A stretch of DNA of 42,927 nt from an uncultured Clostridium sp. (lineage in GTDB: Bacteria; Bacillota; Clostridia; Lachnospirales; Lachnospiraceae): NCBI GenBank assembly GCA_945917985.1, contig CAMEIH010000020.1, forward strand, positions 1 to 42,927, written 5' to 3'. The notes beneath the pieces are model-generated. The model worked only from the letters and a program-made list of their open reading frames with translations. It searched no databases and was not told the DNA's origin. Shown piece by piece: positions 1-42,927 of the stretch (its first letter is position 1; each line of letters starts with the position of its first letter). The position numbers and the translations under genes were made by a program.

Positions 1-37
<37 letters not shown>

Positions 38-133
38 GCTGTAAAAGCTATCGAATAAAAAGAATCCATCAGAAACCTTTGAAAATAGATTATAAATGTG
101 TTACAGAACAAAGAATAACATGATAATGATATA

Positions 134-162
134 TTGACAATAAGTTTATATTTATTTAATAA
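134..162 (+). promoter_or_regulatory. Candidate sigma-A promoter for the AraC-type regulator
   Basis: A perfect TTGACA at 134-139 is followed after 17 bases by TAATAA at 157-162 in very AT-rich sequence. The start codon of the downstream regulator is 45 bases further on. The -35 is strong; the -10 is approximate and could be read one or two bases either way. Confidence 0.5.
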
Positions 163-206
163 TATTTATAAAAAAGAAAGCATATCTGGCAAAGCAGGGA
201 GTACTC

Positions 207-1109
207 ATGGAAAAAGCATACGAACTTGAGTTTACTGGTGAAAAGAGCGGAAGCTTATATGTGAATTGCTGCGGACTGTCAAGGACAGAACCTCTTCACA
301 GCTTCGGACCGGCGTTTAAGCCGCATTTTGTGATCCATTATGTGATCGGAGGCAAAGGAAAGCTTGCGATCGGCGGAAAGGAATATCCCCTTAAGCAGGG
401 ATACGGCTTTCTGATACCGCCGGAGGAGCTTGCCTTTTATCAGGCGGATGAAACGGATCCCTGGACTTATGTGTGGGTCGGATTTTCCGGGCAGCAGGCT
501 GCGCAGATCGTGCAGGCTACGGGACTTTCTCTTGCCAATCCGGTCTTCAAGACGGATAAGGGAGATGCGTTTTATCAGGCTGTGAAGGACATGCTGGAGC
601 ATAAGACCTTCAGTGTGGCCAATGAACTGAGAAGAAACGGGCAGCTTCATCTGTTTTTGTCGCTGATTGCGGAAAGTGCCCATATTGAGGAGAGGGGAGA
701 GGCTGATAAGGGAGATGCCTATGTAAAACGTGCCGTGGATTTTATTGTGGGTAATTACTGTAACCCCATCAAGATCACGGATGTGGCGGATTATGTGTGT
801 ATCAACAGAAGCTATCTCTACACGCTGTTTAAAAATTCCATGGGAATGTCACCGCAGCAGTTTCTTTCGGCTTTCCGGATTACTAAGGCAGCAGAGCTGC
901 TACACATTACTTCTCTTCCCGTTGAAAGCATTGCGCTCTCCTGCGGTTACACGGACCCTCTCGTTTTTACCAAATCATTCAAGCAGATGAAAAAGATGTC
1001 GCCTTCCGCCTATCGCAAGGAGATGCAGAAGGGTGAAACAAGAAAAAATAAGGAATATTTGCAACAGATAGAGGATTTTATCAATCAGGTGAATAAGATA
1101 AACAGTTAA
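207..1109 (+). CDS. AraC family transcriptional regulator, probable galactose/galactoside sensor
   Basis: This is a 300-residue protein with the usual two-part AraC layout. An N-terminal cupin-like ligand domain covers about residues 20-130 (glycines and the LIPPEE stretch typical of the sugar-binding arm), and a C-terminal pair of helix-turn-helix motifs covers about 190-280, ending in a typical CGYTDPLVFTKSFKQ-type signature. It should be a cytoplasmic DNA-binding regulator of a sugar operon. A clean terminator separates it from galK, which lies 150 bases downstream in the same direction, so control of galK-galT is a reasonable inference from position, but the ligand is not shown by the sequence. 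AGGGA upstream of the ATG supports this start. Confidence 0.85.
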   Translation: MEKAYELEFTGEKSGSLYVNCCGLSRTEPLHSFGPAFKPHFVIHYVIGGKGKLAIGGKEYPLKQGYGFLIPPEELAFYQADETDPWTYVWVGFSGQQAAQIVQATGLSLANPVFKTDKGDAFYQAVKDMLEHKTFSVANELRRNGQLHLFLSLIAESAHIEERGEADKGDAYVKRAVDFIVGNYCNPIKITDVADYVCINRSYLYTLFKNSMGMSPQQFLSAFRITKAAELLHITSLPVESIALSCGYTDPLVFTKSFKQMKKMSPSAYRKEMQKGETRKNKEYLQQIEDFINQVNKINS

Positions 1110-1115
1110 CATTTT

Positions 1116-1148
1116 GACAGGTTTGTATAACAAACCTGTCTTTTTTTT
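1116..1148 (+). terminator. Rho-independent terminator after the AraC gene
   Basis: A perfect 10-bp stem (GACAGGTTTG, loop TATAA, CAAACCTGTC) is followed by eight T's. It lies seven bases after the regulator's stop codon and isolates it from the galactose operon. Confidence 0.92.
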
Positions 1149-1174
1149 GCAGAAAATGTACATTAACATATAAT
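1147..1174 (+). promoter_or_regulatory. Candidate promoter for galK-galT
   Basis: TTGCAG at 1147-1152 and a perfect TATAAT at 1169-1174 are separated by 16 bases, starting right at the T-tract of the preceding terminator. The weak -35 would suit an activator-dependent promoter such as one served by the adjacent AraC protein; that link is inference. Confidence 0.5.
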
Positions 1175-1257
1175 TATCAAAAGGAAAACGGAAACAAAGA
1201 TAGACAGTCAAACAGTATGGCTGAATATCAGCAATTGAGAAAGGTATGGGTATTGTC

Positions 1258-2421
1258 ATGAAAGAAACAGTTTTAAAGAAATTTGAAGAAGTATTTGGGG
1301 ACAGTGAAGGAGCAAAGGTATTTTTTGCACCGGGGCGTGTGAATCTGATTGGAGAACATACAGACTACAACGGCGGGCATGTTTTTCCCTGTGCACTGAC
1401 CATCGGCACTTATATGGCTGTGAAAAAGCGTGATGACAAGAAGCTTAGATTTTACTCCATGAATTTTGATCATCTTGGCGTGATTGAATCAAGTATTGAA
1501 GGCTTAAAGCCTGAAAAGGAAGCGGACTGGACCAATTATCCGAAGGGAGTGATATGGGCTTTCGAAAAGCGTGGAATGAAGATGGACTGCGGCCTTGATA
1601 TCGTATTAAACGGTAACATTCCAAATGGTTCCGGCTTATCTTCTTCTGCTTCTCTGGAAGTGGTAACGGGATTTATGCTGCGTGATCTGTTCGGCTTTGA
1701 TGTGACAAATGTGGAACTGGCCCGGATCGGTCAGTATTCGGAGAATAATTTTAATTGTATGAACTGTGGGATCATGGATCAGTTTGCGTCAGCTATGGGC
1801 AAAAAGGACAATGCCATTTTTCTTGATACGGCAGATCTTTCTTACGAATATGCACCGATCAATTTAGCCGGTGCAAAGATTGTAGTTACTAACAGTAAGG
1901 TAAAGCATTCTCTTGTGAATTCAGAATACAACACCAGAAGAAGCGAGTGTGAAACGGCGTTGAAGGAATTGCAGACAGTGATAGATATCAAAGGACTCGG
2001 CGATCTGACAGAAGAGGAATTTGAAGCGCATAAAAGTGCAATTAAGGATGAAACGAGAGTTAAGAGGGCAAAACATGCGGTTTATGAGAACCGGAGAACG
2101 ATTCGTGCCGTAGAAGCCTTGAAGAACAATGATCTGGAAACCTTCGGGGAACTGATGAACGCATCTCATGTGTCACTTCGTGATGATTACGCAGTTTCCT
2201 GCAGTGAGATTGATGTGCTTGTAGATGCAGCCTGGAAGGTAGAGGGTGTGATCGGATCCCGTATTACGGGAGGCGGCTTTGGCGGCTGCACCGTCAGCAT
2301 CGTAAAGGATGAAGCTATTGAAGCTTTCAAAGAACAGGTTGGCAAAGCATATCAGGAGCAGGTGGGCAAAACCCCGGAATTTTATGTAGTAGAAATCGGA
2401 AACGGACCTTGTGAGCTGTAA
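1258..2421 (+). CDS. galK: Galactokinase
   Basis: This cytoplasmic GHMP-family kinase phosphorylates galactose to galactose-1-phosphate with ATP, the first committed step of the Leloir pathway. The N-terminal galactokinase signature GRVNLIGEHTDYNGG is intact, as are the ATP-binding GSGLSSSAS loop in the middle and the C-terminal GGGFGGC loop. The length of about 387 residues fits the family. An in-frame ATG at 1246 also exists, but it sits one base after the GAGAAAGG ribosome site, whereas ATG 1258 is 13 bases away and matches the usual N terminus, so 1258 is preferred. It is followed 13 bases later by galT and is probably co-transcribed with it. Confidence 0.95.
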   Translation: MKETVLKKFEEVFGDSEGAKVFFAPGRVNLIGEHTDYNGGHVFPCALTIGTYMAVKKRDDKKLRFYSMNFDHLGVIESSIEGLKPEKEADWTNYPKGVIWAFEKRGMKMDCGLDIVLNGNIPNGSGLSSSASLEVVTGFMLRDLFGFDVTNVELARIGQYSENNFNCMNCGIMDQFASAMGKKDNAIFLDTADLSYEYAPINLAGAKIVVTNSKVKHSLVNSEYNTRRSECETALKELQTVIDIKGLGDLTEEEFEAHKSAIKDETRVKRAKHAVYENRRTIRAVEALKNNDLETFGELMNASHVSLRDDYAVSCSEIDVLVDAAWKVEGVIGSRITGGGFGGCTVSIVKDEAIEAFKEQVGKAYQEQVGKTPEFYVVEIGNGPCEL

Positions 2422-2434
2422 GGGGGATGGAGAA

Positions 2435-3949
2435 ATGATTCAGACAGAAATTAGAAAACTGGTTCAGTACGGACTTTTAACAGGGCTGGTTCCCGAGGAA
2501 GATAAAATTTATACCATCAACAGACTGCTGGAGCTTTTTGGTATGGAGGAGCTTCAGGATTTGGATGAAGATGCTCTTGCAGAGGTGGAAAATACCGGTG
2601 TGGAGGATCTGGAAGCTATCCTTTCCGCCATGCTTGACTATGCTTTTGAAGCCGGACTCATGGAGGAGAACAGCGTTGCTTACAGGGATCTTTTTGATAC
2701 AAAGATTATGAGTGTGTTGCTTCCCCGTCCCAGTGAAGTGATCCGCAAATTCAGAGAGCTTTATAAGGAAGACCCGGGAAAGGCAACAGATTACTATTAT
2801 AAATTCAGCTGTGATACAGATTATATCCGCAGATATCGGATCAAAAAAGATAGGAAGTGGATCGCGAAGACAGAGTATGGTGACCTGGATATCACGATCA
2901 ATCTTTCCAAGCCGGAGAAGGATCCGAAAGCGATTGCAGCCGCAAAAAATGCGAAGCAGACGGCTTATCCGAAATGTCAGCTCTGCATGGAAAATGAAGG
3001 CTATGCAGGCAGGCTGAATCACCCGGCCCGCCAGAATCACCGTATTATTCCTGTTACCATTCAGGGAAGTGACTGGGGATTCCAGTACTCTCCCTATGTT
3101 TACTACAACGAGCATTGTATTGTATTCAATGGTCAGCATGTACCTATGAAAATTGAACATAATACCTTCTGCAAGCTGTTTGACTTTGTAAAGCAGTTCC
3201 CACACTATTTTGTGGGGTCCAATGCCGATCTGCCGATCGTCGGGGGTTCTATTTTGAGCCATGATCATTTCCAGGGCGGAAACTATGAATTTGCCATGGC
3301 GAAGGCACCTGTGGAGAGAAGCTTTACGGTAAAAGGATTTGAGGATGTCAGGGCAGGCGTTGTGAAGTGGCCCATGTCCGTAATCCGCTTAAGCGCAGCA
3401 GACACAGACCGGATCATTGCACTGGCAGACGTGATCTTAAATAAGTGGAGAAGCTACAGCGACGAGGCAGCATTTATTTTTGCACAGACTGATGGAGAGC
3501 CTCACAATACCATCACACCCATCGCAAGAAAACGTGGGGAAAATTACGAGCTGGATCTTGTCCTTCGAAACAATATTACCACCGAGGAACATCCTCTCGG
3601 CGTTTATCATCCCCATGCAAAGCTTCATCATATTAAAAAAGAAAATATCGGCCTGATCGAGGTCATGGGACTTGCCGTTCTTCCTGCCAGATTAAAGGGA
3701 GAGATGGAACAGCTGAAGGCAGCCATGCTTGCCGGTAAGGACTTAAGGAGCGATGAAGTGCTGGAAAAGCATGCAGACTGGGTGGATGAGTTCAGCGCGA
3801 AGTATGACAAAATCGACAACTCCAACATTGATGCAATCGTGGAAAAGGAGATTGGTCTTGTATTCATGCAGGTGTTAGAGGATGCCGGTGTTTACAAGAG
3901 AACTTCGGAGGGACAGGAAGCATTTGACAGATTTATCGGGAGTCTGTAA
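2435..3949 (+). CDS. galT: UDP-glucose--hexose-1-phosphate uridylyltransferase, class II (Firmicute type)
   Basis: The enzyme transfers UMP from UDP-glucose to galactose-1-phosphate, giving UDP-galactose and glucose-1-phosphate. At about 504 residues it belongs to the long, class II GalT family of Gram-positive bacteria, not the 350-residue E. coli type. The nucleotidyl-transfer region is seen as GGSILSHDHFQGG, where the active-site histidine lies in an H-x-H-x-Q-like context, and CQLCMENEGY forms the cysteine-containing motif. An upstream in-frame GTG at 2411 would overlap galK; ATG 2435, behind AGGGGGATGGAG, is the better start. No galE is visible in the window, so the epimerase must be elsewhere. 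Confidence 0.95.
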   Translation: MIQTEIRKLVQYGLLTGLVPEEDKIYTINRLLELFGMEELQDLDEDALAEVENTGVEDLEAILSAMLDYAFEAGLMEENSVAYRDLFDTKIMSVLLPRPSEVIRKFRELYKEDPGKATDYYYKFSCDTDYIRRYRIKKDRKWIAKTEYGDLDITINLSKPEKDPKAIAAAKNAKQTAYPKCQLCMENEGYAGRLNHPARQNHRIIPVTIQGSDWGFQYSPYVYYNEHCIVFNGQHVPMKIEHNTFCKLFDFVKQFPHYFVGSNADLPIVGGSILSHDHFQGGNYEFAMAKAPVERSFTVKGFEDVRAGVVKWPMSVIRLSAADTDRIIALADVILNKWRSYSDEAAFIFAQTDGEPHNTITPIARKRGENYELDLVLRNNITTEEHPLGVYHPHAKLHHIKKENIGLIEVMGLAVLPARLKGEMEQLKAAMLAGKDLRSDEVLEKHADWVDEFSAKYDKIDNSNIDAIVEKEIGLVFMQVLEDAGVYKRTSEGQEAFDRFIGSL

Positions 3950-3951
3950 AT

Positions 3952-5694
3952 ATGAAATTTCTTCTCATTGGCATTAACTCAAAATACATCCATTCCAATC
4001 CGGCAATCCATTATCTGAAGGAATATGCGGGAAAGGAATATGAGGATTCCATAGAACTTGCGGAGTATACCATCAATCAGCGCGGGGAGGAGATTCTTGC
4101 GGATATCTATAAAAGAAATCCGGATGTGCTTGGGATGTCCTGCTATATCTGGAATTTCAGTATGGTACAGGAACTCCTTCATGAACTGCCAAAGCTTCTG
4201 CCCGGAAGAGATATCTGGCTGGGCGGGCCGGAGGTGTCCTTTGAAGGGGAACAGGTGCTGAAGGACTTTCCCATGGTCACAGGTATTATGGTGGGTGAAG
4301 GGGAAGCCACCTTCAGAGAACTGCTTGGATATTACAGGCGAAATGAGCCGGCTGAGGCAGCTTTGATACAAAAGATCACGGGACTTCTGCTTCCGGGTGG
4401 CTATACAGGGCAGCGCGAGGAGCTTAGTCTTGATGCTCTTCCCTTCCTTTATGAGGATCTGTCAGAGTACCGGAACAGAATCCTTTATTATGAAACCAGC
4501 AGAGGATGTCCCTTTCAGTGTATTTACTGTCTGTCTTCCGTGGAGAGAAAGGTCCGCCTCCGCAGCATGGAGAAGGTGAAGCGGGAGCTTCAGTTTTTCC
4601 TGGACAGAAAGGTGCCGCAGGTAAAATTTGTGGACAGGACCTTTAACTGCAATCGTGAACATGCCATGGAAATCTGGCGCTATATCAAAGAACATGACAA
4701 CGGTGTCACAAATTTTCATTTTGAAGTGGCAGCAGATATTATGACGCAGGAACAGCTTGAAGTTCTTTCCGATATGCGTCCGGGACTTGTGCAGCTGGAG
4801 ATCGGGATTCAGACCACCAATGATCAGACTCTGCATGAGATCAACCGTTATGTGGATACTGACCATATTGCCCGGGTAGTGGCGGCCCTTCGGGAGAAGG
4901 GAAACATCCATATTCATCTGGATCTGATCGCGGGACTTCCCTTCGAGGATTATGAGAGCTTTGGTCATTCCTTTGATGAAGTTTATGAAATGGAGCCGGA
5001 GCAGCTTCAGCTTGGTTTTCTGAAGGTGCTGAAAGGTTCACCCATGTTTTATCTGACAGAAAAATACGGCGTGGTTTATCAGTCAAAGCCGCCCTATGAA
5101 GTGCTGTACACAAAGTGGCTCTCCTATGGAGAGGTACTTAAGCTGAAGCAGATCGAGGAGATGGTGGAGCTTTATTATAATTCCAATCAGTACAGGGCAA
5201 CACTGCGAATTTTAAGAGAGAATTTTAACAGCCCTTTTGCCATGTTTGAAGCGCTGGCAGAGTTCTATGAGAAAAAGGGATATTTCACAAATGCACCGGC
5301 AAGAGGCTATCGCTATCAGGCGCTTCTGGATTTTGCCTGTGAAGTGGATGAGGAAAAGCAGGAACTTTACAGGGAGCTTTTGACCTACGATTATTATCTG
5401 AGAGAGAATGCCAAGAGCCGTCCTTCTTTTGCAAAGGATTTGTCAAAGTACCATGAAATAATATGGGAATTTTACAGAAAAGAAGAGGAACAACCGGATA
5501 TCTTGAAAGACTACCGGAATTATCACGCAAAGCAGACTCTGAAAATGACACATATGGAGGTGTTTGCTTACCCTGTATGGGAAAAGGAAGCGGAGAAGAT
5601 CTGTGTCAAAAGACAAAAGCCCGGATTTATGCTGTTTGATTATCAGGTGAGAAATCCTTTAAATCAGGATGCGAGGACAGTGTTAATTTTATAA
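3952..5694 (+). CDS. B12-binding domain radical SAM protein (DUF4080 type)
   Basis: This 580-residue protein begins two bases after the galT stop and is surely translated with the same mRNA. Residues 1-130 form a Rossmann-like cobalamin-binding domain (opening MKFLLIGINSKYIHSNP, then a GGPEVSFE segment). A radical SAM core follows with the iron-sulfur motif CPFQCIYC (CxxxCxxC) near residue 186, and the C-terminal third matches my memory of the DUF4080 extension. Members are common in Clostridia but their substrate is unknown. Nothing in the sequence ties it to galactose, so the operon position may be convenience. It is not a known tRNA methylthiotransferase, because no TRAM domain is seen. 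Confidence 0.85.
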   Translation: MKFLLIGINSKYIHSNPAIHYLKEYAGKEYEDSIELAEYTINQRGEEILADIYKRNPDVLGMSCYIWNFSMVQELLHELPKLLPGRDIWLGGPEVSFEGEQVLKDFPMVTGIMVGEGEATFRELLGYYRRNEPAEAALIQKITGLLLPGGYTGQREELSLDALPFLYEDLSEYRNRILYYETSRGCPFQCIYCLSSVERKVRLRSMEKVKRELQFFLDRKVPQVKFVDRTFNCNREHAMEIWRYIKEHDNGVTNFHFEVAADIMTQEQLEVLSDMRPGLVQLEIGIQTTNDQTLHEINRYVDTDHIARVVAALREKGNIHIHLDLIAGLPFEDYESFGHSFDEVYEMEPEQLQLGFLKVLKGSPMFYLTEKYGVVYQSKPPYEVLYTKWLSYGEVLKLKQIEEMVELYYNSNQYRATLRILRENFNSPFAMFEALAEFYEKKGYFTNAPARGYRYQALLDFACEVDEEKQELYRELLTYDYYLRENAKSRPSFAKDLSKYHEIIWEFYRKEEEQPDILKDYRNYHAKQTLKMTHMEVFAYPVWEKEAEKICVKRQKPGFMLFDYQVRNPLNQDARTVLIL

Positions 5695-5726
5695 AAAAGC
5701 AAGAAAAATCATTTTGAAAAAAGTAA

Positions 5727-5768
5727 TTGAGTGATTAACCCTGCCTTGCTATAATTGAGATAGGGTTA
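5727..5768 (+). promoter_or_regulatory. Promoter with flanking TAACCCT/AGGGTTA dyad
   Basis: TTGAGT at 5727-5732 and a perfect TATAAT at 5750-5755 are 17 bases apart. The -10 is bracketed by the inverted repeat TAACCCT (5736-5742) and AGGGTTA (5762-5768), a possible operator. It would drive the eroded nuclease gene downstream. Confidence 0.5.
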
Positions 5769-5816
5769 GTTTTGAACAAGATTATAATTTTCTTTTAAAA
5801 TGGCTAAAATGAATTT

Positions 5817-6014
5817 GTGACACCACTGGTGACACAAATTAGCTGGACGAATCACTTGCTGATAATGTTGGGTTGTAAAACTGATGAGGAGCGACAGTTA
5901 GACAGACAGGTAAAGAACGAGAATGAAAATCCGAGTGTTGGCTTGCTTCTTTATAAGACTATTCTTGAGAAGAAGTTGAAGCAGTTGGTCAATATTCCAC
6001 AGATTGAGGATTAA
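5817..6014 (+). pseudogene. Remnant of a YhcG/DUF1016-type PDDEXK nuclease gene
   Basis: The 65-codon frame reads like short pieces of a DUF1016 (YhcG family) protein joined together. ISWTNHLLIM resembles the N-terminal helical segment, QLDRQV a later segment, ENENPSVGLLL the hallmark run before the nuclease strand, and ILEKKLKQL the C-terminal end. A full-length member is about 340 residues, so most of the gene has been removed by internal deletions that kept the frame. No nuclease active site remains. The family match is from memory of its motifs; a homology search would settle it. Confidence 0.6.
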
Positions 6015-6058
6015 GGTTTGTGGGTACGGATATGATATTTACTCTGGGAGAGGAGTAG

Positions 6059-6229
6059 ATGGAAAAAGAGAATTATAATCAGATAATATTTACAGCCGTT
6101 AAGGATAACTTCCTTAGCGGCTATTTTTATATCCCAAAGGTGGCTTATGAAGGGATGCAGGGGTATATTTTGAATGAAAACGAATTAAATGAATTGTTAA
6201 ATGATACAATAAATGATATCATAAAATGA
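6059..6229 (+). CDS. Small hypothetical protein (56 residues)
   Basis: A 56-codon frame starts at ATG 6059 behind a strong GGGAGAGGAG site and ends 20 bases before the AlbA_2 gene. The protein starts MEKENYNQIIF and ends NDTINDIIK. I do not recognise a family. Its last codons contain the same 12-bp repeat unit that makes up the linker of the downstream protein, so it may be a gene fragment or a true leader peptide coupled to that gene. It has no signal peptide or membrane segment. Confidence 0.5.
   Translation: MEKENYNQIIFTAVKDNFLSGYFYIPKVAYEGMQGYILNENELNELLNDTINDIIK
6200..6223 (+). repeat. Two copies of a 12-bp AATGATA-type repeat, first array
   Basis: AATGATACAATA and AATGATATCATA lie in tandem at the 3' end of the small reading frame. 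A 20-base stretch (6200-6219) recurs exactly at 7351-7370 in the next gene. Confidence 0.75.
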
Positions 6230-6249
6230 GACGATAAAGGAGTGATATC

Positions 6250-7590
6250 ATGGAAACAAGAGAAACAGAAGTTGTAGAGTTTAAAAAAACAACAAGTGAA
6301 TTAAAAGAGGGTGTTATTTCTTTGGCATCCATGTTGAATAAAAATCGATATGGCACATTGTATTTCGGAGTAAAAAATGATGGTTCCATTTTCGGACAAC
6401 AAATTGGGAAAACAACCACTTCTGATATTTCAAAAGCTATTAAAAACAATTTAAAACCACGGATTACACCGCAAATTGAAGTGCTAGGTGAGCAAGGCAA
6501 AGAAATTATTAAAGTGGTTGTAAGAGGAGAAGATGTTCCATATTCTGCATACGATCGTTATTATATTCGTTCTGATGATGAAGATTTGATAATGACGAAT
6601 ACACAATTGGAACAGTATTTTTTGAACAAGAATTATGATTACTCAAAGTGGGAAAGACAGGATTCAGGGGTTAGTTTTGAGGATATTGATGAAGAATTAT
6701 TGATTCAGTATGTGAACAAAGGGAATGATAGCGGGCGTATTAATTTTTTATATAAAGATTCATGGACTACACTTTCAAAGTTAAAATTACTATGTGGTGA
6801 TAATCTGAATAACGCAGGGTATTATTTGTTTTCAAATAAAAAACCATTACTGTTGAAATTGGCAATCTATCCGACAGACGAGAGAATCAGTTTTACAGAC
6901 ATGAGACATTTTCGTGGAAATATTTTTGAATGTATTGATGAGGCGGTTCGGTATGTAACGAATAATATTCACTGGAATGCAAAGATTGTAGGAATGGAGA
7001 GGATAGAAACACCGGAAATTCCTATGGAAGCATTCCGTGAGATTATTGTCAATAGTTTTGCGCATATGTATGTAAATGAAGTGTCTTCTAATGAAATATA
7101 TATTACACCTACAAGGGTTCATATCTATAATCCGGGCTCATTAGTACCGGGAACAACTCCTGAAATGTTTGCAGAAAGAAAACAGGGTTCTATGATTCGC
7201 AATCCTTTGATTGCAACCACATTGTATTATAATAAAACGATTGATGCTTTTGGAACAGGCTTTGAACGTGTTTTTAATTTGTGTAAAAATATTGGGTATG
7301 AATATAATGATAGCCAATTCGGTTTTACATTTGAATTTTTTAGAAGTCAGAATGATACAATAAATGATATGATAAATGATACGATATCAGAATTAAGTGC
7401 GGATGAACAAAAAGTCTATGAATTGATAAAGTCCGGCAGGCATTATTCGAAGGCGGAGTTGGCATCTGAGATTGGAAAGTCTAAAGCGACAGTATCAAGA
7501 ATTATTAAGCATCTTGTGGATCAAAATTACATTGAACGTGTTGGGTCAAATAAGACCGGTTATTGGATTGTGAAAGGAGACAACAGATGA
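6250..7590 (+). CDS. AlbA_2 (Schlafen-like) / HATPase_c_4 / winged-helix regulator
   Basis: This 446-residue protein has the domain order of the putative transcriptional regulators often misnamed RecG-like helicases. An AlbA_2 DNA-binding domain covers about residues 5-120 (ETEVVEFKK opening and YGTLYFGVKNDG strand), a GHKL-type ATPase domain about 260-365 (IVNSFAHM, DAFGTGFERVF), and a C-terminal winged helix about 385-440 (YSKAELASEIGKSKATVSR). The ATPase and HTH are joined by a repetitive NDTINDMINDTI linker. Such genes are often accessory and are found near defence or mobile genes; its targets are unknown. The start is supported by AAAGGAGTG. Codons are AT-rich compared with the galactose operon, in keeping with acquisition. 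Confidence 0.85.
   Translation: METRETEVVEFKKTTSELKEGVISLASMLNKNRYGTLYFGVKNDGSIFGQQIGKTTTSDISKAIKNNLKPRITPQIEVLGEQGKEIIKVVVRGEDVPYSAYDRYYIRSDDEDLIMTNTQLEQYFLNKNYDYSKWERQDSGVSFEDIDEELLIQYVNKGNDSGRINFLYKDSWTTLSKLKLLCGDNLNNAGYYLFSNKKPLLLKLAIYPTDERISFTDMRHFRGNIFECIDEAVRYVTNNIHWNAKIVGMERIETPEIPMEAFREIIVNSFAHMYVNEVSSNEIYITPTRVHIYNPGSLVPGTTPEMFAERKQGSMIRNPLIATTLYYNKTIDAFGTGFERVFNLCKNIGYEYNDSQFGFTFEFFRSQNDTINDMINDTISELSADEQKVYELIKSGRHYSKAELASEIGKSKATVSRIIKHLVDQNYIERVGSNKTGYWIVKGDNR
7351..7386 (+). repeat. Three copies of the 12-bp AATGATA-type repeat, coding for the linker
   Basis: AATGATACAATA, AATGATATGATA and AATGATACGATA follow one another without spacing and encode four-residue repeats of the type NDTI/NDMI between the ATPase and winged-helix domains. 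The unit length keeps the frame, so copy number can vary without breaking the gene. Confidence 0.8.
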
Positions 7591-7727
7591 AGTTAAAGGA
7601 CACCTATATTACCCACGATAGTGACGGAGAACAGATTTTGTTAGATACAAGCAGTTCTTTTGCGGGACTGATCCGCAGTAATTTTTCTATATTCTTGTAC
7701 CGGGTGGTATTCTGCTTGTTCTCCTGA
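7587..7727 (+). pseudogene. Truncated PqqD-like peptide-chaperone gene fragment
   Basis: The frame starts with an ATGA overlap on the stop of the preceding gene. The first 30 codons (MKLKDTYITH, then DTSSSFAGLIRSN) look like the start of the small PqqD-family proteins that Lachnospiraceae carry beside nucleotidyltransferase genes. After RSN the similarity stops and the frame runs into unrelated hydrophobic codons before a TGA. A full member is about 90 residues, so the C-terminal two thirds is lost. The family call rests on recognition of the N terminus only. Confidence 0.55.
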
Positions 7728-7831
7728 CCTATGCTTTTCGCAAGAGATTAAAGAAGCTCCATAAAAGAATGCAGCGAGAAAGAAATTGTTTCAGTATATG
7801 GATGCAGAGCATATTTGGTATATGCCCCTGA
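7691..7831 (+). pseudogene. Orphan membrane-anchor fragment (unknown parent)
   Basis: In this frame the sequence reads as a hydrophobic helix (ILVPGGILLVLLTYAF) followed by a very basic tail (RKRLKKLHKRMQR). This is the look of the C-terminal anchor of a signal peptidase-type or other membrane protein. There is no start codon or ribosome site; it is sandwiched between the PqqD and nucleotidyltransferase remnants. The parent gene is a guess. Confidence 0.35.
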
Positions 7832-8070
7832 AAGGGGCAATTTTAAAAGACCTGTATCCCAGACAGGAAATGCGTCAAATGGCAGATAACAATATTTTGT
7901 TTGATACGTCCTGTGAAGCGGCTGTAAAGGATTATTTTGTAAAGGAAGGCTATGAAGTGATTTCTTACGCAAAGGGGAATCATGATGTATATGAGAAGGA
8001 GCCTGTCTATAATTTTGAGATGCATATGGAAATAATGTACTGGAGATATACTGGAAACCGGATTTTGCAA
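7786..8070 (+). pseudogene. Fragment of a nucleotidyltransferase_5-type gene
   Basis: About 85 codons (MPLKGAILKDLYP, MRQMADNNILF, VKDYFVKEGYEV, YNFEMHME) resemble the N-terminal half of the uncharacterised nucleotidyltransferase_5 family, including the D-rich catalytic-like segment. The parent proteins are around 350-400 residues. Here the similarity stops near position 8070, and the same open frame drifts into the next gene, which has its own start at 8119. The long open frame from TTG 7786 is therefore a chance fusion of a remnant with an intact gene. Confidence 0.5.
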
Positions 8071-8118
8071 AATATTTCGAGTGTACTGAACTTAGAGTTG
8101 AAAAGGAGAAAGTGCATA

Positions 8119-9360
8119 ATGAGTGAAATAATGAAAGCACCATGCATTAATCATTGGATAAATGTACTGCGTGGCGGTAAAATGGTTTTTGATAAAGAAA
8201 CGAACGAAGCGATTGATAAAGTTTTTGAGCAGTTGCATCTGATAGCGCCATGTGGAGACGATGAAAGACGAGAAATATGGCTGAAGGCAGAGCGTGGTTC
8301 AGCCGAGGATTATGATGATTATGAATATCTTAAGGATGAAGAGATAGTTGATACTTATGAAGATTTTCTCAGAATGTGGAAGGAAGAATATCCGGATGAA
8401 GTGAATTGGTTTCATCTTGTCACAATAGAAAGGGATGATTATAGGGCGATTTTTTTAAGAAGGGAGCTGATATATCAGTCAAGAGTTTATGAAGAACAAG
8501 AGGTTTACGAGTATGGGTTGAAAGAATTGTTTGTATGGATGGAGGAGGCAGTTAAGAAATGTGTTGAAGCTTTACAAAATGGTTCATATAATTGTGATGT
8601 ACAGAATAATCTATCAGCCAGACAGCGAACGGGAACTATCCTAAGGAAAGATTATTGGGAATTGTTTCCGGATTGTAGGGAGACATTTTTTTCTGAAATA
8701 TCAGATGCGGAGATTGAAATATTTGTATCCAATATAGAAAAACAGAAGGAAGGTCAGCCTGTTGGCAACTATATTACTGATATGACTGCAAGAAAGTTCT
8801 ATGAATACTGTGCAATTGGTTATAAGGCGAATCAGTATGAGAATCTGGATGGACTTACAGCAAAGGAGCAGTATTATAAGAAAGCAGATGGCAGAGATGA
8901 AGGACTTTCGGAGATTGACACAGATTCATGTGAAGAGTTTGAGGCTTGGTATAATGACAGGCATCGAGGTGGAGGTCATCCATGGGAAGTATGTCGGGGA
9001 GGTAATTCTACCCATATAGATTTATTTGTGAGACATAATGAACATGGTTACTTTTTATCTGTAAAAGGAAAGGCATGGACCCGTTCCATTGAAGCAATTA
9101 AGTTTTATAATGCGCTAAGGCAAGAGGGAGTTGCTGTTTATCTGCATGATGCGAAGGGTATTACAGACAGACTTCTTGGAAGGGATAGAATTGGAATTGT
9201 ACCAGAACATGTCATTCCTGCATACTGTGAATCATGGTTTCCGGGGATGGAGATTCTTGATTTTATGAATTTACCTTATGAACAGGATGAATATGAAGCA
9301 ATGTTGCCAAAGATTACTTGGCTTGAAGAACAGAAGCAGGAGCTGTTGATAAAAAATTAA
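8119..9360 (+). CDS. Hypothetical protein, 413 residues, unknown family
   Basis: I do not recognise this protein. ATG 8119 sits eight bases after AAAAGGAGA and is preferred to the TTG far upstream. The product is soluble, with no signal peptide or membrane helix. Its N-terminal half is highly acidic (runs of D and E around residues 50-100). A glycine- and histidine-rich core near residues 290-325 (GGGHPWEVCRGGNSTHIDL) is followed by an alpha/beta C-terminal region with GITDRLLGRDRIGIVP. The histidine/cysteine core is the likeliest conserved site. It lies among decayed accessory genes and has their AT-rich codon use, so transfer is likely. No function is proposed. Confidence 0.7.
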   Translation: MSEIMKAPCINHWINVLRGGKMVFDKETNEAIDKVFEQLHLIAPCGDDERREIWLKAERGSAEDYDDYEYLKDEEIVDTYEDFLRMWKEEYPDEVNWFHLVTIERDDYRAIFLRRELIYQSRVYEEQEVYEYGLKELFVWMEEAVKKCVEALQNGSYNCDVQNNLSARQRTGTILRKDYWELFPDCRETFFSEISDAEIEIFVSNIEKQKEGQPVGNYITDMTARKFYEYCAIGYKANQYENLDGLTAKEQYYKKADGRDEGLSEIDTDSCEEFEAWYNDRHRGGGHPWEVCRGGNSTHIDLFVRHNEHGYFLSVKGKAWTRSIEAIKFYNALRQEGVAVYLHDAKGITDRLLGRDRIGIVPEHVIPAYCESWFPGMEILDFMNLPYEQDEYEAMLPKITWLEEQKQELLIKN

Positions 9361-9388
9361 ATTTTTTGCTAACCCCTACTTGACAAAA

Positions 9389-9442
9389 TCGGGAGTGAGG
9401 CAGGTCGGCAAGACATATATCCTGAGAGTATTTCGGCACTGA
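9389..9442 (+). pseudogene. P-loop remnant of an AAA/DUF4143-type ATPase gene
   Basis: A short open stretch reads SGVRQVGKTYILRVFRH then stop. GVRQVGKT is the Walker A form typical of the AAA_14/DUF4143 ATPases (usually GxRQVGKT), which normally run to about 400 residues. Only this P-loop and a few flanking residues survive. The following 100 bases up to spmB hold another short open stretch that I cannot assign. Confidence 0.5.
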
Positions 9443-9553
9443 TGGAAATGTGTATGCAGCATTTTGTATATAAATTGCATGATTGGTTAGGCGAATACTT
9501 CAAAAAGAAGCTCCATATATTGTAAAGACAAAAAAGCATCAGGTCTTATCAAT

Positions 9554-10084
9554 ATGGCACAGGTTTTAACCAACATATCCAATATCATTATCCCCATTGT
9601 GATCTTTTATATCATTGCTTACGGAGTCATCAATAAATGTAATGTTTATGAGGACTTTGTGAAAGGAGCGAAGGATGGCTTCAAGACCGTAGTGGGAATC
9701 ATGCCTACGCTGGTGGCACTTATGATTGCTGTCGGAGTCCTGCGCGCTTCCGGTTTTCTGGATTTTGTGGGAGAGTTCTGCAGTCCGCTTGCGAATATAC
9801 TGCATTTTCCGGCAGAACTGATTCCCCTTGTCTTTATCAAAATGTTCTCTTCCTCCGCGGCGACGGGGCTTGTGCTTGATATTTTTAAAAATCACGGAAC
9901 GGATTCTTTTGTCGGTCTTGTCACCTCCATTATGATGAGCTGCACGGAAACTATTTTTTATACCATGAGCGTTTACTTTCTGGCGGCAAAGGTGACGAAG
10001 ACAAGATATACCCTGACGGGTGCTCTGTTATCCACACTGGCAGGGATTATTGCCAGTGTGGTGCTGGCAGGGTGCATGATGTAG
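9554..10084 (+). CDS. spmB: Spore maturation protein B
   Basis: The 176-residue membrane protein has four to five hydrophobic segments and the nucleoside-recognition (Gate) domain of SpmB: YGVINKCNVYEDFVKGAKDG, then GVLRASGFLDF, and SSSAATGLVLDIFKNHGTDS. In Bacillus, SpmA and SpmB are needed for spore core dehydration. The partner spmA normally precedes spmB but is absent here; the sequence upstream is the eroded accessory island. There is also no clear Shine-Dalgarno site before ATG 9554. The coding region itself looks complete. It suggests a sporulating host, but expression may be compromised. Confidence 0.88.
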   Translation: MAQVLTNISNIIIPIVIFYIIAYGVINKCNVYEDFVKGAKDGFKTVVGIMPTLVALMIAVGVLRASGFLDFVGEFCSPLANILHFPAELIPLVFIKMFSSSAATGLVLDIFKNHGTDSFVGLVTSIMMSCTETIFYTMSVYFLAAKVTKTRYTLTGALLSTLAGIIASVVLAGCMM

Positions 10085-10091
10085 GCAGGCG

Positions 10092-10982
10092 TTAAAGAGA
10101 TGTGTTTTCCTTAACGTATTTTTGAAAAAATTCCTGAATAAGGGGAATGCATTTCTTTATGTTTTCTTTCAGAAAGCCGTCCTTCCAGATAAGATAAACA
10201 TACCGCTTGATGGATAAGTCGGATATTTTTCTCAGACAAAGAGAGCCTCCGGCAAAGGATGTCCCCCAGGTTTTTTCGGGGATGAGTGCAATACCCAGGC
10301 CTTCACATAGAAGCTGACGAAGAATGGTGGGATTATCCACCCGGATGGAAACTTCCGGGTGGAAATTTTTTTGCTCACATTGCTGTAGAATCGTCTGTTC
10401 CAACGACCAGTCCTGATTCAGACTGATGAACTCCTCGTGAATGAGATCCTCTGTTGTGATAGTATGCTTATTAAGAAGAGGATGATTCCCGGGAAGTGCA
10501 AGGAGAATGTTTTCCTCAAGCAGCAGGGAAGCATTGACTTTATTTATGGGCTCTGATGATGCAATAATCTTTAAGTCTGCATCTTCATTCGAACAGGTGT
10601 CGTGATTCCACTGGGAAATACGATACAGAATATCATGGGTATTTTTCTTAAGATATACCATTAATTCAGGCAGAAACAGGGAAGCACATCCGATGTGAAT
10701 GTTCAGTTCACGGCTATGGTTACTGTTTCTTTCATTGATTTCCTCTATGGCATTTGTATAGATTTCTCTTATTTGCCTGACACAATTTAAAAAGATGATG
10801 CCGTTTTCGTTTAATGTAATGTGCTTTCCGTTTCGGTCAAACAGAGGATAGCCAACTTCAGTTTCCAATCTTTTAATCGTTTGACTTAAGGAAGATTGAG
10901 AAATAAAAAGCTGTTCGGCTGCTTTTGATATATTTAGTGTTTTTGCTACGATTTCAAAGTACTTTAATTGAAGCTGCTCCAT
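10092..10982 (-). CDS. LysR family transcriptional regulator
   Basis: This 296-residue protein has the N-terminal winged HTH of LysR regulators at about residues 3-60 (LKYFEIVAKTLNISKAAEQLF, then SQSSLSQTIKRLE) and a periplasmic-binding-protein-like effector domain from about residue 90. It is transcribed away from the AEC transporter gene, the classic arrangement for a LysR protein that controls its divergent neighbour. The shared upstream stretch (10983-11118) is extremely AT-rich and holds overlapping T-N11-A-like dyads. The inducer is unknown, though an organic acid would fit the transporter family. Confidence 0.88.
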   Translation of the reverse strand: MEQLQLKYFEIVAKTLNISKAAEQLFISQSSLSQTIKRLETEVGYPLFDRNGKHITLNENGIIFLNCVRQIREIYTNAIEEINERNSNHSRELNIHIGCASLFLPELMVYLKKNTHDILYRISQWNHDTCSNEDADLKIIASSEPINKVNASLLLEENILLALPGNHPLLNKHTITTEDLIHEEFISLNQDWSLEQTILQQCEQKNFHPEVSIRVDNPTILRQLLCEGLGIALIPEKTWGTSFAGGSLCLRKISDLSIKRYVYLIWKDGFLKENIKKCIPLIQEFFQKYVKENTSL

Positions 10983-11118
10983 TATTTAAAACTCCTAATA
11001 AATAAAAACAATATAATTATAAACTTATATAAATATTATCATAGAAGTATTGGATAGGCAATTGCAGGATTGCTATGATGAAAGAGAGGAAAAAGAGAAA
11101 TTTAGGGATGGTGAAGAT

Positions 11119-12033
11119 ATGTCCATATTTATATTGCTGATTCAAAAGTTGGTTGTAATGTTCATTTTTATGATGATGGGAGCCTTTCTTTTTAAGAAGT
11201 CTCTGATTACGGAGGAGGGAAGTAAATGCTTTGGGAATCTCCTGATTTATCTGGTGCTTCCCTGTGTGATCGTAAACAGTTTTTTGACAGAGAGAACCGC
11301 GCAGCGCATGATGGCTCTGCTTCTTTGCCTTTGTCTTTCGGTGTTGATATTATGTCTTTCCATTATGGTTTCAAGACTTTTGTTTCAGAAGGATCCGATC
11401 GGACATTTTGCAGCAGCTTTTTCCAATCCGGGCTTTTTTGGCATTCCGCTGATATCGGCGGTGTTGGGTGAAGAAGCGGTATTTTATGTGGCTCCCTTTA
11501 TCGCGTGCCTGAATATTTTGCAGTGGACCTACGGCGTTTCCGTCTTAAAGGAAGAAAAAGTGAAGGTTTGTCTTAAAAATATTATATGTTCACCGTTTAT
11601 GATCGGGTTCGGAATCGGTATTTTGCTCTTTTTGAGTCAGGTAACGATACCGACAGTCGCCAGATCCGTGATTAGTATGACAGCAAATCTGAACACTCCT
11701 GTTGCAATGCTGGTTTCCGGTGTGTATCTGGCAAAGGTGGACCTGAAAGCCATGTTAAAAAACCGGGAATTATACAGAATTTCAGCAGTCAGACTCCTGA
11801 TTATCCCAGCTCACGGCGCTTTGGTGCTGAGTCTTCTACCAGAGTATTTATATGATGTAAAAATGTGTCTTTTCATTGCTGCCGCATGTCCTGTGGGGAG
11901 CAATGTGGCTGTGTATGCACAGCTTCACAAGAAAGATTATGCCTATGCGGTGCAGACGGTTGTTCTGTCTACATTGTTATCTGCGTTCTCAATCCCCATG
12001 CTGGTATTGACAATTCAGAATGTATGGCATTAA
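11119..12033 (+). CDS. AEC family transporter (auxin efflux carrier-like permease)
   Basis: The 304-residue membrane protein has about ten hydrophobic segments arranged as two five-helix halves, with AFSNPGFFGIPL in the first half and ACPVGSNVAVYAQ in the second, both AEC family hallmarks. Bacterial members move small organic acids such as malate. ATG 11119 behind AGGGATGG gives the normal AEC N terminus (MSIFILLIQKL); longer in-frame versions lack a ribosome site. The gene is divergent from the LysR gene and 34 bases ahead of the SGNH hydrolase, possibly one operon. Confidence 0.88.
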   Translation: MSIFILLIQKLVVMFIFMMMGAFLFKKSLITEEGSKCFGNLLIYLVLPCVIVNSFLTERTAQRMMALLLCLCLSVLILCLSIMVSRLLFQKDPIGHFAAAFSNPGFFGIPLISAVLGEEAVFYVAPFIACLNILQWTYGVSVLKEEKVKVCLKNIICSPFMIGFGIGILLFLSQVTIPTVARSVISMTANLNTPVAMLVSGVYLAKVDLKAMLKNRELYRISAVRLLIIPAHGALVLSLLPEYLYDVKMCLFIAAACPVGSNVAVYAQLHKKDYAYAVQTVVLSTLLSAFSIPMLVLTIQNVWH

Positions 12034-12067
12034 TTAATATTAAAAGTAAAAGAAAGAAGGAAAATTT

Positions 12068-12709
12068 ATGACACCGGAATTAAAGAAAGAAACAGACAGA
12101 AAGCTTCAGAACTATCATCAGCTGAATCAATCGGCAAAGAAGGGACAGATTCTTTTTGCAGGATCTTCGCTGATGGAAATGTTTCCCATTGAGGAATTTC
12201 TTCAGGAGATGGGAAGCGATATTGTCATCTACAACAGAGGCGTTGGCGGTTACAAGACGGAGGACATGTTGAATGCCATGGATATCTGTGTCTATGAGCT
12301 TGCCCCCTCCAGAATCTTTATTAATATCGGAACCAACGATTTAAGCGACCCTGCTATTTCCATGGAGCAGATGATTGGAAATTACGATAAGATCCTTTCT
12401 GAGATTGAGGCTCATCTGCCGGGCGTGGAACTGTATCTGATGGCTTATTACCCTGTAAATTATGAGGCAGCAGCGGAGGAGATGAAGCCCTGTCTCCTGA
12501 TTCGCAACAATGAGAAGATAAACCGTGCCAACAGGGAAGTGGAAAAACTGGCAGGGAAGCATCACGCAAAATATATTGATATCAATGATAAGCTGAAGGA
12601 TGCAGATGGCAACCTGAAGGCAGAATATACCATTGAAGGGATGCATATTAAAAGAGAAGGATATGAGGCAATTCTTCCTGATATCATGAAGTATGTGGAA
12701 GAAATCTGA
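12068..12709 (+). CDS. SGNH/GDSL-type hydrolase (esterase or deacetylase)
   Basis: A cytoplasmic protein of 213 residues with all blocks of the SGNH fold: block I with the nucleophile serine in FAGSSLMEMFP (residue about 33), block II glycine in RGVGGYKT, block III asparagine in GTNDL, and the catalytic histidine in GMHIKREGY near the C terminus. It resembles PAF-acetylhydrolase-like enzymes that remove acyl or acetyl groups. Lying just upstream of lacL-lacM, it may de-acetylate oligosaccharides or be a galactoside acetylesterase, but that is inference from position. AAGAAGG precedes the ATG. Confidence 0.85.
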   Translation: MTPELKKETDRKLQNYHQLNQSAKKGQILFAGSSLMEMFPIEEFLQEMGSDIVIYNRGVGGYKTEDMLNAMDICVYELAPSRIFINIGTNDLSDPAISMEQMIGNYDKILSEIEAHLPGVELYLMAYYPVNYEAAAEEMKPCLLIRNNEKINRANREVEKLAGKHHAKYIDINDKLKDADGNLKAEYTIEGMHIKREGYEAILPDIMKYVEEI

Positions 12710-12752
12710 ATGTAAAATTTGCGTTGATATACTGGTTTTTACTGTAGCGATT

Positions 12753-12761
12753 TGGTATAAT
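12753..12761 (+). promoter_or_regulatory. Extended -10 promoter for lacL-lacM
   Basis: TGGTATAAT gives a TGn-extended -10 with a perfect hexamer, 34 bases upstream of the lacL start. No good -35 lies at the normal distance, which fits an extended -10 promoter. Confidence 0.55.
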
Positions 12762-12794
12762 AAAGGAACAGTATGATAAAAAATGGAGGCCTTT

Positions 12795-14744
12795 ATGAAC
12801 CCAAAAATTACATGGCTTGACGACCCTGAAGTATTTCAGGTGAATCGTCTTCCCGCACACAGCGATCACAGTTTTTATCAAAGCCTTGAAGAACAGCAGG
12901 CAAAAAACAATTCTTTACTGCAGTCCCTGAACGGCGTGTGGAAATTCCGCTATTCGGAGAATGCGAAGACACGTCCTGCGGATTTTTACAAGGAGAGCTT
13001 TGATTTTTCGGATTTTGATGAAATCAAAGTTCCCTGTCATATTGAGATAGCAGGCTATGACAAGATCCATTACATCAATACCATGTACCCCTGGGAGGGA
13101 CATTACTACAGGAGACCTGCCTACAGCCTTGAAAAAGCAGGGGACGGCAGAGGCATGTTCAGCGAAGCGGACTATAATCCGGTGGGTTCCTACATCAAAG
13201 AGTTTGATCTTGAAGAGGGGCTTTTAAATAAAAGGGTGGTCATCCGGTTTGAAGGTGTGGAGCAGGCCATGTATCTGTGGCTGAACGGAAACTTTGTGGG
13301 ATATGCGGAGGACAGCTTTACCCCTTCCGAGTTTGACCTGACTCCTTATATCAAAGAAAAGGGAAACATACTGGCAGTGGAAGTGCACAAGAGAAGCACT
13401 GCGGCTTTTCTGGAAGATCAGGATTTCTTCCGGTTCTTTGGCATTTTCAGAAATGTGACGTTGATGGCAAAGCCGGAAATTCATGTGGAGGATATGTGGG
13501 CAAAGCCTATGCTTGCAAAGGATGGTACAGGCAGCCTTGGATTAGACCTTAGAATTTCCATGAGGGAAGGCTGCACGGGGCGATGTGAGGTTTCCCTGAA
13601 GGATAAAGAAGGAAAAGAGCTGCTTTGCCATAATATGCTGCTTCCCGGAGATGTAAAAGGAAAATTACAAGAGAAAAGTGACACAAATGTCACAAATGCA
13701 TATCGTGAGATTTCGGGTGTTATGGATGCACGTGAGATTGGAAATGTAACACCCTGGGACAATCATAATCCTTATTTGTATTCCCTTACCATCAGCCTTT
13801 ATGATGAGAAAGATGCTCTTGTGGAGACAGTTCCCTATGCAATCGGCTTCAGAACCGTTGAGATCGTGGAAAAGGTCATTTATCTGAACGGAAAGAGGCT
13901 GATCATCAATGGTGTCAATCGTCATGAGTGGTCAGCAGAGAACGGCAGATGCATCGGTCCTTCGGAAATGGAACAGGATATGCGGATTTTTAAGGCAAAC
14001 AATATCAATGCTGTGCGCACCTGTCATTATCCGGACCAGATTCCCTGGTACTATCTGTGTGACGAGAACGGTATCTATATGATGTCGGAGACCAATCTGG
14101 AGTCTCACGGTTCCTGGCAGAAATTGGGAGGTACAGAACCTTCCTGGAACGTGCCCGGCAGTGTGTCGCAGTGGAAGGAAGTTGTGCTTGACAGGGCAAG
14201 AAGCAATTTTGAAACTTTTAAGAATCATGTTTCCATATTGTTCTGGTCTCTTGGCAATGAATCTTATGCCGGAGATGATATAGAAGCCATGAACGCCTAT
14301 TTTAAGGGGAAGAAGGATGGCAGACTGGTGCACTATGAGGGCGTGGTCCAAAACAGAGCTTATGAGGATACCATATCCGATGTGGAAAGCCGTATGTATG
14401 CTACACCCGATGAAGTCAGGGAATATCTGGAAAATAATCCGAAGAAGCCTTTTATCCTGTGTGAGTATATGCATGACATGGGAAATTCTCTGGGTGGGAT
14501 GGATTCCTACATCAAGCTTCTTGATGAATTTGAAATGTATCAGGGCGGTTTTATCTGGGACTATATCGATCAGGCGATTCTTGTGACCGATGAGATCACG
14601 GGAAGAAAAGTGCTCCGCTATGGCGGTGACTTTGATGACAGACCGGCAGACTATGAATTTTCAGGAAACGGCATTGTATTTGCGGACAGAACGGAGAAAC
14701 CCGCTATGCAGGAAGTGAGGTATTACTATGGATTGCACAAATAG
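12795..14744 (+). CDS. lacL: Beta-galactosidase large subunit (GH2)
   Basis: This 649-residue glycoside hydrolase family 2 protein carries the sugar-binding, Ig-like and TIM-barrel domains of LacZ but lacks the small-chain domain, which is the next gene. Catalytic residues are visible: the acid/base glutamate in SLGNESYAG (E489) and the nucleophile in ILCEYMHDMGNS (E557). The CHYPDQIPWYYLCDENGIY segment is also LacZ-typical. ATG 12795 lies five bases after GGAGG, while the in-frame ATG 12783 lies before that site and is rejected. The enzyme would hydrolyse lactose or galactosides in the cytoplasm, feeding galactose to GalK and GalT encoded upstream. Confidence 0.93.
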   Translation: MNPKITWLDDPEVFQVNRLPAHSDHSFYQSLEEQQAKNNSLLQSLNGVWKFRYSENAKTRPADFYKESFDFSDFDEIKVPCHIEIAGYDKIHYINTMYPWEGHYYRRPAYSLEKAGDGRGMFSEADYNPVGSYIKEFDLEEGLLNKRVVIRFEGVEQAMYLWLNGNFVGYAEDSFTPSEFDLTPYIKEKGNILAVEVHKRSTAAFLEDQDFFRFFGIFRNVTLMAKPEIHVEDMWAKPMLAKDGTGSLGLDLRISMREGCTGRCEVSLKDKEGKELLCHNMLLPGDVKGKLQEKSDTNVTNAYREISGVMDAREIGNVTPWDNHNPYLYSLTISLYDEKDALVETVPYAIGFRTVEIVEKVIYLNGKRLIINGVNRHEWSAENGRCIGPSEMEQDMRIFKANNINAVRTCHYPDQIPWYYLCDENGIYMMSETNLESHGSWQKLGGTEPSWNVPGSVSQWKEVVLDRARSNFETFKNHVSILFWSLGNESYAGDDIEAMNAYFKGKKDGRLVHYEGVVQNRAYEDTISDVESRMYATPDEVREYLENNPKKPFILCEYMHDMGNSLGGMDSYIKLLDEFEMYQGGFIWDYIDQAILVTDEITGRKVLRYGGDFDDRPADYEFSGNGIVFADRTEKPAMQEVRYYYGLHK

Positions 14745-15702
14745 AAAACAGCTGGAAATCATTTACGGTGATGTTACTCTGGGTATAAAGGGCAGTCATA
14801 ATGGCAAGGATTTTCACTATATCTTTTCCTATGCGGTGGGTGGACCGGAATCTCTTGTGATTGAAGGTAAGGAATGGATTTACAGGGCACCGAAGCCTAC
14901 TTTCTGGCGTGCACTGACAGACAATGACCGGGGAAATAAATTTCACATAAGGAGCGGTATGTGGCTCTCGGCAGATATGTTTTTAAATTGTGCAGGTGTG
15001 GAAGTTGCCGTGGATGGAAAAGTGATTCCGCTTCCCTGCGCACCGGAAAACAATAATTATTCTGACAGGGAAACAGCGCAGACGATCAGAATTACTTTTC
15101 TTTATGAAACGATTACAAGACCTGCCACAAAGGTGACGGTTTCCTATGAAATAAACGGCGAGGGCGCAATCCTGATAAGGTCACATTATTACGGCGTGGA
15201 AGGGCTCCCGGAGCTTCCGGCATTCGGACTCCGCTTTATCATGCCCACCTGTGCCGATAAATTTGTCTACGAAGGACTTTCGGGGGAGACTTATCCTGAC
15301 AGAAAAGCAGGAGGAGTGCCCGGTGTCTATGAAGTAGAGGGACTTCCGGTAACCCCTAATCTGGTTCCTCAGGAATGCGGTATGCACATGGATACCAGAT
15401 GGCTTGAGATTTACAGGACAAGTGTACTGGATAACAGAAATAAAGAAAAAAAGCAGACATCTCTCCGATTGGAAGCAGCCGATAAGGATTTTGCTTTTTC
15501 CTGTCTTCCCTATACGGCAGAAGAGTTGGAGAATGCACTTCATCAGGAGGAGCTTCCCCCTGCAAGAAGAACAGTGCTCTGTGTTTACGGCGCAGTGAGA
15601 GGTGTGGGCGGTATCAACAGCTGGGGTGCCGATGTGGAACCTGCCTATCATATCAGCGGAGAAAAGGATATAGAGTTTACATTTAAAGTAGCAGTTGATT
15701 AA
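14728..15702 (+). CDS. lacM: Beta-galactosidase small subunit
   Basis: The 324-residue product is the beta-galactosidase small-chain domain (C-terminal LacZ domain) as a separate polypeptide, with PKPTFWRALTDNDRGNKF near residue 50, a LacZ signature that completes the active site. It overlaps lacL by exactly 17 nt in another frame, and GGAAGTGAGG gives it a ribosome site inside lacL. In Leuconostoc and Lactobacillus the LacL/LacM heterodimer genes are known to overlap by 17 nt as well, so this is a true two-subunit enzyme and not a frameshifted lacZ. Confidence 0.92.
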   Translation: MDCTNRKQLEIIYGDVTLGIKGSHNGKDFHYIFSYAVGGPESLVIEGKEWIYRAPKPTFWRALTDNDRGNKFHIRSGMWLSADMFLNCAGVEVAVDGKVIPLPCAPENNNYSDRETAQTIRITFLYETITRPATKVTVSYEINGEGAILIRSHYYGVEGLPELPAFGLRFIMPTCADKFVYEGLSGETYPDRKAGGVPGVYEVEGLPVTPNLVPQECGMHMDTRWLEIYRTSVLDNRNKEKKQTSLRLEAADKDFAFSCLPYTAEELENALHQEELPPARRTVLCVYGAVRGVGGINSWGADVEPAYHISGEKDIEFTFKVAVD

Positions 15703-15834
15703 GAAACTGGTATATAATAAAATATATATCATTGATTCCAAATAAATATGACTGTTTAAGGTGCTCTGTGATAATATAGATATATAGAAGCATATAAAAA
15801 ATTATATGGAGACAGCGTTGAAAGGGCATCCGGT

Positions 15835-16758
15835 ATGAACACATCTTATTTGGCATATGCATTGGAAATAGAGAGAGTTGGATCTATCACTCAGGCGGCA
15901 CAGAATTTGTACATGGCACAGCCTAATCTGAGCAAGGCGCTAAAGGAGCTGGAAAAGGAACTGGGGTATCCCATTTTTAAGAGAACAGCCCTGGGGGTAA
16001 AGGCTACGGAAGAGGGAGAAGAGTTTTTGTTTCATGCAAAACATATTATGGAACAGTTTGAAGCCATGGGCCGTATCAGTCAGAGAACCGGCGGTGATAA
16101 ATTGCGTTATAAGCTTTCCATTCCTAGGGGAAGCTATATTGTAAATGGCTTCACATCTTTTATTTCCGAGCTTTCTATGGAAAAAGGTATGGAGATCACC
16201 ATCAATGAGACTAATGATCTGGGTACCATCAGTAATGTAGTTGATCATAACTATAATCTGGGTATTATACGCTATCAGGTAAACAATGAAGATTATTTCC
16301 TTACCATGCTGAAAAACAATCATCTTTCTTATGAGACGATCTGGGAATTTGAGTATGTTCTGGTTATGTCCAGGGAGCATCCTTTGGCTGATAAACCGGT
16401 CATTACCATTGAGGATCTGGAGGAATACACGAAGATTACTCATGGTGATATGGCACTACCACACGAGCGATATACCGGATTGAAGACGTCTTCTTCCGGA
16501 AATGTTATTTACGTATATGAGCGGGGCAGCCAGTTTGATTTGCTTGCCAATGTACCCTCTACTTATATGTGGGTATCTCCCATTCCTCAGAAGCTGCTGG
16601 ATAAGAATCAACTGATACAGAGAAGCTGCAAGACAGCAAATAATCTCTATAAAGATGTGATGATTTTCAGAGAAGACTATCACTTTAGTGAATATGACAG
16701 ATTGTTCCAGAAAAAACTCTACGAATCCAAGGTAGATGTTTCCACCATGAAGCTTTGA
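15835..16758 (+). CDS. LysR family transcriptional regulator
   Basis: A 307-residue LysR protein with the HTH at residues 3-62 (VGSITQAAQNLYMAQPNLSK) and an effector-binding domain from about residue 90 to 295. It is preceded by a 130-base AT-rich gap after lacM and followed by a strong terminator, so it is its own unit. It sits between lacLM and the formate/nitrite channel and could govern either; orientation alone does not decide. Confidence 0.88.
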   Translation: MNTSYLAYALEIERVGSITQAAQNLYMAQPNLSKALKELEKELGYPIFKRTALGVKATEEGEEFLFHAKHIMEQFEAMGRISQRTGGDKLRYKLSIPRGSYIVNGFTSFISELSMEKGMEITINETNDLGTISNVVDHNYNLGIIRYQVNNEDYFLTMLKNNHLSYETIWEFEYVLVMSREHPLADKPVITIEDLEEYTKITHGDMALPHERYTGLKTSSSGNVIYVYERGSQFDLLANVPSTYMWVSPIPQKLLDKNQLIQRSCKTANNLYKDVMIFREDYHFSEYDRLFQKKLYESKVDVSTMKL

Positions 16759-16786
16759 GAATAATAAAAATTGCAATACAGATTCA

Positions 16787-16826
16787 GGCCGCTATATGCA
16801 AAATCATATAGCGGCCATCTTTTTTT
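16787..16826 (+). terminator. Rho-independent terminator after LysR
   Basis: A perfect 12-bp stem (GGCCGCTATATG, loop CAAAAT, CATATAGCGGCC) is followed by ATC and seven T's. It lies 28 bases beyond the LysR stop. Confidence 0.92.
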
Positions 16827-16904
16827 ATATTGGTTAGAAATTGTAAAACTGTGTTATGTAATATAAAAGAAATTAAATGAATTAAAAAAGAGAGAAGAGA
16901 CGTT

Positions 16905-17804
16905 ATGTATTTTAAACCAAGGGAAGTAGTTGAAACCTATCGTAATGGATGTCAGGCAAAAGCGCACACTCCTATTCCCCATCTGATGATAAAAAGTATT
17001 TTTGCAGGCGTGATGATCGGTATGGGAGCAGCAGGAAGCAGTGTGGCGGCGCATGCGATTACCAATGTGGGGCTTGCAAGACTTGTAGCTTCATTTGTGT
17101 TCCCCGTAGGACTCATGATGGTGATTCTCATGGGAGCAGAATTGTTCACAGGAGATTGTCTGATGATTGTAGGACTTCCTGAAGGAGATATTACACCTGC
17201 TGAATTGGTGAAAACTTTGATTTTTGTCTGGTTCGGCAATTTGGTCGGCGGTGTCCTCTTGTCCCTGTTGATTGTGGGAAGTGGTCAGCTGGATTACTCC
17301 GCAGGATTGCTTGGCGCATATACAATTAAGGTGGCTCTTGCAAAAGCTACCATTACTCCTGCTAAAGCAATCACATCCGGAATATTATGTAACATTCTGG
17401 TTTGCTTTGCTGTTTTGATGACCATGTGTGCAAAAGATGTAACTGGTAAACTCCTGTCATCTTTCTTTGTAATTATGCTGTTTGTCACATCCGGTTTTGA
17501 ACATTGCGTAGCCAATATGTATTACATTACAGCAGGTATTCTGGCTAAGATGAATGCTTCCTATGCCGCATGTGCTGCAGAAGCATATGGCATTACGGGC
17601 GATCAGCTCACAGCCTTAAACTGGAAAACCATGATGGTGAATAATCTGCTTCCTGTAACAATCGGTAATATTATCGGTGGAGCATGTTGTGTGGGCTTAC
17701 CACTTTATTATATCAACAAAGAATACGTGAAAAAGAAAAAGGCAAAGGAGGTTGTTGCAAAAGATGAATATGGTAGTGACTACAGTTATGGCTTTACTCA
17801 CTGA
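16905..17804 (+). CDS. Formate/nitrite transporter (FNT family channel)
   Basis: The 299-residue inner-membrane protein has six hydrophobic helices and the FNT signatures GMGAAGSS (first re-entrant region) and AELFTGDCLMI, the pentameric FocA/NirC/HSC fold that passes formate, nitrite or hydrosulfide. In a fermentative Clostridium, formate export or import is the likely role. The specificity cannot be read from sequence by eye. Its last codons carry an AAAGGAGG that appears to serve a small overlapping membrane peptide gene. Confidence 0.92.
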   Translation: MYFKPREVVETYRNGCQAKAHTPIPHLMIKSIFAGVMIGMGAAGSSVAAHAITNVGLARLVASFVFPVGLMMVILMGAELFTGDCLMIVGLPEGDITPAELVKTLIFVWFGNLVGGVLLSLLIVGSGQLDYSAGLLGAYTIKVALAKATITPAKAITSGILCNILVCFAVLMTMCAKDVTGKLLSSFFVIMLFVTSGFEHCVANMYYITAGILAKMNASYAACAAEAYGITGDQLTALNWKTMMVNNLLPVTIGNIIGGACCVGLPLYYINKEYVKKKKAKEVVAKDEYGSDYSYGFTH

Positions 17805-17868
17805 ATTGGCAGGTGTTGCTGTTGTGGCAGGCATCCTGGGGATTTATTGGAAAGCAATGAAGAAATAA
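17764..17868 (+). CDS. Small single-helix membrane peptide overlapping the FNT gene
   Basis: A 34-codon frame starts at ATG 17764 (or 17770) inside the 3' end of the FNT gene, in another frame, and ends at TAA 17866. A strong AAAGGAGG site lies 12 bases upstream. The product is mostly one hydrophobic helix (TELAGVAVVAGILGIYW) with a short basic tail (KAMKK), giving an inside-positive topology. It is followed by a terminator, so it is the last gene of the FNT transcript. I know of no described family; it could be a channel-associated microprotein or a chance frame. Confidence 0.5.
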   Translation: MNMVVTTVMALLTELAGVAVVAGILGIYWKAMKK

Positions 17869-17901
17869 TTACATATTGAATGTATATTGTATTGTAAATA
17901 A

Positions 17902-17936
17902 GAAACGAGTCCTCCTTTTTAGGACTCGTTTCTTTT
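17902..17936. terminator. Bidirectional terminator between FNT operon and GH9 gene
   Basis: A perfect 12-bp stem (GAAACGAGTCCT, loop CCTTTTT, AGGACTCGTTTC) has a T-rich tail on the plus strand and an A-rich run on the other side. It lies between two convergent genes and can stop both. Confidence 0.9.
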
Positions 17937-17940
17937 ATCT

Positions 17941-20484
17941 TTAATTATTTTGTAGTAGCTGTTTCGCAGCCAGCACCAGGAACATATAACAGGAGGAGCC
18001 TCCACCCACAATATATTCACCCTGTTGCCAGAGGAAAGGAAATTCCAGAAGCTCAGGGAAATCGGGACGGATCAGTGCCGTACCGGAAACTACGCCGCCC
18101 GGAATATAGGACCAGTCTGCACGGTTTGCCCCGTAGGCGGCAGTTGCCGATTTGGCACCCACGCCGGAAGCAAAGGATGCGGTATTGGAACCGGGATGAC
18201 ATCCCAAAACAAAGTTGAGGGCATGGAAGATGAGATCCGGCTCAAAGATATCGGGAAAGGCCTGATGCAGGAAGTAATATTCAAAGCCCAGTCTCTGAAT
18301 TGCCCAGCCTGCACCCCAGATATATGGGCGGTAAGGGATACCGTAAGGGGTTTCCTTGCTTTGCTCATCCAGTCGTTTTTTCAGAACAATCATGGCCCCG
18401 CGTATGGTTTCGGTAAACGTTTCATCATTTATCTTATCTATAGCCCGGCTGATGATCCATCCTAGATTCTCTATATGTGCAACAATAAAATCTGTTTCTG
18501 AGAGTAAAAACGCCTTATATTTGTCCTCTCCGGTGGTCAGATACAGTTCAACAGCTGCCTGAATCTTGGGACCTCTGGCATCCTCGTCCGGCTGATAAAG
18601 CTCATCAAAGCTTCCGGTGTCAATATCCTTGGTGTTGCCGGTTCCGTCAACAGTTTCGTAGAGGGAGACGGCAATCTCAAGAGCCTGTTGGCTTAGCGTA
18701 TCGTTGAAGTCCTTCAATGATCTGGAAGCGGCAGCAAGATGAGCGGCTACCAGCAATTCTCTGGGAGGATTATCCTCTGTAAATACCCATCTGTCATCCT
18801 CGTCGCCGGGAATGCCGTTTGTCATGGCGGCGGCATCTCCAAGGAGTACATACTGGCGCAGATCACCGGCGATAATGCCGCGATACAATCTGCCTAAGGA
18901 ATGGTATCCGGAGATAATGGACAAAGCGCCGTGTTCGATCTGCTGTAATATATCATTTTTCCCATCCGGCTGATGAATCTCCGTAACCTTTGTTTTCTGG
19001 TCTATGGTTGTCACATCATAATCTACATGAAAGGCTTCATAAGCCAAAGTCAGGATATAGATCTCCTCTGATTGTGTTTCTACGCGAAGATCAAAGTCAC
19101 CGGCATCGTGCCAGCCGCCTACATTGAGCCCGGGCACATGCTCGCCCGGCTGATATTTTGTTAAGGTAGAGGGCCCTTGAACATATCCGTCAAAATGATT
19201 AAAGTTTACCGGTGCCATGCGGGCATCGTCATTGTGGCAAAGACCGTGCCAGACACGATACTTCTCGTTGATTCTCATATGACACATCTGTATGGGAAGA
19301 AAATATTCCAGTACCGGCTGCCATACACCCCGGTCATATATGTCACAGGCAATTCTGAAGATACAGGACTTGGAATTTCCGTAGCATATCTGATAGAGGC
19401 TTTCTTCCTCGATATCCGTAAAATCAAACCTAAGATAATTGTAACGAAGGAACTGTCCCCATTTCTCCCCTTTCAGGCGGCGGACCGGTTCTTCCCCTTT
19501 CTCTGTAATTTTATAAAGAATGGCATCTTCAAACACTGTTTCCCGTTTGTCCAGCTCCACGATGGCGATCTTGGAAGCTTTTGGATGATAGCCTACCTGG
19601 GAAACCTGGACAACAGGGGAATACATCCATTCCTCCACAACGTTTGGTATAATCACCCAGCTGATTGCATTTTTCGTGGCACCGGCAGGGATTTCGCTGC
19701 TGACCACAAACCAGCCGTTATTGTGGTTCATACGTCCGTCATAAAGCTTTAATGAAGAACCGCTGCTTTCAATGGTGAGCCGCTTATAGGGATCGTCAGG
19801 GCAGATGGTAAAACGCTTTCCCTCTGCATAAGGAGCAGCAATGATATCGTCGGCGATGATAGGATTATAGCCGTGGTTATCGCCGGACAGGCGCTTTTTG
19901 TCGGCTGTGAGTCCTTCTGATCTGAATTCTCCCGCATTCGAATAGTTGGAGGGCACGGACAGGGTGGGGCCGTTTGCCTGCCTTGGGAAAATTCCCTGCT
20001 TGCCATCCATGATCCAGGGCTTTCCGAACAGTGCACCCGGGAATAATTCCATATTGAAACACAGTTTTCCCACATATTTCTCGGGAATCGGTTGATCCAG
20101 AGAGACCGTGACTGCGACAGAATTCCCCTGCCCGGTTACGGAAACCTCATAATTAAATTCAAGATCCGGATAAATCATGGGGTTAAACCCTTTTAAATGG
20201 GCTTCGTAATCGGGGTATCCGAGCTTTGTGGTAATCATATTTTTCGCTTCATCTAATATTCTTTCCTGCTGCTTCGGTACCGGCTGCCACTGTCCCGGAG
20301 TCTGTTCAAAGCGGATATCGCCGTTGGTCGCGATACGGCTGCCGTGCATGATGATGCTGACACCGGACTGATGACCTACCGGATAGATGTCATCAAAGGC
20401 CATCACATCAACACCGTTATTGCGAAAATAACCGGTATCTGAATCCAATATAAAACCATGCTGATGTTTATCTGAATTGTTCAT
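17941..20484 (-). CDS. Glycoside hydrolase family 9 protein, cytoplasmic
   Basis: This 847-residue protein has a long N-terminal region, an Ig-like CelD-N domain at about residues 295-395 (VVQVSQVGYHPKAS start), then a GH9 (alpha/alpha)6 barrel. The catalytic base pair is in GGWHDAGDFDL (D460 and D463) and the general acid in QQGEY (E823); AYGANRADWSYIPGG is also GH9-like. There is no signal peptide, so it acts inside the cell on imported short beta-glucans or glucosaminides, like the intracellular exo-acting GH9 enzymes, not as a secreted cellulase. ATG 20484 follows GGGAGGG by five bases; an in-frame ATG nine codons upstream is less likely. Confidence 0.88.
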   Translation of the reverse strand: MNNSDKHQHGFILDSDTGYFRNNGVDVMAFDDIYPVGHQSGVSIIMHGSRIATNGDIRFEQTPGQWQPVPKQQERILDEAKNMITTKLGYPDYEAHLKGFNPMIYPDLEFNYEVSVTGQGNSVAVTVSLDQPIPEKYVGKLCFNMELFPGALFGKPWIMDGKQGIFPRQANGPTLSVPSNYSNAGEFRSEGLTADKKRLSGDNHGYNPIIADDIIAAPYAEGKRFTICPDDPYKRLTIESSGSSLKLYDGRMNHNNGWFVVSSEIPAGATKNAISWVIIPNVVEEWMYSPVVQVSQVGYHPKASKIAIVELDKRETVFEDAILYKITEKGEEPVRRLKGEKWGQFLRYNYLRFDFTDIEEESLYQICYGNSKSCIFRIACDIYDRGVWQPVLEYFLPIQMCHMRINEKYRVWHGLCHNDDARMAPVNFNHFDGYVQGPSTLTKYQPGEHVPGLNVGGWHDAGDFDLRVETQSEEIYILTLAYEAFHVDYDVTTIDQKTKVTEIHQPDGKNDILQQIEHGALSIISGYHSLGRLYRGIIAGDLRQYVLLGDAAAMTNGIPGDEDDRWVFTEDNPPRELLVAAHLAAASRSLKDFNDTLSQQALEIAVSLYETVDGTGNTKDIDTGSFDELYQPDEDARGPKIQAAVELYLTTGEDKYKAFLLSETDFIVAHIENLGWIISRAIDKINDETFTETIRGAMIVLKKRLDEQSKETPYGIPYRPYIWGAGWAIQRLGFEYYFLHQAFPDIFEPDLIFHALNFVLGCHPGSNTASFASGVGAKSATAAYGANRADWSYIPGGVVSGTALIRPDFPELLEFPFLWQQGEYIVGGGSSCYMFLVLAAKQLLQNN

Positions 20485-20597
20485 GTTAACCCTCCCGTTT
20501 TTGTATCTCATATTGACTATATGATATAAGAAAACGGGTAGAGATGATAGAAAGAATCTCTTTCATAATTGTCAATTTGACTCTTTTAAGCGGAAGC

Positions 20598-21545
20598 TTA
20601 AATTAAACTCAGGGACTTTAAAAGATACAGCCAGAATGTCAGGGTGACAGAACTTAAGAAAGTAGTGGCAACGACTACGCTGGAGGTCAGGATCCCCGGA
20701 TGTTTCATGTTTTTGGCCATGATATAGCAGCTGACAGTGGTAGGGGAACCCAGCATCACAAGGAGAGCTACCATTTTTTCATCGCGAAAACCGAGAAGAG
20801 CTGCCACCGGAAGAAAAAGAGCAGGCCACAGCATTAACTTTACAAAGGAGCAGACAAGCGTTGGTTTGATTTCGGCCAGCGCTTTTTTACCCTCGAAACC
20901 GGCACCGAGGCCGATCAGGGCAAGCGGGGTTGCCAGTACCGCAATGTTATTGACCGTCTTTGAGATAATGGCAGGAAAATGAACCTGAAATAAGGAGGCG
21001 AGCATGCCTGCCGCAATGCCGATGATAATAGGATTGGTGAGGATTCCTTTGACGGATTTCTTTAAGGCAACAGGACGGAGTCCTTCCGATTCGGGACCGG
21101 TAAAGGAGAGGATCAAAACTGCCGCTATGTTGTAAAGAGGAACGGTTCCGATGATCATAAGGGGTGCCATGCCGGAATCGCCATAAATGTTTTGGATGAA
21201 CGCAATGCCGAGGACGGCTGCACTGCTTCGGTAGGAAGCCTGTACAAATTCTCCCACCTGGTCCTTTTTATGGTACACTTTTGATGTTATAATCCAGGTA
21301 AAGGCAATACAGAAAAGGGTTACAAGGAAGCAGAACATGACATATTTCCCGTCCCATACGTCAAGAAAGTCTGAGCCTGCGATATCGCGGAACAGAAGAA
21401 CGGGGAGAGTGATCTTAAAATTAAAGGAATTTAAGGTATTAACAAAGGATTCATCCAGAAATTTCAAATTCTTCAGGATATATCCGATGACCATCACAAG
21501 AAAGATCGGTATTGTTGCATTGAGACTGAAAATCAGATTTTCCAT
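20598..21545 (-). CDS. AEC family transporter
   Basis: A 315-residue permease with about ten hydrophobic segments. The first helix pair (IPIFLVMVIGYILKNL) and MLGSPTTVSCYIMAKNM in the second half are AEC features. It lies upstream of the GH9 gene on the same strand with a gap of about 110 bases. It is not a close copy of the AEC gene at 11.1 kb, so it is not a recent duplication. Substrate is likely an organic acid; a link to the GH9 enzyme is only positional. Confidence 0.85.
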   Translation of the reverse strand: MENLIFSLNATIPIFLVMVIGYILKNLKFLDESFVNTLNSFNFKITLPVLLFRDIAGSDFLDVWDGKYVMFCFLVTLFCIAFTWIITSKVYHKKDQVGEFVQASYRSSAAVLGIAFIQNIYGDSGMAPLMIIGTVPLYNIAAVLILSFTGPESEGLRPVALKKSVKGILTNPIIIGIAAGMLASLFQVHFPAIISKTVNNIAVLATPLALIGLGAGFEGKKALAEIKPTLVCSFVKLMLWPALFLPVAALLGFRDEKMVALLVMLGSPTTVSCYIMAKNMKHPGILTSSVVVATTFLSSVTLTFWLYLLKSLSLI

Positions 21546-21700
21546 AATCGCTCCTTTGTAACTGTAACAATAAAAATCAAAGTAAGGTTCTCCCTGTAAG
21601 AGAATCTTTACTCATCATAGAAAGGTTTCAGATATTTGTCAAACAGACAATGGAGAAAAGATGGATTGTAGTGTTTGATGAAAGGAAAGGCAGAGGCAAT

Positions 21701-22153
21701 ATGAATGTTACGACACAATTATTGATAGGCGGAATATTTCTGGTACTGCTAATGGTATCAGCGGTGTGGGCTGTAGCTGCAAAACATCGCCGCAGAAGCT
21801 CTGACGCTTTTGAAGATATGGAAGGTCACGAATTTGAATATTTCTGTGCAGAGCTGTTAAAGAGTCACGGTTTTTGTGAGGTGGAGGTGACTAAGGGCAG
21901 CGGTGATTACGGCATTGATATCCTCGGGGAAAAGGATGGAGTGACCTATGCGATTCAGTGTAAGCGCTATGCGGCTCCTGTCGGAGTGAAGGCGGTACAG
22001 GAAGCCTATGCGGGCAGGGATTACTATGACAGAATGGTGGGAGCCGTCATGACCAACCAATACTTTACTACCCCTGCCGTCGAGGCGGCAAAAAAACTGA
22101 AGATTCTTTTGTGGGACGGCGGTTATATCGAAAGCATGATGGAGGAGCGCTAG
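21701..22153 (+). CDS. Membrane-anchored Mrr-like restriction endonuclease fold protein
   Basis: The 150-residue product has one hydrophobic helix at residues 7-27, a basic stop-transfer (KHRRRSS), then a PD-(D/E)xK domain of the Mrr catalytic type: GHEFEYFCAELLKSHGF, GSGDYGIDIL with the active-site aspartate, and AIQCKRY with the Q-x-K pair. Mrr cleaves modified DNA; this short TM-linked version is widespread in Firmicutes but its target is unknown. ATG 21701, behind GGCAGAGG, is preferred to an in-frame ATG 51 bases upstream. It stands alone, divergent from the AEC gene and convergent with the metallopeptidase. Confidence 0.8.
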   Translation: MNVTTQLLIGGIFLVLLMVSAVWAVAAKHRRRSSDAFEDMEGHEFEYFCAELLKSHGFCEVEVTKGSGDYGIDILGEKDGVTYAIQCKRYAAPVGVKAVQEAYAGRDYYDRMVGAVMTNQYFTTPAVEAAKKLKILLWDGGYIESMMEER

Positions 22154-24012
22154 GAGATGCTCTTCTGCAGCTGTTCATGTAATCCTGCAAAGTCTGAGGG
22201 ACCGGTTTCCAGGAGAAACTGATGAAAACGATACAGAGTGAAATCATCCTCCCAAAGCAGTTTTGCTTTTTCCCGCAACAGCGTGATCTCCATATATCCC
22301 AGATAGTACTTTAAATAATTAACAGGTTCTTCCGTGATATACTGATAGATTGCCGTGACGGAGGAAGGGTTTGTAATGCCTACGCTTTGCAGGATCTTCT
22401 GTACCTGCTCCGGAGTGGCACCGTCATAGTGGATGGCAATGTCGAGGAGAGAATACAGGCATAAGTGAATGTTACGGTTTAAACGACATGCCTCATAGTA
22501 AGCCACGGCATAGGCGTTGTTTCGCACCTGATCCTCTGCGTAGGAGTAGGAAAGGTCTTCCACATAGTATGCCCACCCTTCCACATAGCCTCCGTAATGG
22601 AGCAGATACCGGATAGGGGAAGCGTCATTTTGACGCAGATAAAGCTGACTGTAGACGGTCTGATACAGATGACCGGGATAGCCTTCGTGGGCAAGGGTGG
22701 TATACAGAGTAAGACGGTCAGTGGCATTTTTACCGTTGATGTAGATAATATTATTTTGCATGTCATCGATAGGCGGTGTCAGATAATAGGCAGGACTGCA
22801 ATAATCTCTCATGGAAGGAGAAACAGATTTGACGGTCACGGAGGGCACAAAATTATCTTCGACTGCCGGAAAAGCCGGAAAATCATCACACATCCGTGTC
22901 TGCAAATCCTGCAGAATGGCGGCAGGATCGTCAATAGAAAGATCCAGGGATGAAGTGATCCCTGCATCTGTAATCTGTGGATATTTGGTAACGAGCGCAA
23001 GGAGTGCATTGTAATTTTCCTGAAAATCATCAAAAAGCAGTCGTTTGATTTCTGAAATCGGGCGGTCGCTTCCTGTCACCGATGCAAGAAGATATTCATA
23101 ATATTCCCGACCTTCCGGGAAGTAGTACAGACCATAGGGATTGTTACCTGCATCCTTGAGAACAGTAAAGGTATCTGCTATCTGTTCATAAGCGGGAGCC
23201 ATGACGGTAGTCAGAAGCCGGTCGTTTTCCGAAATATACTGATCTGCTTCCTGAGCTGTGAGAATGCCTTCTTCCGTAAGATTGTTGATACGTTCTTCGA
23301 AGGTGCTATGGAGAAAATGAGTCCCGTTCGAAAGATGATCTTTGTCCATAATAGTACTGCAGGCGTCAATTACCTTGTCGGCAGAATAATCTGCCATGAA
23401 CAGACCTGCGTCCGCTTTTTCTGTCTCATACAAAAGAAGCCCGGACAGGTACTCGTCTGTCTGATCAAGTAGGGACAGATAATCTTCGACATCCTGTTTG
23501 CGGCGGAAGGTATAGTCTGCCAAAAGGATAGGAAGACCTGACTGAATACCGGAGTTAGGGGAAAAAGGTTCTGTAAAATAATCAAACTGTTCACCGATAA
23601 GGCGGTGGTTCAGATATCGGGACAGAAGATCATAAGTATAGGAATCCGTTTCGTCCAATTTTTCTTTAGAAATTCTAGATAATGCAGAGAGCGTTTTGAG
23701 AATTTCTTTTTTATCCTCATTTTCTGCCGAGATGTCAGAATCGGTTTCAGAGTGTCTGGATGCGCCGGTATAGCAGGGCAGTACGGCTGTTTCCTCAAAG
23801 CCATAATCTTCGGGATAAGCCAGTGTGTAATGGAGAGTCAGAGTGTTTCCGGAGAGCTCCGAATGAAACAAGTCTTTGGAGAGCAGTGCAAACTGCAGTC
23901 TGTCTTTGAAGAGGAGAAAAAAGCACAGAATTGCGAGAACAACTAACAGCACAGCAGCCACAGGCAGATATTTTTTCTTTTTGGATAATTCTGTGCGTAT
24001 GGACAAATTCAT
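22150..24012 (-). CDS. DUF885 family membrane-anchored metallopeptidase
   Basis: A 620-residue protein with an N-terminal basic stretch and one membrane helix at about residues 17-36, so the rest lies outside the membrane. The zinc site motif HEGYPGH is present in TLAHEGYPGHLYQ, with a downstream glutamate in GWAYYVEDL. This is the DUF885 family of gluzincin-like peptidases. No lipobox is seen; it looks like a signal anchor. Substrates are unknown. Its stop codon overlaps that of the Mrr-like gene in the four-base palindrome CTAG. Confidence 0.85.
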   Translation of the reverse strand: MNLSIRTELSKKKKYLPVAAVLLVVLAILCFFLLFKDRLQFALLSKDLFHSELSGNTLTLHYTLAYPEDYGFEETAVLPCYTGASRHSETDSDISAENEDKKEILKTLSALSRISKEKLDETDSYTYDLLSRYLNHRLIGEQFDYFTEPFSPNSGIQSGLPILLADYTFRRKQDVEDYLSLLDQTDEYLSGLLLYETEKADAGLFMADYSADKVIDACSTIMDKDHLSNGTHFLHSTFEERINNLTEEGILTAQEADQYISENDRLLTTVMAPAYEQIADTFTVLKDAGNNPYGLYYFPEGREYYEYLLASVTGSDRPISEIKRLLFDDFQENYNALLALVTKYPQITDAGITSSLDLSIDDPAAILQDLQTRMCDDFPAFPAVEDNFVPSVTVKSVSPSMRDYCSPAYYLTPPIDDMQNNIIYINGKNATDRLTLYTTLAHEGYPGHLYQTVYSQLYLRQNDASPIRYLLHYGGYVEGWAYYVEDLSYSYAEDQVRNNAYAVAYYEACRLNRNIHLCLYSLLDIAIHYDGATPEQVQKILQSVGITNPSSVTAIYQYITEEPVNYLKYYLGYMEITLLREKAKLLWEDDFTLYRFHQFLLETGPSDFAGLHEQLQKSIS

Positions 24013-24239
24013 TTTCTCCCCAAATGCCTTTTATTGATTATATGAAGTCCGTTCTTTAAAAAGTACTTGTGAGATGAGGCGAATGGAAATATGCAGAACC
24101 TTGCACAGAAAAAAGCAAGAATTAAGAAGGAAATAGCATGATTGTCATATAGACGGGTTATAGGAAATATGCTATTATTTTTATGGATTTAAGAATCGCT
24201 CTTTTCATAAAATAAAATTCTATCAGGATGGAGGTAACC

Positions 24240-25082
24240 ATGAACAATCTGGAACTTAAAAAAGTCGCCAATGAAGTGCGTAAGGGCATTGTAACGGCGG
24301 TACACAGTGCAAAGGCGGGTCATCCGGGCGGATCCCTGTCAGCGGCAGATATTTTTACCTATCTGTATTTTGAAGAAATGAATATCGATCCTAAGGATCC
24401 CAAAATGGAGAACAGAGACCGTTTTGTATTGTCCAAGGGGCATACGGCTCCCGGCCTCTATTCTGCCCTGGCAAACAGAGGGTATTTTCCGGTGGAGGAT
24501 CTGACCACTCTGCGTAAGCTGGGTTCCTATCTGCAGGGACATCCCAGTATGCAGTATATCCCGGGAGTGGATATGTCAAGCGGATCCCTTGGACAGGGTA
24601 TTTCTGCCGCAGTGGGCATGGCACTGGGTGCGAAGATGGATCAGAAGGATATCAGGGTATATACTCTTCTGGGAGACGGTGAGATCCAGGAGGGACAGGT
24701 CTGGGAGGCTGCCATGTTTGCAGGCCACAGAAAACTGGACAACCTGGTAGTGATTGTGGATAATAACGGATTACAGATTGACGGAGCAGTTGATGAGGTA
24801 TGTTCTCCCTATCCTATTGATAAAAAATTTGAAGCTTTCAATTTCCATGTGATCAACATGGATGCCCATGACTTTGACGCGATCAGGGCGGCATTTAAGG
24901 AAGCACGTGAGACAAAGGGCATGCCTACGGCGATCATAGCCCACAGTATCAAGGGAAAAGGCGTTTCCTTCATGGAGGGACAGGCCGGATGGCATGGCAA
25001 GGCGCCCAATGATGAAGAGTATGCTGTTGCTATGGCAGACCTTGAGAAGATCAGTGAAGAATTAAACAGGGAGGAAGCATAA
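24240..25082 (+). CDS. Transketolase, N-terminal subunit
   Basis: This 280-residue subunit carries the thiamine diphosphate-binding domain: GHPGGSLSAADI near the start and GDGEIQEGQVWEAAMFAG through IVDNN, the GDG-NN cofactor motif. With the next gene it makes a two-chain transketolase of the non-oxidative pentose phosphate pathway. ATG 24240 follows GGAGG by five bases, whereas the in-frame ATG 24228 lies before that site. The 227 bases upstream hold no gene and only a weak candidate promoter (TTGTCA at 24142). Confidence 0.93.
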   Translation: MNNLELKKVANEVRKGIVTAVHSAKAGHPGGSLSAADIFTYLYFEEMNIDPKDPKMENRDRFVLSKGHTAPGLYSALANRGYFPVEDLTTLRKLGSYLQGHPSMQYIPGVDMSSGSLGQGISAAVGMALGAKMDQKDIRVYTLLGDGEIQEGQVWEAAMFAGHRKLDNLVVIVDNNGLQIDGAVDEVCSPYPIDKKFEAFNFHVINMDAHDFDAIRAAFKEARETKGMPTAIIAHSIKGKGVSFMEGQAGWHGKAPNDEEYAVAMADLEKISEELNREEA

Positions 25083-26024
25083 ATGGCAGACGTTAAGAAG
25101 ATCGCAACCAGAGAAAGCTACGGCAACGCCCTTGTGGAGCTGGGAGCAGAATATCCGAATCTTGTAGTACTTGACGCCGATCTTGCGGCAGCGACCAAGA
25201 CAGGCGTGTTTAAGAAAGCATTTCCCGACAGACATATCGACTGTGGTATCGCGGAATGCAATATGACAGGTATCGCAGCAGGTCTTGCGACCATGGGAAA
25301 GATTCCTTTTGTGAGCAGCTTTGCCATGTTCGCCGCAGGAAGGGCCTTTGAGCAGGTGAGAAATTCCATCGGCTATCCCCATTTGAATGTAAAGATCGGT
25401 GCAACCCATGCGGGCATTACCGTAGGGGAAGATGGTGCATCCCACCAGTGCAATGAGGACATCGCACTGATGAGAACCATTCCCGGTATGGTGGTTATGT
25501 GTCCTGCTGATGATGTGGAGGCGAAAGCGGCAGTGCGGGCAGCGGTGGAGCATGAAGGTCCCGTTTACCTCCGGTTTGGACGTGCGGCATGTCCTGTGAT
25601 CAATGACAGACCTGACTATAAATTTGAGATCGGCAAGGGAAATGTCGTGAGAGAGGGCAGTGACCTTACGATCGTTGCAACAGGTATCTGTGTCGGCAAT
25701 GCACTGGAAGCGGCAGAAATGCTGGCGGCAGAAGGCATCAGCGCAGAAGTGATTAATATCTGTACCATCAAGCCTCTTGATGAGGAGCTGATCGTGGCAT
25801 CTGCCAAAAAGACGGGTAAGGTAGTTACCGCCGAAGAGCACTCTGTAATCGGAGGGCTTGGCAGTGCCGTTTGTGATGCTCTCTGCAAGTCATATCCGGT
25901 ACCTGTTAAGAAGATAGGCATGCAGGATAAATTCGGCGAATCCGGTTCTGCATCAGCTCTTCTTGAAAAGTACAAACTGGATGGCAAGGGAATCTATGAG
26001 CAGATAAAGGACTTTTTAAAATAA
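25083..26024 (+). CDS. Transketolase, C-terminal subunit
   Basis: The 313-residue partner has the pyrimidine-binding domain (residues 1-165, with DADLAAATKTG and ECNMTGIAAGLA containing the catalytic glutamate) and the transketolase C-terminal domain (about 185-305). It starts on the base after the stop of the N-terminal subunit, with AGGGAGGAA as ribosome site, so the two chains should be made in equal amounts. Confidence 0.93.
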   Translation: MADVKKIATRESYGNALVELGAEYPNLVVLDADLAAATKTGVFKKAFPDRHIDCGIAECNMTGIAAGLATMGKIPFVSSFAMFAAGRAFEQVRNSIGYPHLNVKIGATHAGITVGEDGASHQCNEDIALMRTIPGMVVMCPADDVEAKAAVRAAVEHEGPVYLRFGRAACPVINDRPDYKFEIGKGNVVREGSDLTIVATGICVGNALEAAEMLAAEGISAEVINICTIKPLDEELIVASAKKTGKVVTAEEHSVIGGLGSAVCDALCKSYPVPVKKIGMQDKFGESGSASALLEKYKLDGKGIYEQIKDFLK

Positions 26025-26045
26025 AAAACTGGAGATTGAATCATT

Positions 26046-26714
26046 ATGTACATTTTAGCACCGTCTCTGCTGGCAGCAGATTTTACCATATTGGGAGAAC
26101 AGATAAAAGAAACGCAGGAATGTGGAGCAGAGTATCTGCATATCGATGTGATGGACGGAGTTTTTGTCCCCAGTATTTCTTTCGGAATGCCTCTTATTTC
26201 TTCTATCAGAGGAGCCAGCAGACAGTTTTTTGATGTACATTTGATGATTGTGAATCCAATACGTTATATTAAAGAATTTGCGGAATGTGGTGCCGATGGC
26301 ATCACATTCCATTTAGAAGCCGTAGAAAATGTGAATGCGGTGATTGACAAGATACATGAATATCATTTGAAAGCAGGTATCTCCATCAAACCGGGAACAC
26401 CGGTGGAAGCTGTATATCCTTATCTTTCCAAGGTGGAGATGATTCTGATCATGAGCGTGGAACCGGGATTTGGCGGACAGGTCTTCATGGAAGAGGCTTA
26501 CGGCAGAATCAGCCAGCTTAGGGAATATCTGGACACGAATTATCCGGATGTGAAGATAGAGGTAGATGGCGGTATCGGCAAGAAAAATGTGAGAGAAGTA
26601 ATTCAGGCGGGAGCAGATATCTGTGTGGCTGGCTCCGCCGTTTTTAAAAAGCGCAGTATCAGTGAGAATATTTCCCACTTTATGGAAGCGTTTCATGAAT
26701 GTGACAGGAAGTAA
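26046..26714 (+). CDS. rpe: Ribulose-phosphate 3-epimerase
   Basis: A 222-residue TIM-barrel enzyme that interconverts ribulose-5-phosphate and xylulose-5-phosphate, supplying the transketolase encoded just upstream. Motifs: APSLLAADF at the N terminus, HIDVMDGVFVP, DVHLMI, MSVEPGFGGQ and EVDGGI, which carry the metal-binding histidines and aspartates. It follows the transketolase genes by 21 bases in one operon. Confidence 0.95.
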   Translation: MYILAPSLLAADFTILGEQIKETQECGAEYLHIDVMDGVFVPSISFGMPLISSIRGASRQFFDVHLMIVNPIRYIKEFAECGADGITFHLEAVENVNAVIDKIHEYHLKAGISIKPGTPVEAVYPYLSKVEMILIMSVEPGFGGQVFMEEAYGRISQLREYLDTNYPDVKIEVDGGIGKKNVREVIQAGADICVAGSAVFKKRSISENISHFMEAFHECDRK

Positions 26715-26722
26715 AAGCAGTT

Positions 26723-27595
26723 ATGGAGAAATTAGGAAGAAATGACCACTGCTGGTGCGGCAGCGGCAAAAAATATAAAAATTGTCATATGGCAATGGAT
26801 GAAAAGATCCATCATTATGAGCTTGAGGGACATATGGTTCCTACTCATGATATGTTAAAGACCAGGGAGCAGATCGAGGGTATTAAAGAGAGCAGTGTGA
26901 TTAACATTGCTGTGTTGGATGAAGTGGCGAAGACGATCGGCCCCGGGGTCAGCACAGAAGAGATTGATAAGCTGGTCTATGATGTGACTACCCGTATGGG
27001 AGGCATTCCGGCACCTTTAAATTATGAGGGATTTCCGAAGAGTGTCTGTACCTCCATCAATGAGGTAGTGTGTCACGGGATTCCTTCCCCTGACAGGATT
27101 TTGCAGGAGGGGGATATCGTCAATGTGGATGTATCCACGATCTACAAAGGATACTTTTCTGACTCCTCCAGAATGTTTTGCATCGGTAAAGTGAGTGAAG
27201 AGAGGGAGAAGCTTGTACGGGTTACCAAAGAGTGTGTGGAGCTTGGACTTGAGCAGGTGAAACCCTGGAATTTTCTCGGAGATATGGCACAGGTTATCAA
27301 TGACCATGCCAAGGCAAACGGTTACAGTATTGTGGTGGATATTGGCGGTCACGGTGTTGGTCTCGAATTTCATGAGGAGCCCTTTGTCAGTTATGTTACC
27401 AAGGCAGGTACGGAGATGCTGATGGTTCCCGGAATGGTATTTACCATTGAACCCATGGTGAATGCGGGTACCTGTGAGATTTATATCGATGATAAGGATG
27501 GCTGGACCGTGTACACGGAGGATGGCAAGGATTCCGCACAGTGGGAAGTTACGGTAGCTGTGACGGAGGATGGGTATGAGATCCTAACATATTGA
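26723..27595 (+). CDS. map: Methionine aminopeptidase type I with N-terminal SEC-C zinc motif
   Basis: The 290-residue enzyme removes the initiator methionine from new proteins. Residues 5-22 form a SEC-C zinc-binding motif (NDHCWCGSGKKYKNCH), thought to place it on the ribosome or SecA. The pita-bread domain follows with the metal ligands in NVDVSTIYKGYFSDSSR, GHGVGLEFHEEP, FTIEPM and QWEVTVAV. It lies eight bases after rpe, with only a weak ribosome site, so coupling is likely. Confidence 0.95.
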   Translation: MEKLGRNDHCWCGSGKKYKNCHMAMDEKIHHYELEGHMVPTHDMLKTREQIEGIKESSVINIAVLDEVAKTIGPGVSTEEIDKLVYDVTTRMGGIPAPLNYEGFPKSVCTSINEVVCHGIPSPDRILQEGDIVNVDVSTIYKGYFSDSSRMFCIGKVSEEREKLVRVTKECVELGLEQVKPWNFLGDMAQVINDHAKANGYSIVVDIGGHGVGLEFHEEPFVSYVTKAGTEMLMVPGMVFTIEPMVNAGTCEIYIDDKDGWTVYTEDGKDSAQWEVTVAVTEDGYEILTY

Positions 27596-27621
27596 TATTT
27601 GCAGTATGATATGGTGTTGCA

Positions 27622-27765
27622 CTATAAAAAATCAATGCACAGCTCATGTGCACGAAGCGCTTCAATGAGCCTCAAAGATAAAAACGTGTTCAGCAGAGGC
27701 TTTCACGTTTTTAAGAGTCTCATTTACGCCGTGCCCAAAATCGCTGTGGATTGATTTTTTTATAG
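27622..27765. repeat. 144-bp imperfect palindrome (long hairpin element)
   Basis: Outer arms 27622-27643 and 27743-27765 pair almost fully (CTATAAAAAATCAATGCACAGC against the complement of GCTGTGGATTGATTTTTTTATAG written in two parts). Inner arms pair AATGAG with CTCATT (27664 and 27719) and AAAAACGTG with CACGTTTTT (27680 and 27704), around a 15-base loop. It fills most of the gap between map and the nucleoside phosphorylase gene. It may be a MITE-like insertion or a structured RNA; the T-run in the right arm could also end the map transcript. Confidence 0.7.
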
Positions 27766-27789
27766 GCGACGCATATAAGGAGAAATAAT

Positions 27790-28560
27790 ATGATAAACAC
27801 GACCTTTGATGAACATACAAAGCCATTGATTAGACCGGAAGCTTTTTACGGAAATCATGAAAAAATATGTGATGTTTGTGTCATTACCTTTTCCTATAAA
27901 GTGGTGGAGTGGGCACTTTCAAATCTGCCCTGTATACAGGTAGCTGAAATCGGATGCTGTAATGGAAACCATCCTATTTATCTGACAGAATGGAAAGGGA
28001 TAAAGGTTGCTTTTTATATGTCACTTGTTTCTTCTTCCGCAGCATCAACCTGTCTGGAAGAGGCTCATTGTCTGACCGGATGTGACAGATATATCCTGTT
28101 TGGTTCCTGTGGAAGCCTTGATGCCGGGAAGACAAGCGGAAAGCTAATCATTCCTACCCATGCTTATCGGGATGAGGGACTTTCCTATCATTACTTGGCA
28201 GCAGATGAGTATATAGAGATGGAGCATTGGCAGGAAGTTGCCAAATTTTTTGAAATAGAAAAGATACCATATGTGACAGGACGCACATGGACCACAGATG
28301 CCATTTATCGGGAAACGGAAGGAAAAGCAGAAAAACTGAGGAAAGAGGGCTGTATTGCAGTTGAGATGGAATGTGCAGGCGTTTAGGCAGTCTGCATTTA
28401 TCATAAACTGCATTTGTATGACTTCCTATTTGCCAGCGATTGTCTTGATACAAATGAATGGCACAATGAGCTTTTAGGGAGCGATGCAGAGTGGGATATG
28501 CAGATTAAGTGCTTTGTCCTGGCTATGGATATGGCAGCATCGGAGGAGAAAATTTTATGA
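27790..28560 (+). pseudogene. Nucleoside phosphorylase-like gene with an in-frame TAG at codon 199
   Basis: The frame encodes a PNP/UDP phosphorylase-fold protein: YLTEWKGIKVAF, YILFGSCGSLDAG (phosphate and nucleoside site), TDAIYRET and VEMECAGV. After AGV the frame meets TAG (28384-28386), then continues for another 57 codons with good family-like sequence (AVCIYHKL, DFLFASDCLD) to a TGA at 28560. Relatives usually have glutamine at the stop position, so one C-to-T change (CAG to TAG) explains the break. The intact protein would be about 256 residues and cleave purine nucleosides. It could be a recent mutation, a base error or a suppressed stop. Confidence 0.8.
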
Positions 28561-29105
28561 ATTCCGTGTTAAAGAAAGTATTACCGGTTGTTTTGTTAAT
28601 ATGGCCCTATTTGTTTTTTGCCGGTTTTTTGATTGGTCAAGATAATGAGACTTTGTTTTCAGCATTCTTTTTGATTTATCTTGTGATGACGGCAGTTGTC
28701 TATATTTTAAACATTATCAATGCATGGATCTATAAAGGCGAGGATGATTGTTACAGGCTGGCTTTTTTTGATATGCTGATCAAGCTTTTACATATTCCCT
28801 TTTATCTGTTGGTATTCCTCGTTGGGGTGCTCATGTTTATGGCGATGGTGGTTCCTGCCCTTGTGTTTGTAAGTCCATTTATAATATTTATGCTGTTTGT
28901 GGTAGATCTGCTTTTGATGATAACCTCATCCATGTATGGAGTAAGTGCACTGGTTAAGGCAGTGAGGCAGGGAAAAGTGACAAAGAAGTATGCGGTGGTG
29001 CATGGAATTTTACATTTCCTGTTTGTGACGGACGTGATCAGTGCAATTTGTGTGTTTGTTAAAATGTCTGCTGCCAGGAGAAAAGAAAAATCAAATCTTA
29101 CATAA
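28557..29105 (+). CDS. Small integral membrane protein, unknown function
   Basis: A 182-residue protein with four or five hydrophobic helices, short basic loops (KAVRQGKVTKK) and a basic C terminus. ATG 28557 overlaps the natural stop of the phosphorylase gene as ATGA and lies eight bases after GGAGGAG, which indicates that the two genes are meant to be translated together. I do not recognise the family with confidence. Confidence 0.75.
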   Translation: MNSVLKKVLPVVLLIWPYLFFAGFLIGQDNETLFSAFFLIYLVMTAVVYILNIINAWIYKGEDDCYRLAFFDMLIKLLHIPFYLLVFLVGVLMFMAMVVPALVFVSPFIIFMLFVVDLLLMITSSMYGVSALVKAVRQGKVTKKYAVVHGILHFLFVTDVISAICVFVKMSAARRKEKSNLT

Positions 29106-29108
29106 TTC

Positions 29109-29136
29109 TAAAAGGGGTCGAATTCGACCCCTTTTA
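29109..29136. terminator. Bidirectional terminator, perfect 28-bp palindrome
   Basis: TAAAAGGGGTCG, AATT, CGACCCCTTTTA form a perfect palindrome with A-tract and T-tract edges. It lies between the membrane protein gene and the convergent tyrS and can stop both transcripts. Confidence 0.9.
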
Positions 29137-29157
29137 AAGGCAAATCATTGTGGAGTT

Positions 29158-30387
29158 TTATAGAATGAGTTTTACAAACCGCTTCTTGCCAAGTTTAAGC
29201 ACATCTCCGTTTTTGACAGGTGTGTCCGGTGCACTTATTTTTACGCCGTTGAGAGAAACACCTCCCTGTGAAAGCAAACGTCGCAGTTCGCTGTTGCTGG
29301 ATATGATTCCGTCTTTTACGAGAAAAGGAGCAGCTTCCTGTAAAATGCTTTTTTCTGCAATTATATTTAGGACGGGAATATCCTGCGGGATCTCTTTTCT
29401 GGTAAATGCCTGGCTAAAGTATGTTTCTGCAGCCTCGGTTTCTTCCCGTGAGTGGTACAGAGCGGTTATGGTGCGAGCAAGCATGAGTTTATAATCTTTG
29501 GGATTTGCACCATTTCTTAAAGCTTCTTTCACTGCATCAAGCTCTTCGGGGAAAATATCTGTTGCAAGTTCAAAGTATCTGATGATCAGTGCATCCGGCA
29601 CCTCCATAACTTTTTTGAACATAACCTTTGCATCCTCCTGTACACCAATGTAGTTGCCAAGGCTCTTGCTCATCTTTTCCACACCGTCAAGTCCCTCCAG
29701 AATCGGCATAAACAAGGCGGCCTGAGGTTCCATACAGAAGTCCTTTTGCAGGGAGCGTCCCATCAGGATATTAAAGGTCTGATCGCTGCCTCCAAGCTCA
29801 ATGTCTGCCTGAATCGCAACGGAATCGTAAGCCTGCATCAGAGGATAAAAGAATTCATGCAGACCGATAGGGATGTTGTGAGTGTAACGGTTTTGAAAAT
29901 CATCGCGCTCCAGCATGCGCGCCACAGTAACGGTTGATGCTATTTTCAGGATATCTTCCAGATTCAAAAGCTCCAGCCACTCACCGTTGTAGCGCACCTG
30001 TGTCTTCTCGCGGTCAAGTATTTTAAAAATCTGCTCTTGGTAGGTTTGGGCATTGAGCAGGACTTCGCGGTTGGTGAGAGCTTTTCTGCCTTTTGATTTA
30101 CCGGTGGGATCTCCGATCCGTCCTGTAAAATCACCGATAATAATGATGATCTGATGTCCCAGATCCTGCATTTGTTTTAGCTTGCGCAGAACAACTGCAT
30201 GACCGAGATGAATATCCGGCGCACTGGGATCCAGCCCCAGCTTCACGTTAAGCGGGTTTCCGGTCTTGATGGAACGAGCAAGTTTTACCCGTAACTCCTC
30301 CTCACCGATCAGTGCAGATGCACCTTTTAGGATAATCCTCATCTGCCTTTCCACTTCCTGTTTTACTGCTTTTTCATTGATTGCCAT
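29158..30387 (-). CDS. tyrS: Tyrosyl-tRNA synthetase
   Basis: The 409-residue class I enzyme charges tRNA-Tyr. It shows the HIGH-type motif (DIHLGH), the KMSKS loop (KMSKSLGN) and a C-terminal S4 RNA-binding domain (LRRLLSQGGVSLNG, then GDVLKLGKKRF). The HLGH variant suggests the TyrZ-like branch. The start is ATG at 30387, eight bases after AAGGAGG; an in-frame extension of 11 codons upstream has no ribosome site. Its transcript begins with a T-box leader. Confidence 0.95.
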   Translation of the reverse strand: MAINEKAVKQEVERQMRIILKGASALIGEEELRVKLARSIKTGNPLNVKLGLDPSAPDIHLGHAVVLRKLKQMQDLGHQIIIIIGDFTGRIGDPTGKSKGRKALTNREVLLNAQTYQEQIFKILDREKTQVRYNGEWLELLNLEDILKIASTVTVARMLERDDFQNRYTHNIPIGLHEFFYPLMQAYDSVAIQADIELGGSDQTFNILMGRSLQKDFCMEPQAALFMPILEGLDGVEKMSKSLGNYIGVQEDAKVMFKKVMEVPDALIIRYFELATDIFPEELDAVKEALRNGANPKDYKLMLARTITALYHSREETEAAETYFSQAFTRKEIPQDIPVLNIIAEKSILQEAAPFLVKDGIISSNSELRRLLSQGGVSLNGVKISAPDTPVKNGDVLKLGKKRFVKLIL

Positions 30388-30464
30388 TTGATTTTCCTCC
30401 TTATATTTTTGATATGGCAACGATCAGCAAGACAACCAATGAAATCAAATAAATAGGGGCTGTA

Positions 30465-30501
30465 ATAAAAAAGGCTTCCGTCCTTCAATAGGACGAAAGC
30501 C
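30465..30501 (-). terminator. T-box leader terminator upstream of tyrS
   Basis: An 11-bp stem (GGCTTTCGTCC, loop TATTGAA, GGACGGAAGCC, with one G-T pair) followed by a T-run on the minus strand. It competes with the antiterminator formed by the T-box sequence just upstream. Confidence 0.9.
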
Positions 30502-30771
30502 ATACTTTCGTGTTACCACCTAATGTTTATAAACAGCTCACGCTGTTTACCTCTTCGAGTACGCCCGGTTAAAGGGATATACTCTAGCACGTTAACGGGT
30601 GCAGGAACCGTCGCAGCCTACTGGACATAGGTCATTCGGTGCGAAGCTCAAAGATGTATTCACATAAAGCTTCCCATGCGCCTCTCATCAACCGGCAGCT
30701 TTCTGTATGTTTCCCTCTATGCTACTTCTTCTTATCATTGCTTTTCTTAACTGATCGTTTGTGTGAAATTA
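30502..30771 (-). promoter_or_regulatory. Tyrosine T-box riboswitch leader
   Basis: Read on the minus strand, the leader contains an AGTA-type motif (GAAGTAGCA), GGTTGATGAGAGG, a specifier region GTGAATACATC, and the conserved T-box AGGTGGTAACACG at 30510-30522, followed by the terminator. The specifier codon is best read as UAC (complement of 30656-30658), tyrosine, which matches tyrS. Uncharged tRNA-Tyr would bind and prevent termination. Confidence 0.92.
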
Positions 30772-30777
30772 GTAGTT

Positions 30778-30806
30778 ATTATAATCAAGTACAGTTTTTC
30801 TGTCAA
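30778..30806 (-). promoter_or_regulatory. Consensus sigma-A promoter of the tyrS T-box transcript
   Basis: On the minus strand TTGACA (30801-30806) and TATAAT (30778-30783) are perfect and 17 bases apart, placing the transcript start near 30771, just ahead of the T-box stem I. Confidence 0.9.
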
Positions 30807-30898
30807 GAAAGAATATTTTTTGTTCTTTTTGCTAATCTTTTTGTGATTATTTGTATGCCTTATGGGGATTATGGGCAGGAGAACTTATTTTGCCATCA

Positions 30899-31133
30899 TA
30901 TACCCTTCTCCGGACGTTTCACTATGTGGATGAGGGTATTTCAAGCGGTTTCCCTTTCATATACCCTCGCAAACAGACGATTGGTTTCTTGTTTAACTTT
31001 ATATACGCTCTTTCAGGTGCTTCATGGCTTACACGAGGGTATAGGCATCCCCTTCTGCACTCTCATACCCTTCCCTATAGCTTCGAGACTTTTCCCGAGG
31101 GTACAGCAAGTACCGCTGGCTTCATATACCCTC
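30899..31133. repeat. Cluster of GAGGGTAT/ATACCCTC hairpin repeats
   Basis: Three units of 37-38 bases have the form GAGGGTA(T/C), about 21 bases, ATACCCT(C/T): 30932-30968, 31035-31072 and 31097-31133. A fourth half-site (ATACCCTT at 30900-30907) pairs with the GAGGGTAT of the first unit as well. Inner sequences differ. The cluster fills the non-coding gap between the tyrS promoter and the arsR promoter (30807-31193). Frames across it do not look like proteins. Not a CRISPR: the spacing is uneven and repeats are short. Confidence 0.7.
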
Positions 31134-31193
31134 GTTTGGCGGAATTTGTTTACGATATAAGAACAAGAAATAATGGAAAGGCGATGAAAAAGC

Positions 31194-31247
31194 TTGACAA
31201 TTGAACAAACATTCAACTATAATATAAACAGTTGAACAATTATTCAA
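31194..31247 (+). promoter_or_regulatory. Promoter with twin ArsR/SmtB-type dyad operators
   Basis: TTGACA (31194-31199) and TATAAT (31218-31223) are perfect with 18-base spacing. Two copies of TTGAAC-N5-ATTCAA-like dyads lie at 31201-31216 (between -35 and -10) and 31232-31247 (just after the start), where a bound repressor would block RNA polymerase. This is the layout of autoregulated metal-sensor genes. Confidence 0.85.
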
Positions 31248-31264
31248 TTATAAGAGGTGAATAA

Positions 31265-31630
31265 ATGGCTAAAAATGAATTTATATGTGACTGCAATGCA
31301 ATAAATGAGAAGCTTGTACTTGAAACGAAAGAAAAAATGCTTTCTGAAGAATTATATTGTAATATCGCCGGATTTTTTAAAATAGTTGGAGATCCAACCA
31401 GATGTAAGATTATATCAGCTTTACAAAACAGCGAAATGTGTGTGTGCGATTTGGCAAATGTCCTTGGGATGTCTAAATCGTCTATTTCTCATCAGCTTAG
31501 CAAGATGAAAGACAGAGGAATAGTTAGAAAACGTAAATCAGGAAAAGAGGTTTATTATTCACTTGATGATGAGCATGTGGCAGAACTCTTTTCGATTACT
31601 GTGGAGCATATATCCCATACTCACATATAA
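31265..31630 (+). CDS. ArsR/SmtB family metal-sensing repressor, CadC-like
   Basis: This 121-residue winged-helix repressor has cysteines C8 and C10 in an N-terminal CDC and C59 and C61 in MCVCDLANVLG, the DNA-recognition-side ELCVCDL-type motif. The set closely parallels the Cd/Pb-binding cysteines of staphylococcal CadC (C7, C11, C58, C60). Recognition helix: SKSSISHQLSKMKD. Metal binding should release it from its own dyad operator. AGAGGTG precedes the ATG. Unlike CadC it is not followed by a P-type ATPase, but by a methyltransferase-like membrane protein and a hydrolase. Confidence 0.9.
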   Translation: MAKNEFICDCNAINEKLVLETKEKMLSEELYCNIAGFFKIVGDPTRCKIISALQNSEMCVCDLANVLGMSKSSISHQLSKMKDRGIVRKRKSGKEVYYSLDDEHVAELFSITVEHISHTHI

Positions 31631-31679
31631 AACGGAGGCAATCAGAGTGCTTTTTCAAAAGTATTGAGGTTGAAGAAAG

Positions 31680-32174
31680 ATGGAAAATAAAAAAGACCAT
31701 TTACCATTATTTGGTGTTGGACCGGCAATTGTATTTGGACAGTTTGGAATGACGGGAATCGCTATTGGATTCTCCTATGCTTTTGATTGGAACTATTTAC
31801 AGTTTGAGAAATTCAATATTCCTTTAAAAGCAATAGGTTGTATCTTTATCCTTTTGGGATTTTATCTTGATTATAGTGCAAAACAAAAGTCGAAACTGTT
31901 TGAGCATGTTGCTGAAAATAATCTTATCACAGATGGTGTTTATTGTATTGTAAGAAATCCTGTTTATAGCGGGGCGCTGCTTATATGTATTGGAGCAGTC
32001 TGTATTACGAATAAACTGTTCTTGTTTGGCATAGTAGCCGTTTGCTGGATTTATATGACAATATTTCTGATAAACACAGAAGAAAAGTGGCTGAGGAATT
32101 TGTACGGCCAGGAATACATTGATTATTGTAAAAATGTGAATCGCTGTATGCCGTGGTTTCCGAGAAAAAAGTGA
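31680..32174 (+). CDS. Isoprenylcysteine carboxyl methyltransferase (ICMT/PEMT) family membrane protein
   Basis: The 164-residue protein has four hydrophobic helices and the C-terminal cofactor region of ICMT/PEMT methyltransferases: DGVYCIVRNPVYSGALL (the G-x-Y-x-x-x-R-x-P-x-Y-x-G pattern) and EEKWLRNLYGQEYIDYCKNV. These enzymes methylate small or lipid substrates with S-adenosylmethionine at the membrane. The bacterial substrate is unknown. It lies 49 bases after arsR in the same operon; the family occurs now and then near metal resistance genes. Confidence 0.82.
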   Translation: MENKKDHLPLFGVGPAIVFGQFGMTGIAIGFSYAFDWNYLQFEKFNIPLKAIGCIFILLGFYLDYSAKQKSKLFEHVAENNLITDGVYCIVRNPVYSGALLICIGAVCITNKLFLFGIVAVCWIYMTIFLINTEEKWLRNLYGQEYIDYCKNVNRCMPWFPRKK

Positions 32175-32197
32175 TTTGTTAATCAGGGGAGTAAAAG

Positions 32198-33100
32198 ATG
32201 AAGGAAATCATTTGTACAACAGAGAAGGAAGGATTTAAGGCACATTACTATCCGGGCAGCAGGGACAAGGATAAGGCAATTATTGCAGTGGGCGGAGCTT
32301 CCTGCAATGAGAAAACCAGCATTGCAATGTCAGAGTATATCAGAAAAGAAGGATACAATGTGCTTGTTTTGGAATTTTACTTTTGGAGAGGACTATCAAA
32401 AAATTTGGCATCCATTCCTGTGGATTATGTAGAAAAAGCTGTCAAGTGGTTAAAGGAAACGCAAGGCATAGAGAAAATCGCTATGACAGGTGTATCGACC
32501 GGAGCGGGATATACACTTCTATGTGCATCGCTTATTCCGGAGATTACATGCGTAATTCCGGTAGTTCCCTATGACTATGTCATGGAAGGAACTTCCTCAG
32601 ATAACAAAAGGCTTCACTGCTCAGTATATACCTGGCATGGGGAGGATATTCCATATACGGAGTGCCCGCTGCTGGATAAAGGTATGCTGAACTGGTTTAA
32701 AATGGCAATAGAAACAAAAGGGTATGGAATTAGAAGATTTATGAGATTCGGTTATGACTATATGTCAAAGTCACTGAATCCGGAATCCCGAATCAAAGTT
32801 GAAAACATGAACGCAGATGTACTATTGCTTGCGATAAAAGATGATGATTGCTGGCCGTCTGACATCGCTGTTTCCAGAATGTTGAAAGTATTTGAGGAAG
32901 CGAAGTATTCACATAGAGTAAAATCACATATTTATGAAAAGGGAAGCCATTTATTAGCAGATGGAATGGACAGTATGGGAAAAGTAAAAAAGATCCTTTT
33001 AAAAAATATTATGCCTGCAGAAAAGAAATATCCGAAAGAATGTGAAGAGGCAAGAAAGGACAGTTTCAAACGAATAACAGAGTTTATTGAGGAGTGGTGA
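32198..33100 (+). CDS. Alpha/beta hydrolase of the BAAT C-terminal (acyl-CoA thioester hydrolase-like) type
   Basis: A 300-residue cytoplasmic protein with the alpha/beta-hydrolase core: nucleophile elbow GVSTGAGYT (serine near residue 98), acid in AIKDDDCWPSD and catalytic histidine in EKGSHLLADG. The arrangement is that of bile-acid-CoA:amino acid N-acyltransferase C-terminal domains found in many bacterial hydrolases. Substrate unknown. It follows the methyltransferase by 23 bases, GGGGAG giving its ribosome site. Confidence 0.82.
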   Translation: MKEIICTTEKEGFKAHYYPGSRDKDKAIIAVGGASCNEKTSIAMSEYIRKEGYNVLVLEFYFWRGLSKNLASIPVDYVEKAVKWLKETQGIEKIAMTGVSTGAGYTLLCASLIPEITCVIPVVPYDYVMEGTSSDNKRLHCSVYTWHGEDIPYTECPLLDKGMLNWFKMAIETKGYGIRRFMRFGYDYMSKSLNPESRIKVENMNADVLLLAIKDDDCWPSDIAVSRMLKVFEEAKYSHRVKSHIYEKGSHLLADGMDSMGKVKKILLKNIMPAEKKYPKECEEARKDSFKRITEFIEEW

Positions 33101-33105
33101 GAATA

Positions 33106-33720
33106 ATGATTACAATAACAATGATATTATCAATAATTGGACATATATTATGTGGAGTATCAGATTGTTTGCTCTGCTATTCGAGAAAAGGACGACTTAA
33201 TCTGAAAGAGATTGAAGATCCTGACAAAATGTCTGCTGTGTTTGAAGATATGCCGTTATCATTTCCATTGATATCCATGTTACTTGGAACACTGGCAATA
33301 ACAATATTTAGCCTTGGTTATTTTTCATTATGCGATTGGATGAGTGGTTTTTCGAAAGTGGCTTCAAGTATAATGTTTGTTTCAGCAGTTATATTCCTGA
33401 TTCCAATAGTAACGCACCATATTTTTTGCGGAATTATGGAATGGATTTATATAAGGTTTGGGAGAACAAATGCTGCAAGAGTAGCTGTTTTGGAATTACA
33501 AAATAAAACTATTGTAACAATGTTTGTTGGATATTTGGGATTACTTGTGTATGTAATCACACTATTTGTTATGGTTGTGACTGGGAAAACAAGTCTTCCA
33601 GAGTGGGCATGTATTTTTAATACACTCGTGATGATGTTAGCGTTATTGCCAACAAAACTTCCTGCAAAAGGAAATGTTGCCGGTGCAATCATGTTTTTAG
33701 GATTATTGTTGTTTATTTGA
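33106..33720 (+). CDS. Membrane protein of the arsR operon, unknown function
   Basis: About 204 residues with six hydrophobic helices and conserved-looking polar residues inside the membrane (THHIFCGIMEW). ATG 33106 is chosen, five bases after the hydrolase stop; the in-frame GTGs at 33094 and 33097 are also possible because GAGGAG lies right before them. I do not recognise the family with certainty. It is the last gene of the metal-sensor operon; no clear terminator follows. Confidence 0.7.
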   Translation: MITITMILSIIGHILCGVSDCLLCYSRKGRLNLKEIEDPDKMSAVFEDMPLSFPLISMLLGTLAITIFSLGYFSLCDWMSGFSKVASSIMFVSAVIFLIPIVTHHIFCGIMEWIYIRFGRTNAARVAVLELQNKTIVTMFVGYLGLLVYVITLFVMVVTGKTSLPEWACIFNTLVMMLALLPTKLPAKGNVAGAIMFLGLLLFI

Positions 33721-34067
33721 ATTTATCTATTGTAAAAAATATGTGGTTGAATAGTGCAGATAATCTTTCAATAGATGAATAAACTGTATTCCTTGAAAGT
33801 GCCTGACACGGAACAGATATAATTGGCAGGAAGGATAAGTGATGACGCGTTTTATTTTTTTATATGTCGCTGCTTCGTAGCAGAAGGAAAAATACTAAAC
33901 TAAATTTTTCCTTTAAAAGGAACCTGACAGATTCCAGTTTTTGAAACTGGAGAAATCGGGATTTAAATGGATGAACAATTACCTTATTCTTTATATGAAC
34001 TTGAATGTAACCATTGAATTTACAACAAAATTCTGATATGATAATTGATGAAATGGAGGTGCTTGCA
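33721..34067. other. Non-coding AT-rich gap before the Rrf2 gene
   Basis: No credible gene is seen. It contains short hairpins (CTGCT-TCGT-AGCAG near 33870 and CCAGTTT-TTG-AAACTGG at 33934-33950), a 16-codon frame at 33967 that ends at once, and a plausible Rrf2 promoter (TTGAAT near 34015 with TATGAT downstream). It may hold the debris of a lost gene, but no family can be named. Confidence 0.5.
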
Positions 34068-34505
34068 ATGCAGATATCCAGTAGGTTTACGATGGCAATC
34101 CATATGTTTGCCTGCATAGATATATTTACGGAACAGAAAATGACCAGTGATTTTATGGCTGGAAGTATTGGAACAAATCCGGTTATCATCAGAAAGCTGT
34201 TGCAGCAGTTGAAGGCGGCAGGACTGATAGAGGTTTCAAGAGGAACCGGAGGTGTAGTAATAACAAAACCTTTAGAAGAAATTACATTTTTGGATATATA
34301 CAGAGCAGTGGAGTGCACACCGGATGAGGCATTATTTCATTTTCATGAGAATCCGAATCAGAAGTGTCCGGTTGGAAGAAATATTCATCATGTTCTGGAT
34401 GATAAGCTTGCAAGAGTACAGGAGGCAATGGAGAGAGAACTTGCCTCTATAACGCTGGCTGATGTAAAAAAAGATACAGAAGTATGGATTGCGAAGGAAC
34501 AGTGA
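34068..34505 (+). CDS. Rrf2 family transcriptional regulator
   Basis: This 145-residue winged-helix protein starts MQISSRFTMAIHMF, the usual Rrf2 opening, has the HTH at about residues 22-60 (SDFMAGSIGTNPVIIRKLL) and a wing with RGTGGVVI. The iron-sulfur members have three cysteines near residue 90-110; here only one is seen in QKCPVGRNIHHVLDD, as in YwnA-type proteins, so it may sense redox or small molecules through that cysteine and not through a cluster. ATG 34068 follows GGAGGT by seven bases. The next gene's promoter has repeated TGTAAT dyads that this protein could bind. Confidence 0.87.
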   Translation: MQISSRFTMAIHMFACIDIFTEQKMTSDFMAGSIGTNPVIIRKLLQQLKAAGLIEVSRGTGGVVITKPLEEITFLDIYRAVECTPDEALFHFHENPNQKCPVGRNIHHVLDDKLARVQEAMERELASITLADVKKDTEVWIAKEQ

Positions 34506-34580
34506 ATCAAAGGCTTCAGAGTAAATTTAAGATTTTTTATAAAATGAGCTGATGTAATAAAGAAAGTTACAAAAAAACTA

Positions 34581-34649
34581 ATGTAACTATTGACATTACA
34601 TCAAAGAAATGATAAAGTACAACTACAAGATGTAATCAAAATGATTACA
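34581..34649 (+). promoter_or_regulatory. Promoter with TGTAAT dyad operators before the flavin-fold gene
   Basis: TTGACA (34590-34595) and TAAAGT (34613-34618), 17 bases apart, form the promoter. ATGTAA/TTACAT (34581-34586, 34596-34601) flank the -35, and a perfect dyad TGTAATCA-AAA-TGATTACA lies at 34631-34649 after the start. The likely binder is the Rrf2 protein encoded just upstream; this is inference. Confidence 0.7.
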
Positions 34650-34674
34650 ACAAATAGTTTAGGAGGTACTTATC

Positions 34675-35070
34675 ATGCAGAAAGTAGTAGAGTTTTTAAA
34701 TGCAAATCCAGTACAGTATCTGGCAACAGTAGGAAGAGATGGAAAGGCTAAGTGTCGTCCATTCATGTTTTGTTTTGAGAAGGATGGCAAGCTTTGGTTC
34801 TGCACCAACAATACAAAGGATGTATATAAGGATATGATGGAAAATCCAGAGGTAGAGGTTTCTGTTTCATCACCTGAATACGCATGGATCAGACTTGCAG
34901 GCAAAGCAGTTTTTGAAAATAACATGGAAGTAAAGGAAGCCTGCATGGCAAATCCAATCGTGAAAGGACAGTATCAGGAAGCCTCCAATCCTATTTTTGA
35001 AGTGTTCTATCTTGAGAATCCACATGGAGTGATTGCTGATTTTTCAGGGAATCCTCCTTACGAATTTTAA
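34675..35070 (+). CDS. Pyridoxamine 5'-phosphate oxidase family (split-barrel flavin-binding) protein
   Basis: A 131-residue single-domain split beta-barrel protein, with EFLNANPVQYLATVGRDGKAKCRPF at the start in pieces typical of FMN-binding family members, and WFCTNNTKDVYKDM in the cofactor region. Such small proteins bind FMN, F420 or haem and act as reductases. Specific substrate unknown. AGGAGG precedes the ATG by eight bases. It is controlled by the dyad-rich promoter and is followed by a hairpin before the sirtuin gene. Confidence 0.85.
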   Translation: MQKVVEFLNANPVQYLATVGRDGKAKCRPFMFCFEKDGKLWFCTNNTKDVYKDMMENPEVEVSVSSPEYAWIRLAGKAVFENNMEVKEACMANPIVKGQYQEASNPIFEVFYLENPHGVIADFSGNPPYEF

Positions 35071-35090
35071 ACTGTTACATGGATTATGTT

Positions 35091-35123
35091 TCTGCCCAGT
35101 GGTGATTTTCATTACTGGGCAGA
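35091..35123 (+). terminator. Hairpin after the flavin-fold gene, weak terminator or attenuator
   Basis: A perfect 10-bp stem (TCTGCCCAGT, 13-base loop, ACTGGGCAGA) is followed by only three T's. It may end transcription partly, leaving read-through into the sirtuin gene 43 bases downstream. Confidence 0.6.
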
Positions 35124-35165
35124 TTTGTCCGGTGCAGACAATAGAGAAAAGAGGCTGAATGCATT

Positions 35166-36092
35166 ATGAAAATTCGGAAAGGACACGTGGACTGGCAGAG
35201 GTTTTTATGCGGAATTCCAGCCAGGGACTATATTTTTCAAGATGAATTATATGAAGTGCAGATTCAAAGAGCAAAAGATATGATAAGAAAAGCTGATGCT
35301 ATAATCATAGGTGCCGGGGCAGGTGCTTCCACTGCAGCAGGTATTTGTTATGGTGGTAAGCGCTTTACGGATAATTTTGCAGAATTTATAGATAAGTATG
35401 GAAAGCAGTATATGACAGATATGTACGCTGCAGGTTTTTACCCGTTTCCTACAGAGGAAGCCAAGTGGGGTTACTGGTCAAAGCATGCGTTGATGAATCG
35501 TTTTATTCCGCCTGCACTTCCCATGTATCTTGAGCTTTTTGATATCGTGAAGGAAAAAGAGTACTTCGTTCTTACAACCAATGTAGACCATCAATTCTGG
35601 AAAGCAGGATTTGATTCAGATAGAATATTTGCCACCCAGGGAGATTATGGTAAAATTCAGTGTGAACGGGGATGTCATCAGAAAACTTATGATGCAGAGG
35701 AGTTGTTCAGGAAGATGGATGCTTCCAGAAGAAACTGTCTGATTCCCACAGAACTGGTTCCGGAGTGTCCTGTATGTGGCGGAAAGATGACAATGCATCT
35801 TAGGTGTGATAACTACTTTGTAGAAGATGAAAGCTGGCTTGCTGCAGCTGATCGGTATGCTGATTTTCTTGAGAAGTGTAAAGACAAAAAAGTAGTATTA
35901 CTGGAACTTGGAGTTGGATTTAATACACCAATCATTATTCGGTTTCCATTTGAAAAACTGGTCAGAGAAAATGAAGGCTACAGCCTGATCAGGCTTAATA
36001 TGGATGATGCGGTTGTACCTGAAAGCTTTGGCGATAGAGCTATAGGTATTGGCGGAGATATGGCCAAGGCAATCTCTGATTTGAAGAGGTAA
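35166..36092 (+). CDS. Class M sirtuin (SirTM), protein ADP-ribosyltransferase
   Basis: A 308-residue Sir2-fold protein with the NAD-binding GAGAGASTAAG, N139 and D141 in TTNVDHQ, and four zinc cysteines at 166, 170, 201 and 204. In ordinary sirtuins a catalytic histidine follows at the ELHG position; here it is glutamine (Q158 in ATQGDYG), which is the hallmark of class M sirtuins, known to transfer ADP-ribose to a lipoylated carrier protein instead of deacetylating. It is directly followed by a macrodomain gene, as in other SirTM operons. The GcvH-like carrier and lipoate ligase genes usually found beside it are absent in this window. Confidence 0.88.
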   Translation: MKIRKGHVDWQRFLCGIPARDYIFQDELYEVQIQRAKDMIRKADAIIIGAGAGASTAAGICYGGKRFTDNFAEFIDKYGKQYMTDMYAAGFYPFPTEEAKWGYWSKHALMNRFIPPALPMYLELFDIVKEKEYFVLTTNVDHQFWKAGFDSDRIFATQGDYGKIQCERGCHQKTYDAEELFRKMDASRRNCLIPTELVPECPVCGGKMTMHLRCDNYFVEDESWLAAADRYADFLEKCKDKKVVLLELGVGFNTPIIIRFPFEKLVRENEGYSLIRLNMDDAVVPESFGDRAIGIGGDMAKAISDLKR

Positions 36093-36094
36093 GT

Positions 36095-36880
36095 ATGATG
36101 AATCAGGACGAAAGAAGATTATTTTTGATAGAATATCTCATGAAGGAAGATATACGATTGCGTAAGTTGCAGATTCCAAAGGATGTGCAGGGGCAGCGGG
36201 ATTTACTGCGTTCCCTTATGAATGTAAGAATGCCAAGACCTATAGATGATGAATTCTTGGTGGTGCAGGATGAATACCTGCAACAGAGAAATATTGAGCG
36301 AGGCATAACAGATGCCTGTGATTTGCAACCTGTAGCTTCAGATGAGCGTTTGTTTATCTGGCAGGGGGATATCACAACTTTAAAATGTGATGCAATCGTA
36401 AATGCCTGCAATAGCCAGATGCTAGGATGTTTTTCACCAATGCATTCCTGTATTGACAATTTTATTCATACCTATGCAGGAGTTCAGCTTAGACTGAAAA
36501 TGAATGAGATTATGACAAAACAGGGACATGAGGAACCTGCCGGGCGGGCAAAAATAACGAGAGGATACAATCTCCCGGCAAAGTTCATTCTACATACGGT
36601 GGGACCGATTATTCAGTGTGAAGTGACCGAAGAGAATGAAAAAATGCTGACAAGTTGTTATAGAGAATGCTTAAAACTTGCAGCTGAAAACAGAGCAGAG
36701 TCGATTGCATTTTGCTGTTTGTCTACTGGTGTTTTTAGGTTTCCGCAGCAAAGAGCCGCGGAGATTGCAGTAAAGACGGTAAAGGACTTTCTGATAACAG
36801 ATACAGGAATAAAGCAGGTTATTTTTAATGTGTTTAAGGATGAAGATTTGGAAATATACAGTAGTATATTAGGAATATGA
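36095..36880 (+). CDS. Zinc-containing macrodomain protein, protein-ADP-ribose hydrolase
   Basis: The 261-residue protein has an N-terminal helical part (residues 1-80) and a macrodomain with AIVNACNSQMLGCF, the SPMHSCIDN segment that supplies the zinc-binding cysteine/histidine set of Zn-macrodomains, and GPIIQC, CLSTGVFRFP in the later strands. These enzymes remove the ADP-ribose added by SirTM. Its ATG lies two bases after the sirtuin stop (ATGATG repeat), so the writer and the eraser are translationally coupled. Confidence 0.9.
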   Translation: MMNQDERRLFLIEYLMKEDIRLRKLQIPKDVQGQRDLLRSLMNVRMPRPIDDEFLVVQDEYLQQRNIERGITDACDLQPVASDERLFIWQGDITTLKCDAIVNACNSQMLGCFSPMHSCIDNFIHTYAGVQLRLKMNEIMTKQGHEEPAGRAKITRGYNLPAKFILHTVGPIIQCEVTEENEKMLTSCYRECLKLAAENRAESIAFCCLSTGVFRFPQQRAAEIAVKTVKDFLITDTGIKQVIFNVFKDEDLEIYSSILGI

Positions 36881-37010
36881 ATGGATTATGAAGCGGATAT
36901 ATCTTTATACAAAAGAAATCGATAGATTCCAGTTTGCCGGGAAAATTCATAAATTCATAAATTGAAGATTTTTTCATTGCAATCTTCCGTGTGCTCATGT
37001 TACTATGAAA

Positions 37011-37103
37011 TCAGATAACTGCGCAACTGGCGGAAGACGGGTGACCGTTGTGAGAGTACTCACAGGGAGCGTGGTTTTGATGAGAATGCCGACCGCCTGG
37101 GCG
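37011..37103 (+). promoter_or_regulatory. ZTP (pfl) riboswitch aptamer
   Basis: The segment has the conserved ZTP features in order: CGCAACTGGCGG, GGGTGACCG, a short hairpin TGTGAGAGTACTCACA, GGGAGCG, and CCGCCTGGGC at 37093-37102. The aptamer senses ZTP/ZMP, the purine intermediate that builds up when 10-formyl-tetrahydrofolate is short. It sits before the two last enzymes of purine synthesis, exactly where ZMP is consumed. Confidence 0.93.
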
Positions 37104-37137
37104 AACGCTTTTTAAGTGTGCCGCTCAGGCGGTTTTT
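37093..37137 (+). terminator. ZTP riboswitch expression-platform terminator
   Basis: CCGCCTGGGC (37093-37102) can pair with GCTCAGGCGG (37123-37132), followed by five T's. The left arm is also part of the aptamer, so ligand binding and termination exclude each other. Confidence 0.92.
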
Positions 37138-37167
37138 AAATGTCAATAGAAAACAGGAGGTCAGGAA

Positions 37168-37881
37168 ATGAAGATGTTATCACTGGAAGAAGAACTGAAG
37201 AGCAATGCTTATCCCGGCAGAGGAATCGTGATCGGCAGATCTGCAAACGGAAAATATGCGGTGACAGCCTATTTTATTATGGGCAGAAGCTCTAACAGCA
37301 GAAACCGTGTATTTGTGGAAGAGGGACAGGGAATCAGAACCCAGGCGTTTGACCCTTCCAAGCTGGAGGATCCGAGCCTTATCATCTATGCACCGGTAAG
37401 AGTTCTTGGCAACAAGACCATCGTAACAAACGGTGACCAGACGGACACCATTTATGAGGGTATGGATAAGCAGCTTACCTTTGAGCAGTCCTTAAGATGC
37501 AGAGAGTTTGAGCCGGACGGCCCCAACTATACACCTCGTATTTCCGGAATCATGCATATCGAGAACGGCGGTTACAACTATGCCATGTCTATTTTAAAGA
37601 GCAATAACGGAAGTCCCGACAGTTGCAACAGATATACCTTTGCCTATGAGAATCCGGCTGCAGGGGAGGGCCATTTCATTCATACCTATATGCATGACGG
37701 CAATCCGCTTCCAAGCTTTGAGGGAGAACCCAAGCTGGTGTCGATTCCTGATGATATGGATGCGTTCACGGACATGCTTTGGAACAGCTTGAATGAGGAG
37801 AATAAGGTTTCTCTCTTTGTGAGATATATTGATATTGCAACAGGCGAATATACGAGCAAAATTGTAAACAAGAATAACTGA
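37168..37881 (+). CDS. IMP cyclohydrolase (PurO-like, stand-alone)
   Basis: A 237-residue enzyme of the IMP_cyclohyd (PurO) family, with PGRGIVIG near the N terminus, MGRSSNSRNRVF, and GPNYTPRISG. It closes the ring of FAICAR to IMP, the last step of purine synthesis, done in most bacteria by the N-terminal domain of PurH. AGGAGGT precedes the ATG. It is 11 bases ahead of the AICAR transformylase gene and under the ZTP riboswitch. Confidence 0.9.
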   Translation: MKMLSLEEELKSNAYPGRGIVIGRSANGKYAVTAYFIMGRSSNSRNRVFVEEGQGIRTQAFDPSKLEDPSLIIYAPVRVLGNKTIVTNGDQTDTIYEGMDKQLTFEQSLRCREFEPDGPNYTPRISGIMHIENGGYNYAMSILKSNNGSPDSCNRYTFAYENPAAGEGHFIHTYMHDGNPLPSFEGEPKLVSIPDDMDAFTDMLWNSLNEENKVSLFVRYIDIATGEYTSKIVNKNN

Positions 37882-37892
37882 GGAGAAAAAAG

Positions 37893-39071
37893 ATGAACGA
37901 GATCGAATTAAAATACGGATGCAACCCCAATCAGAAGCCTTCCCGGATTTTTATGGAGGATGGCAGTGAACTTCCCGTTACTGTGCTGAACGGGAAACCC
38001 GGCTATATCAACTTTTTGGATGCCTTTAACGGCTGGCAGCTTGTAAAGGAACTGAAGAAAGCCACAGGACTTCCTGCGGCTACTTCCTTTAAGCACGTAT
38101 CGCCTGCCGGTGCGGCAGTAGGTCTTCCTTTATCGGAAACCCTCGCAAAGATCTACTGGGTGGATGATCTCGGAGAGCTCTCACCCCTTGCCTGTGCCTA
38201 TGCAAGAGCAAGAGGTGCGGACAGAATGAGTTCCTTTGGTGATTTTATTGCACTGTCTGACGTTTGTGATGCAGATACCGCTCGCCTCATCAAGAGAGAA
38301 GTTTCCGACGGTGTGATCGCACCCGGCTATACCGAGGAAGCCCTTGAAATGTTAAAAGCCAAGAAAAAAGGCAATTACAATGTGATCCAGATTGATGAAT
38401 CCTATGTGCCGGCGCCCGTAGAGAGAAAGCAGGTGTACGGAATCACCTTTGAGCAGGGAAGAAACGAACTGAACATTGATGCAGATCTTTTGTCCAATAT
38501 TGTGACAAAGAACAAAGATATCCCGGAAAGTGCCGTTATTGATATGAAGATTGCACTGATCACGTTGAAATATACCCAGTCCAACTCCGTATGCTATGTG
38601 AAGGACGGACAGGCAATCGGTATCGGTGCAGGTCAGCAGTCCAGAATCCACTGCACGAGACTGGCAGGACAGAAAGCGGACAACTGGTTCCTGCGTCAGT
38701 CCCCTCAGGTCATGAATCTTCAGTTTGTGGACGGACTTGGCAGAGCCGACAGAGACAATGCCATTGACGTTTACATGGGAGAGGAATGCATGGATGTACT
38801 TGCTGATGGCGCATGGGAGAGAGTATTTAAGGTAAAACCCCCTATATTTACAAGAGAAGAAAAGAGAGCATGGCTTGACAGGATGCAGGATGTGACGGTG
38901 GGCTCCGATGCCTTCTTCCCCTTCTCCGACAATGTGGAGCGCGCCCATAAGAGCGGTGTGAAGTATATCGCACAGCCCGGCGGTTCCGTGAGAGATGATG
39001 CCGTGATCGAATGCTGTGACAAATACGGTATGGCAATGGTGTTTACCGGAATCAGACTGTTCCATCACTAA
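37893..39071 (+). CDS. AICAR transformylase, stand-alone (PurH C-terminal type)
   Basis: The 392-residue protein matches the formyltransferase half of PurH: KYGCNPNQKPSR at the start, FKHVSPAGAAVG (catalytic lysine and histidine), TNSVCYV-type and GQQSRIHCTRLA, and QPGGSVRDD near the end. It formylates AICAR (ZMP) with 10-formyl-tetrahydrofolate. With PurO upstream it replaces bifunctional PurH. Its substrate ZMP is the signal for the upstream riboswitch, which closes the feedback loop. Confidence 0.93.
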   Translation: MNEIELKYGCNPNQKPSRIFMEDGSELPVTVLNGKPGYINFLDAFNGWQLVKELKKATGLPAATSFKHVSPAGAAVGLPLSETLAKIYWVDDLGELSPLACAYARARGADRMSSFGDFIALSDVCDADTARLIKREVSDGVIAPGYTEEALEMLKAKKKGNYNVIQIDESYVPAPVERKQVYGITFEQGRNELNIDADLLSNIVTKNKDIPESAVIDMKIALITLKYTQSNSVCYVKDGQAIGIGAGQQSRIHCTRLAGQKADNWFLRQSPQVMNLQFVDGLGRADRDNAIDVYMGEECMDVLADGAWERVFKVKPPIFTREEKRAWLDRMQDVTVGSDAFFPFSDNVERAHKSGVKYIAQPGGSVRDDAVIECCDKYGMAMVFTGIRLFHH

Positions 39072-39140
39072 TGCCTTATTTATACTTTGTTAAATTGAGT
39101 AAAAATTCGGAAAAATCCGTGTAAATTGACAGAGAGATAA

Positions 39141-39169
39141 TTGTGAAAAACTGAATATTCTGCTATAAT
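39141..39169 (+). promoter_or_regulatory. Promoter of the glycerol-3-phosphate operon
   Basis: TTGTGA (39141-39146) and a perfect TATAAT (39164-39169) are 17 bases apart, about 105 bases ahead of the first gene. Confidence 0.65.
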
Positions 39170-39181
39170 AGACGAATGAAA

Positions 39182-39230
39182 AACGAACCATACAAAAAAG
39201 AACAGTTTCTATTTTTGTATGGTCGTTTTA
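39182..39230 (+). promoter_or_regulatory. Leader hairpin, possible antitermination target
   Basis: ACCATACAAAAA (39187-39198) pairs with TTTTTGTATGGT (39212-39223), extended by AACG with CGTT around one bulged base, then a short T-run. It begins right after the expected transcript start. In Bacillus, GlpP controls glycerol genes by antitermination at such leader hairpins; a similar role here is inference. Confidence 0.6.
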
Positions 39231-39274
39231 GCTTAAGTAGTAAAATTCAGAAATTATAAAAAGGAACGAAATTT

Positions 39275-40750
39275 ATGTATGACGCAATTATTATCGGTGC
39301 GGGCGTGAACGGCTGTGCCGTGGCAAGAGAATTATCCAGAAAAAAATTGAAGATAGCAGTGCTCGAGAAGTGCACGGATGTGTGTGAGGGAACCTCCAAA
39401 GCAAACAGCGGTATCGCCCACGCAGGCTTCGACGCAAAACCGGGCACCCTGATGGCAAAGCTGAATGTGATCGGAAGTAACAGGATGGAACAGCTCTCAA
39501 AGGAGCTTGATTTCCCGTACAAAAGAAACGGCGCTCTGGTGCTGTGTTTTGATGAAAAAGATCTGGGAAAGCTGGAAGAACTGAAGGAGAGAGGAATCAA
39601 GAACGGCGTGAAGGAACTGCAGATCTTAAACAGAGAGCAGATACTTTCCATGGAACCGAATATCGGCGAGGGTGTGGCCTCTGCACTATATGCTCCTACA
39701 GGCGCTGTCATCTGTCCCTTTGGACTCACCATTGCCCTGGCGGAAAATGCGGCGGTAAACGGCGTACAATTCTTTTTCCGGACGAAAGTGGAGAAGATCA
39801 ATAAAAAGGAAGAAGGATACGAAATCCTCACAGACAACGGCACTTTTGAAACGAAAACCGTCATCAATGCCGCCGGAGTTTATTCCGACGAGATCCATAA
39901 TATGGTCTGTGAAGAGGAGGATGTCTTCCACATTACACCGAGAAAAGGCGAATATATGCTTTACGATAAAAAGGTGGGCAATCTTGTGAGCCATACCCTG
40001 TTCCAGCTTCCTACCGCACTTGGAAAGGGAATTCTGGTGACGCCTACCGTACACGGAAATCTGCTGACAGGGCCTACTGCAGAGGACATGGAAGAGAAGG
40101 AGCAGGTGGATACCTCCTCGGAAGGACTGGCAAAGGTGTTGGAAAAAGCAGCACTCAGTGTGACGGAGGTGCCTTCCCGTCAGGTGATCACTTCCTTTGC
40201 AGGACTGCGTGCCCACGGACCCAAAGGCGATTTTATCATCGGTGAGGTAAAAGGTGCCCCCGGCTTTTTTGATGTGGCAGCTATGGAATCCCCGGGACTT
40301 ACCTGTGCACCGGCGGTAGGAGAGTATGTAGCTGACATGGTGAATGCCTATTTGAAGCCGGAAGATAAGGAAGATTTTGTGGGAACCAGAAAAGGGATCC
40401 CCAGCATGGCGCTTGCTTCGAAGGAAGAGCGTCAGCGCCTCATTCAGGAAAACCCGGCCTACGCAAATGTGATCTGCCGCTGTGAGATGGTGACGGAAGG
40501 GGAGATTCTGGATGCCATCAGAAGACCCCTGGGAGCCACCACAACAGATGGCGTGAAGCGGAGAACAAGAGCGGGCATGGGACGGTGCCAGGCGGGCTTT
40601 TGTCTGCCAAGGACTGTGGAGATACTGGCCAGAGAACTGCAGGTGGATGAGAGTGAGATTCTGAAGGCAGAGGAAGGCTCGCGTTATCTTCTTCCCGAAG
40701 AGAAAACGGAAAAAGAGAGCCCTTTACAGGAAGGAGGCTGCAGATCATGA
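39275..40750 (+). CDS. FAD-dependent oxidoreductase, GlpA-like, with BFD [2Fe-2S] domain
   Basis: The 491-residue protein has an N-terminal FAD-binding domain of the DAO/GlpD type (GAGVNG in residues 7-12, KANSGIAHAGFDA) and a C-terminal BFD-like iron-sulfur domain at about residues 395-450 with CRCE and GRCQAGFC. It most probably oxidises glycerol-3-phosphate to dihydroxyacetone phosphate anaerobically, together with the next protein; the neighbouring glpK supports this. L-2-hydroxyglutarate oxidase-like activity is an alternative for this fold. AAAAAGGAAC serves as ribosome site. Confidence 0.85.
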   Translation: MYDAIIIGAGVNGCAVARELSRKKLKIAVLEKCTDVCEGTSKANSGIAHAGFDAKPGTLMAKLNVIGSNRMEQLSKELDFPYKRNGALVLCFDEKDLGKLEELKERGIKNGVKELQILNREQILSMEPNIGEGVASALYAPTGAVICPFGLTIALAENAAVNGVQFFFRTKVEKINKKEEGYEILTDNGTFETKTVINAAGVYSDEIHNMVCEEEDVFHITPRKGEYMLYDKKVGNLVSHTLFQLPTALGKGILVTPTVHGNLLTGPTAEDMEEKEQVDTSSEGLAKVLEKAALSVTEVPSRQVITSFAGLRAHGPKGDFIIGEVKGAPGFFDVAAMESPGLTCAPAVGEYVADMVNAYLKPEDKEDFVGTRKGIPSMALASKEERQRLIQENPAYANVICRCEMVTEGEILDAIRRPLGATTTDGVKRRTRAGMGRCQAGFCLPRTVEILARELQVDESEILKAEEGSRYLLPEEKTEKESPLQEGGCRS

Positions 40751-42150
40751 AAGCAGATTTGGTGATCATCGGCGGAGGCCCGGCAGGCATGGCGGCAGCA
40801 GTCTCGGCCTATGAAAATGAAACGACGGATATTCTGATTCTGGAAAGAGACAAAGAACTGGGAGGCATTCTGAATCAGTGTATTCATAATGGATTCGGCC
40901 TTCATACTTTTAAAGAGGAACTGACGGGACCGGAATATGCGGCCCGCTATATTTCCATGGTCTATGAAAAAAAGATTCCCTACATGCTTCACACCATGGT
41001 GGTGGATGTCAGGGGAGGAGATCCCTGCATCGTCACAGCAATGAATCAGGAAAAGGGTCTTTTCGAGATAGAGGCAAAGGCAGTGGTACTGGCTATGGGT
41101 TGCAGGGAACGGCCGAGGGGTGCCATGAATATTCCGGGAAGCCGCCCTTCCGGTATTTACTCCGCAGGTACGGCTCAGAGATTTGTCAACATTGAGGGAA
41201 GGATGCCCGGCAAAGAGGTGGTGGTTCTTGGATCCGGTGATATCGGACTCATCATGGCAAGACGCATGAGCCTGCAGGGGGCAAAGGTGAAGATGGTGGC
41301 TGAGATCATGCCCTACTCAGGAGGCCTGAAACGAAATATTGTCCAGTGCCTGGATGACTTCGGGATTCCCTTAAAACTCAGCCATACCGTGACAAGGATT
41401 CACGGAAAAGACAGGATAGAAGGGGTTACGGTTTCGAAGGTGGATGAGAATCTGAAGCCCATCCCGGGGTCAGAGGAGTATGTAAGCTGTGATACGCTGC
41501 TGTTATCCTGTGGCCTGATTCCGGAAAATGAATTGTCGGAAAGCGCAGGAGCCAGCATGGATCCGGTGACCAGCGGCCCTGTGGTAAATGCAAGGCTGCA
41601 AACCACGGCGGAAGGTGTTTTTGCCTGCGGAAATGTACTGCATGTACATGATCTGGTGGATAATGTGTCGAAGGAAGCGGTGGAAGCGGGTGCAAACGCG
41701 GCAGCTTATGTGAAAGAGAAAAATAAGGACTGGGGTGAGGCGGTAAGGCCTAAAATCCCGGCAAAAACGAAGAGTGTGATACCGGAAGGCCGTGATGCGG
41801 GCAGAACCCTGATCTGCATCGGATGCCCCAACGGATGTCTTGTTACGGTGGACAAAAATCCGGACGGCAGTCTTTCCATTACGGGAAATACCTGTAAAAA
41901 GGGAGAGGAATATGCCAGAAATGAAGTGACGGCGCCAAAGCGTACGGTAACCTCTATTGTCAGAGTTTCAGGAGGAAAAAATCCGGTGGTATCGGTAAAG
42001 ACAAAGGAAGAGATTCCCAAAGAAAAAATTGTTGCGTGTATGGAGGAGATTAACCGCACTGTCCTGAAGGCTCCCGTGAGTCTGGGACAGGTGGTAATCG
42101 CAGATGTGGCAGATACTGGGGTGGATATCGTTGCCACGGCCGACGCATGA
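40747..42150 (+). CDS. NAD(P)/FAD-dependent oxidoreductase with fused DUF1667 domain
   Basis: The 467-residue protein overlaps the previous gene as ATGA. It has two Rossmann motifs (GGGPAGMAAA near residue 8 and GSGDIGL near 159), a conserved NQCIHNGFG, and an ATG-type QTTAEGVFACGN, as in the pyridine nucleotide-disulfide family. From about residue 350 it carries a cysteine-rich tail, CIGCPNGC and NTCKKG, which matches DUF1667. In many Clostridia and Thermotoga DUF1667 is a separate small gene between this oxidoreductase and glpK; here it is joined in one polypeptide. It likely passes electrons from the GlpA-like subunit to NAD. Confidence 0.85.
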   Translation: MKADLVIIGGGPAGMAAAVSAYENETTDILILERDKELGGILNQCIHNGFGLHTFKEELTGPEYAARYISMVYEKKIPYMLHTMVVDVRGGDPCIVTAMNQEKGLFEIEAKAVVLAMGCRERPRGAMNIPGSRPSGIYSAGTAQRFVNIEGRMPGKEVVVLGSGDIGLIMARRMSLQGAKVKMVAEIMPYSGGLKRNIVQCLDDFGIPLKLSHTVTRIHGKDRIEGVTVSKVDENLKPIPGSEEYVSCDTLLLSCGLIPENELSESAGASMDPVTSGPVVNARLQTTAEGVFACGNVLHVHDLVDNVSKEAVEAGANAAAYVKEKNKDWGEAVRPKIPAKTKSVIPEGRDAGRTLICIGCPNGCLVTVDKNPDGSLSITGNTCKKGEEYARNEVTAPKRTVTSIVRVSGGKNPVVSVKTKEEIPKEKIVACMEEINRTVLKAPVSLGQVVIADVADTGVDIVATADA

Positions 42151-42213
42151 CGGGGATATATTGGTGACAGGTAATCAACAGAAAATGTGACTGACAAAAA
42201 GGAAGGTATTTGT

Positions 42214-42877
42214 ATGGGAAAATATGTGATGGCACTTGATCAGGGAACTACCAGTTCCCGCTGTATTCTGTTTGACAAAAAGGGCAATATCTGCAGTATG
42301 GCACAGAAGGAGTTTACACAGATTTATCCCAAACCGGGATGGGTGGAGCATAATCCCATGGAAATCTGGTCCTCTCAGCTTGCAGTACTCACGGAGGCTA
42401 TGGCTATGGTAGGGGCTGCCCCTTCGGATATCAGTGGAATCGGCATTACCAATCAGAGAGAGACAACCATTGTCTGGGATAAGAAGACAGGGGAACCTGT
42501 GTACAATGCCATTGTCTGGCAGTGCAGGCGGACTGCGGAAAAAATTGATGAACTGATAGGTCAGGGCTATGGGGATATGATCAGAGAAAAAACAGGGCTG
42601 GTACCGGATGCCTACTTCAGCGGCACCAAGATTGCCTGGATCTTAGATCACGTGCCGGGAGCAAGAGAAAGAGCAGAAAAGGGTGAATTACTGTTTGGAA
42701 CGGTGGATACCTGGCTGATCTACAATCTCACAAAGGGAGCAGTCCATGTGACGGATTATACCAATGCTTCCAGAACCATGCTTTTTGATATTCACAAGCT
42801 GTGCTGGGATGAGGAGCTTCTTAAGCTTCTTGCCATCCCAAGGAGCATGCTGCCGGAGGTAAAGCCCTCCAGCTGCA
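42214..42877 (+). CDS. glpK: Glycerol kinase, N-terminal part, cut by contig end
   Basis: The first 221 codons of a FGGY-family kinase: [13 protein letters not shown] (phosphate loop), [24 protein letters not shown] and [10 protein letters not shown], all glycerol kinase signatures. It phosphorylates glycerol to glycerol-3-phosphate for the oxidoreductases upstream. ATG 42214 follows AAGGAAGG; the in-frame GTG at 42187 is rejected. A full enzyme has about 500 residues. The open frame seems to run on to 42912, but its last codons are adapter and not gene. Confidence 0.95.
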
Positions 42878-42927
42878 AGATCGGAAGAGCGTCGTGTAGG
42901 GAAAGAGTGTAGATCTCGGTGGTCGCC
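42878..42927. other. Illumina TruSeq adapter sequence at contig end
   Basis: The last 50 bases begin AGATCGGAAGAGCGTCGTGT and continue through the reverse complement of the Illumina universal adapter. It is read-through from a library insert, not genomic DNA. Translated, it gives the known contaminant peptide ending [10 protein letters not shown]. Confidence 0.98.

Follow-up and report, generated by a model that had tools for sequence, protein, structure and literature searches.

A stand-alone SirTM/Zn-macrodomain gene pair of a Lachnospiraceae genome with flavin-type neighbours and a predicted redox-responsive Rrf2 regulator

In bacteria, pairs of a SirTM and a macrodomain protein are found either as independent pairs or in extended operons, and Lachnospiraceae are among their carriers (Rack 2015, PMC4518038). 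The extended operons carry, next to the lipoyl carrier GcvH-L and the ligase LplA2, two flavin-type oxidoreductases, OYE and LLM (Rack 2015, PMC4518038). The pair also occurs alone; GcvH-L alone is known as a SirTM target, and what other SirTM/Zn-Macro systems act on is described as elusive (Ariza 2024, PMC11490716). An earlier, sequence-only reading of the locus presented here had stated that described SirTM operons hold GcvH-L and LplA2 and had regarded the pair as unusual for missing these partners. This picture was incomplete, since reports of 2015 and 2024 already describe stand-alone pairs, also for Lachnospiraceae, and the arrangement as such is a known one (Rack 2015, PMC4518038; Ariza 2024, PMC11490716).

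The DNA under study, called the window below, is a whole stretch of 42,927 nucleotides (positions 1-42,927 of contig CAMEIH010000020.1, assembly GCA_945917985.1) from an uncultured Clostridium sp. (Lachnospiraceae), whose assembly comprises 2.9 Mb in 111 contigs and is 88.5% complete. The gene pair lies where it had been placed, at 35166..36880, with two bases separating the SirTM gene from the Zn-macrodomain gene, and it is indeed preceded by an Rrf2 gene and a flavin-fold gene, the latter being of the PNPOx FMN type according to Pfam (Table 1). The functional unit begins upstream of the pair, at about 34006. At its other end a purine operon had been said to follow at once. Purine genes do follow, but their own ZTP riboswitch intervenes, so that they probably form a separate unit, and membership of the pair in the purine operon was set aside on this ground.

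Table 1. Coordinates of the features of the unit and of its downstream boundary in the window
Feature	Position	Strand	Basis or remark
Predicted Rrf2 operator 1, TGTAACCATTGAATTTACA, overlaps the -35 of the rrf2 promoter	34006..34024	+	Exact pattern match
Rrf2-family regulator, HypR/YwnA-like	34068..34505	+	Pfam Rrf2, E 5.2e-32
Predicted Rrf2 operator 2, TGTAACTATTGACATTACA, contains -35 TTGACA, before the split-barrel gene	34582..34600	+	Exact pattern match
Third inverted repeat, TGTAATCAAAATGATTACA, in the leader	34631..34649	.	8-bp perfect arms; 2-mismatch operator match
PNPOx/NimA-type FMN split-barrel protein, 131 aa	34675..35070	+	Pfam PNPOx_N, E 1.9e-12; PDB 2ig6, NimC/NimA family, E 5.1e-21
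Hairpin, 31 bp, between split-barrel gene and SirTM	35092..35122	+	Without T run; not called a terminator
Class M sirtuin SirTM, 308 aa	35166..36092	+	N139, Q158, R213, GVGFNTP 249-255, N278; zinc cysteines 166/170/201/204
Zn-macrodomain, protein-ADP-ribose hydrolase family, 261 aa	36095..36880	+	Zinc motif C112-x4-H117-x-C119
ZMP/ZTP riboswitch at the head of the purine operon; marks the limit of the unit and lies outside it	37013..37109	+	Rfam RF01750, 52.0 bits vs gathering score 39

Among solved structures, the SirTM product matches PDB 5a3a ('SIR2 family protein'; phmmer, E 1.9e-55), which we take to be the S. pyogenes SirTM, and it also matches 8rsn, a 599-aa macrodomain-sirtuin chain, while its Pfam SIR2 match is marginal (25.2 bits, cut-off 24.0). 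The class M mark that had been read from the sequence is exact: glutamine Q158 stands in place of the catalytic histidine and N139 lies 19 residues before it, like N118 and Q137 of the S. pyogenes protein, and both residues are kept in 106 of the 107 aligned SirTMs of the family sample described below, the remaining one showing a gap. For SpySirTM, the class motif GVGx[NT]TP and the conserved Arg192 and Asn258 are further described. The motif is present here as GVGFNTP, and R213 and N278 would, in the alignment with 5a3a, be the equivalents of the two conserved residues. By these residues the protein is a class M sirtuin, for which its family predicts ADP-ribosyltransferase activity without deacylation. 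The Zn-macrodomain assignment of the second gene is likewise confirmed, as its product scores 356 bits against the NCBIfam protein-ADP-ribose hydrolase model NF003163 (cut-off 272), matches PDB 8rsi with E 4.3e-84 and has the zinc motif. With this motif in the catalytic loop and, as judged by sequence comparison, a MacroD-type fold it is a member of the Zn-macrodomain family, from which a hydrolase activity can be expected. Zn-Macros are described as cleaving the bond between cysteine and ADP-ribose.

Profile searches of the host genome, window included, found neither a GCV_H match nor a lipoate ligase (LplA-B_cat) in the 88.5% complete assembly, although each search was positive in 13 of 14 control genomes. 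Five Biotin_lipoyl matches are present, one of them over the cut-off: a carrier of 123 aa on contig C54 whose motif, EAMKM, is of the biotin type and whose gene lies in a probable sodium-pump decarboxylase operon, as read from the sequence. No lipoyl-type carrier over the cut-off was found in the host genome. The absence of a GcvH-like carrier and a lipoate ligase that had been noticed around the pair therefore extends genome-wide, this being the search for GcvH-L and LplA2 that had been proposed as a check, and lipoyl genes elsewhere in the genome were set aside as an explanation. In this assembly of 88.5% completeness, the locus lacks both the carrier and the LplA2 that define the extended operon and is, as two adjacent genes without lipoyl genes, a stand-alone SirTM/Zn-Macro pair.

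The relation between SirTM and lipoylation was examined in a sample of 250 Lachnospiraceae genomes, each of another genus. At E <= 1e-20, 139 of them have a SirTM match; the threshold of E <= 1e-65, set after viewing the distribution, kept 107 and dropped 7 genomes whose sirtuins were all of the tandem type and 25 whose matches were weaker. A Zn-Macro over the cut-off was counted in 105 genomes, a ligase in 48 and GcvH (E < 1e-20) in 40; GCV_H as such matches 116 of the 250 at 1e-3 and 89 over the Pfam cut-off, mostly through short stretches that we took for biotin carriers. SirTM and Zn-Macro are strongly associated (both 97, SirTM only 10, Zn-Macro only 8, neither 135; odds ratio 164, kinship ignored). 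Several of the ten SirTM genomes without an over-cut-off Zn-Macro have a fragment or a match below the cut-off, among them G128, in which SirTM and macrodomain are fused, with the macrodomain first. For the lipoyl genes no association with SirTM was found in the 250 genomes, kinship again being ignored, neither for the ligase (both 21, SirTM only 86, ligase only 27, neither 116; odds ratio 1.05, p = 1) nor for GcvH (17, 90, 23 and 120 in the same order; odds ratio 0.99, p = 1). Taking 114 or all 139 SirTM genomes, or all 116 GCV_H genomes, still gave no association, with odds ratios of 0.84 to 1.09. Ligase and GcvH themselves occur together in 37 of the 250 genomes (odds ratio 223), which indicates that the test is able to detect a real link.

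These data bear on the possibility that a lipoyl carrier and its ligase were missed in an incomplete assembly and that the locus represents a split version of the GcvH-L switch already described. Next to the completeness of 88.5% and the 111 contigs, the ligase and GcvH present in 21 and 17 of the 107 SirTM-bearing family genomes speak for such an arrangement. It is opposed by the failure to find GCV_H, LplA-B_cat or a lipoyl-type Biotin_lipoyl protein in the host genome, and by the 85 of 107 SirTM genomes that have neither ligase nor GcvH, a share close to that among genomes without SirTM (114 of 143), even if the loosest GCV_H count lowers the 85 to 53. Moreover, in the 21 SirTM genomes with a ligase, no ligase lies within 100 kb of SirTM on one contig among the matches listed; most are on different contigs, which in draft assemblies leaves some room for proximity. 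We consider this explanation very unlikely. Of the two options that the sequence-only reading had offered, a carrier encoded elsewhere or another target, the second is favoured by the absence in the host genome and by the independence of SirTM and lipoate genes in the 250 genomes; nor was a GcvH-L/LplA2 operon with matching co-occurrence found elsewhere in the 88.5% complete assembly, which it had named as the observation that would speak against it.

In a wider sample of 329 genomes of the phylum, 15 match SirTM at 1e-40 and 12 were kept, one of the 3 dropped (G573) having both ligase and GcvH. The ligase occurs in 2 of these 12 against 246 of the 317 others and GcvH in 2 of 12 against 227 of 317, comparisons that rest on few SirTM genomes and ignore kinship. 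A candidate extended operon in one genome (G178), in which ligase and GcvH genes lie together, was rejected: the stretch around these genes (L107) contains no SirTM, and the only SirTM-like match, of 133 positions (C1:2249792-2250190), lies far off.

The macrodomain itself was compared with those that act on GcvH-L. The Zn-Macro arginines facing this carrier in S. aureus and S. pyogenes are on a segment next to the active site (Ariza 2024, PMC11490716). In the alignment of the 8rsi search, the segment after HTVGP has a net charge of -3 in the window protein, against +3 and +1 in the chains that we took as SauMacro and SpyMacro, with some uncertainty in the placement of gaps. Over the 62 of 87 family macrodomains from which the segment could be cut out, its mean charge is -0.3. 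As a weak indication, the acidic segment agrees with a target that is not GcvH-L. A stand-alone Zn-Macro, MorMacro, failed to demodify GcvH-L (Ariza 2024, PMC11490716).

The one carrier over the cut-off in the host genome being the 123-aa biotin carrier, another swinging-arm protein with a GcvH-L-like fold, such as the biotin carrier of a sodium-pumping decarboxylase, might be thought of as the target, the more so as lipoyl and biotinyl domains belong to one Pfam family (PF00364). This carrier is encoded on another contig (C54), however, and anaerobes commonly have such biotin carriers whether they possess SirTM or not. BCCP debiotinylation was tested by Rack 2015 (PMC4518038), and no test of BCCP ADP-ribosylation was found in the accessible part of that paper. 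On balance a biotin-carrier target appears unlikely.

Upstream of the pair, the Rrf2 gene probably starts at the ATG at 34068, as the mechanically listed TTG at 34014 falls inside the promoter. Its product is nearest to PDB 1ylf (2.3e-36) and YwnA (1xd7, 1.3e-28) among solved structures and scores 49 bits against the NCBIfam HypR model, far below the cut-off of 180. Numbered from this ATG, Cys16 is kept in 21 and Cys100 in all of 24 homologues. HypR of S. aureus is inactivated by an intersubunit disulfide, Cys33-Cys99' (PMC10715087, PMC6299908), and the cysteine of the CPVG motif in the window protein plausibly corresponds to HypR Cys99. By analogy, redox sensing by the Rrf2 protein is plausible, the match to HypR itself being weak. 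The redox signal that had been suggested for the locus gains support as likely redox control from this regulator together with the FMN-type neighbours.

A 19-bp palindrome, TGTAAYNATTGANWTTACA, occurs twice in exact form in the window, at operators 1 and 2, and a third time with two mismatches at the inverted repeat in the leader; in a control run on the window with up to two mismatches, these 3 sites compare with 0.03 expected. Operator 1 encloses the -35-like TTGAAT (at 34014) of the rrf2 promoter, whose -10-like TATGAT extends to 34042. The promoter-like site at 34590-34618, before the split-barrel gene, scores 10/12 and is one of the two best in the region, in which 13 such sites were found against 10.2 expected and in which they were no rarer in shuffles. 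The HypR operator may resemble this palindrome. Among 42 related loci, 28 have an exact operator in the 2.5 kb upstream of SirTM and on its strand, and 14 have none there; all 46 exact sites at these loci share the strand of SirTM, the opposite strand having 0. Among the 107 SirTM loci of the family, which partly overlap with these 42, the exact operator is present at 12 of 23 loci with Rrf2, at none of 28 with an HxlR regulator and at 4 others without a near Rrf2 (p = 6e-7 for Rrf2, kinship ignored), and of the 11 remaining Rrf2 loci, 10 have a site with up to two mismatches. The window and its relatives were the source of both the operator pattern and the neighbour probes, so that the relatives score partly by descent. 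Together, these observations make a strong circumstantial case for control of both the rrf2 and the split-barrel units by the Rrf2 protein, which would cover their promoters and is predicted to bind there.

The neighbourhood of SirTM was mapped at 107 loci, one per genome (L078-L097, L108-L193 and the window), with a near zone of 3.5 kb; at 13 of them no more than 1.5 kb separate the pair from where the stretch ends. A macrodomain gene on the same strand is near at 85 of the 107. The most common neighbour after it is an FMN split barrel, near at 44 loci and in the outer zone only at 1, the zones being similar in size (629 kb against 680 kb). The 44 is the union of two types, the 131-aa PNPOx type and one that carries a two-cluster ferredoxin domain as a fusion, and is the safer number because matches of the two probes can overlap. 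Rrf2 is near at 23 loci and in the outer zone only at 1. Clustering of neighbours without probes gave an HxlR regulator near at 28 loci, on the opposite strand every time, and in the outer zone at 9; Rrf2 and HxlR were found together at none of the 107. The same clustering, in which one representative of each cluster was named, gave a nitroreductase at 12, an NAD(P)-binding NmrA-like protein at 12 and a radical SAM protein at 15 loci. Altogether, one or more neighbours of flavin type, of NmrA-like type or of the Rrf2/HxlR regulators lie within 3.5 kb at 74 of the 107 loci, and none at the other 33. Relatives labelled Coprococcus comes, Ruminococcus torques and C. catus show the gene order Rrf2, PNPOx, an ECF transporter component, the split-barrel-ferredoxin protein, SirTM and macrodomain, of which the window is a shortened form. 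The closest SirTM relative (L006, 88% identity) has neither Rrf2 nor a split barrel among the genes mapped around SirTM.

An ACGX radical SAM gene and/or an ACG-repeat peptide frame was observed at 16 of the 107 loci (radical SAM 15, peptide 12), one representative of the enzyme scoring 583 bits against TIGR04340 (cut-off 400). We found no literature on ACGX with radical SAM. The cysteine-rich peptide is a further possible target in that branch. The best of six radical SAM matches in the host genome reaches 48 bits against the cut-off of 400, and the ACGX system therefore cannot account for the window locus.

The neighbours also help to judge whether SirTM could be a toxin or a defence enzyme that consumes NAD+, with the macrodomain as its antidote, comparable to DarT/DarG or to sirtuin-based phage defence. 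Writer and eraser genes do adjoin on one strand, and tandem sirtuins and duplicated SirTMs are present in relatives. Yet none of four proteins compared with the PADLOC families gives a match (E <= 0.001), the genes that recur nearby encode redox-type enzymes and regulators, and the catalytic residues agree with class M transferases. A DarT/DarG-like or anti-phage sirtuin system was set aside on the lack of a match to a curated PADLOC model, and we hold a toxin or defence role to be very improbable.

A more serious competitor is ordinary co-regulation, by which the split-barrel protein, SirTM and Zn-Macro would merely share a stress regulon, the modified protein being unrelated to flavins and encoded at a distant site. 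The 33 loci without any recurrent flavin-type, NmrA-like or regulator neighbour are in its favour. It sits less well with the recurrence of different FMN-type families at the locus (two split-barrel types and the nitroreductase) and with the OYE and LLM that the published extended operons also hold (Rack 2015, PMC4518038). We regard it as possible but distinctly less likely than the explanation that follows.

That explanation, which we judge probable though far from certain, is a stand-alone, lipoate-independent SirTM/Zn-Macro system that works as a reversible ADP-ribosylation switch under thiol-redox control by Rrf2 and acts on a non-lipoyl target, with a flavin/redox protein of the same regulon as best candidate; it is built on predicted activities, binding, repression, co-transcription and target. 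The HypR-like Rrf2 repressor would sit on the palindromes over the -35 boxes of its own and the split-barrel promoter. Oxidant or electrophile stress would oxidise its conserved cysteines and release it, upon which the split-barrel protein, SirTM and Zn-Macro would be produced together, presumably from one transcript that bridges the 95 bp separating the split-barrel gene from SirTM. SirTM would then use NAD+ to ADP-ribosylate its target and Zn-Macro would take the tag off, as expected from their families. This target would be no lipoyl carrier; the likeliest candidates are flavin/redox proteins of the same regulon, the split-barrel protein first. The latter is the most economical candidate because it is small, is probably expressed from the same promoter and has an FMN fold that is the commonest neighbour after the macrodomain, and by analogy it is the parallel of the OYE and LLM of the lipoyl operons; that it is itself modified is a guess. 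At odds with this explanation are the 33 of 107 loci without flavin-type, NmrA-like or regulator neighbours, the closest relative L006, the 14 of 42 loci without an exact operator, its presence at only 12 of 23 Rrf2 loci and at 4 without a near Rrf2, the 31-bp hairpin, the low HypR score and the completeness of 88.5%.

A broader proposal, to which we give rather less than even credence, is that the SirTM/Zn-Macro pairs of Lachnospiraceae form a second, lipoate-free class of extended operons built on flavin-type redox proteins and controlled by Rrf2 or HxlR repressors that sense thiol oxidation. SirTM would there reversibly ADP-ribosylate an FMN split-barrel protein (and possibly the ACGX peptide in the ACGX radical-SAM sub-branch). 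If true, flavin redox control and not lipoate would be the common thread of SirTM systems. Already the finding that SirTM, present in 107 of 250 genomes of the Lachnospiraceae sample, does not track lipoylation matters, while GcvH-L is the only known target (Ariza 2024, PMC11490716). For the target question, the FMN split-barrel proteins, the nitroreductase and the ACGX peptide, together with the predicted operators, provide a shortlist.

Compared with known systems, the locus shares with the extended SirTM operon of S. pyogenes and S. aureus the class M exchange of histidine for glutamine, the adjacent Zn-macrodomain, nearby flavin-type oxidoreductases and a link with oxidative stress (Rack 2015, PMC4518038), but it has no GcvH-L and LplA2, its flavin-type genes are others and it has, in addition, an Rrf2 gene with operators predicted in cis. 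The fungal fusion Mfs1 has both domains and a stress link as well, and its macrodomain could not demodify GcvH-L (Rack 2015, Ariza 2024); it is, however, one polypeptide with the macrodomain first, whereas the window has two genes with SirTM first. With the HypR-MerA regulon of S. aureus it has in common an Rrf2 repressor adjoining a flavoprotein gene, and two conserved cysteines in the regulator (PMC10715087, PMC6299908), although here Rrf2 precedes a split-barrel protein and SirTM/Zn-Macro instead of a disulfide reductase and scores 49 bits with the HypR model, whose cut-off is 180. There is also a likeness to the published stand-alone pairs, which are two genes without a carrier and have Lachnospiraceae among their hosts, and for which the accessible parts of the reports do not describe a flavin-gene neighbourhood, a regulator or an operator (PMC4518038, PMC11490716). 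The window pair belongs with these stand-alone pairs as a variant linked to redox and flavin functions, of which we found no description in the portions of the SirTM/Zn-Macro literature searched, and its new content is the operator and the regulator beyond the two genes.

Three of the four structural zinc cysteines (C166, C170 and C204) of the class M sirtuin (SirTM) are absent from 20 of 107 SirTMs, one per genome with a strong SirTM match among 250 Lachnospiraceae genomes, with the catalytic positions retained. SirTM-like sirtuins also occur as tandem pairs or triples at loci L098-L106 and L117, where no macrodomain adjoins them; one copy retains the asparagine and glutamine (TTNQD...IQGDH), another has glutamate at the Q/H position (TSNG...EG), and at several of these loci a divergent Rrf2-like gene adjoins. 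Possibly, these tandem proteins constitute a further sirtuin subclass.

At the SirTM/Zn-macrodomain loci of some relatives, frames encoding ACGX-repeat peptides and/or a radical SAM/SPASM protein are found, often accompanied by a nitroreductase. The radical SAM/SPASM protein is present at 15 SirTM loci and belongs to TIGR04340, as judged from one representative searched. The combination of ACGX peptide and radical SAM protein was not found in the literature searched.

Another macrodomain is encoded in the window's genome (G000), scoring 158 bits against the protein-ADP-ribose hydrolase model NF003163, which is below cut-off, with a match spanning the macro part only. Within the window, a ZTP riboswitch lies ahead of the split end of purine synthesis. 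The contig terminates in AGATCGGAAGAGC..., which we take to be apparent Illumina adapter read-through, and the last ORF is therefore artificially cut.

Features of the window, of its genome and of sirtuin-bearing loci in relatives (L, locus; G, genome; C, contig)
Feature	Location	Strand
ACGX-repeat peptide frames	L084, L087, L090, L091, L117, L121, L136, L138, L150, L151, L163, L172, L028	
SirTMs without C166, C170, C204	L093, L094, L095, L108, L109, L111, L114, L115, L116, L135, L147, L154, L162, L164, L166, L169, L171-L174	
Tandem SirTM-like sirtuins (examples)	L098:6935-9661; L101:7221-9066; L104:6792-8631	
SirTM-macrodomain single frame, SirTM first	L022:6951-8705	
Macrodomain-SirTM single frame, macrodomain first, 583 aa	L161 (G128:C97)	
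Second macrodomain	G000:C22:25733-26239	
Putative tyrosyl-tRNA synthetase-like gene (named from sequence)	window 29158-30420	
T-box leader ahead of that gene	window 30486-30747	minus
PurO-like IMP cyclohydrolase (below NCBIfam cut-off) adjoining stand-alone AICAR formyltransferase	window 37168-39071	
Contig terminus	window 42878-42927	

SirTM and macrodomain share a single frame at two loci, in either order, and the G128 fusion resembles the fungal macrodomain-SirTM fusion Mfs1, both having the macrodomain first.
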